DNA of 32,018 nt. Origin: a virus. How positions within the stretch are numbered: position 1 is the stretch's first letter; each line of letters starts with the position of its first letter. The notes beneath the pieces were generated by a model, which did not search any database, was not told the origin of the DNA, and worked only from the letters and a program-made list of their open reading frames with translations. The translations under genes were made by a program, and so were the position numbers. Below are positions 1 to 32,018 of this stretch, in pieces. The DNA lies in IMG/VR virus record IMGVR_UViG_3300034375_009452, positions 1 to 32,018 of that record, one strand, 5' to 3'.

Positions 1-644
1 GCAACATAAGGATTTTTTGGTTCAAATATAATAGTATTTGCAATAGCATATACAGTCTGGCCCCCCATAACACTACCAGCATCTGCTGCTACTAAAAAGG
101 CGCGCGAATTTTCATCATTTAAGGTAATCCACCTTTGTATATCTCCGCTTAAATTATTTGCTGCATCAGCTGTAATTCTTACTTGATTATTTGCATCTCT
201 TACAGTAGATGTAATATCTAAGTCATCTACGAATAAATAATCAAATAAAATTATACTTTTTCCGGTTGCATAGTAATCTCCGGTACTGGTATCAATCATA
301 TAATCTGGTAGCGTACTCCCACTTGATAAAGTTCCATTTTTACCAGAAAATGCAATTCTAGTACTAGGATCTATAGCGGAGCCTAATACTCCTTGGGGAG
401 GAATATATCCTAAATATTTTGCATCTTTTACAGGAACATCATCAAAATAAATAGACCCTGTTCCATTTACCAAACCTGCTACTGGGCCTTCACATATAGC
501 ATCAGTAATAGAAATATTTTGTATTACTGTGCCTGACCCAGTTTGAGTAAATACTCTTTCTGTTTGATTTACATTACCTGAATTATTTGGTCCGCCAATA
601 CCTAAATTAAATAGGTAATTCGCACCCCCGATACCATCTGGCAT
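1..644 (-). CDS. J: Central tail-tip protein gpJ-like, N-terminal part (cut by window edge)
   Basis: The frame is open from an ATG at 644 to the left edge, giving 214 codons of a longer gene. A good ribosome site (AAGGAG, 7 bases before the ATG) fixes the start. The N-terminal segment reading ITDAICEGPVAGLVNG, then SIYFDDVPV, matches the start of lambda gpJ-type host-specificity proteins, where the same block (SEGP..GLV.G..SIY.D..P) opens the protein. It lies directly after the gpL, gpK and gpI homologues, which is the lambda order L-K-I-J. In lambda, gpJ forms the central tip fibre that binds the host receptor. The receptor-binding C-terminus is outside the window, so host range cannot be judged. 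Confidence 0.85.
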   Translation of the reverse strand, partial: MPDGIGGANYLFNLGIGGPNNSGNVNQTERVFTQTGSGTVIQNISITDAICEGPVAGLVNGTGSIYFDDVPVKDAKYLGYIPPQGVLGSAIDPSTRIAFSGKNGTLSSGSTLPDYMIDTSTGDYYATGKSIILFDYLFVDDLDITSTVRDANNQVRITADAANNLSGDIQRWITLNDENSRAFLVAADAGSVMGGQTVYAIANTIIFEPKNPYV

Positions 645-660
645 AAATTTACTCCTTTAC

Positions 661-1497
661 TTAATACTCAAATCTTGGAATAATACTTCGGTCCAAATCA
701 GGCCCACTGGGTGGACGGGTCGGTTGAGTATCTCCACCATCACCCCCTCCATCAGTTCCTCCGCCATTGCCGCCATCTGTATTTCCGTTATAATTATCTG
801 TGCCTTCCTCATTTGTATTATCGGTATTTGGTGTGGCAGCGTTTAAAGGGTCTCTATGAACAAATACAGCAGCTGCATTAGCAGTTTGAAAACTAATTGG
901 CCTCCCTGATATTCTTAACTGCCCGTAAAGCACCGGGACAGGATCTCCTTCAGCAATTACTTGTCCCGACCCCTGAAAAAGATAAGTATCCTCTTTTGAT
1001 GCGCCACCATTATCTGTCGCAGGATCAGGCATCATCATTTCAGTTAATCCCTGCATTAAAAGTGCTCCCCCAAGAACTGCAAGTCCTAAAGCAGCACCTA
1101 TTGCTAATCCACTAGCTCCTCCTGCCATAACGGTTGCAAATAATGTTTTTCCTGCTGCCGCCCCTAAAAACTGCATTCCTGGAACAAATAAAAGTGCTAC
1201 CATCAAGAAGCCTACAATTGCTTTTACAACTCCTCCAGAACCTGCTGGTATAGCACGAATTGTCATTGCGCCTGTATCATAGTGAAGCAAAAGCTCGGTC
1301 TCATCAGTAATAGGTGTATCATCTACTTCGCAAACAAATTCTATACCTTTTTCCGAAGATTCTATTAAATATGGACGAAGCTCTGGAAAATTACAATCAA
1401 GGCATTTAACAACATCTTGGAAAGAAGATACGTCCATAGTAAATTCTTTTCCGAACTTTTCGCCTATATCCCCTTCTAAATATATTTTACGCATCAT
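661..1497 (-). CDS. I: Tail-tip assembly protein, lambda gpI-like
   Basis: 278 residues. The N-terminal 90 residues (starting MMRKIYLEGDIGEKFG) have the ubiquitin-like appearance of lambda gpI, which is needed for tail-tip assembly. Then comes a long hydrophobic glycine/alanine-rich stretch (about residues 93-152) with at least two membrane-like segments, as in gpI, and a low-complexity Gly/Asp/Asn/Thr-rich region (about 220-262). It overlaps the gpK homologue by 11 bases and precedes gpJ by 16 bases. The assignment rests on the N-terminus, the hydrophobic segment and the fixed position between K and J. The disordered tail is longer than I would expect. Confidence 0.75.
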   Translation of the reverse strand: MMRKIYLEGDIGEKFGKEFTMDVSSFQDVVKCLDCNFPELRPYLIESSEKGIEFVCEVDDTPITDETELLLHYDTGAMTIRAIPAGSGGVVKAIVGFLMVALLFVPGMQFLGAAAGKTLFATVMAGGASGLAIGAALGLAVLGGALLMQGLTEMMMPDPATDNGGASKEDTYLFQGSGQVIAEGDPVPVLYGQLRISGRPISFQTANAAAVFVHRDPLNAATPNTDNTNEEGTDNYNGNTDGGNGGGTDGGGDGGDTQPTRPPSGPDLDRSIIPRFEY

Positions 1498-2179
1498 ATC
1501 TATAAACTCCTACAATTGTGGGGGCCCATCTTGGAAACAAAGATTCTCGGCAAGAAAGACGATGTACTGCATGGTGAAAAAACATATCCTTGCCTATATA
1601 AACTCCGCAATGATTTGGTACATCTGACTCCATTTGAAAAATTAATACATCATTTATCTGTAATTCTTTTTTATCTACGCGTTTTCCTCCCCATTGCTTT
1701 GCCATATCATCAGTAAAATAATTTAAATCTTCTTTCTTCCACCAATTTTCTTCAAACAAAGCTCTAGGAGGGATTTCTATATTTTGAGTTTTTAAATAGT
1801 CTCTAATAGCTTCGAAACAATCCATTACTCCAAATTTATATTCTCTACCTATTAAAGGAAATGCTTTTGTGGTTGGTTCTACTATATTTAAATTCATTTC
1901 CGAATCAAAAATATAGTAAGGTATTCCCGTACTGTTACATCCGTTTATATCAGATTCACTAGGTTCATTACTAGTATTTATATGGTTATGAACTATTCCT
2001 AAAATATCTGCTTTTTTAATTACATTTAAATAATCTTTTGAACACATTATAAAATCTTGATTATTTGTAGCAATATTTTTACAGGGAAACCATTGTTTTT
2101 TTCCTTCAACAATTCCTATAATTCCGCAGCCTTCTTTAGGATATTCTTTTGCAAAATGTTCTTGTATTTCATCTATCAT
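1487..2179 (-). CDS. K: Tail-tip peptidase, lambda gpK-like (JAB/MPN + NlpC/P60)
   Basis: 230 residues with two enzyme domains. Residues 1-100 carry a JAB/MPN zinc-peptidase signature: Glu16 (YPKEGCGI) and H64-x-H66-x7-S74-x2-D77. Residues 110-230 are NlpC/P60-like with the catalytic Cys in VMDC (C121), His190 in NHCGVYIG and a further His at 202-203. Lambda gpK has the same two-domain build. The P60 half is expected to cleave peptidoglycan peptides, and the JAB half may process a tip protein. Active-site residues of both domains look intact. It overlaps its neighbours on both sides by a few bases, so translation is coupled. Confidence 0.88.
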   Translation of the reverse strand: MIDEIQEHFAKEYPKEGCGIIGIVEGKKQWFPCKNIATNNQDFIMCSKDYLNVIKKADILGIVHNHINTSNEPSESDINGCNSTGIPYYIFDSEMNLNIVEPTTKAFPLIGREYKFGVMDCFEAIRDYLKTQNIEIPPRALFEENWWKKEDLNYFTDDMAKQWGGKRVDKKELQINDVLIFQMESDVPNHCGVYIGKDMFFHHAVHRLSCRESLFPRWAPTIVGVYRYDA

Positions 2180-4899
2180 TTAAATTTATTTGTTCCTATA
2201 AATCCGCCAAAAGGAAGAGGCAAATAAGTGTCTAAAACTCCAGGGGTACTAGTTGCTTGAAACCGAACTTTACAAGAGTTTACTCGTTTTCCACAAACAT
2301 CTATTCTCTTCCAAACGCCTTTTTGAGTATTTGGATTTCTACCCTTGCTCGGATTAGTTGCCTCCCAAATTCTTATATATCCATCTCCATTATAACCATC
2401 AGTAAAACTTATTTCAGTACCTTTTAGTATCGGGCCAAGAAATGCACGACTAAATGTAATTTTATATTCATATGATAAAACAGTATTACCAGAGGTCATC
2501 CCGGGAGTAAGTGTAACATTAGTTACAAGACCTGGAGAATTTAAAGTACTAGGTATTAAATAATAATTATTTATTTTTGCTAGTATCTGTGCCGCATCGT
2601 CAGCTTCCATCCAGTCTCTATTGTACGCAATATATAAATCAAAATCTCCAGCATTAGCATTTTTGACTACTTTACTATTATAAGTTGTAGGAATATATAC
2701 TGCGCTTGCTCCAGTAATAGTTTTTACTCTGTCGCCCTCTACATAGGATGTTGTTGGGCTCCAGTCAGGAAATGTTGCTGCACCTACTATTAACTCATCA
2801 TTTTCATCAAAAAATAAGTTACCTCTACTATTTAAAGGAAAGGTGCACCCTCCTTGACCATTTTCAAAAAAGCCCTGATACTTCCAAGGACAGTATTTAC
2901 CAATAATATACCTGTTAGGTAGTTTAAACCCTTCCAGATCTAAAGGACTGGCAAGTTCTAAAGCCATTAAAGGTCCTGTTTCTTGAGCTACTCTATTTAT
3001 ATAATAGGAAGCTTTTGGAAATTCTGTAGGGCGTTCAGGCAGCTGTCCTTCATTGTAAGTATACTTTAATAGTGTAGTTCTGTATGTTACTTTGCTACCT
3101 ACTAGATCTTGAGCACTAAAAATACCTTCAGACTCTAAAATATTTATAAGTAATTCTTCGTCTCTTGTACCATCTCCGTCATTCATAACGGTTCTTGCAA
3201 TTCCAGGTATATTTGCTAAAGTTAAAGTGGGTCTTGAGGAAGCTCCGCTACTTTTAACATCTATACCTTCTATCATTATAGGCATAGCTACATATTCATT
3301 TAGTACAGATCCTTTGGAGTCTGGAAAATATATATTGTCTAAAGAGCTCTCGTCGAATCCATTGTACAAAAATGCCATGTTTCCTGAAGGTAATTGAATT
3401 TCAAATAATTCAATAAAATTATCTCCAATATCCTGATCTTGTACTACCTCTATTAAATTTAGTCTGCCATCCTTTTGAACATATCCACTAATAGTCCAAG
3501 TATAGCTTGAAGAAGGGCTAAATGTGGGATTAGAGTTTGATCTAAATTCAACTTCGAATGTTGATTCTTCAGTACTGTTAAGAAAAGTGATATCAAAATA
3601 AGTAATAGTTGTTCCCGTTAAGGGAGAAACATCTGCATTTGTAGTACTTATAACATCTATTACTCTATACGGATCATTTGGATCATTTTCTAAAATTACC
3701 CTAATTACATCCTTTTTATATACTAAAAAGTCATTATAATTTAAAATATCAGGAGTTAATGTTAGAGAATATATGGAGGGTGCGCCGGTATTTTCGTCGT
3801 CTCCTCCTCCGGGTGGAAATGCTGAAATAGCTAGAGAATTACTAGTTATGAACTCACTGTATCCATCTCCGTCTGTAAAACTAATTGTTAAAGATAAAGA
3901 AGTTCCTAAGTCATAAGCAACTGTTGTATATGTAGCTGCATTTGCTCCTGTTATGGGGTAGCCGTTTCTATTCCATTGATATTCAAAAGTACCTAGTCCG
4001 TTACTGTCTGCAATATTTTCCGTATGAGAAAACTCATATCCAAATCCTACTTGATTTCCATCAATTGTAACTGTGCCAGTTGCAGCAACATTGGGGGGTA
4101 CATACTCTTCTACCTCAAAAGTAATTTCATCAATAAAAGTATTCCAGCCCCCAGTAGTAGAGGCAGAAGCAGTTCCATTAACAAATTGCGGAGTAGTATT
4201 ATAATGATGAAGTTTTAGAAAATATCTTCCTGGAGGACACGATGCAGTTGGTTGAATTTGTACAGCAGTAGTAGTGCTTGTTATAGATACTTGCCCGCTC
4301 GTATTTACAAAATAACTAGGATCGATTAAAGTATTTGAGCCGCCTCCACTTACAATTCTCCACTGAAAAGTTTCAGGAGTAGCTACAGGAGCATCAGAAA
4401 CATGATAAGGAGTCCAAGTACCTGCTACATAAGGAACAAGACTGGTAGGGGCAGATATATTAATAGTTCCACTAGCTCCCTGAAGAATACTAGTTCCTGC
4501 AGAATTACCATCCCAGCCAAGAGTAGAAGGAAGCCATAAAATTCTAACAGAAGCTTGCGCTTTAGTAGTTAACTCATTTCCCGTAGTTGCAGCAGTAAAA
4601 AAGTACCACCTAGCATAATGATCATTATTATCAAAATTGGTATAAGTCCAAGTTTTATCTTTCTCATTATGATCTAACCACGGAGGATCTGGATCTGGAT
4701 CATTAGCTGTAGGATCTGAGTTAGGAGAACGTACATAACGTATTTCTTTAACAATAGCGCCTTCAGTTCCTGTGTATTCTGTTTGTACATTGATAGTGTC
4801 TCCGACTTTTGCAATAATTGCGTAGTTATCAGATACATCTGTAGTCGGGGGAACATACCCGGGACTATTTAACTCAATGTAATAATCAAATTGACTCAT
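2176..4899 (-). CDS. L: Tail-tip protein, lambda gpL-like with long Ig-like N-terminal extension
   Basis: 907 residues, far longer than lambda gpL (about 230). The C-terminal half (from about residue 475) is gpL-like: it starts near LIEVVQDQDIGDNFIELFEI and carries the conserved cysteines, two in a YCPW / GGCTF pair (about 668 and 685) and two near the end (DVCGKR, NSCKVRF; about 869 and 876). This pattern suggests the iron-sulphur cluster known from lambda gpL. The N-terminal half is Thr/Ser/Pro-rich and beta-strand-like, with sections resembling Ig-like domains (for example GYEFSHTENIADSNGLGTFE, YQWNRNGYPI, LSLTISFTDGDGY). It overlaps K by 4 bases. The gpL call is solid; the Ig-like reading is by eye. 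Confidence 0.8.
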   Translation of the reverse strand: MSQFDYYIELNSPGYVPPTTDVSDNYAIIAKVGDTINVQTEYTGTEGAIVKEIRYVRSPNSDPTANDPDPDPPWLDHNEKDKTWTYTNFDNNDHYARWYFFTAATTGNELTTKAQASVRILWLPSTLGWDGNSAGTSILQGASGTINISAPTSLVPYVAGTWTPYHVSDAPVATPETFQWRIVSGGGSNTLIDPSYFVNTSGQVSITSTTTAVQIQPTASCPPGRYFLKLHHYNTTPQFVNGTASASTTGGWNTFIDEITFEVEEYVPPNVAATGTVTIDGNQVGFGYEFSHTENIADSNGLGTFEYQWNRNGYPITGANAATYTTVAYDLGTSLSLTISFTDGDGYSEFITSNSLAISAFPPGGGDDENTGAPSIYSLTLTPDILNYNDFLVYKKDVIRVILENDPNDPYRVIDVISTTNADVSPLTGTTITYFDITFLNSTEESTFEVEFRSNSNPTFSPSSSYTWTISGYVQKDGRLNLIEVVQDQDIGDNFIELFEIQLPSGNMAFLYNGFDESSLDNIYFPDSKGSVLNEYVAMPIMIEGIDVKSSGASSRPTLTLANIPGIARTVMNDGDGTRDEELLINILESEGIFSAQDLVGSKVTYRTTLLKYTYNEGQLPERPTEFPKASYYINRVAQETGPLMALELASPLDLEGFKLPNRYIIGKYCPWKYQGFFENGQGGCTFPLNSRGNLFFDENDELIVGAATFPDWSPTTSYVEGDRVKTITGASAVYIPTTYNSKVVKNANAGDFDLYIAYNRDWMEADDAAQILAKINNYYLIPSTLNSPGLVTNVTLTPGMTSGNTVLSYEYKITFSRAFLGPILKGTEISFTDGYNGDGYIRIWEATNPSKGRNPNTQKGVWKRIDVCGKRVNSCKVRFQATSTPGVLDTYLPLPFGGFIGTNKFK

Positions 4900-5423
4900 G
4901 GTTCATAAACTCGTCTAAATTCTGCGGTTAGAGAATGATAACTATGGTACAAATATTTTATATTATATCCCTCACACACTACTTTTATAGTTTGATTTCC
5001 ATCATACTCTGGAATAATTATATCAAAGTTTTTTGCTTGATGTACATCTAGAAACTTTGCTATAAGATTAATATCTTCTTTAGTTCTATTAGAAAAAGAT
5101 ACTCCAAACATATCTCTTTTAGAGTTTGTTCCATCTATAGCTCTTTGTTCATATCCATCTCCAAATTTTGCGGTCAAAATATTAAAATTTGAAGCCCTAC
5201 TTAAACCCCTATCAAAAGTATAGAAAGAATCTGTAAGAGGAACTCCTCCAGATATAGCATCTGCAGGAACTTTTAGTATAAATATCTCTCCATAAGAGGA
5301 TGTCCCTCCTGCAGTCCCGGGATCAATGCTCCATGCTCCTATTACGGCATTATATACATATGTTACTCCATTGTATGTATAAGTATCGCCATTTGAAGGA
5401 CTACCTGGGAAATCTGCTGCCAT
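4896..5423 (-). CDS. M: Minor tail protein, lambda gpM-like
   Basis: 175 residues. The part from about residue 70 has the gpM pattern (AKFGDGYEQRAIDGTN, then FLDVHQAKNFDI) and ends in beta-rich sequence. In lambda, gpM joins the tail tip to the tube side of the baseplate. The first 40 residues are a separate module (GSPSNGDTYTYNGVTYVYN, W) of a kind that also opens the collagen-like protein upstream ([21 protein letters not shown]). The two neighbours may therefore share an N-terminal attachment or capping module. It overlaps the gpL gene by 4 bases. Confidence 0.72.
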   Translation of the reverse strand: MAADFPGSPSNGDTYTYNGVTYVYNAVIGAWSIDPGTAGGTSSYGEIFILKVPADAISGGVPLTDSFYTFDRGLSRASNFNILTAKFGDGYEQRAIDGTNSKRDMFGVSFSNRTKEDINLIAKFLDVHQAKNFDIIIPEYDGNQTIKVVCEGYNIKYLYHSYHSLTAEFRRVYEP

Positions 5424-5433
5424 TTAAGTCTCC

Positions 5434-8400
5434 TTAATTATCCTCAAGAGCTGCAATAGCTGCTTGAAAAGCCCCATAATCTGGAGAAGCCGCTGCAATT
5501 TCTTTCAACTTTGCTGTAGAGATGAGTCGAGTAGAGGTGCTGGGTGCCCCTCCTGCTTGGTGTTGAGCTACTTTTATATTTCCACTATCAGAGTAAATTG
5601 TATTATCTGACAAGTATAAATGTCTTATCTTATATTCAGCAGACCCTAAATCATATTGAGCATTTGTATCCGGGATTAAGCTTCCTGACATTCCTAAAGC
5701 AGGAAGATTCCCTGTTAAAGCCGATGCATCTATAGTTGTGCCTGCTTTAATTATTTGGGTGACTTCCGAAATTGGAGACCGTTTTAAGTTAAAAGTATAT
5801 ACATATACATTTGAGCCGGGCACTGTATCAACAGGTATTTCCCAATCATAATAATAATTAGGATCTCCTGCAAAACTTACTGCTGTAAAAGTGGCAGCGC
5901 CAGTTGCTTTCAATGTTGTATTTGCTGGGAAGTTGCCGTTGGCATCAGTTTCACCAGATATCGCGGCACCAGTTAGCAGCTCGAAAGAATCATCTTTTTT
6001 AATTGATGCAAATTTTTCATTAAAAGGAGATTCTGTTGGAGCTCCAGGCCCATTAGTTCGTATAACTAATTTATTTCCTGTTTGCCAATCTACATAAGCA
6101 ACTCCTCCTGTGCCTTCACCTCCAAAGTCCATAGTTTCGCCAAGAACAAGTTGTCCTGACGAATCTGTGCTTAAAGTTTGATCGCCCATAAAAATGGTAT
6201 TATTATCTAAGTACAAATATCTCCATTTTTGGGTAGCACTTCCTAAATCGTAACTTACACTGGTTGAGGGAAGGAAATGAGTATCTAACCGTAAGTTATT
6301 ATTAGAATCAAAATCTAAAGTGCTAGTTCCATCTGTAATGCTAGAACTACTGCCGCCCGACCCTGCATCACTCGTATAAATTGTTCCTGCCATTGCGGAG
6401 TGGTTTTCGTCCACATAATAGAGAGTAGAAGGAGCATCTAAAGGTACAGTAAATGAAACCCTATCTCTATCCGCTCCATTATTTGTTACTCCATCTGTAG
6501 CCCCTAAAACATTTGCCGCATCATAAGCCCCTGAAGTACTTTGAATCCATAAAGGATGTCCACTGCTTAGTTCAAAATTTCCAAAATCTGCATAGACTTC
6601 TGTAGAATCTCCTGAATTATTTCCAAGGTCAAGTACTCCTAAAAGAGCTACCCACCGATACTGTCCTGTGGTTGTAAAAGTATAACTATACGAAGTAGCA
6701 GAACTACTCGTGCCAATGTAGTATCCTTCGCTATTTTGAGGATAGGCTCGATAAAAGCCTCCATTTGTTATATCTACTAGCCAAAATTGTGCGCGTACTT
6801 CTTTTTCACTAGTTCTTTCATGATAAGAATTGATTTTTTCCCAAGTAAGTACATATCCTTCTTTTACATTAAAAGTAGGGGAAGCTGTATAAGCTTTTCT
6901 ATACCAGTTACTAGACAACAGAAAGTATGTTTTTGTATAAAGCCTTACATAATTTCCCGCTCCTGCAGCTGTAAATACATAAACACCTTGAGTTGTAGTT
7001 TGTGAGTTTCCTTCAAACTGTGTATCTGTATGCGCTTGGGCTGGAAAAGTTTGACCATTTATACTATCCGCAGAAGTAATATAGTTACTGCTAGAAAAGG
7101 CCCAGCCGTCTGAACTGGTAATAGGACTTAAACTGTCAAAATCACCCGGATCAAAATAATATGTTATACCCTTTTGAAGATATAGATCAGGATTTGTTCT
7201 TGCAACGGGAAATCCTGCCCCTGAGAAAGAAAAAGCAGAAGGAGTTCCACTAGTATAAGTAGGCTCGACATCAAATACAATTGAACTTGCACCATCAGCA
7301 CCATCAGCACCATCTACTCCATTTACGCCGCGTAAATCTCCTGTGCTAAAACCTAGTCCATCATCAGAAGTAAATGTTACAGTACCTGTACTTATATCGT
7401 AAGAGCCCCCAGTAAACCCGGTGCCATCAGTTCCATTAGTACCATCTGCTCCATCAACTCCATCAGCACCATCTGCTCCAGCAGGTCCCGTAGCCCCAGT
7501 AGGGCCAGTAGGACCAGTGGGACCAGTGGGCCCTTGCGGGCCTACCACTGTTCCGGCATTAATAGTTGTACTATCTGCAAGAGTAAGAATTAAATCATCA
7601 TTTGCATTTACTGTCGCTGAAGAAATACCTCTATTTCCATCGCCACGTAAATCTCCTGTGCTAAAACCTAGTCCATCATCAGAAGTAAACGTTACGACTC
7701 CTGTTGAAACAGTATAACTACCTCCAGTAAACCCTGTTCCATTAGTACCAGCAGGACCGGTAGGTCCTGTCGCTCCTGTCGCTCCTGTGGGTCCAACCAC
7801 CGGTCCGGCATTAATAGTTGTACTATCTGCGAGAGTAAGAATTAAATCATCATTTACATCTACTATTGCTGAAGAAATACCTCTATTCCCATCACCGCGT
7901 AAATCTGCAGTACTAAATCCTAGACCATCATCAGAGCTAAAGGTTACAATACCTGTTGAAGCAGTATAGCTACCTCCAGTAAATCCTAACCCTTGATTAC
8001 CTTGTGGCCCTGTTAATCCTACAGGTCCGGCGGGACCTTGAGCACCATCTAGACCATCTGCTCCTTGAGGTCCTTGAGGGCCGGCGGGGCCTTGAATACC
8101 TGTAGCACCAGTAGGCCCAGCAGGTCCGACAGGTCCGGTAGGTCCAGTATTTCCTGTATCCCCTTTCTCTCCTTGAGGTCCCACAGGGCCTTGAGCACCC
8201 GTTTGTCCTTGAGGGCCATCATTTCCTGTAGGACCCGTGGGTCCAATAGGTCCTTGAGGTCCTTGAGGGCCAGTATTTCCTATTGGTCCAGTTGGTCCAG
8301 CAGGTCCAGTCGCTCCTGTAGCACCAACAGGTCCAGCAGGTCCAGCAGGTCCAGTAGCTCCTGTTTCGCCTGTATCTCCTTGAGGGCCATCATTTCCTAT

Positions 8401-9210
8401 TGGGCCGGCAGGTCCTTGAGGTCCTTGAGGTCCGGCGGGGCCAGTACTTCCTATTGGTCCAGTTGGTCCAGCAGGTCCCGTAGGTCCAGTTGGTCCAGCA
8501 GGGCCCGTGGGTCCTGCGGGTCCAGTAGCTCCTATATCTCCTGTATCTCCTTGAGGCCCATCATTTCCTATCGGTCCTTGAGGTCCGGCGGGACCAGTTA
8601 ATCCAATAGGCCCAGTGGGTCCCGCGGGTCCAATAGGTCCAGTAGGTCCAGTAGGTCCAGCAGGTCCTTGAGGGCCTTCTGGGCCTTCTGCACCATCATT
8701 TCCAGCAGGTCCTTGAGGGCCGGTAGGTCCAGTAGGGCCAGTTACAGAAGCTCCTGCGGGTCCAGTAGCTCCTTGAGGGCCATCATCACCTTTATCTCCT
8801 TGAGGCCCGACAGGGCCATCGGGTCCAATAGGTCCTTGAGGCCCAGTTAATCCAATAGCCCCAGTATCACCTTTATCTCCTTTAGGCCCAGTAGGTCCGG
8901 TAGCTCCAACTGGTCCTTGAGGGCCGGTTGTACCTATACCAATAGGTCCTTGTGGTCCTTGTGGTCCTTGTGGTCCTGTAAGACCTTGAGGTCCAGTAGG
9001 TCCAGCTACTCCAGCAGGTCCTGAAGTACCGGTGGGGCCTGTGGGTCCTGCGTCTCCTGTCTCACCTTTTAATCCTGTGGGGCCAGTAATTACCCATTGC
9101 TGAGTATTTCCATCATCATAATAGATATACATTCGAAGATTTACGCTATCAAACCATAAATCTCCATCACTTGGATTACTAGGCGCTGCTGCTGAAACTG
9201 TTGCTGCCAT
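5434..9210 (-). CDS. Collagen-like tail fibre or tail-associated structural protein
   Basis: 1258 residues. After a 40-residue N-terminal module comes a very long Gly-X-Y run (about 43-405; GPTGPTG, GPQGPAG, GNDGPQG), then three copies of a ~75-residue module (GFTGGSY...[19 protein letters not shown], two followed by GDGNRGISS...[14 protein letters not shown]) separated by short Gly-X-Y runs. A non-repetitive Ser/Thr/Tyr-rich region follows. The C-terminus has two copies of a phage-fibre motif ([20 protein letters not shown] and [20 protein letters not shown]). The gene lies between the tape measure and gpM, one base from the tape-measure stop. A trimeric collagen triple helix used as a fibre shaft is the likely structure. 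The receptor, if any, is unknown. Confidence 0.8.
7556..7985 (-). repeat. Tandem ~180-bp coding repeat inside the collagen-like gene
   Basis: Two long near-identical DNA copies (about 7556-7740 and 7808-7985) encode the GFTGGSY...TTINAG module, and a shorter third copy lies at about 7318-7420. They differ by scattered substitutions, many at third positions. This indicates in-gene duplication followed by some divergence, and such repeats are likely sites for recombination that changes fibre length. Confidence 0.8.
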
Positions 9211-12200
9211 TTACGCTGCTCCGTAGGGGCTTAAAATGCCGCCTGCTCTTTTTTGATTTTGAAGTTCTCTCTGTACCGCTGCTGCAACTGCAGTTCCTAA
9301 CTGATTTGCATCTTGTCCGTTGCTACTTTGAGTTCTGCTTCCAGCTCCAGAGTTATCCATACTAATATTTACGGTTACATTATTATTTTGGCCACCGCCA
9401 CCTTTCATCTCTACAGGTATTTCTCTGCCGTTTGGTAATGGTACTACTGCTTCTGTTCCGTGCATGATTACAGGATACCCTGCATTCGGCCCTTTAAAGA
9501 CACCTCCGATTGCTGCCATTTGAGGTGCTTCTGTATAGCCTCCATATCTGTAACCTCGTGGCTTGACGATTCCACCGTATCTCATCTTTGGACCGCTTGG
9601 GGACGCAACTCCACCATCTGCCATTCCCATTGCTGCCATAATTGCTCTTTGAATAAGAAGTTTAATTATTATTCTCATAATGTCGGCAATCATTGCTTTT
9701 GCCATCTCGCCAAAAGCTTGTTTTACTGATTTAGTCCCATCCATAATAGACATAAAGGCATCTGTGAAGCCTGAAGTAAGAGTATCAGGCATATTAGCCA
9801 TGTACTCATTCAACTCACCGTCTCCAAAAGTATCATTTAATTTCTGCTTCATTATCTCTAGCTGTTCATTTGCAGCCGCAAGTCCATCACTCACCTCGGA
9901 ACTTGCTAAAGTTTTCGCAGTATCTCTCATAGAGCCTTCACCAGTGTCTCCATAAGCGTCTGCTTGTGTTTCTAGCCTGCCGGCCATTTCGTTTGTTCTT
10001 GTAACTAGAGAATCTTGAGAGGGATCTTGCTTATCCTGTCTTAATGCTTCTGATCGTTCCAAAGCTAGTCGTCGAAGTCTTGTTGCTTCAAGATCTGTTT
10101 GTAGCGCTAAAAGATCGTATTCTAAATCAATTGCTTGATTTTTTGCTGCTAGTTGCGCTGCGGACTGTTGCTCCATTCTAGCTATTAAAGCTTCCTGTGC
10201 TGCTATTTGGTCTTTTAGAGTTAGTCCTTCATTAATAAAGCCTCCCTGCATAGGAGTTCGACTTCTTTCTCTGCTTGCTGCATTTATTTCTCTTTGAAGT
10301 TGCTTATCCTTAAGATCTGCAATATTTTGCTCCATCTGTAGACGCTTACTGATAACATCATTTAGAGTTTTTGCTACTTGTGTTAATTGTATTTCTTTTT
10401 GCAATAAATCTGCTTGTTGATCAAGGTCTCGTAATTTCATTGCAACCGTTTCTTGTTCTTGTTTTATTTCAAGAATAGCTTTTTCTTTCTCAATTTGCTG
10501 TTCTAGTGCATATATTACTTCATCTCTCGCAGCTACTTCGTCTGCATTTAATAAAGCTCGAGTTTTTTGTAAGTATCTCAATTCATTTTCTTTAAGAGCA
10601 ATTGAAGCCATTGCGGCTAGTTCATCGTCTAAAAACTTTTGTCTAGCCTGTGCGAATCTATCTAACATTCCTGCTGTTTTTTCACGCCTAATAGCATCTT
10701 CGTTACCCAAGCGTATAGCGTCTCTTCTATTCGAAATTTCGTCTTGCACAAATGCTAAGAATTGGTCGTTTGTCATACCCATTTTTTCGGAGAGAGCATC
10801 TAAATCTTTTTGAAGTTTTTCGGATAAAGCTCCTGGGCCTATCTTATTTTGAGCATCTTTGAGTGTCTTTTGAATTTGTAATATTTTCATTGAAAGAGAC
10901 GCAGGATCGCTAGGATCTCGCATTGCATCCTCAAGGCCGGTTAGTTGTTCTTCAAAAGACGTTAAAGTCCCTAAGCTATCATTTGCAGCACTTTGTAATT
11001 CTGCGAAAGATTCTGCCCAAGTATTTATAGGCTGCTGAAGTATTTGAGCAACTCTAGGAGAGACAGTGGCTAGCTTTTCTAACTCGGGATTTAGCTTCTT
11101 CAAAAGTTTGTTAGCTTCGTCTGTTGCACCACTAGCCTGCATACGGGCAATATCGGTAACTTTCTCCATTATACTTTCTAAGGGAAGAGTTGCCATGGCA
11201 GTTATTCTCATACGATCTTGTTTTGCAAAAGCTTCTAAAGCATCTTTATCGTCACCTGCCTTTAATGAATTGAATCCTTGCTTTTGAACTTTGTTCATGC
11301 CTTTTACAATTCCATCAATATCTCCCGACATATTTTTAATAGCGTCTCCTGCGCTGTCTGCAGCAGATTTTAATTCTTTATGTTTTTCTATTAAAACTGA
11401 AGTTTGAGCTAAAGCTTTTCCAAGGTCTGAATTTTTATAGGTATCTTCCATACCAAAAAACTTTGCTACCTTTCTGAACATGCCGTCTAATGCTTGGGTA
11501 AACTCCATAGCAAGACTACCAAATATTTGAGCCAGTCCAACTACGGATAGAATTCTTACTACTTTCATGAAAGCATTTCCAACTGCATTTGCCATATTTA
11601 TCATAGCAGTTGTAGCTGTTCTGGTTGCAGCTACCAAGCCTGACAGCATAATTTTTCCAAACGTCTGAATATTTTTAAAACTTAACTTCCATCGACCTTC
11701 TGTAATCTTGACCCTACTATCTATCTTGGCAAACGCCGAGTTCATTTCTTGAACTACTGAAATATGTACACCCTTAAATACTCCGGACATTACTCTACCA
11801 GAAGCATCAACATTTTGCTCTGCTTTTTTCAAGAATCTTTTTAAGTTGGCTTGATCTACTTTTGCAAGACTATCTATTCCCCCTGCAGCTACTTTTTTCA
11901 ACAATGCACTACTTGAGCCTTGGTCTAAAGCTTTTTGTGCAGATCCTTGAAGAGTTTTTTTGGCGGCCTCTTTTAGTTTTTTCTGGGCTGCTTCGGAACG
12001 CTCAATTTGAGTTCGATAAGCTTCCATGTCATTTTTTGCCTGAGTCGCAGCCTTGCTATGGGAAGCCGCCCAGTCATCAACTTTTGCTTGAAGTCCTGAT
12101 AAATTAAACGCCGCTTTTAAAATAGATAAAGAAAATAGTCCAAAAACTGTAATAGTAGCTGCAATATTATTAGAAATAATATCAGCTATTCCTGATATTA

Positions 12201-13014
12201 CAGGTAAGAATTTTTGAGTGACTGTCTTAATTAAATCTTCAAATGCTTTATCTAACTTAATGAACGGGTTGGCCGCCGCTTCATTTTGAAAAATTTCATC
12301 TAATTGTCTTTGAGTTTCTAATAAGACTGCTTGGCTTCTTTGCGCCTCAGTTAGAGCTTTAGCTTCTAGACCTAATGCATCTGCGTAGCTTTTAGTTGCT
12401 CTTTCCAGTCTTAAAGTAATTCCTAATTCGTCTAAAAGTTCAGGTTCTGCTTTAGATACGCCTCGTACCAGTCTATCAAAAGCATCTGCAAAATCTCTAC
12501 CAAGAGCTACAGAGGCTCTCATTGCACCCTCTGCTAATTTATTTAATTGCTCTGGAGAAAACCCTTTTGCTGTACCAATAGCAGCAGCTTGAGCAGCTTC
12601 TCTGAAACCTAACATTCCTTGGCTTGCTTCTCTTAATCCGTTAGTAACAGAAGCCATTGCAATACCTGTTGTTTGTGCAAAAGAAAGTTGACTTTTTTCC
12701 AAGTTTTCTAGTTGAGACGCATTTTTAAAAAAGTTAAATGCAGCACTTAATGCAAATAAGTTAGCTGCAAGAGTTGCATACGCAGGAACAAGGCCCCCAG
12801 TTATGCCTTGAGCCATCTTAGAAAAGTTTTTTGTACTATTTGAAGAAGTACGTGCAGTCCCTTTTAGCTGTCTTTCAGCATTTCTAGAACTAGTTTCTAA
12901 TCCTTCTGTTGCTGCATCTGCTCCTTTTAAAGCTTTTTCTAGCTTTTTAGCAGAGACCGTGGCTTTTTGCATTTTGCCATTGACTTCAATATCAATTTGT
13001 ATTTTTTTCGCCAT
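9211..13014 (-). CDS. Tail tape measure protein
   Basis: 1267 residues, the largest tail protein and directly downstream of the G/GT chaperones, as in almost all siphophages. It is mostly alpha-helical and coiled-coil, with Gln/Glu/Lys/Ala-rich stretches, for example around 780-1000. Hydrophobic segments lie near 75-95, 275-305 and 455-500, and a glycine-rich C-terminus includes RYGGIVKPRGYRYGGY. By the usual rule of about 0.15 nm per residue, the tail would be roughly 190 nm (inference). The protein is expected to fill the tube and be ejected into the host envelope during DNA entry. Its start overlaps the GT stop by one base. Confidence 0.9.
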   Translation of the reverse strand: MAKKIQIDIEVNGKMQKATVSAKKLEKALKGADAATEGLETSSRNAERQLKGTARTSSNSTKNFSKMAQGITGGLVPAYATLAANLFALSAAFNFFKNASQLENLEKSQLSFAQTTGIAMASVTNGLREASQGMLGFREAAQAAAIGTAKGFSPEQLNKLAEGAMRASVALGRDFADAFDRLVRGVSKAEPELLDELGITLRLERATKSYADALGLEAKALTEAQRSQAVLLETQRQLDEIFQNEAAANPFIKLDKAFEDLIKTVTQKFLPVISGIADIISNNIAATITVFGLFSLSILKAAFNLSGLQAKVDDWAASHSKAATQAKNDMEAYRTQIERSEAAQKKLKEAAKKTLQGSAQKALDQGSSSALLKKVAAGGIDSLAKVDQANLKRFLKKAEQNVDASGRVMSGVFKGVHISVVQEMNSAFAKIDSRVKITEGRWKLSFKNIQTFGKIMLSGLVAATRTATTAMINMANAVGNAFMKVVRILSVVGLAQIFGSLAMEFTQALDGMFRKVAKFFGMEDTYKNSDLGKALAQTSVLIEKHKELKSAADSAGDAIKNMSGDIDGIVKGMNKVQKQGFNSLKAGDDKDALEAFAKQDRMRITAMATLPLESIMEKVTDIARMQASGATDEANKLLKKLNPELEKLATVSPRVAQILQQPINTWAESFAELQSAANDSLGTLTSFEEQLTGLEDAMRDPSDPASLSMKILQIQKTLKDAQNKIGPGALSEKLQKDLDALSEKMGMTNDQFLAFVQDEISNRRDAIRLGNEDAIRREKTAGMLDRFAQARQKFLDDELAAMASIALKENELRYLQKTRALLNADEVAARDEVIYALEQQIEKEKAILEIKQEQETVAMKLRDLDQQADLLQKEIQLTQVAKTLNDVISKRLQMEQNIADLKDKQLQREINAASRERSRTPMQGGFINEGLTLKDQIAAQEALIARMEQQSAAQLAAKNQAIDLEYDLLALQTDLEATRLRRLALERSEALRQDKQDPSQDSLVTRTNEMAGRLETQADAYGDTGEGSMRDTAKTLASSEVSDGLAAANEQLEIMKQKLNDTFGDGELNEYMANMPDTLTSGFTDAFMSIMDGTKSVKQAFGEMAKAMIADIMRIIIKLLIQRAIMAAMGMADGGVASPSGPKMRYGGIVKPRGYRYGGYTEAPQMAAIGGVFKGPNAGYPVIMHGTEAVVPLPNGREIPVEMKGGGGQNNNVTVNISMDNSGAGSRTQSSNGQDANQLGTAVAAAVQRELQNQKRAGGILSPYGAA

Positions 13015-13852
13015 TAGCCTTTTACATTATGGGTGTAATTTTTTCCACCGCCTGCTTGTGTTTGTCGCTCTGCTTGTTTTCTTTGTTTTTCTGCTTTATC
13101 TAACTTTTCTGAAACTATAATAGTTTCATACATTTTCATAAAATATAAAACCGTTGTTCGATTTTCTACTTGGTACATATCGAATAAAAATGCTATTCCT
13201 TCCCAGACTTTTCCCAAATAAGTGCCGCTCATGCCTTCGTAGCGATCGGGTAGTAGCCCTAATATAAAAAATGCCACTTGAACTTCCTCTGGAAAATCAG
13301 AGAGTTCGAGCGGCATTTTAGCAGGATCAGGTTCTTGACCTAGTTGTTCACAAATTGTAAGATATTTTTCAACATCTATCTTAGAATCTGTTTGTTTTGC
13401 ATGACGTTCTAGTAGCTTTTGTATTTCTGCTACTTGTTCCCAGTAAAATTTTCAAGGTCACCAACAACCTCGGTAATCCATGTATCAAAATCTCCAGAGT
13501 TCTTCATAAGAAGCTCTGCGTTGTCTTGTGTAAAAGGGAGTTCATCATCAGGGTCAAGCTCTGCCACATCTACCAAAAGAAGCTCTTCTAGGTATCGAAA
13601 TTTGAGGCCCGACCAGCCTTTAATAACACCTTTTACATACTCAACTAGAAATAAATCTTCGTTCAGCTCTTCTTCGGGCTGACGAGTCTTACGATTAAAC
13701 TTAGTAGTAACACAACGTTTACGAAGTTTAAGAAGCTCTTCTCGAGCTAAATAAGTAACATCTACTGTGAAATCCGGGAACCCGGGGAAATCCATAGTAA
13801 CTGTTTTGCTTGGAGTCATTAGACTCGACAGAGAAATTGGGGAATCACTCAT
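13014..13852 (-). CDS. GT: Tail assembly chaperone GT fusion (programmed -1 frameshift)
   Basis: Reading frame 0 from 13852 reaches a slippery A AAT TTT heptamer at 13451-13445. A -1 slip there continues through TAC TGG GAA and stays open for 143 more codons to the stop at 13014-13016, giving a 279-residue product (136 + 143). The downstream part has no credible start of its own: the frame is open for 43 codons before its first ATG (13316), and that upstream part reads as normal protein (WEQVAEIQKLLERH). G/GT frameshifts are the hallmark of siphophage tail chaperones, and this gene sits just before the tape measure that GT proteins bind and help assemble. Confidence 0.88.
13430..13852 (-). 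CDS. G: Tail assembly chaperone G (unshifted product)
   Basis: 140-residue product of frame 0, ending NFTGNK just after the slippery site. The ribosome site AAGAGG lies 9 bases before the ATG. A strong sigma70 promoter is about 45 bases upstream, so this is the first gene of a new transcription block that includes the tape measure and the tail tip. Sequence is acidic with a short beta-rich start (VTMDFPGFPDFTVDVTYLAR), as is common for gpG-type proteins. G is expected to be made in excess over GT and to be absent from the finished virion. Confidence 0.82.
   Translation of the reverse strand: MSDSPISLSSLMTPSKTVTMDFPGFPDFTVDVTYLAREELLKLRKRCVTTKFNRKTRQPEEELNEDLFLVEYVKGVIKGWSGLKFRYLEELLLVDVAELDPDDELPFTQDNAELLMKNSGDFDTWITEVVGDLENFTGNK
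13445..13451 (-). other. Slippery heptamer A AAT TTT for -1 frameshift
   Basis: On the minus strand the bases read GAA AAT TTT ACT in frame 0. The heptamer A AAT TTT fits X XXY YYZ, so both tRNAs can re-pair after slipping one base back. The -1 frame then reads TTT TAC TGG and stays open into the long downstream reading frame, while frame 0 stops five codons later. Confidence 0.85.
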
Positions 13853-13896
13853 TAAATACGACCTCTTGTAAAAGAATATTTTATTTTTGAATTATA

Positions 13897-13925
13897 AGTA
13901 TAATATATTATACCATAAATGTCAA
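13897..13925 (-). promoter_or_regulatory. Sigma70 promoter for tail assembly genes
   Basis: On the minus strand TTGACA (13925-13920) and TATACT (13902-13897) are separated by exactly 17 bases. It lies between the tail-tube terminator and the chaperone gene, so it restarts transcription for G/GT, tape measure and tail tip. Confidence 0.82.
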
Positions 13926-13939
13926 GAAAAATTTTTGAA

Positions 13940-13965
13940 AGGTTAAAAGGGGCCGAAGCCCCTTT
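13940..13965 (-). terminator. Rho-independent terminator after the tail tube gene
   Basis: The minus strand reads AAAGGGGC TTCG GCCCCTTT followed by TAACC. The stem is 8 bp (13958-13965 with 13946-13953) with a very stable UUCG loop, starting 9 bases after the tail-tube stop codon. The U-run is short (four, partly within the stem), so some read-through is plausible. Confidence 0.8.
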
Positions 13966-13973
13966 AGCAAAGA

Positions 13974-15275
13974 TTACGCTGAATAAACGTAAGTGACTGT
14001 AGCTTCGTCTGCTGCATCCAAGCTGGAAGGCAGTGCATGCCAATTTGTTTCGAGAGAAATAACATCTTCGATTCCGTGAGTTGGAATTTCAAGATGACAG
14101 TTATCAAAATTAAATTCGACACGAGGCGCCAAAGAGCCTCCTACAGAAAATGCAAGATCAAATCGGTTACTAGTAACTCCTGTCGAAGCTGACAAATCTC
14201 GGAAAAGCTCTGCACTTGTATGTAGGGTACCGCTTCCTGCATTAGCAGTCAAACCTGCGTCAGTTTTTAGCCCGGAATCATCTAAGTAACAAGTGAATGA
14301 TCCAGAAATTGATCTAGTGCCTGTAACGTGGCCGATTGGAACATTAACTCGACACAACTCCTCTGGAGTTAGGAAAGTAATATTGTTCTCGAATGTAATA
14401 CTTCCGCCTGTAAGAGTAAGGCTGTAAGTATCATCATACTCGTTTGGAGCGCCGGGATCTTGGTCTACATTTGCAGTAGTTACTGCAAGAGTTGTGAGAC
14501 GGTTTTTAATAAAGTTATCCGTTGAAGTAGTACCAACTTTGAGAGCGCTAGAAGCATTAAATGCAGTGTCATAAATAGTAGAGCCAGTTGTGGACATTGC
14601 TATCTGCTCTAAAAGAGTTCCGAAACCGCTCCAAGTAATTTGAGTGATTCCATCAATATCAAATTCAACCGTTGCTGAATTTACAACACAATTTGACATT
14701 TTGTATACAGTTTGTCCATTAGGACTTGCAAAAGCTGCATCATTTGCTCCTGGTGCACAACCACCAAGGACAAAATAAAGATTAAAAGTACCTAATTCAA
14801 CTGTATTTGAATCTTCAAAGTCAAATGTTGCGGATACAGGTGCGGCGGTGCTTCTTGTTACTCCTGCATTACCAGTATCTGACAAACGACGCCAATCTCC
14901 AGGGGTCGTAGTAGGGCTTGCCTGTGCAACAAAATACGTGTTTCCAATAAAACTAGCCCATAAAGCTTCTTCTACTGCACCTGCTATACTAGTGGGTCGA
15001 GCATACGTAGTGAAACTCCACTCCGCGGGTTCTAAAGCATCATTGAACATTGCTCTACCTCTACGAGTTTCGAGCGCTGTATTTTTTGCCATTTCATTCA
15101 GAGTAATCTCTGAAGTTGCAACAGACTGACTAAAAGAAAATCCATCTAGTACAGGAATCTGCCAAAGATGAACATTATTATCAGCAGTTCCGCTGACTAA
15201 AGCTTGTAAATTTGTTTGATCTTTTTCAAGATAAACATGAGTATTTCTACTCAGTTGTAAATTTGCCGCTGGCAT
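13974..15275 (-). CDS. Major tail tube protein (probable)
   Basis: 433 residues, beta-rich, Thr/Ser/Asn-rich, without membrane segments. It sits between the tail terminator-like gene and the tail chaperones, where the major tail protein is expected. Repeated phrases such as SATVEFDIDGITQITWSGFG and SGSFTCYLDD resemble tail tube proteins of long-tailed phages. It has its own ribosome site (TAGGAG, 6 bases before ATG), a terminator just after its stop, and GC content and codon choice slightly above the neighbours, consistent with high expression. At 433 residues it is larger than lambda gpV (246), so an extra surface domain is likely at one end. Tube function is inferred from place and character. 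Confidence 0.65.
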   Translation of the reverse strand: MPAANLQLSRNTHVYLEKDQTNLQALVSGTADNNVHLWQIPVLDGFSFSQSVATSEITLNEMAKNTALETRRGRAMFNDALEPAEWSFTTYARPTSIAGAVEEALWASFIGNTYFVAQASPTTTPGDWRRLSDTGNAGVTRSTAAPVSATFDFEDSNTVELGTFNLYFVLGGCAPGANDAAFASPNGQTVYKMSNCVVNSATVEFDIDGITQITWSGFGTLLEQIAMSTTGSTIYDTAFNASSALKVGTTSTDNFIKNRLTTLAVTTANVDQDPGAPNEYDDTYSLTLTGGSITFENNITFLTPEELCRVNVPIGHVTGTRSISGSFTCYLDDSGLKTDAGLTANAGSGTLHTSAELFRDLSASTGVTSNRFDLAFSVGGSLAPRVEFNFDNCHLEIPTHGIEDVISLETNWHALPSSLDAADEATVTYVYSA

Positions 15276-15338
15276 AGTTTTCTCCTATGTAGCTTGAAAA
15301 GACTTGGACGTGAATCCTTTGATTCGTGCCAGTATTTT

Positions 15339-15806
15339 CTAATATCGAACCTCTAATAGCATTTCTCCCACTCCTAAAGGTTCAAGTACTCCTTCATCAG
15401 TGTCTATACTGACAATAGAAATTTGGTGGGTGTATTGTGTATTTCCAGTAGGCTGTTGATTATCAATATATTCTAGCCTACTATTATCTTCGATTACAGT
15501 TTCTACATCCTCTAATAGTTTTTCCAATGCTTCTACAGCATCTTCTTCATTTACGTAGCAACGAATGGTTACACTTAAAAATCTATCTCGGTAACCCCCT
15601 CCTTGGTACTCTCGGGTCTCACTTCCGGCATTTAAATGAATAGCAGGAAACTCAGTTACTTCATCCCAAAATTTTAATCGAGGGTGTACATTATTAAAAA
15701 CATTAGTATGAAAGCCTCCGTTTGCATCTATAGCTTTTAGTTTATCCACCAAAGCATTTATAATTGCCATTCGGCGAGTACTATAGCGTCTAGCATGGTT
15801 GGTCAC
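15339..15806 (-). CDS. Tail terminator / tail completion protein (gpU-like, probable)
   Basis: 155 residues, mixed alpha/beta. Features typical of tail terminators are an N-terminal helix (MAIINALVDKLKAID), a middle reading FPAIHLNAGSETRE, the strand RFLSVTIRCYVNEED and a helix EALEKLLEDVETVIED, followed by a C-terminal strand pair (GEMLLEVRY). This build recalls gpU and DUF3168-like proteins, which cap the tail tube and connect it to the head. It starts one base after the preceding gene stops and lies just before the tail tube gene. Function is inferred from fold-like pattern and position. Confidence 0.6.
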   Translation of the reverse strand: MTNHARRYSTRRMAIINALVDKLKAIDANGGFHTNVFNNVHPRLKFWDEVTEFPAIHLNAGSETREYQGGGYRDRFLSVTIRCYVNEEDAVEALEKLLEDVETVIEDNSRLEYIDNQQPTGNTQYTHQISIVSIDTDEGVLEPLGVGEMLLEVRY

Positions 15807-17102
15807 TTACATTCTCCTTGTATAGAATCTCCCGATTGCCATGCCTGCAGCAATTTCTCTAATAGACTTATCAATTAAGCGTCTAGGGTCTCTTTCTTGG
15901 GTTCCCCTGCTATTTCCTAATTCATATACTTGATATGGATCTCTTTGATACGTATATCCAATACTTGGAAATCCTTGTCTTGTTTGACTAATATCCGTTA
16001 TTCTAACACTACTAGCAAATCTGCCTGTTTGGTACTGTAGTGCGGGAGGTTGCATATTTTTTGCTACAACTTGTGGTAATTTTTGATTTAAAACCCCTAT
16101 AAAAGTTGCTATAGAATAGTCGGACTTTTTTACAGGAGCTTTTCGTTTTTTTGCTGGTTTTCCTTTGGTTACAGGTAGTATTTTTGCATTTTTTCTAAGA
16201 GTACTAGATTTTCGTTGACTTGTTTTTGAAACCTTTTGTTTTTTAACATTTATTTTTTTTATTTTTACATTACTTCCTGTAAAAGCATTCTCTACTGCAT
16301 TTATAACTAAATTTATTGTATTCTTTTCTACCTCTTCAACGAAAGAGTCAGAGCTTGATAAAGTTGCTACAGACTCTAGTTTGCCTATTGCTTTTTCTAA
16401 ATCTACTAAAAGTTGTTCCTTTATTTTTCTTTCTTGTGTTCGTCCTTTTAGCCTATTTGCAAAAGAAGATTCTAAAGAAACTACTATTGTTTTTCGTCTG
16501 TTGTCTTTTTTTAAAACAAAAATATTTTCTAATTCTGGTATTTTTGGAATATTAGGGGGCAGCTCCCCATGTCCTAATAATTCATCATAAATTCTTTCTT
16601 TAATATTCGAAGTTTGTTCTCCGTGTCCTATATCTAAAAAAGAAGTATCTTTTAAAGTAGTTCCTTTTTTAGTATAAATTTTTCTCATATCTGATAAAAA
16701 TTTGGTATTTGCACCAGAATAAAAATCTTTTACAAGTCTGAAAGTATCTCCTACAGTTGTTCCTCTTAAATTAACATAAGTTGCTATCAACTCCATTGTA
16801 ATTAAAACATATTTAGAAGAAACTCTTTTTGAATGAACAACTAAAAATTTATTGGACTCTGCTTTTTTTGCTAAATTTTGTACACTTGTAAAAAAATCGT
16901 CCGTAGCTTTTCGTATTGCTTCTCTACTATTTAAAATCCCATCTTGCTCTGCTTGAACTACTACTTGATTGTAAAGACCTTCTTTAGTTATAAACAAAGT
17001 GTGGGGTTTTCTATTAGTTACTGTATTTCTATATGTTTGGCTAGATTTTTGCATTTCGGCTTCTAACTTTCTTAAAAACCCTAGTAAATTTTTTCCAGCC
17101 AT
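15807..17102 (-). CDS. Head-tail/neck structural protein of unknown family
   Basis: 431 residues, strongly basic. The N-terminal two thirds are helical and lysine-rich. A very basic linker (about residues 275-325; KKIKKINVKKQKV, KPAKKRKAPVKK) leads to a C-terminal domain (about 330-431) with QPPALQYQTGRFASSVRI, GYTYQRDPYQVYELGN and SIREIAAGMAIGRF. That last domain resembles the small neck proteins that precede the tail terminator in long-tailed phages. I do not recognise the N-terminal part. The gene overlaps the connector gene by one base and is followed one base later by the tail terminator gene, so a role at the head-tail joint is likely. Confidence 0.55.
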   Translation of the reverse strand: MAGKNLLGFLRKLEAEMQKSSQTYRNTVTNRKPHTLFITKEGLYNQVVVQAEQDGILNSREAIRKATDDFFTSVQNLAKKAESNKFLVVHSKRVSSKYVLITMELIATYVNLRGTTVGDTFRLVKDFYSGANTKFLSDMRKIYTKKGTTLKDTSFLDIGHGEQTSNIKERIYDELLGHGELPPNIPKIPELENIFVLKKDNRRKTIVVSLESSFANRLKGRTQERKIKEQLLVDLEKAIGKLESVATLSSSDSFVEEVEKNTINLVINAVENAFTGSNVKIKKINVKKQKVSKTSQRKSSTLRKNAKILPVTKGKPAKKRKAPVKKSDYSIATFIGVLNQKLPQVVAKNMQPPALQYQTGRFASSVRITDISQTRQGFPSIGYTYQRDPYQVYELGNSRGTQERDPRRLIDKSIREIAAGMAIGRFYTRRM

Positions 17103-17692
17103 TAGAAGTTTTTATATAAATCTAGTACGCGTTTGATATGATCGGGAAAAGCTACGCTACTATCTTGACGAGCAGATTGTGGATTTTGCAGTGTAGCTCC
17201 AGCAAGCGTTCGTCTTTCTTTGTATTCGTCTCTTGCATAATATGTTACAAGATCAATTACTGCAAGTTTTAAATCAAGAGGAGTAGATTGATAGCCTGCT
17301 CGATACGTAACTTGAACAGCCCCGGGACCTCGTGCCCAGTGTTTTTCTGCCCCAGTAGAAGATATACGAAAAATACTATCAGTATCCATATCTAAGTAAT
17401 AATCTTCATTTACTGTTAAAGTCTGGTAGGCTGAAGATAAGTTGTCTCTTTCTTCTACAAGACTAACAGAAACTAAAGGAGTTTCTGTTAGCTGTATTAT
17501 ATCTGTACCCCATTTGTGGTGAAAAGTCTCTACTTTATTAACATTATAAAAGTCTAAGAAACTTGTTGCACAATAAGTTTTTACTAATACACTCACTGAA
17601 GAAATTAGTCGCTGAAGATTATAGTCATCTTTCGGATTGGAAATTCTTTCCATATCCTTGTATTCTTGTAATGTAATTAAATCTTTAGCCAT
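17102..17692 (-). CDS. Head-tail connector, HK97 gp6-like
   Basis: 196 residues from ATG 17692 (MAKDLITLQEYKDM). The open frame extends 27 codons further upstream to 17773, but that part crosses the terminator hairpin and the end of the capsid gene, so I chose the inner start. Features of the gp6 connector family are an N-terminal helical pair with a Lys/Tyr/Cys-containing second helix (LISSVSVLVKTYCATSFLDF), the middle beta section, GPGAVQVTYRAGY, and a C-terminal helix LKLAVIDLVTYYARDEYKER. Such proteins form the ring below the portal. It is separated from the capsid gene by a terminator and should be made at lower level. Confidence 0.72.
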   Translation of the reverse strand: MAKDLITLQEYKDMERISNPKDDYNLQRLISSVSVLVKTYCATSFLDFYNVNKVETFHHKWGTDIIQLTETPLVSVSLVEERDNLSSAYQTLTVNEDYYLDMDTDSIFRISSTGAEKHWARGPGAVQVTYRAGYQSTPLDLKLAVIDLVTYYARDEYKERRTLAGATLQNPQSARQDSSVAFPDHIKRVLDLYKNF

Positions 17693-17703
17693 AAGTATAT
17701 AAG

Positions 17704-17731
17704 TAAAAACTTGGGGAGGCGAACCTCCCCA
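17704..17731 (-). terminator. Rho-independent terminator after the capsid gene
   Basis: The minus strand reads TGGGGAGG TTCG CCTCCCCA then AGTTTTT: an 8-bp GC-rich stem, UUCG tetraloop and a run of five U. It lies 17 bases after the capsid stop and just before the connector gene, so it should reduce connector and tail expression relative to capsid. Confidence 0.9.
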
Positions 17732-17748
17732 CGTTCCAAACCCTGATA

Positions 17749-19188
17749 TTAGGAGAGTTTGATAGCCATACAAGCAGGGTTGTTAGTAGTACCGCCAAAC
17801 ATACGGTCAAAACCGAGTGACTGGCTAGCAACTACCAAGCGACGCTGTTCGCGCACTTCGTAATCCTGCTCAACATTAACGCCGCGGAGACGCGGAATAA
17901 CAAAGTTAGCAGTGTTAACTGCATAAGCAATGTCATCACCAACAGCATTAGTAGTAGCAAAGTTGTCGGAAATCAGTACGGGCGAGCCATATACTGAACC
18001 GATAGCACCAACCAGCTTGGTTGCTACATCAGAACCGACATCCGTGATGTCTGCAAAACCTGCGTCTGCAATCAGGTCATAGTAACGCTCTTGTGAAACG
18101 ACATACGTGACGTCAGAAGGCGACAGACCAAACTTACCCATACCGGAACGTGCTTCCAGAAGAGCAGCAGCAGTCAAAGAACCTGTAGCAGCAGCAACAG
18201 CATTAGCAGTGCTAAGAGTTACTGCAGTAGCAAAGTTTGCAAGACCTCTAATGAGAGGAGTAGTGTTACCGTTCAGAATCATTTCATCTACTGCACGAGC
18301 GTGAGCACGGGCAACATTCTCGGTCATCATGGGAAGAAGATTTACAAGAATCTCTTCATCAATGTGATTGTCGAGGAACGTGGTAGAAATCATACGATGA
18401 GCGGTAAGTACGATTTGACCTACGTCAAACGTACCTGCAGTACCGGTACCATTTACACCATCATTAGTTACACCAGTCGTAGAACCGGTGAAACGAGCAT
18501 TCTCACCACCTTGAGAGAAGACAGCCTTTGAGGTGTCACTCTGCAGAGGAAGAATCATAGACTGAGAGTTCATGTTCAGCTCACGGAAAGCTTGTGCCAG
18601 ACGATACTGGAATTGAACTTCTTTTTCAAGAGCAGTCTGTACGCTAGTAGCGATGTTGGGCTGAGTGCCGGGATTACCTGAGTTGGGGTAGTCCATACCA
18701 GCCTTCTCAAGAGTTTCACGACCATACTTGGTGTCCCAACCTTTTTGAGTGAATACACCCAGCATATGGGCATACATCAACTCTTTTGAGTGCTTTTCGA
18801 GATCTGCTGAAGAAGCACGGTCAGCGAATACACGCTTAGACTCACGCATCTTATCGAGCTCTTCACTCTTCTCTTCAAGGTCACGCTTATATTGAGCGAT
18901 AACCTCTGCCATATTGGCATCTTTTTCAGCCAGCTTAGCTTCAACATCGGCCATCAAACGATCAGCGCCTGACTCGACACCAACCTTAATAGCTGTTTGA
19001 ACTTCAGCTTCTTGCTGAGCTTTGGCTTGGGCTTCTGCCTGGGCCTTCTCAGTGGCTTCTTGTGCTGCCTTCTCATCGGCAGCTTTTTGCTCGGCTTGCT
19101 TCATTGCAATTTTAGCAGCAGTTTCCTCTGCTACCTTCTTAGCAAAAGCTTCCAAGTCGACTTCGGGAGTTTTTACTTCTTCCGACAT
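17749..19188 (-). CDS. Nested major capsid protein from an internal start
   Basis: This in-frame product begins at ATG 19188 (MSEEVKTPEVDLEAF) inside the fused gene and has 479 residues: delta-like coiled coil (first ~120 residues) plus capsid domain. The ATG is preceded by AGGAG with a 6-base spacer (19199-19195), a better ribosome site than is visible before most genes in the window. In HK97 the protease and capsid are separate genes with a stoichiometry near 1:7. An internal start would restore such a ratio from one gene. The existence of this product is inferred from the ribosome site. Confidence 0.72.
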   Translation of the reverse strand: MSEEVKTPEVDLEAFAKKVAEETAAKIAMKQAEQKAADEKAAQEATEKAQAEAQAKAQQEAEVQTAIKVGVESGADRLMADVEAKLAEKDANMAEVIAQYKRDLEEKSEELDKMRESKRVFADRASSADLEKHSKELMYAHMLGVFTQKGWDTKYGRETLEKAGMDYPNSGNPGTQPNIATSVQTALEKEVQFQYRLAQAFRELNMNSQSMILPLQSDTSKAVFSQGGENARFTGSTTGVTNDGVNGTGTAGTFDVGQIVLTAHRMISTTFLDNHIDEEILVNLLPMMTENVARAHARAVDEMILNGNTTPLIRGLANFATAVTLSTANAVAAATGSLTAAALLEARSGMGKFGLSPSDVTYVVSQERYYDLIADAGFADITDVGSDVATKLVGAIGSVYGSPVLISDNFATTNAVGDDIAYAVNTANFVIPRLRGVNVEQDYEVREQRRLVVASQSLGFDRMFGGTTNNPACMAIKLS

Positions 19189-19803
19189 TTTGATCTCCTG
19201 TTTAACGGAATTGTCCGCTTCGTCCGGTGTTTCACTAGCTACAGATGATTTTTCATCCTTAGCCAGAGACTGACCGGCTAGATCTACACGATTGGTGAAA
19301 GTTTTCTTAAAATCATTGTATTCTTCCATAGAATCAAATGATTTTGCCAGAGAAAAAGTTGCTGCTTGGTTACAAGGTACCGATACAACTGATACTTCGA
19401 ACAATTCAGCATCCTTAATCTTTAATCCGTCAGTTTCCGTTATATAATCAGCATCCTTGACTCGGAAACCAACAGAAAAAGCTCCAAGAATGCCTTCTTT
19501 TACTAATTGCGCCACATGATCTGGCGCAGATTTAGAAATTTTTGCTTTGAGTTCCAGGCCATTTTCTGTCACTTTAAGACCTGTTGCTCTGCCAATCGGC
19601 TTATTATAATCGTGATTAAAAAGAATGATTGGATTCTTTTCAAAATTTCGAAGTCCACCTTTTGTCCATGCTTCTGCCATAATGACATCGTTTGCACGAT
19701 CCTCATCATGAGTACTTGCCATACCGCAGATATGAACGCCTCCGTCTTCATCTTCATGAAGAGCTTTAAAAGTGGACGTAAAATTAAAAACCTTATTTAT
19801 CAT
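17749..19803 (-). CDS. Fused prohead protease and HK97-type major capsid protein
   Basis: 684 residues. Residues 1-160 are a prohead protease of the HK97 gp4 type, with His64 (LFNHDYNKPIGRATGL), Ser110 (GAFSVGF) and an acidic residue near 136 (LFEVSVVSVPCNQAA). A Lys/Glu/Ala-rich coiled coil (about 206-325) looks like the scaffolding delta domain. From about 330 to 684 is the capsid domain (SGNPGTQPNIATSVQTALEK, then ...GRVN-like loops and RRLVVASQSLGFDRMFGG). Fused protease-capsid genes exist in some phages. Here a strong internal start at Met206 should also give a separate scaffold-capsid protein (479 residues). Codon choice is richer in GC than in neighbours, fitting the highest expression in the genome. 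Confidence 0.9.
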   Translation of the reverse strand: MINKVFNFTSTFKALHEDEDGGVHICGMASTHDEDRANDVIMAEAWTKGGLRNFEKNPIILFNHDYNKPIGRATGLKVTENGLELKAKISKSAPDHVAQLVKEGILGAFSVGFRVKDADYITETDGLKIKDAELFEVSVVSVPCNQAATFSLAKSFDSMEEYNDFKKTFTNRVDLAGQSLAKDEKSSVASETPDEADNSVKQEIKMSEEVKTPEVDLEAFAKKVAEETAAKIAMKQAEQKAADEKAAQEATEKAQAEAQAKAQQEAEVQTAIKVGVESGADRLMADVEAKLAEKDANMAEVIAQYKRDLEEKSEELDKMRESKRVFADRASSADLEKHSKELMYAHMLGVFTQKGWDTKYGRETLEKAGMDYPNSGNPGTQPNIATSVQTALEKEVQFQYRLAQAFRELNMNSQSMILPLQSDTSKAVFSQGGENARFTGSTTGVTNDGVNGTGTAGTFDVGQIVLTAHRMISTTFLDNHIDEEILVNLLPMMTENVARAHARAVDEMILNGNTTPLIRGLANFATAVTLSTANAVAAATGSLTAAALLEARSGMGKFGLSPSDVTYVVSQERYYDLIADAGFADITDVGSDVATKLVGAIGSVYGSPVLISDNFATTNAVGDDIAYAVNTANFVIPRLRGVNVEQDYEVREQRRLVVASQSLGFDRMFGGTTNNPACMAIKLS
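19195..19199 (-). promoter_or_regulatory. Internal Shine-Dalgarno within the protease-capsid gene
   Basis: Minus strand AGGAG followed by ATCAAA and ATG. The spacing of 6 bases is near optimal, and the site falls exactly at the boundary between the protease linker and the delta-like coiled coil. Confidence 0.78.
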
Positions 19804-20095
19804 CTTTTTTACTCTCTACTTTCTTAGCAGGTTCTTTTGGAGCTTCTTTTTTAGGCTCTTCTTTTTTAGGCGCTGCTTTCTGCTTGGGAGCAAATACTGA
19901 TTTATCCATAACTCTAACGGAATGAACAGCAGTTCTCCAGTTATAAAAAGATTTTTGAATTTGCTTAGGAGTTACAGGCTTATCAACAATGTTGCAATAG
20001 CTTTTGTAGTCAATATCCTCTGGGAGTCCCCAATCTTTAAATTGCTGTATTAATATCTTATTTACAGCTTGTCTTAATCTGTTTCGTGAAGCCAT
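19793..20095 (-). CDS. Small protein between portal and capsid, function unknown
   Basis: 100 residues. Residues 1-70 are helical and basic (NRLRQAVNKILIQQFKDWGL) and the last 30 are a Lys/Pro/Glu/Ala-rich tail (KEEPKKEAPKEPAKKVESKK) that is probably disordered. It touches the portal stop and overlaps the protease-capsid start by 11 bases, so it is translated with head genes. The position suggests a head-assembly or minor virion component. I do not recognise the family. Confidence 0.65.
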   Translation of the reverse strand: MASRNRLRQAVNKILIQQFKDWGLPEDIDYKSYCNIVDKPVTPKQIQKSFYNWRTAVHSVRVMDKSVFAPKQKAAPKKEEPKKEAPKEPAKKVESKKDDK

Positions 20096-21291
20096 TAGTC
20101 ATCATCTCCATTTTCAGTAGGTCGACCACCTTGTGATGGATCTACTGCGCTGCCAGCTATATTTTGAGGTACGCGAATTTCATCTGCATCAGGCAGTTCA
20201 TCAAAATTCATAGCAACTCTAGCTTCGTTAGGTGTTATAATTCCTGCATTTACAAGGGAAGTGTAAAAAGTTGCTTGGTCTCTCAGCTCAGGCTGTAGAG
20301 CAGGAATATCTGTAATATCTTCTCCAATATCAAATCCAAAAAATCGAGAATAAGCTTTATTTGTTTTCTTGACGATAGGAAGAATTGTTTCTAAATAGTA
20401 CATTCGCATATTTGGACGAATGTTTGCATTATTACCGGAGTCCATAAGTAACGGAGGAACTCCCAATGCTTTTAATATAATCTTTTCATTTTCAGAAATA
20501 GCTTGTTGAAAGTCTAATTCTCTAAAATTAATTTTAGAAAGCTCGTCTACTTCAATACCACCATCTAGCACTAAAGGACGCTTGCCACCTGCGTCTGGAC
20601 GGTATCGTGCTGTCCAAGATTGTATCATTCTTTCTTTATTTTTCTCAGAAAGAGTATTTGGAGATTTAATTACAAGTCCCGGGACTGCGCCGTTTCTAAA
20701 AAAGTTATCTTGAAAATCCCGCATACTTCTCATGAGACGCATTGTTCGAAGTGCGGGCTTTAATCTGGATACGCCTCGATAAATAGAATAAAAAGAATTT
20801 TCTTTTACGTGAATAATCTCACTTGGAGAAAATTTTTGCTCATTACCGTCAAAGCTGTAATGGTCTATGAAAGTCTTTTTACTTGCATGAATTGTCATCT
20901 TACTAGCAGGCAAATGGTATAAATGTACACCATCATAATAAATAAATATATTGCCGTCTAGAATGTAATCAGTAAAAAGATTTCGTCGAAAAGAGGAAAT
21001 ATCTTGAAAAGGGTTTGGCTCTTGGTTAAGTAGCTTTGCTATACGAGAGCCTTTTATTCCTTTTATAACTCCTTGTATGGGCATTTGCTCATGAACAACT
21101 GCATCAATTTCAGCACAATCATCTACAAGAATATTTACTCCACGATTTACAATCTCTAAATCTTCGTAGGCTCTTTCGTAACTATACGTATACTCCTTGC
21201 TTGGCTCGGTAGTTTTTTCGTAGTATGGCTGTATTGGATTCAGTTTTTCTTCTGTATCCTTTTTTCCAAATCCAAAGTTATACCATGCCAT
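20095..21291 (-). CDS. Portal protein, HK97 family
   Basis: 398 residues, the usual length for HK97-type portals. Diagnostic parts are an N-terminal region with IVNRGVNILVDDCAEIDA, the middle FRRNLFTDYILDGNIFIYYD, FSPSEIIHVKENSFYSIYRG, then the helix region MRDFQDNFFRNGAVPGLVIK and the C-terminal wing with ILKALGVPPLLMDSGNNANI. These fit the portal that forms the DNA-entry vertex. It overlaps the HNH gene by 14 bases and is followed directly by head genes. The C-terminus (GGRPTENGDDD) is acidic and probably flexible. Confidence 0.9.
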   Translation of the reverse strand: MAWYNFGFGKKDTEEKLNPIQPYYEKTTEPSKEYTYSYERAYEDLEIVNRGVNILVDDCAEIDAVVHEQMPIQGVIKGIKGSRIAKLLNQEPNPFQDISSFRRNLFTDYILDGNIFIYYDGVHLYHLPASKMTIHASKKTFIDHYSFDGNEQKFSPSEIIHVKENSFYSIYRGVSRLKPALRTMRLMRSMRDFQDNFFRNGAVPGLVIKSPNTLSEKNKERMIQSWTARYRPDAGGKRPLVLDGGIEVDELSKINFRELDFQQAISENEKIILKALGVPPLLMDSGNNANIRPNMRMYYLETILPIVKKTNKAYSRFFGFDIGEDITDIPALQPELRDQATFYTSLVNAGIITPNEARVAMNFDELPDADEIRVPQNIAGSAVDPSQGGRPTENGDDD

Positions 21292-21682
21292 GTTTAGTTC
21301 TCTGTATCTCTACCCAATTTTTCTGCTTGTCTGCAGTTGCTAAAGAAGGGTTTCGCCCGTATATACCATGAAGTTGTACATGATGATTATGGCACAGTGT
21401 TACGGTATGCTCGTAAAGTTCTGCCCAGTTATCTTCTATGAATTCATCTCGCCAAATGACTATATATTCGTCAATGTAATGCTCTGGGCGAGCTTTTTGT
21501 TTTTCTTGTAACCACTTCCTTAAAAGTGGCGTTAACGTATAAAAATGGTGAAAGTCTAGTGTAGTTGATTGACCACAAATATAACATTCAGTGTCTTTTT
21601 CGTATAGAGATTTTGCTTTATCTCGTATGTATTTTACAGGGTCTCTTTTTAGCCTTGAACTTTTCTTTCGGGCCTTTTTCAT
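21278..21682 (-). CDS. HNH nuclease-type protein next to terminase
   Basis: 134 residues with a zinc-binding HNH pattern: C33-x2-C36, DFHH (45-46), and C97-H-N-H-H followed by H105 (TLCHNHHVQLHG). The N-terminus is very basic (KKARKKSSRLKR). It is the first gene after a consensus promoter and lies between large terminase and portal, a usual place for HNH proteins that work with terminase in genome packaging of HK97-like phages. A free-standing homing endonuclease is the alternative, but the tight operon with 14-base overlap into the portal favours the packaging role. The leader from the nearby promoter is very short, without a visible ribosome site. Confidence 0.78.
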   Translation of the reverse strand: MKKARKKSSRLKRDPVKYIRDKAKSLYEKDTECYICGQSTTLDFHHFYTLTPLLRKWLQEKQKARPEHYIDEYIVIWRDEFIEDNWAELYEHTVTLCHNHHVQLHGIYGRNPSLATADKQKNWVEIQRTKHGMV

Positions 21683-21696
21683 ATTTTTATACCAGA

Positions 21697-21725
21697 ATTA
21701 TATAACGGGAAGGATAATTTGTCAA
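21697..21725 (-). promoter_or_regulatory. Consensus sigma70 promoter for HNH-portal-capsid block
   Basis: Minus strand TTGACA (21725-21720) and TATAAT (21702-21697) separated by 17 bases, a perfect consensus. The predicted start of transcription is about 8 bases before the HNH start codon, and the site is in the 65-base gap after the large terminase start-side block. Confidence 0.9.
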
Positions 21726-21747
21726 ACATTATTTTTGAAAAGGTGTC

Positions 21748-23052
21748 TTAAAAACTAGTTGAAGAAGTTTCAAAAGAATATAATCCGTATCGTAAAGCAT
21801 CTGCCATATGAGATGCCATATTATGCCGAGGTTTTTCTTTTGCTAAGTTAGGATTAGGGTCCCACTGGTATTGATCCAAAGAAGCAATTACTTCTTTGCA
21901 GTTCTGATCTACAATAAGTTTATCATTATCCACTATACGTTCAACATGAGCAATTCCATCAAGTACGGATTTTTTAGCATTATTAGTACTTATATCATAT
22001 TGCTGTGCAAAGTCAAATCGAGTTTGCTGAGCGGCAGAATCTATAAATATAAAATCAATGTTCCACTTATGCTGTAAACGAGAAATTTCTGCTGCATGCT
22101 GCTCTGTTGTTCTTTCACTGTTCATGTACTCATCAAGTACGTAATATGTTTCTGTTTCCCAATCATATCCAATTACACAAAAAGCAGTAGGGTCTCTGTA
22201 CCCTACGTCAAGCCCTGCAATAATTTCCATCCGAGACGTGTCAAGCTCTTCTAGATTTGCGATACACTCTTCGTGATTGAAATTCCATATCTGGCCTTCA
22301 TAAGTATTAAAGTCGGCTTCATATTCTTGCTTAAACTCAGCTTCGGACATACTTTTTCGAGCTTCCGCAATATCCGTTTCAGACATTCTCGGATTATCTC
22401 TATAAGTTGCTCGTATTGAGGCCCATTCGGAAAATTCATCACTAAATCCTCTGTGAAAGAACTTTGCAAACCAATTGTTCTTTCCTCTCGGTGTAGATAT
22501 AAAAATTGCCTTAGAATTGTCTTTGTCAAGAGTAGGACGAAGTGCTACATTAAAAGCGTCTTCTCCATCTGCTAGAGCCGCTTCGTCAAAAATAATTAGA
22601 TCATAAGAACGACCAACACAAGAATCTACTTGGTTTACAGAACCCATACGAATTGTAGATCCGTTAGTAAGTTCAATAACTTTATCTTTTGCGTTGTCTT
22701 TTGCTACCTCTAAATCAAAATGTTTAATTAGTTGTCTTTGTAAGTCGAAAGAAATCTGAGACAAGGAGTAATTGGGAGACATGATTAGAATATTAGATCC
22801 AGGTACTAAAGAAACTAGTTGCCCGATAATATTCGCTATATATGTTTTTCCTTGTCGCCTTGAAATTGAAGCAACAACGAAGCGATACTTATTATTATTT
22901 ATCGCATTTATAATTGCCATCTGAGAGGGCAGAGGACTTACGCCGAGTAGTTCAAGATATTGAGCTACTGGTAGTTTGAGAAATCTTGTCTCAGATTGTG
23001 AATCGACTAATTTTTCTGAAATTATATCAGCTCGGCTAACTTCTACTGCCAT
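21748..23052 (-). CDS. terL: Terminase large subunit
   Basis: 434 residues with both enzyme domains. The ATPase has Walker A SISRRQGKT (62-70), Walker B LIIFDEA (152-158) and coupling motif FISTPRG (184-190). The RNase H-like nuclease has the acidic residues D282 (GLDVGYRDPTA), D338 (FIFIDSAAQQ) and a third near the C-terminus in MASHMADALRYG. The protein pumps DNA into the prohead through the portal and cuts it. It is separated from the small subunit by about 4.5 kb of small and lysis genes, an unusual arrangement. Confidence 0.95.
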   Translation of the reverse strand: MAVEVSRADIISEKLVDSQSETRFLKLPVAQYLELLGVSPLPSQMAIINAINNNKYRFVVASISRRQGKTYIANIIGQLVSLVPGSNILIMSPNYSLSQISFDLQRQLIKHFDLEVAKDNAKDKVIELTNGSTIRMGSVNQVDSCVGRSYDLIIFDEAALADGEDAFNVALRPTLDKDNSKAIFISTPRGKNNWFAKFFHRGFSDEFSEWASIRATYRDNPRMSETDIAEARKSMSEAEFKQEYEADFNTYEGQIWNFNHEECIANLEELDTSRMEIIAGLDVGYRDPTAFCVIGYDWETETYYVLDEYMNSERTTEQHAAEISRLQHKWNIDFIFIDSAAQQTRFDFAQQYDISTNNAKKSVLDGIAHVERIVDNDKLIVDQNCKEVIASLDQYQWDPNPNLAKEKPRHNMASHMADALRYGLYSFETSSTSF

Positions 23053-23054
23053 AG

Positions 23055-23429
23055 CTACTGGCCTTCTACTTTGGTGGCTTCTCTATAATAAATAATTATT
23101 TCTTTTTGCTGCCGTATATATCTTCGCAGTTCTTGAAGATTATAAGCCATATTCTCATAGTCTTGAGGAGTTAGCCCAAAAATTACAAAAGTACCATCTT
23201 GCATTTTTGAAATTCTTTCAATTTGCTCCTCAAGATTTTTTTCTGTGACTACAAAAAATTCTACTTCCTGCAAATCTATTCTTTTTGGTAATTGTGGCTG
23301 ATAGATTTCCAGTGTTTTATATTCTGTAACTGTTTTTATAATCGGCTCGGGGGTTGGTAGAGGCTCAGATTTTAGAAAAGAACACCCCGATAAAAATCCT
23401 ATCATCAAAAAACTAATTGCTATCCGCAT
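23055..23429 (-). CDS. Outer-membrane spanin lipoprotein (Rz1-like)
   Basis: 124 residues with a lipoprotein signal peptide: MRIAISFLMIGFLSGC, lipobox LSGC with Cys16. A proline-rich stretch (SEPLPTPEPI) follows, then a helical periplasmic part. It overlaps the preceding TM/coiled-coil gene by 17 bases in another frame, the standard layout of i-spanin/o-spanin pairs. Spanins join inner and outer membrane at the end of infection. It is longer than lambda Rz1 (60 residues). A host with an outer membrane follows from this pair. Confidence 0.8.
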   Translation of the reverse strand: MRIAISFLMIGFLSGCSFLKSEPLPTPEPIIKTVTEYKTLEIYQPQLPKRIDLQEVEFFVVTEKNLEEQIERISKMQDGTFVIFGLTPQDYENMAYNLQELRRYIRQQKEIIIYYREATKVEGQ

Positions 23430-23835
23430 TTTCTACCTCTACACTATCTTGCTCTATGGCTTCAAACACTTCTTTTGTGCCTTTATTTATTCGTGGTTCT
23501 ATAAGTCCGGGCTTTACTCGAGCTAACTTAGTTAAACTGTGTCTTTTAAAAATAGAAAGATAGTCGTCCATGTCTGCTTGCATTTCGTTATTTTTTTCGG
23601 TTAAGTCATTAACTGCTTGCAGTTGAATTTGTAAGTTTTGTTCTGAACGCTCTCTTGCAGCTTTTTCCGCTTCGAAGGCTGCATCCAGTTTTGCAGCATT
23701 TTCTTTTAGCACTACTACATTTACTTCAAGTCTTGCAATTTTTGCCTCTGCTTTACTGACTGTAGTAGTATGATAAGCATATGCTCCGCCTGCTACAACA
23801 AGAATTAAAGGCATTGCTTTTATGAGTCCTAACAT
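23413..23835 (-). CDS. Inner-membrane spanin (Rz-like)
   Basis: 140 residues. One N-terminal membrane segment (LGLIKAMPLILVVAGGAYAY) is followed by a long coiled coil (about 28-90, rich in Lys/Glu/Ala/Gln) in the periplasm and a short acidic C-terminus (EQDSVEVENADSN). This is the usual layout of an inner-membrane spanin. It starts one base after the upstream gene stops (they share a base) and overlaps the lipoprotein gene. Confidence 0.78.
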   Translation of the reverse strand: MLGLIKAMPLILVVAGGAYAYHTTTVSKAEAKIARLEVNVVVLKENAAKLDAAFEAEKAARERSEQNLQIQLQAVNDLTEKNNEMQADMDDYLSIFKRHSLTKLARVKPGLIEPRINKGTKEVFEAIEQDSVEVENADSN

Positions 23836-24101
23836 TAGTATACTTTCCTTAAATCGTATCCAACAGGGTTTACAACTTTAATTTCATGTTTTACGCCCTC
23901 TAAGTCAACAAATATTAAATGGGTAGTACTTATTTTTTTAAGTTCTTTTGCACGATAAGTTTTTGGGTTAGTTGACTCTAGTCTTGTACCGTCCACTAAA
24001 AAACGAGTTTCACCAGGGAAAAATACAGTAAGCTCCCACTCTTCTCGAATGAGAGTTAACCACCAATGTTTAATCTTTTGGATCATGTTTACGATGTCCA
24101 T
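23835..24101 (-). CDS. Small hypothetical protein in the lysis block
   Basis: 88 residues with an N-terminal amphipathic, Trp-rich helix (MIQKIKHWWLTLIREEWELT), then beta-rich sequence (FPGETRFLVDGTRLE, TTHLIFVDLEGVKHEIKV). It overlaps the upstream DUF1353 gene by 32 bases. The first ATG (24101) and a second at 24086 (MIQKIK) are both possible starts, and neither has a strong ribosome site. I do not recognise the family. Confidence 0.6.
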   Translation of the reverse strand: MDIVNMIQKIKHWWLTLIREEWELTVFFPGETRFLVDGTRLESTNPKTYRAKELKKISTTHLIFVDLEGVKHEIKVVNPVGYDLRKVY

Positions 24102-24645
24102 TCCATGCTACAAAACCTCCGAGCCTTAATGCCCAGTATGCCAAATAATTCAATAGTTTAAAACCGTTCTGCTCAATACAAATGTCTCGAAAAAGTTTGT
24201 CCATCCATTTTTGAGTTTGAGGCCCAATAACGGTACGGTCACCTTTCATAAGTGTCCCATACTTATAGCCATAATCGTGAACAAGACCGCCCATAAGAAG
24301 GACTCCAGTGGGCGATAACCACATTGCGAGAAACTTAGGTACTGATGCACCATCAAATTGGAAACCTTTGGGAATAACATATCTTTCTCCGTCTAGAGAG
24401 AAATGAAAGTCGTCACAAATTTCCCAATGTCTTACACCAAGTAGCCACATCCAGATTGCTTTCCAAAATCCTTTATCTGCTGTTTCTATTTTTAGGGGCT
24501 TCATGTGCGGCATTTCTGAGTATTCAAAGTTTACTCGTTTCTCTCCTTGACCATCAAAAATACTTGCAATAAAACCAATTATAATAAGTGTTATAACAAT
24601 AGTCCACTGCCAAAAGGTTACTGCAAGATCAAGTATGAGGTCCAT
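24070..24645 (-). CDS. DUF1353-family protein
   Basis: 191 residues. One membrane segment near the N-terminus (about 10-31) is followed by the DUF1353 hallmarks: YVIPKGFQFDGASVPKF (about 90-105) and a His/Asp/Tyr motif GLVHDYGYKYG (about 120-130). DUF1353 proteins are common in phages next to lysis or tail genes. A peptidase-like role has been guessed, but function is not known. Here it lies between an EF-hand membrane protein and the spanins, which supports a lysis- or envelope-related task. Confidence 0.78.
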   Translation of the reverse strand: MDLILDLAVTFWQWTIVITLIIIGFIASIFDGQGEKRVNFEYSEMPHMKPLKIETADKGFWKAIWMWLLGVRHWEICDDFHFSLDGERYVIPKGFQFDGASVPKFLAMWLSPTGVLLMGGLVHDYGYKYGTLMKGDRTVIGPQTQKWMDKLFRDICIEQNGFKLLNYLAYWALRLGGFVAWNGHRKHDPKD

Positions 24646-24972
24646 TTACTTTTTACCACTCCAGGCTTGTGCTCCGAAGAATGCAGCAACTAGACCAGCA
24701 ACTGCGACAAAATATGTGGGAGCCATGTCTCCAAGAATTGCTGCGGCTTTATCAAGTTCAATAAAATCAGTTACAACAACCATTCCAGGGTACATCAACA
24801 TTCCAAACAGAGCAAACCAAGTCATGTTTCTCTGAGCATCTCGCATTGCATCTGCATCTTCAAGCTCTTTTCGCTTGAACTCCATATACATTGCATGCTC
24901 TTCTGGATCTACCTTGCCATCTCCATTTGAATCTGCTGGATGATACCCGTTTTTCTCTAGTTCTTCGTCCAT
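24646..24972 (-). CDS. EF-hand membrane protein, candidate holin
   Basis: 108 residues. The N-terminus has a complete EF-hand loop, D14-S-N16-G-D18-G19-K-V21-D22-P-E-E25, then a charged helix. Two membrane segments follow (about 50-70, MTWFALFGMLMYPGMVVV; and about 87-104, YFVAVAGLVAAFFGAQAW), ending in WSGKK. A small two-TM protein next to a spanin pair suggests a holin. The calcium-loop on the cytoplasmic or periplasmic tail is unusual. The gene directly abuts the DUF1353 gene (stop next to start). Confidence 0.7.
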   Translation of the reverse strand: MDEELEKNGYHPADSNGDGKVDPEEHAMYMEFKRKELEDADAMRDAQRNMTWFALFGMLMYPGMVVVTDFIELDKAAAILGDMAPTYFVAVAGLVAAFFGAQAWSGKK

Positions 24973-24980
24973 ATTAGTTT

Positions 24981-25757
24981 TTAGTTATCTTTCAAGATAA
25001 TATCAAAAATGGCGCCGCCACCTACATTATTCTGTGAAAGAGCTTTGACTTCTATATCAGTCTTTTCTTCAAATTTTAAAGGTACGGGATAATCATAATT
25101 AAATCCAGAAGCAAATACTCCAAATTGTCCTTTTACATTGAACGCCCCACCAAAAGGTCTTGCATACAACCTAAAGAGTGCATCATTATTTGCATCAATA
25201 GATCCATTTACTTTAAGTAAATAACCTGTCTTACCTGCAGGAATTGTATACAAGGCCATAAGAGTCTGACCTGCTCCTGCTTTTATAATTGCTTCGTCCG
25301 TGCTTCCGTTTTGAATACGAATTTCATCAAAGTTTGTTAAGCCCGTATTTGCAGTAACCATTCGTGCTCGAAAAACTCGAACAAATTGAGCCGTTGAAGC
25401 AGGTCCTCCAATAGTTAAAGTTTCAGTTACAGGATTGTAATTTTGATCTAGTCCTTGTACTTCTACAGTACCGCCATCATCAGTAGCAGGAGTATCCGAA
25501 ACAGCACTTACAACTGCTGCAGCACTGTATGCATAATCTGTAGTTCCATCCCAAATTGTTTGAAAAGTGTTTGGAATACTATCTCGATATCCAAACTTAT
25601 TAATATGAGAAAAACCTACTACATTTCCTTCTGCAATTGGAATATTTGCAGAAGCTCCAAAACTACTGATTAAGTTTGCGTCTTTGTCGGCAAGTGTTAC
25701 TACTTGTAGTGGATGGGTAGTTGCACCCTTTGTTGGAATTGTATAAGTTTTATTCAT
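24981..25757 (-). CDS. Probable virion structural protein (beta-rich)
   Basis: 258 residues from ATG 25757 (MNKTYTIPTKG). GTG/ATG codons up to 25766 are in frame, so the exact start is uncertain by three codons. It is beta-rich, with Ala/Gly/Thr/Asp, and has phrases seen in phage head-decoration or tail-surface proteins (YTIPAGKTGYLLKVNGSIDA, RLYARPFGGAFNVKGQFGVF). It follows a small basic gene with overlap. I see no enzyme motif. Structural role is an inference. Confidence 0.6.
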   Translation of the reverse strand: MNKTYTIPTKGATTHPLQVVTLADKDANLISSFGASANIPIAEGNVVGFSHINKFGYRDSIPNTFQTIWDGTTDYAYSAAAVVSAVSDTPATDDGGTVEVQGLDQNYNPVTETLTIGGPASTAQFVRVFRARMVTANTGLTNFDEIRIQNGSTDEAIIKAGAGQTLMALYTIPAGKTGYLLKVNGSIDANNDALFRLYARPFGGAFNVKGQFGVFASGFNYDYPVPLKFEEKTDIEVKALSQNNVGGGAIFDIILKDN

Positions 25758-25759
25758 CA

Positions 25760-26062
25760 TCACCACTTTACCTTATTCGCCCAGTAGGCGGCAGACATTT
25801 TGCCCTTTGCAATATTCTTTGCATGACGAGCTTTGAAAGAACGACGACGAGCAGCATATGCTTTGCTCTCACCTTTTTTCTTTGGAGAACCTTTTACGCC
25901 TTGCTGACCAAATCGAATAGTTTTAATCTTGCTGCCAACTTTTGCGACAACAACATGAGATTTTTTTGCATGACCTGGAGTTCTCTTGGGCTTATTAAAA
26001 GCAGAGACTCCAGCTCTTTTGAGAGCGGGATGTTTTTTTCTACCGCCTTTTCGTTTTTTCAT
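25760..26062 (-). CDS. Conserved basic phage protein
   Basis: 100 residues, strongly basic (many Lys/Arg/His). Recognisable phrases are ALKRAGVSAFNKPKRTPGH, KSHVVVAKVG, KTIRFGQQGVKGSPKKKGES, SFKARHAKNIAKGKMSAAYW and WANKVKW. I know this pattern from marine T7-like and other phages, where it is an uncharacterised family (I believe DUF6321). Its stop overlaps the next start region. The charge suggests nucleic-acid binding, but no function is established. Confidence 0.8.
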   Translation of the reverse strand: MKKRKGGRKKHPALKRAGVSAFNKPKRTPGHAKKSHVVVAKVGSKIKTIRFGQQGVKGSPKKKGESKAYAARRRSFKARHAKNIAKGKMSAAYWANKVKW

Positions 26063-26247
26063 ATTATATAATCTAAATAACGGATATTTGTGCTTTGATC
26101 GAGTTTACCGTTCTTGTCATAAGTTATGACAGTATAGATTGTATCTGTTACTTTATATTTTGCATCGGGAGCTTTGGCAATGGATTGTACGGTGTAATCT
26201 TTTTCATAAGAAGTAGGTACAGTAGCAGCTATAGAATTAACTTCCAT
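26059..26247 (-). CDS. Small hypothetical protein
   Basis: 62 residues from ATG 26247 (MEVNSIAATVPTSY), preceded by GGGAGAAG about 5 bases upstream. An upstream ATG at 26286 is in frame but lies inside the basic gene before it and has no ribosome site. The body is beta-like (DAKYKVTDTIYTVITYDKNG, IRYLDYII). It starts one base after the stop of the basic 57-residue gene and ends with an ATGA overlap into the next. Function unknown. Confidence 0.62.
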   Translation of the reverse strand: MEVNSIAATVPTSYEKDYTVQSIAKAPDAKYKVTDTIYTVITYDKNGKLDQSTNIRYLDYII

Positions 26248-26248
26248 T

Positions 26249-26422
26249 CTACTTCTCCCGTTTTTTGGCCCCGCGTTTGATATCATTACGAGTTGCAGCT
26301 GAAAGAGGTTTAGCTGTCCTCTTCTTCCTCGTCGAGGTCTTCTTCCTCGTCGTTGATCTCCTCTTCGTAGTCGTCGAGCCAGTCTTTCTTCTCGTCGACT
26401 TTTTCCTGCGTCTTACTGCCAT
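26249..26422 (-). CDS. Hidden highly basic protein overlapping an acidic gene
   Basis: 57 residues from ATG 26422 (MAVRRRKKSTRRKTGSTTTK...), with 26 Lys/Arg and only 2 acidic residues, ending LSAATRNDIKRGAKKREK. Its first 113 bases overlap the acidic C-terminal tail of the preceding gene in another frame, so the same codons read as GAC/GAG-rich acid in one frame and ACG/AAG/AGG-rich base in the other. A ribosome-site-like GGGAAGAG lies 8-10 bases upstream of ATG, and the gene ends one base before the next ATG. The non-overlapping C-terminus (positions 37-57) makes chance unlikely. A DNA-binding or condensing virion protein is an inference. Confidence 0.7.
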   Translation of the reverse strand: MAVRRRKKSTRRKTGSTTTKRRSTTRKKTSTRKKRTAKPLSAATRNDIKRGAKKREK

Positions 26423-26534
26423 CCCCGTTCTCTTCCCAGTATTTCATTAACTGGCTGCGGCTTTTGAATCTAGCAATTTCTTCATTCTTATCATCCATAA
26501 GAATCCAAGCCCTATTTTTATAAGCTATGTTCAT
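26310..26534 (-). CDS. Small protein with very acidic tail
   Basis: 74 residues. The N-terminal half is ordinary (MNIAYKNRAWILMDDKNEEI, then RFKSRSQLMKYWEENG), the C-terminal half is extremely acidic (WLDDYEEEINDEEEDLDEEEEDS). DNA of the acidic part is GC-richer than its flanks because it also encodes the basic 57-residue protein in another frame. It starts one base after the tiny membrane-protein gene. Function is unknown; acidic tails in phages can act as DNA mimics or chaperones, with no evidence for either here. Confidence 0.7.
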   Translation of the reverse strand: MNIAYKNRAWILMDDKNEEIARFKSRSQLMKYWEENGDGSKTQEKVDEKKDWLDDYEEEINDEEEDLDEEEEDS

Positions 26535-26535
26535 T

Positions 26536-26634
26536 TTATTCGCCCTTATTTAGGTCTACGAGGTTGTGACCCCACTTGGCCCATGCAATATGTGCAAACC
26601 AGCCAATAACTGCTCCAATTAGTATGTCAATCAT
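26536..26634 (-). CDS. Tiny membrane protein (32 residues)
   Basis: MIDILIGAVIGWFAHIAWAK and a hydrophilic end (WGHNLVDLNKGE). One membrane helix is visible. Its ATG overlaps the stop of the basic 31-residue peptide (ATGA), and AGGAG lies 7 bases upstream. Position and coupling support a real gene; the role is unknown. Confidence 0.62.
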   Translation of the reverse strand: MIDILIGAVIGWFAHIAWAKWGHNLVDLNKGE

Positions 26635-26726
26635 TTCATGCTCCTCTTTTTCTTCTTGCCGCGCTTTTTTGCAGCTTTCGATGGTCTACCACGTTTTTTA
26701 CCGTAAGTTCCTTTACCGTAAGGCAT
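26631..26726 (-). CDS. 31-residue basic peptide with AT-hook-like core
   Basis: It reads MPYGKGTYGKKRGRPSKAAK and continues with a Lys/Arg run. The RGRPS segment flanked by basic residues is an AT-hook-like core. I know similar MPYGKGTYG peptides from marine podoviruses and myoviruses, where they are uncharacterised. It is coupled to the tiny membrane protein by an ATGA overlap. Confidence 0.72.
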   Translation of the reverse strand: MPYGKGTYGKKRGRPSKAAKKRGKKKKRSMK

Positions 26727-26735
26727 TGTTTTCTC

Positions 26736-26924
26736 TTATGGAAGATAATCCCATTCTTGCATATAACAATTATGCTGTTGACTTTTTACCCAACATAGTT
26801 CTTGAATAAGTCGATTATACCATTGCTTATCGTACTCATCCGAAGCTTTATTCATATCTTGCTTTAATTGCGAGATACGAACATTAATATACTTATCAAT
26901 GTCTTTTGGCCTATTTCTTTTCAT
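26736..26924 (-). CDS. Small hypothetical protein
   Basis: 62 residues, helical and charged (DIDKYINVRISQLKQDMNKA, then WYNRLIQELCWVKSQQHN). The start overlaps the preceding stop as ATGA. No membrane segment and no known motif; function unknown. Confidence 0.6.
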   Translation of the reverse strand: MKRNRPKDIDKYINVRISQLKQDMNKASDEYDKQWYNRLIQELCWVKSQQHNCYMQEWDYLP

Positions 26925-27124
26925 TCGAGTAACAATGATACAATTACACCTGCCAAAAATAGAATCATGCTTCCTGCGCCTACAAGAAGTCGACTCTCCA
27001 TTCGAGATAATGTCTCTTCAATTTCTTCAAGTCGATTGAAGGTAGTTTTCCACCTTTCTTCGCACTGAGCTTCATGAGTAGACATTTCTTTTTCAATTGC
27101 TACAACTCGATCTTCTATATCCAT
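26921..27124 (-). CDS. Small coiled-coil membrane protein (holin-accessory-like)
   Basis: 67 residues. Residues 1-45 form a charged coiled coil (IEDRVVAIEKEMSTHEAQCE, TFNRLEEIEETLSRMESRL) and one C-terminal membrane helix follows (GAGSMILFLAGVIVSLLLE). This build is like XhlA-type proteins that work beside holins. It overlaps its neighbours by 1 and 4 bases. The lysis link is only by shape. Confidence 0.62.
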   Translation of the reverse strand: MDIEDRVVAIEKEMSTHEAQCEERWKTTFNRLEEIEETLSRMESRLLVGAGSMILFLAGVIVSLLLE

Positions 27125-27549
27125 TATTTTAGTAGTGTAAGAATAAGAAACAATGTAGGCACAAAAAGTGCTATTCCACAGATAAAGTATACTACGTACA
27201 ACGCAAGTTGAGCATAGTATGCTCGCTTTTCACGTTCCTCTCTTTCTCTTTGCTCTCGTTCTTCTTTGGCTTTCTTTTGAAACTGAAGCCAGTCATCCCA
27301 CATTCCTGGACGACCCGCCCAGATCATATGCTCTTTAAGATGTTCTTCCATCTCTTTGATTTTTTCAAGCTCCATGAAAGCTTGTAAATCACTTTTGTAT
27401 CCATTTTTATTGGATTTTCTCTGTAGTTCAGTTTTGCTATCAAAGAACTTAGAAACGACTCCAGCTATATCATACAGCTCTTTACCGTTTCCAATTGCTT
27501 CTTTTATTACGCCAAACGCAGCATTCGCCATCGCAATTTCTGCGAGCAT
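27124..27549 (-). CDS. Hypothetical membrane protein with charged helix
   Basis: 141 residues. The N-terminal half has LYDIAGVVSKFFDSKTELQR, then a long Lys/Glu/Arg helix (about 60-105) including WAGRPGMWDDWLQFQKKAKE. The C-terminal membrane segment is YYAQLALYVVYFICGIALFV and continues hydrophobic to the end. This protein type is frequent near terminase genes in marine phages and has no assigned function that I know. Confidence 0.6.
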   Translation of the reverse strand: MLAEIAMANAAFGVIKEAIGNGKELYDIAGVVSKFFDSKTELQRKSNKNGYKSDLQAFMELEKIKEMEEHLKEHMIWAGRPGMWDDWLQFQKKAKEEREQREREEREKRAYYAQLALYVVYFICGIALFVPTLFLILTLLK

Positions 27550-27565
27550 TGAAGTTCTCTAAGGA

Positions 27566-28027
27566 TTAGTCCTCCTTGAGTAGTTTCTCCATCAGCTTTC
27601 CGTAATTACCTTGGCCAAATGGCAAACCCTCAGTATTGATTTGTACATTGTTTTGAGTTCTTACGTTTGAAGTCTCTGCTTTCACCATTTCGGCTTGAGC
27701 TTTGATTTCATCCATTCTCATACGATGCGCCATCTGAAGTAAGTCTGCCAAGTCTTTACTTGAGTATACTCCGGTTTCTTGCGCCTCCTCTAATTTTGAT
27801 TTAATGATTTCGTCAAGGGCTGTAGCAATATTATTCTTGTTACGAAACCCCATGTCTAAGTATACAGTATCTATATACTTTTTTACTTCTCGCTTATTAA
27901 GTATATCAACAACTTTATTTTCAGGAACGGCTAAATACTCGCACACTGCACGAATATTTCCAAATTGCAAATAGCAATTTGCCACTTCCAACCCTTCTGG
28001 AGAGATTGTTGTTAATTCCTTACTCAT
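27566..28027 (-). CDS. terS: Terminase small subunit (probable)
   Basis: 153 residues. The N-terminal third carries a helix-turn-helix-like part (QFGNIRAVCEYLAVPENKVV, NKREVKKYIDTVYLDMGF), followed by a long central helix (ATALDEIIKSKLEEAQETG, LADLLQMAHRMRMDEIKAQA) for oligomerisation and a C-terminal tail (GLPFGQGNYGKLMEKLLKED) suited to bind the large subunit. This layout and length are typical for small terminases. It starts a block directly after a consensus promoter. The large subunit lies 4.5 kb downstream. Confidence 0.68.
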   Translation of the reverse strand: MSKELTTISPEGLEVANCYLQFGNIRAVCEYLAVPENKVVDILNKREVKKYIDTVYLDMGFRNKNNIATALDEIIKSKLEEAQETGVYSSKDLADLLQMAHRMRMDEIKAQAEMVKAETSNVRTQNNVQINTEGLPFGQGNYGKLMEKLLKED

Positions 28028-28032
28028 TTTTA

Positions 28033-28061
28033 ATTATACCTCTAAGGGGATGTTTTGTCAA
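28033..28061 (-). promoter_or_regulatory. Consensus sigma70 promoter before terS
   Basis: Minus strand TTGACA (28061-28056), 17 bases, TATAAT (28038-28033). The start codon is only 5 bases after the -10 box, so the transcript is predicted to begin at or next to the ATG. Confidence 0.9.
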
Positions 28062-28149
28062 GGTTTAAATTTCGGTAGTATTTCCATAGTTTGTACGCAT
28101 AGTTTGCGTGCATAGGACAGTGTTTAGGGTTGTACTTAACATAAGACAT
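28042..28149 (-). CDS. Possible 35-residue protein after the methyltransferase
   Basis: From ATG 28149 the frame reads MSYVKYNPKHCPMHANYAYK, then LWKYYRNLNLDKTSP. A longer form of 80 residues from 28284 would overlap the methyltransferase in another frame. The aromatic, basic composition looks protein-like, but the ribosome site is weak and the 3' end overlaps the terS promoter, so it is tentative. Confidence 0.35.
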   Translation of the reverse strand: MSYVKYNPKHCPMHANYAYKLWKYYRNLNLDKTSP

Positions 28150-28156
28150 AAATTCT

Positions 28157-28756
28157 TTAAGATCCCCACTGATCTGCCATTGCTGCGGCAATTCCAAAGA
28201 ACGTGATAGATCGTTCTTTGCCCTGTCCTCCTCCGAACTTGTCATATCCAGTATCTCCTTGGTTGCCCCATCTTGGCTTACCATTTACTATTCGAGGTTC
28301 AACATACCCCGTAGGTTGTAAGGGTGCCAAGCCCCTCAGCCACAAACCCGTTTTCTTTGACGCATCTTCTTCGTAGTTATAGGGCTGGACGTATTGGGGC
28401 TTTGGCATAAAATCGAGGCGGGTATTAATGCAACCCACCGGGTTCTCAATGCACATTTTTTCTACGGGAGCTTCCCATAGTTTTGTAATAAATTTTAAGG
28501 CTTCTTCTGTTTTTTCCGCTCTTCCCGGGACTTTGTTGTTCCAATGTAGTCCAGAAGAAGCCAGATAGGTGCAAGGAGGGTGCAAAATAGCAATATCCCA
28601 GTCATTGTTATATAGTACATCTAGTACGTCTCCTTGGTAGTGAACGCCATGAGGACTCTCGCTAGGCAAGAGATCGCAAGAAACAGCATCGTGCCCCATT
28701 GCATTGAAACAATCTCGCACGGTTCCTGAAAACTCACACCCTACTAATACTTTCAA
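28157..28756 (-). CDS. Phage DNA cytosine methyltransferase-like protein
   Basis: 199 residues beginning with TTG (MKVLVGCEFSGTVRDCF). No ATG or GTG is available in frame before an upstream stop, and the family usually starts with these residues. SAM-binding start LVGCEFSG, catalytic-type LHPPCTYLASSG (about 71-82), MCIENPVG (about 116-123) and the closing SITFFGIAAAMADQW fit the C5-methyltransferase-like family common in phages. It lacks a clear target-recognition domain, so it may be a short form with relaxed specificity, or may modify a precursor. It overlaps the 59-residue gene upstream by 23 bases. Confidence 0.75.
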   Translation of the reverse strand: MKVLVGCEFSGTVRDCFNAMGHDAVSCDLLPSESPHGVHYQGDVLDVLYNNDWDIAILHPPCTYLASSGLHWNNKVPGRAEKTEEALKFITKLWEAPVEKMCIENPVGCINTRLDFMPKPQYVQPYNYEEDASKKTGLWLRGLAPLQPTGYVEPRIVNGKPRWGNQGDTGYDKFGGGQGKERSITFFGIAAAMADQWGS

Positions 28757-28913
28757 TTCTAATCACCGTTGATTTTAAAACGTCTTCGAAAGAGCCATCG
28801 CTTTTGAGAATAATCAGACGATCGCTACTACCATTATTTAATTCTTTTGGCATTGCACCAGTTACTTCAAGTGTATGCCCTTTTGTCCAATGTTTGTAAA
28901 TTACTTTTACCAT
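28734..28913 (-). CDS. First gene of the leftward operon, small hypothetical protein
   Basis: 59 residues: MVKVIYKHWTKGHTLEVTGA, MPKELNNGSSDRLIILKSDG, SFEDVLKSTVIRIESISRV. Ribosome site AGAGG lies 6 bases before ATG. It begins about 25 bases after the -10 box of the leftward promoter and overlaps the TTG start of the methyltransferase by 23 bases. The short beta-rich sequence is SH3-like by eye; function unknown. Confidence 0.72.
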   Translation of the reverse strand: MVKVIYKHWTKGHTLEVTGAMPKELNNGSSDRLIILKSDGSFEDVLKSTVIRIESISRV

Positions 28914-28938
28914 GTGTACCTCTGTGAGATTATGCTAT

Positions 28939-28968
28939 ATTGTATCCCGAAAGAGCACCAAATGTCAA
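28939..28968 (-). promoter_or_regulatory. Proximal sigma70 promoter of the leftward operon
   Basis: Minus strand TTGACA (28968-28963), 18 bases, TACAAT (28944-28939). The first gene starts 25 bases downstream. Confidence 0.8.
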
Positions 28969-29027
28969 GGCTTATTTTTGGTTAGGTGTTCAAAAAATCC
29001 CAAAGTTTTACGTGTGGGGTAGCGCGC

Positions 29028-29046
29028 GCAAATGAGAATCATTCTC
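29028..29046. promoter_or_regulatory. Fur-box-like palindrome
   Basis: GCAAATGAGAATCATTCTC matches the 19-base Fur consensus GATAATGATAATCATTATC at 15 of 19 positions, with the central AATCATT and the palindrome GAGAAT-C-ATTCTC intact. It lies downstream of the distal leftward promoter and upstream of the proximal one. Real binding is not shown by sequence alone. Confidence 0.55.
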
Positions 29047-29073
29047 GTCTAGAAACCGCCCACCCCGGCCTGG

Positions 29074-29102
29074 CCTATAGCACAGACCCGGCCCGGCGTC
29101 AA
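29074..29102 (-). promoter_or_regulatory. Distal leftward sigma70-type promoter
   Basis: Minus strand TTGACG (29102-29097), 17 bases, TATAGG (29079-29074). The start point would lie about 20 bases before the Fur-box-like site. Confidence 0.55.
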
Positions 29103-29106
29103 GCAA

Positions 29107-29135
29107 TTTTTTTGTGAAATATTCACATAAAAAAA
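29107..29135. other. A/T-flanked hairpin between divergent promoters
   Basis: TTTTTTTGTGAA and TTCACATAAAAAAA pair around ATA with one bulged T; the core TGTGAA-ATA-TTCACA is a perfect inverted repeat. It could be a weak two-way terminator or an operator. GC content of the stem is low for a terminator. Confidence 0.5.
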
Positions 29136-29138
29136 GCT

Positions 29139-29192
29139 GTACTTTTGGGCACGGGTTCGGTTATAATCTTTTCATCGGATGGGGATTGGCCC
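29139..29192 (+). promoter_or_regulatory. Rightward promoter and shared leader of the cassette
   Basis: TATAAT at 29162-29167 with a weak -35 (GTACTT, 29139-29144) 17 bases upstream. The leader that follows (TTTTCATCGGATGGGGATTG, GCCC) is nearly the same as the leader of the zinc-ribbon gene at 31266-31292. Confidence 0.6.
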
Positions 29193-29218
29193 TGTCCCTT
29201 TTTAAAAGGTAGCATCTT

Positions 29219-29512
29219 ATGTCTAACTACACTGATAAAATGGTCGCGGCGATTCGCTCTGCGGCTCCTCTTAACCTCGCCAAAGCTAAGGCACTTGCCG
29301 AGCAATTCGGGAGCGTATCACATCGCTCGGTCATTAGCAAGGCGCAAAGCCTCGGCGTTGAATACGTCAAGGCCGCTCCCGCCGCGCGTCAGCCTCGCGG
29401 CATCACTAAGGCGGAATATCTAGCCGCCATTCGCAAGGGTTTAAACCTTGCTGATCGCGAAGGCGATCTAACCAAGGCGGAGCTTTCCGCCGTGTTGCAG
29501 GCTATCGCATGA
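29219..29512 (+). CDS. Small HTH-like phage protein
   Basis: 97 residues. Two helical halves: residues 1-50 (MSNYTDKMVAAIRSAAPLNL, AKALAEQFGSVSHRSVISKA, QSLGVEY) resemble a small DNA-binding fold seen in many phage proteins with the pattern ...A..LA..FG...RSVI.KA..LG..Y. Residues 60-97 form another helical pair (ITKAEYLAAIRKGLNLADRE). As first gene of the cassette it could be its regulator. Ribosome site AAAAGG is about 9 bases upstream. Base composition is much richer in GC than in the leftward genes. Confidence 0.7.
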   Translation: MSNYTDKMVAAIRSAAPLNLAKAKALAEQFGSVSHRSVISKAQSLGVEYVKAAPAARQPRGITKAEYLAAIRKGLNLADREGDLTKAELSAVLQAIA

Positions 29513-29706
29513 TAGCCTTTGCCGCTTGGATCGGGGCCGCTTGCATGATGGCGGCCCCTTTCATCATCGACACGAGCGCGGGAAAATATCTTGCGATTGT
29601 CGGTTTGGCATTATTAACATTGCAAGCGATTGCCAATCGGTGCTATAATCTGGTCTTGCTTAACATCGTTGGTATCGGAGGATATTTTTATGCGCTTTAT
29701 CTATGA
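29509..29706 (+). CDS. Small membrane protein of the cassette
   Basis: 65 residues, almost wholly hydrophobic, with about three membrane segments (residues 3-20, 27-43 and 46-64). The start overlaps the previous stop as ATGA. It overlaps the HAD phosphatase gene by 17 bases. No motif is recognised; the tight coupling to the phosphatase suggests a common job or membrane anchoring. Confidence 0.65.
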   Translation: MIAFAAWIGAACMMAAPFIIDTSAGKYLAIVGLALLTLQAIANRCYNLVLLNIVGIGGYFYALYL

Positions 29707-30163
29707 TTTAGATCACACTGTGATCGACTCGTCACATCGTCAGCTTACACTTGCTGACGGCTCACTCGATCTGGATCACTGGATCGAAAACAACACGCCC
29801 GAAAAAATCGCGCGTGACCGACTGCTACCGCTTGCCCGTCACTGGCGAGCGCAACGCGAACGCGGCTGTGAGATCGTGGTCTGCACTGCTCGCGTTATGG
29901 GTGCGGCAGATTACGAATATCTGCGCGCAAATAACCTCGAATGGGATGCTTGCCTATCGCGCCCACTCGGTAACACTAACCCAGACGGCGAGCTAAAATT
30001 TGCACTATTGCAAAAATACGCTCGCGCAAAGACTCACTCATGGGCTAGGTTTTGCAAATTTAGCCTAATGATAGATGACAATAAAAACGTCATCTCTTAC
30101 TTGACTGCTCGCGGCTTGCGGGTTTATAATGCACTTGAAATTAACGCGAGGTTAGCGGCATGA
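29690..30163 (+). CDS. HAD-family phosphatase (PNK-3'-phosphatase/5'-nucleotidase-like)
   Basis: 157 residues from ATG 29690, preceded by GGAGG at 7 bases. Motif I is IYDLDHTVIDS with both catalytic Asp, motif II VVCTARV (Thr), a Lys in GELKFALLQKYA and motif IV LMIDDNKNV. The phrase LSRPLGNTNPDGELKFALLQ recalls the 3'-phosphatase half of T4 polynucleotide kinase (L.MR...D.R.D...K), though the kinase half is absent. Substrate could be a nucleotide or a nucleic-acid end. It overlaps the next gene by ATGA. The upstream in-frame ATG (29630) lies inside the membrane-protein gene and has no ribosome site. Confidence 0.82.
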   Translation: MRFIYDLDHTVIDSSHRQLTLADGSLDLDHWIENNTPEKIARDRLLPLARHWRAQRERGCEIVVCTARVMGAADYEYLRANNLEWDACLSRPLGNTNPDGELKFALLQKYARAKTHSWARFCKFSLMIDDNKNVISYLTARGLRVYNALEINARLAA

Positions 30164-30669
30164 TAATTCGATCTACTGACTCAATCCCAGAAATCACCCC
30201 GATCTCTGGCATGGCTTGGCACTACGTTTGGGAATTGCTCGAATTTGGTGTTTTCAAAAACGGCTACGCTCGACACGCCTACAAGAACGGCAAGCATGGC
30301 GGCATTGAGCGTGTGCGCTGGTGTTTGCAAGATTGCGAGGACGCTTTCGGCTACAATCGCGGAGAGCTTCACGCTCGCATCTGGCGGATGCGTTTGGGCG
30401 ACAACGAAACGGTGCTCGCGGCAGAGCAATTTGTTCACTCACGCGAGGCAAACCGCGAGGACAAAGCCATGCTGTATGACAAGCGTTGGCTTGACGTTGG
30501 CGGTAAATCGGAATTTTATTTCTGTGACCAAAAAACTGCGTTGACTCGCTACGCCAATAGCTACCGCAAAACCAATCTGGCAATCGGTGCGGCGGTGCGT
30601 GATTTCAAACGCGCAAAGGGAATCCACGGCTGTCCCTACCCTGTTGACTATGAGGAGGTTTTAGCATGA
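30160..30669 (+). CDS. Cassette protein of unknown function
   Basis: 169 residues, soluble, Arg/Tyr/Trp-rich. Visible parts are an N-terminal ISGMAWHYVWELLEFGVFKN, the middle GIERVRWCLQDCEDAFGYNR and the C-terminal KTNLAIGAAVRDFKRAKGIH. No catalytic motif is clear. It is locked between phosphatase and PPK2 by 4-base overlaps at both ends, so it is very probably a partner in the same process. Confidence 0.7.
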   Translation: MIIRSTDSIPEITPISGMAWHYVWELLEFGVFKNGYARHAYKNGKHGGIERVRWCLQDCEDAFGYNRGELHARIWRMRLGDNETVLAAEQFVHSREANREDKAMLYDKRWLDVGGKSEFYFCDQKTALTRYANSYRKTNLAIGAAVRDFKRAKGIHGCPYPVDYEEVLA

Positions 30670-31265
30670 AAAACCTACAAGCAAAACTAAACCGGCTCGC
30701 GGAGAATCTCTCCGCTCCGGTTGCGGTAATTTTAGAAGGGCGAGACACTGCGGGCAAATCCTCGACCATTCGAGAATTGACCCACTACCTGCCGCCCGAT
30801 CTTTATAGCGTTTGCCTTTCGCACAAACCTAGCAAACGCGCAATGTCATCATGGCTGGCATATTGGGAAACCAAACTACCAAAGCAAAACCAAATCGTGT
30901 TTTTTGATCGCTCTTGGTATTCTCGCGCGATGGTGCAACATATCAACGGATGGTGTACACCGAAACAATACGAGATTTTTATGCGCGACCATAAAAATTG
31001 GGAAGCTAATCAGCCGGTGCGCTTGATTAAATTTTGGCTTTCGATTTCGGAAGATGAACAAAAACGCCGAATCGAAATGCGAAAAAATTCTCCGCTGACT
31101 TATTGGAAATTTTCGCCCAACGATGAAAATGCGCTTTCACACTATGACAGAATGAGCATTTTGAAAGAGCGCGTTATTGATTCCGATTGGCACACAATTA
31201 ATTTTGAAAATAAACGCGCGGGAATAAAAAAATTGCTTGACACATTATGCCGCGATCTGGCATAA
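30666..31265 (+). CDS. Short polyphosphate kinase 2 (PPK2) family protein
   Basis: 199 residues. The PPK2 signature is clear: Walker A region VILEGRDTAGKSSTI (about 22-36), lid/substrate section LSHKPSKRAMSSWLAYWETKL (shifted from the usual PPK2 E/W pattern), Walker B VFFDRSWYSRAMVQ (about 79-92) and KFWLSISEDEQKRRIEMR followed by SPLTYWKFSPND. PPK2 enzymes move phosphate between polyphosphate and nucleotides (AMP/ADP/GDP, class dependent). It is shorter than usual PPK2 domains (about 230-300), mostly at the N-terminus. Phage-borne PPK2 is uncommon; with the HAD phosphatase nearby a nucleotide-pool role is suggested. Class and direction cannot be told from sequence alone. Confidence 0.88.
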   Translation: MKNLQAKLNRLAENLSAPVAVILEGRDTAGKSSTIRELTHYLPPDLYSVCLSHKPSKRAMSSWLAYWETKLPKQNQIVFFDRSWYSRAMVQHINGWCTPKQYEIFMRDHKNWEANQPVRLIKFWLSISEDEQKRRIEMRKNSPLTYWKFSPNDENALSHYDRMSILKERVIDSDWHTINFENKRAGIKKLLDTLCRDLA

Positions 31266-31292
31266 TGTTTTTATCGACTCGGGGATTGGCCC
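31237..31292 (+). promoter_or_regulatory. Promoter and shared leader before the zinc-ribbon gene
   Basis: TTGACA (31237-31242), 18 bases, CATAAT (31261-31266), placed in the end of the PPK2 gene. The leader TTTTTATCGACTCGGGGATT, GGCCCC repeats that of the cassette promoter and contains the GGGG/CCCC arms of a small hairpin. AAGGAG follows 8 bases before ATG. Confidence 0.75.
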
Positions 31293-31311
31293 CATTTAAG
31301 GAGAGCGAAAA

Positions 31312-31527
31312 ATGTCTGCACAATACTCTAGCCACGTTACTCAGGAAGACCTTTTCGACTTGGCGGCTTACCGTCACTTTGACACTTGCCGGAGCTGTGG
31401 CAAGACCTGCCCTGCCGCTAACTACTACGAAGGGCGCGTTTGCCACGTTTGCTACAACGAAGACCTAGACTTTTGGTCAGCTTGGGACTGGAGGTTCGAG
31501 TGGGAGTGGAGCCGAAAAGCCAAGTGA
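31312..31527 (+). CDS. Small zinc-ribbon protein
   Basis: 71 residues. Two C-x2-C pairs (DTCRSCGKTC, RVCHVCYNED) flank an Asn/Tyr-rich loop, as in zinc ribbons, followed by a Trp/Asp-rich end (DLDFWSAWDWRFEWEWSRKA). Ribosome site AAGGAG is clear. It has its own promoter with the same leader as the cassette start, so both ends of the cassette may be co-regulated. DNA- or protein-binding is likely; its target is unknown. Confidence 0.75.
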   Translation: MSAQYSSHVTQEDLFDLAAYRHFDTCRSCGKTCPAANYYEGRVCHVCYNEDLDFWSAWDWRFEWEWSRKAK

Positions 31528-31529
31528 CG

Positions 31530-31545
31530 TGTTCCACGTGGAACA
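31530..31545. other. parS: Perfect 16-bp parS-type palindrome
   Basis: TGTTCCACGTGGAACA, 2 bases after the zinc-ribbon stop. It has the core GTTCCACGTGGAAC and matches the bacterial chromosomal parS consensus (TGTTTCACGTGAAACA type) in the form common in proteobacteria such as pseudomonads. No ParA or ParB gene is in the window. Confidence 0.72.
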
Positions 31546-31582
31546 ACGCTAGGCCACGACCCTACCTGCCTTCGGCCAGGAC

Positions 31583-31604
31583 CAAGCGACCAAGCGGTCG
31601 CTTG
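31583..31604 (+). terminator. Hairpin after the rightward cassette, candidate terminator
   Basis: CAAGCGACC and GGTCGCTTG pair perfectly (9 bp) around AAGC, followed by ACAATTTT. The T-run is short, but it is the best terminator candidate after the cassette. Confidence 0.5.
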
Positions 31605-31611
31605 ACAATTT

Positions 31612-31627
31612 TGGCGCGGCCGCGCCA
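31612..31627. other. GC-rich perfect 16-bp palindrome
   Basis: TGGCGCGGCCGCGCCA. Together with the parS-type site and the 9-bp hairpin it makes three perfect inverted repeats within about 100 bases. Role unknown. Confidence 0.5.
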
Positions 31628-31668
31628 GTAGTAGTTCGACGACGACTTTTTTTGGTGTACCGCGCGCC

Positions 31669-31974
31669 AGAATAAGTGCAAACGCGACCAATGTCAAGTC
31701 TTTTTTGCACGATTGGATAAAATTTTTTTAAATTGTTTTGGTCTTATAAAAGCGCCGCGCCGATTATACAGTGCGGGGTCAATGCTGTCAAGTACTTTTT
31801 GCACAATTGCCCAAAATAATTCGACGCGCTGGTCTCTGCTAGACCCCGTGCCCACCCTGGTAGTATACGCGCAAGGCCCGGAATTGTCAAGAACTTTTTG
31901 CGGCAATTGTGCAAGATTTTTAAAAGCGCGAGCCTGGCGGCGCCGATTATACAGTAGTACGCCGACGATGTCAA
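31669..31974 (-). promoter_or_regulatory. Array of four tandem leftward sigma70 promoters
   Basis: On the minus strand: TTGACA/TATAAT (31974-31946), TTGACA/TATACT (31890-31862), TTGACA/TATAAT (31791-31763), TTGACA/TATTCT (31697-31669). All four have 17-base spacers, and they are 84-99 bases apart. Each -35 is preceded by a conserved GCAAAAAG-type element; in two of them the 19 bases GTGCAAAAAGTACTTGACA are identical. The array holds no credible gene (31528-32018) and points against the rightward cassette. Confidence 0.82.
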
Positions 31975-32018
31975 GTACTTTTTGCACAATTCGTGAAAAT
32001 AAATCGCTTGACTAGTCT

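Follow-up and report, generated by a model that had tools for sequence, protein, structure and literature searches.

A single stretch of phage DNA encodes, in two frames of the same strand, the Asp/Glu-rich end of one small protein and the Lys/Arg/Thr-rich beginning of another. The window, by which we mean the whole stretch of 32,018 nucleotides analysed here, is part of a tailed phage, with terminase, portal, S78 protease/capsid, tape measure and tail genes. The two-frame overlap of the acidic and basic tails is genuine and unusual, and it belongs to a known general kind. As an overall explanation we favour, with fair confidence, two same-strand genes in which an acidic tail has grown over the tail of a DUF5824 gene, the window carrying a core-deleted copy of the latter. 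The elements of the locus are as follows.

26310..26534, minus strand: gene of the acidic protein, 74 amino acids, an open reading frame whose domain has homologues in eight loci
26249..26422, minus strand: gene of the basic protein, 57 amino acids, the Lys/Arg/Thr N-terminal tail and the C-terminal basic stub of a core-deleted DUF5824 protein
26310..26422, minus strand: overlap, 113 nt including the acidic stop, 37 basic codons, basic frame +1 relative to the acidic one
26423..26442, minus strand: 20-nt segment preceding the basic ATG, containing a weak Shine-Dalgarno-like AGAG (anti-SD duplex energy -4.5)
26284..26287, minus strand: deletion junction, approximate, CGT-AA-TGATATC, with a 2-bp AA microhomology, as compared with L010/L096
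26059..26247, minus strand: downstream gene (MEVNS...), 62 codons, starting one base past the basic stop

The coordinates, lengths and composition which the initial annotation gave for the 74- and 57-residue pair, including the extent of the overlap (26310-26422), proved correct on recount. The basic ATG begins on the middle base of a codon of the acidic frame, which sets the +1 frame. The 57-residue ORF contains 26 Lys/Arg and 2 Asp/Glu; residues 39-74 of the acidic ORF comprise 20 Asp/Glu and 4 Lys/Arg. The overlap spans 98-113 nt, or 80-113 nt over eight related pairs. As had been noted, the basic stop lies one base before the next ATG (26247-26245), that of the MEVNS... gene. A mechanically called ORF at 26059-26286 starts 13 codons early; relatives start at MEVN, which is 26247 here.

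Judged by its relatives, the basic frame is a gene, as originally proposed: they share the tail, which is followed by a conserved DUF5824 core (PF19141). In the divergent relative L002, an acidic ORF is overlapped likewise by a 114-residue basic ORF with the same tail and a DUF5824 core. This protein reaches 27.4 bits against the DUF5824 Pfam profile (cut-off 25); L006 (27.8 bits) and L075 (36.2 bits) also exceed the cut-off, and L009 (23.8 bits) falls below it. A search with the L002 basic protein returned at least 574 relatives among 599 stretches, and the best 80 of 574 were used. All 28 of the 28 aligned DUF5824 members match phrog_28338 (PHROG 28338). The full-length relatives thus belong to the DUF5824 family; the core-less 57-mer of the window matches no family at E 1, and the acidic overlap occurs in a small part of the family only. 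In 15 pairs formed by six overlapped relatives, the core showed dN of 0.013-0.089 against dS of 0.46-2.36, which indicates strong purifying selection. Free-standing DUF5824 genes in named phages are annotated as hypothetical proteins, and our literature search found no paper naming DUF5824. Isolates that carry such a separate gene include HTVC111P, HTVC202P and HTVC026P.

The 57-mer had been taken for a natural protein; instead, it is the product of an in-frame core deletion in a protein of ~115 residues. Both the window and L001, a 101,258-bp IMG/VR contig differing from it by 1 base in 10,222, lack 174 bp (58 codons) in frame. The 174 bp are present, and the core is intact, in the contig of L010/L096, which matches the window at 99.93% identity along 12,192 bp; the 57-mer is therefore a truncated allele. 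The core is also found in L093 (L006), at 93-98% identity around the deletion site. Besides the window, one IMG/VR contig (that of L001) carries the exact junction. The existence of such a near-identical contig with a core would also suit an assembly artefact, the phage itself encoding the full-length protein, and the window and L001 may share one sample. However, the deletion is present in two records, and a collapsed repeat is unlikely since the flanking microhomology amounts to just 2 bp; we regard an artefact as improbable.

A more serious contender is that the 57-residue ORF is a dying remnant in the window phage, functionless after core loss, its DNA being kept by the acidic frame only. 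We rate this just short of an even prospect. The deletion removed the whole folded core, and its junction is seen only in the near-clonal lineage of the window and L001. No second DUF5824 copy was detected at E 1 in the window or the 101-kb L001 record, in a search of limited sensitivity since the DUF5824 model scores this subfamily only just over the cut-off. Against decay, the in-frame deletion leaves the start, the tail and the basic stub open, and it is too recent for decay to show. Under the explanation that we favour, the basic protein of the window phage has probably lost its core's function, and the tail region would persist because the acidic frame needs it and the deletion is recent.

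The relative age of the two frames was considered across 81 DUF5824-core loci on 80 contigs (L002 and L004 lie on one), taken from the best 80 of at least 574 relatives. In seven of these loci (six contigs) an acidic upstream ORF spans the tail; L010 is left out of this count since its contig ends inside the overlap and the acidic N-terminus falls outside it. With the DNA pattern at the acidic stop, the acidic/basic-tail overlap was found in 10 IMG/VR contigs, adding L089 and L095. When 54 distinct cores were placed in a tree, the main group's six overlapped rows came together as one clade (100/95), with L095 lying elsewhere; the tree is based on 77 columns and many of its forks are poorly supported, and at least two changes are forced. 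As DUF5824 is widespread and the long acidic overlap is restricted to one well-supported group and L095, the acidic tail is probably the younger frame. The simplest reading makes it an extension overprinted on a basic tail that already existed. This inverts the initial annotation, in which the basic gene was the overprint: the relatives, their upstream ORFs, the tree and the third-position G bias described below all point to the acidic tail as the overprinted frame. The same annotation had named acidic homologues with a stop-broken basic frame as counter-evidence; no such case was seen, as all eight loci retrieved with the acidic N-terminal domain have a basic frame free of stops throughout the overlap, and L095 does too.

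Whether the acidic overlap arose twice depends on the core tree and on the homology of the L095 upstream protein, for which an hhalign comparison with the acidic family gave a probability of 8.3% (E 0.0041). In other relatives, different upstream genes run some codons into the DUF5824 start and are often basic themselves. A base/base version, the longest of these runs, is seen in L068 (L068:466-759 / L068:644-964), where the upstream basic ORF extends 40 codons (23 Lys/Arg) into the DUF5824 gene in the same relative frame.

A tblastn search of phages with the acidic protein returned no match at E 10 with the low-complexity filter on, and a search of genome contigs with its profile gave 60 stretches, none of them a relative. 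Named phages matched the DNA of the region in 51 records, none over 80% of the query; these matches come from unrelated phages, extend over 13-20% of the query at its repetitive GAG/GAC stretch, and were set aside as low-complexity coincidence. For the acidic protein, hits in PHROG (best E 0.071) and in NCBIfam (best E 0.033, far below the cut-off) were dismissed as chance.

Codon choice in the overlap looks constrained by both frames and fits neither alone. In simulations, the residues of one frame were held and codons were redrawn from nine large window genes (20,000 draws). With the basic residues held, the acidic frame of the window never exceeded 11 Asp/Glu against 20 observed (0/20,000), and the observed Asp/Glu count was reached in 0/20,000 draws in each of the eight pairs. 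When the acidic residues were held instead, 6.7% of draws left the basic frame of the window without a stop, and 4.5-100% did so over the eight pairs, the test being uninformative in L095 (1.000). Hydrophobic residues as few as those observed in the basic frame were obtained in 0/20,000 draws for the window. Absence of stops combined with hydrophobics as few as observed occurred in 0-26 of 20,000 draws across the eight pairs; taken alone, hydrophobic avoidance was not significant in L089 (2,309/20,000) and modest in L006 (792/20,000).

The codons themselves carry the same signature. Aspartate in the window overlap is encoded by GAC eight times and by GAT never, as compared with 97 GAC and 292 GAT (97/389) in the nine large window genes. 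Over the eight related pairs the overlap contains 39 GAC and 0 GAT, and the upstream parts of the same ORFs contain 4 and 11, respectively. G occupies the third position at a frequency of 0.56 (0.50-0.61) in six tails with the overlap and of 0.16 (0.00-0.38) in 53 homologues of these tails; the other-frame Asp/Glu share is 0.50 (0.42-0.62) and 0.09 (0.00-0.40), the upper end of 0.40 being due to two short tails, L055 and L071. These 59 tails are what remains of the 81 loci after removal of those without a recognisable start, tails of <12 codons and duplicates. Substitutions in the overlap affect all three codon positions, with acidic position 2 least affected, and every indel has a length divisible by three. 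The overlap is highly identical among the window, L007 and L002, which recombination could partly explain.

It might be argued that only the basic gene matters and that the acidic tail, a neutral product of read-through from the upstream gene, owes its sequence to the basic tail, since the upstream ORFs of other relatives also enter the DUF5824 gene in the same frame and are basic there, as for the 40 codons of L068. We consider this improbable: redrawing under the basic protein never yields the observed Asp/Glu, the third-position G bias is absent from the 53 homologous tails, and Asp/Glu is retained in the acidic tail despite sequence change.

The reciprocal comparison, in which the acidic residues are held and Lys/Arg are counted in the basic frame, is less telling. 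For the window a mean of 17.1 Lys/Arg was obtained against 18 observed, and 2,106/20,000 draws reached 18. The observed count exceeded nearly all simulations in five of the eight pairs (90-354/20,000) and did not in three. Basicity alone is thus no evidence for a gene, because the acidic run gives such a Lys/Arg count anyway. The initial claim that the basic frame goes beyond chance stands for its openness (6.7%) and its scarcity of hydrophobics (0/20,000) and lapses for its Lys/Arg content.

The opposite charges stem in large part from the genetic code, as a GAN-rich run reads Lys/Arg/Thr in the +1 frame. One study reports that, across proteomes, net charge is inverted by a +1 shift (R = -0.45; PMC7084103). 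The opposite charges first reported for the pair are confirmed as composition; being expected from the code, they do not in themselves indicate partnership. Carried to its limit, this reasoning would make the basic frame a mere shadow of the acidic tail, an idea compatible with the simulated mean and with the generality of charge inversion. We find it highly improbable: in relatives the frame runs on into a DUF5824 core that is conserved and has a low dN/dS, and the overlap lacks GAT codons.

Mutual binding of the acidic and basic proteins is plausible. A bolder version is a code-built polycation/polyanion pair, in which selection keeps both tails and the acidic protein, made first, neutralises or escorts the basic one. 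The long overlap would then have at least two origins, one in the main clade and one in L095, and the allele that lacks the core would mean that the tail pair can persist on its own. We regard this version as unlikely.

Same-strand phase-1 overlapping genes are known in bacteria and viruses (PMC2542354; PMC8227390). As in those, the downstream start lies inside the upstream gene in the +1 frame, and one frame is ancestral and the other an extension. The present pair differs in its overlap of 98-113 nt, opposite and near-complementary charge, two disordered tails and selection on both frames. In HMGB1 (PMC9931588) and calreticulin mutants (PMC10076285), a +1 frameshift turns an acidic tail basic. 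The likeness is that an acidic tail is read as basic in another frame; there it is a disease mutation, whereas here both frames are genes side by side. Our literature search for overlapping genes of opposed charge, mostly without full texts, found no description of the present pair. The locus makes the birth and upkeep of overlapping genes traceable codon by codon, because the ancestral frame and the overprint can be compared with homologues that lack the overlap and with a deletion allele in a near-isogenic phage. It also exposes a trap, as the opposite charge of +1 overlapping frames arises from the code and does not prove partnership. That phages use this rule of the code to produce matched polyanion/polycation tails is a directly testable idea.

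The ribosome-site-like sequence reported upstream of the basic start is present (AGAG), although weak in the window: its anti-SD duplex energy is -4.5, with a median of -3.3 in 27 ORFs of the window and of -2.4 in 500 random 20-mers. Across the eight pairs, the Shine-Dalgarno is strong only in L002 (-8.8) and L095 (-8.3); the other six range from -2.9 to -4.5.

For the acidic protein, AlphaFold2 predicted strands at residues 2-6, 9-13 and 19-23 and a helix at 26-35 and, beyond it, a tail of low confidence (mean pLDDT 66.8), i.e. a beta-beta-beta-alpha domain (residues 2-35) and a disordered Asp/Glu tail from about residue 36. The L006 DUF5824 protein was modelled with a low-confidence tail to residue 38 and helices at 39-51, 56-73, 81-94 and 101-104 (73.7). 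According to these models, the overlap is mainly within two low-confidence tails and the cores are folded. A PDB fold search gave best E values of 2.7 (DUF5824 model) and 1.1 (acidic model), with no match at E 0.001; a sequence search of solved structures gave one match, at E 0.46.

We propose the following working of the locus. The downstream gene encodes a DUF5824 phage protein, disordered and rich in Lys/Arg/Thr at its N-terminus and with a folded core of three helices. The upstream gene encodes a small, predicted beta-beta-beta-alpha protein whose C-terminal end extends through the DUF5824 gene start; in this group of phages, this end probably became an Asp/Glu tail of 28-36 residues via G kept at the third position of Lys/Arg/Thr codons. 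Both proteins would be made from one message, with translation of the basic one beginning at an internal start. The basic tail would bind nucleic acid, perhaps in the head or virion, and the acidic tail would compete for it or shield it. The basic protein would accordingly have a role linked to nucleic acid or to the head, and the acidic one would shield charge.

Two neighbouring genes are relevant to this setting.

25760..26062, minus strand: neighbouring basic protein, phrog_7595, two genes downstream, a module fused with DUF5824 in Methylophilales phage Melnitz-3
26631..26726, minus strand: 31-residue basic protein, near-threshold AT-hook (16.0 bits, cut-off 17.4)

DUF5824 also occurs in the phrog_3041 cytidylyltransferases of the Kyanoviridae phages HTVC008M (68.1 bits) and Melnitz-3 (67.2 bits), compared here by domain content only; there it is one domain of a protein of 596-650 residues. 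In Melnitz-3 (L112:1376-3325) cytidylyltransferase, DUF5824 and phrog_7595, the latter as at 25760-26062, are found in one protein. DUF5824 and phrog_7595 may act together, since they are fused in Melnitz-3 and are separate nearby genes in the group of the window. Links to head genes rest partly on sub-threshold matches: a DUF5824-like stretch (22.2 bits, below the cut-off) lies in an ORF between the portal and capsid genes of Roseobacter phage CRP-823, and another (17.0 bits, below the cut-off) in a 934-residue Salinibacter phage protein. The CRP-823 ORF (L109:2650-3366) is annotated as a major capsid protein, with the DUF5824-like stretch near its end, and a second major capsid ORF follows it. 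Lastly, the near-threshold AT-hook of the 31-residue protein at 26631-26726 is of the GRP type, and a longer form of 56 residues is present in L002 (L002:21-191).
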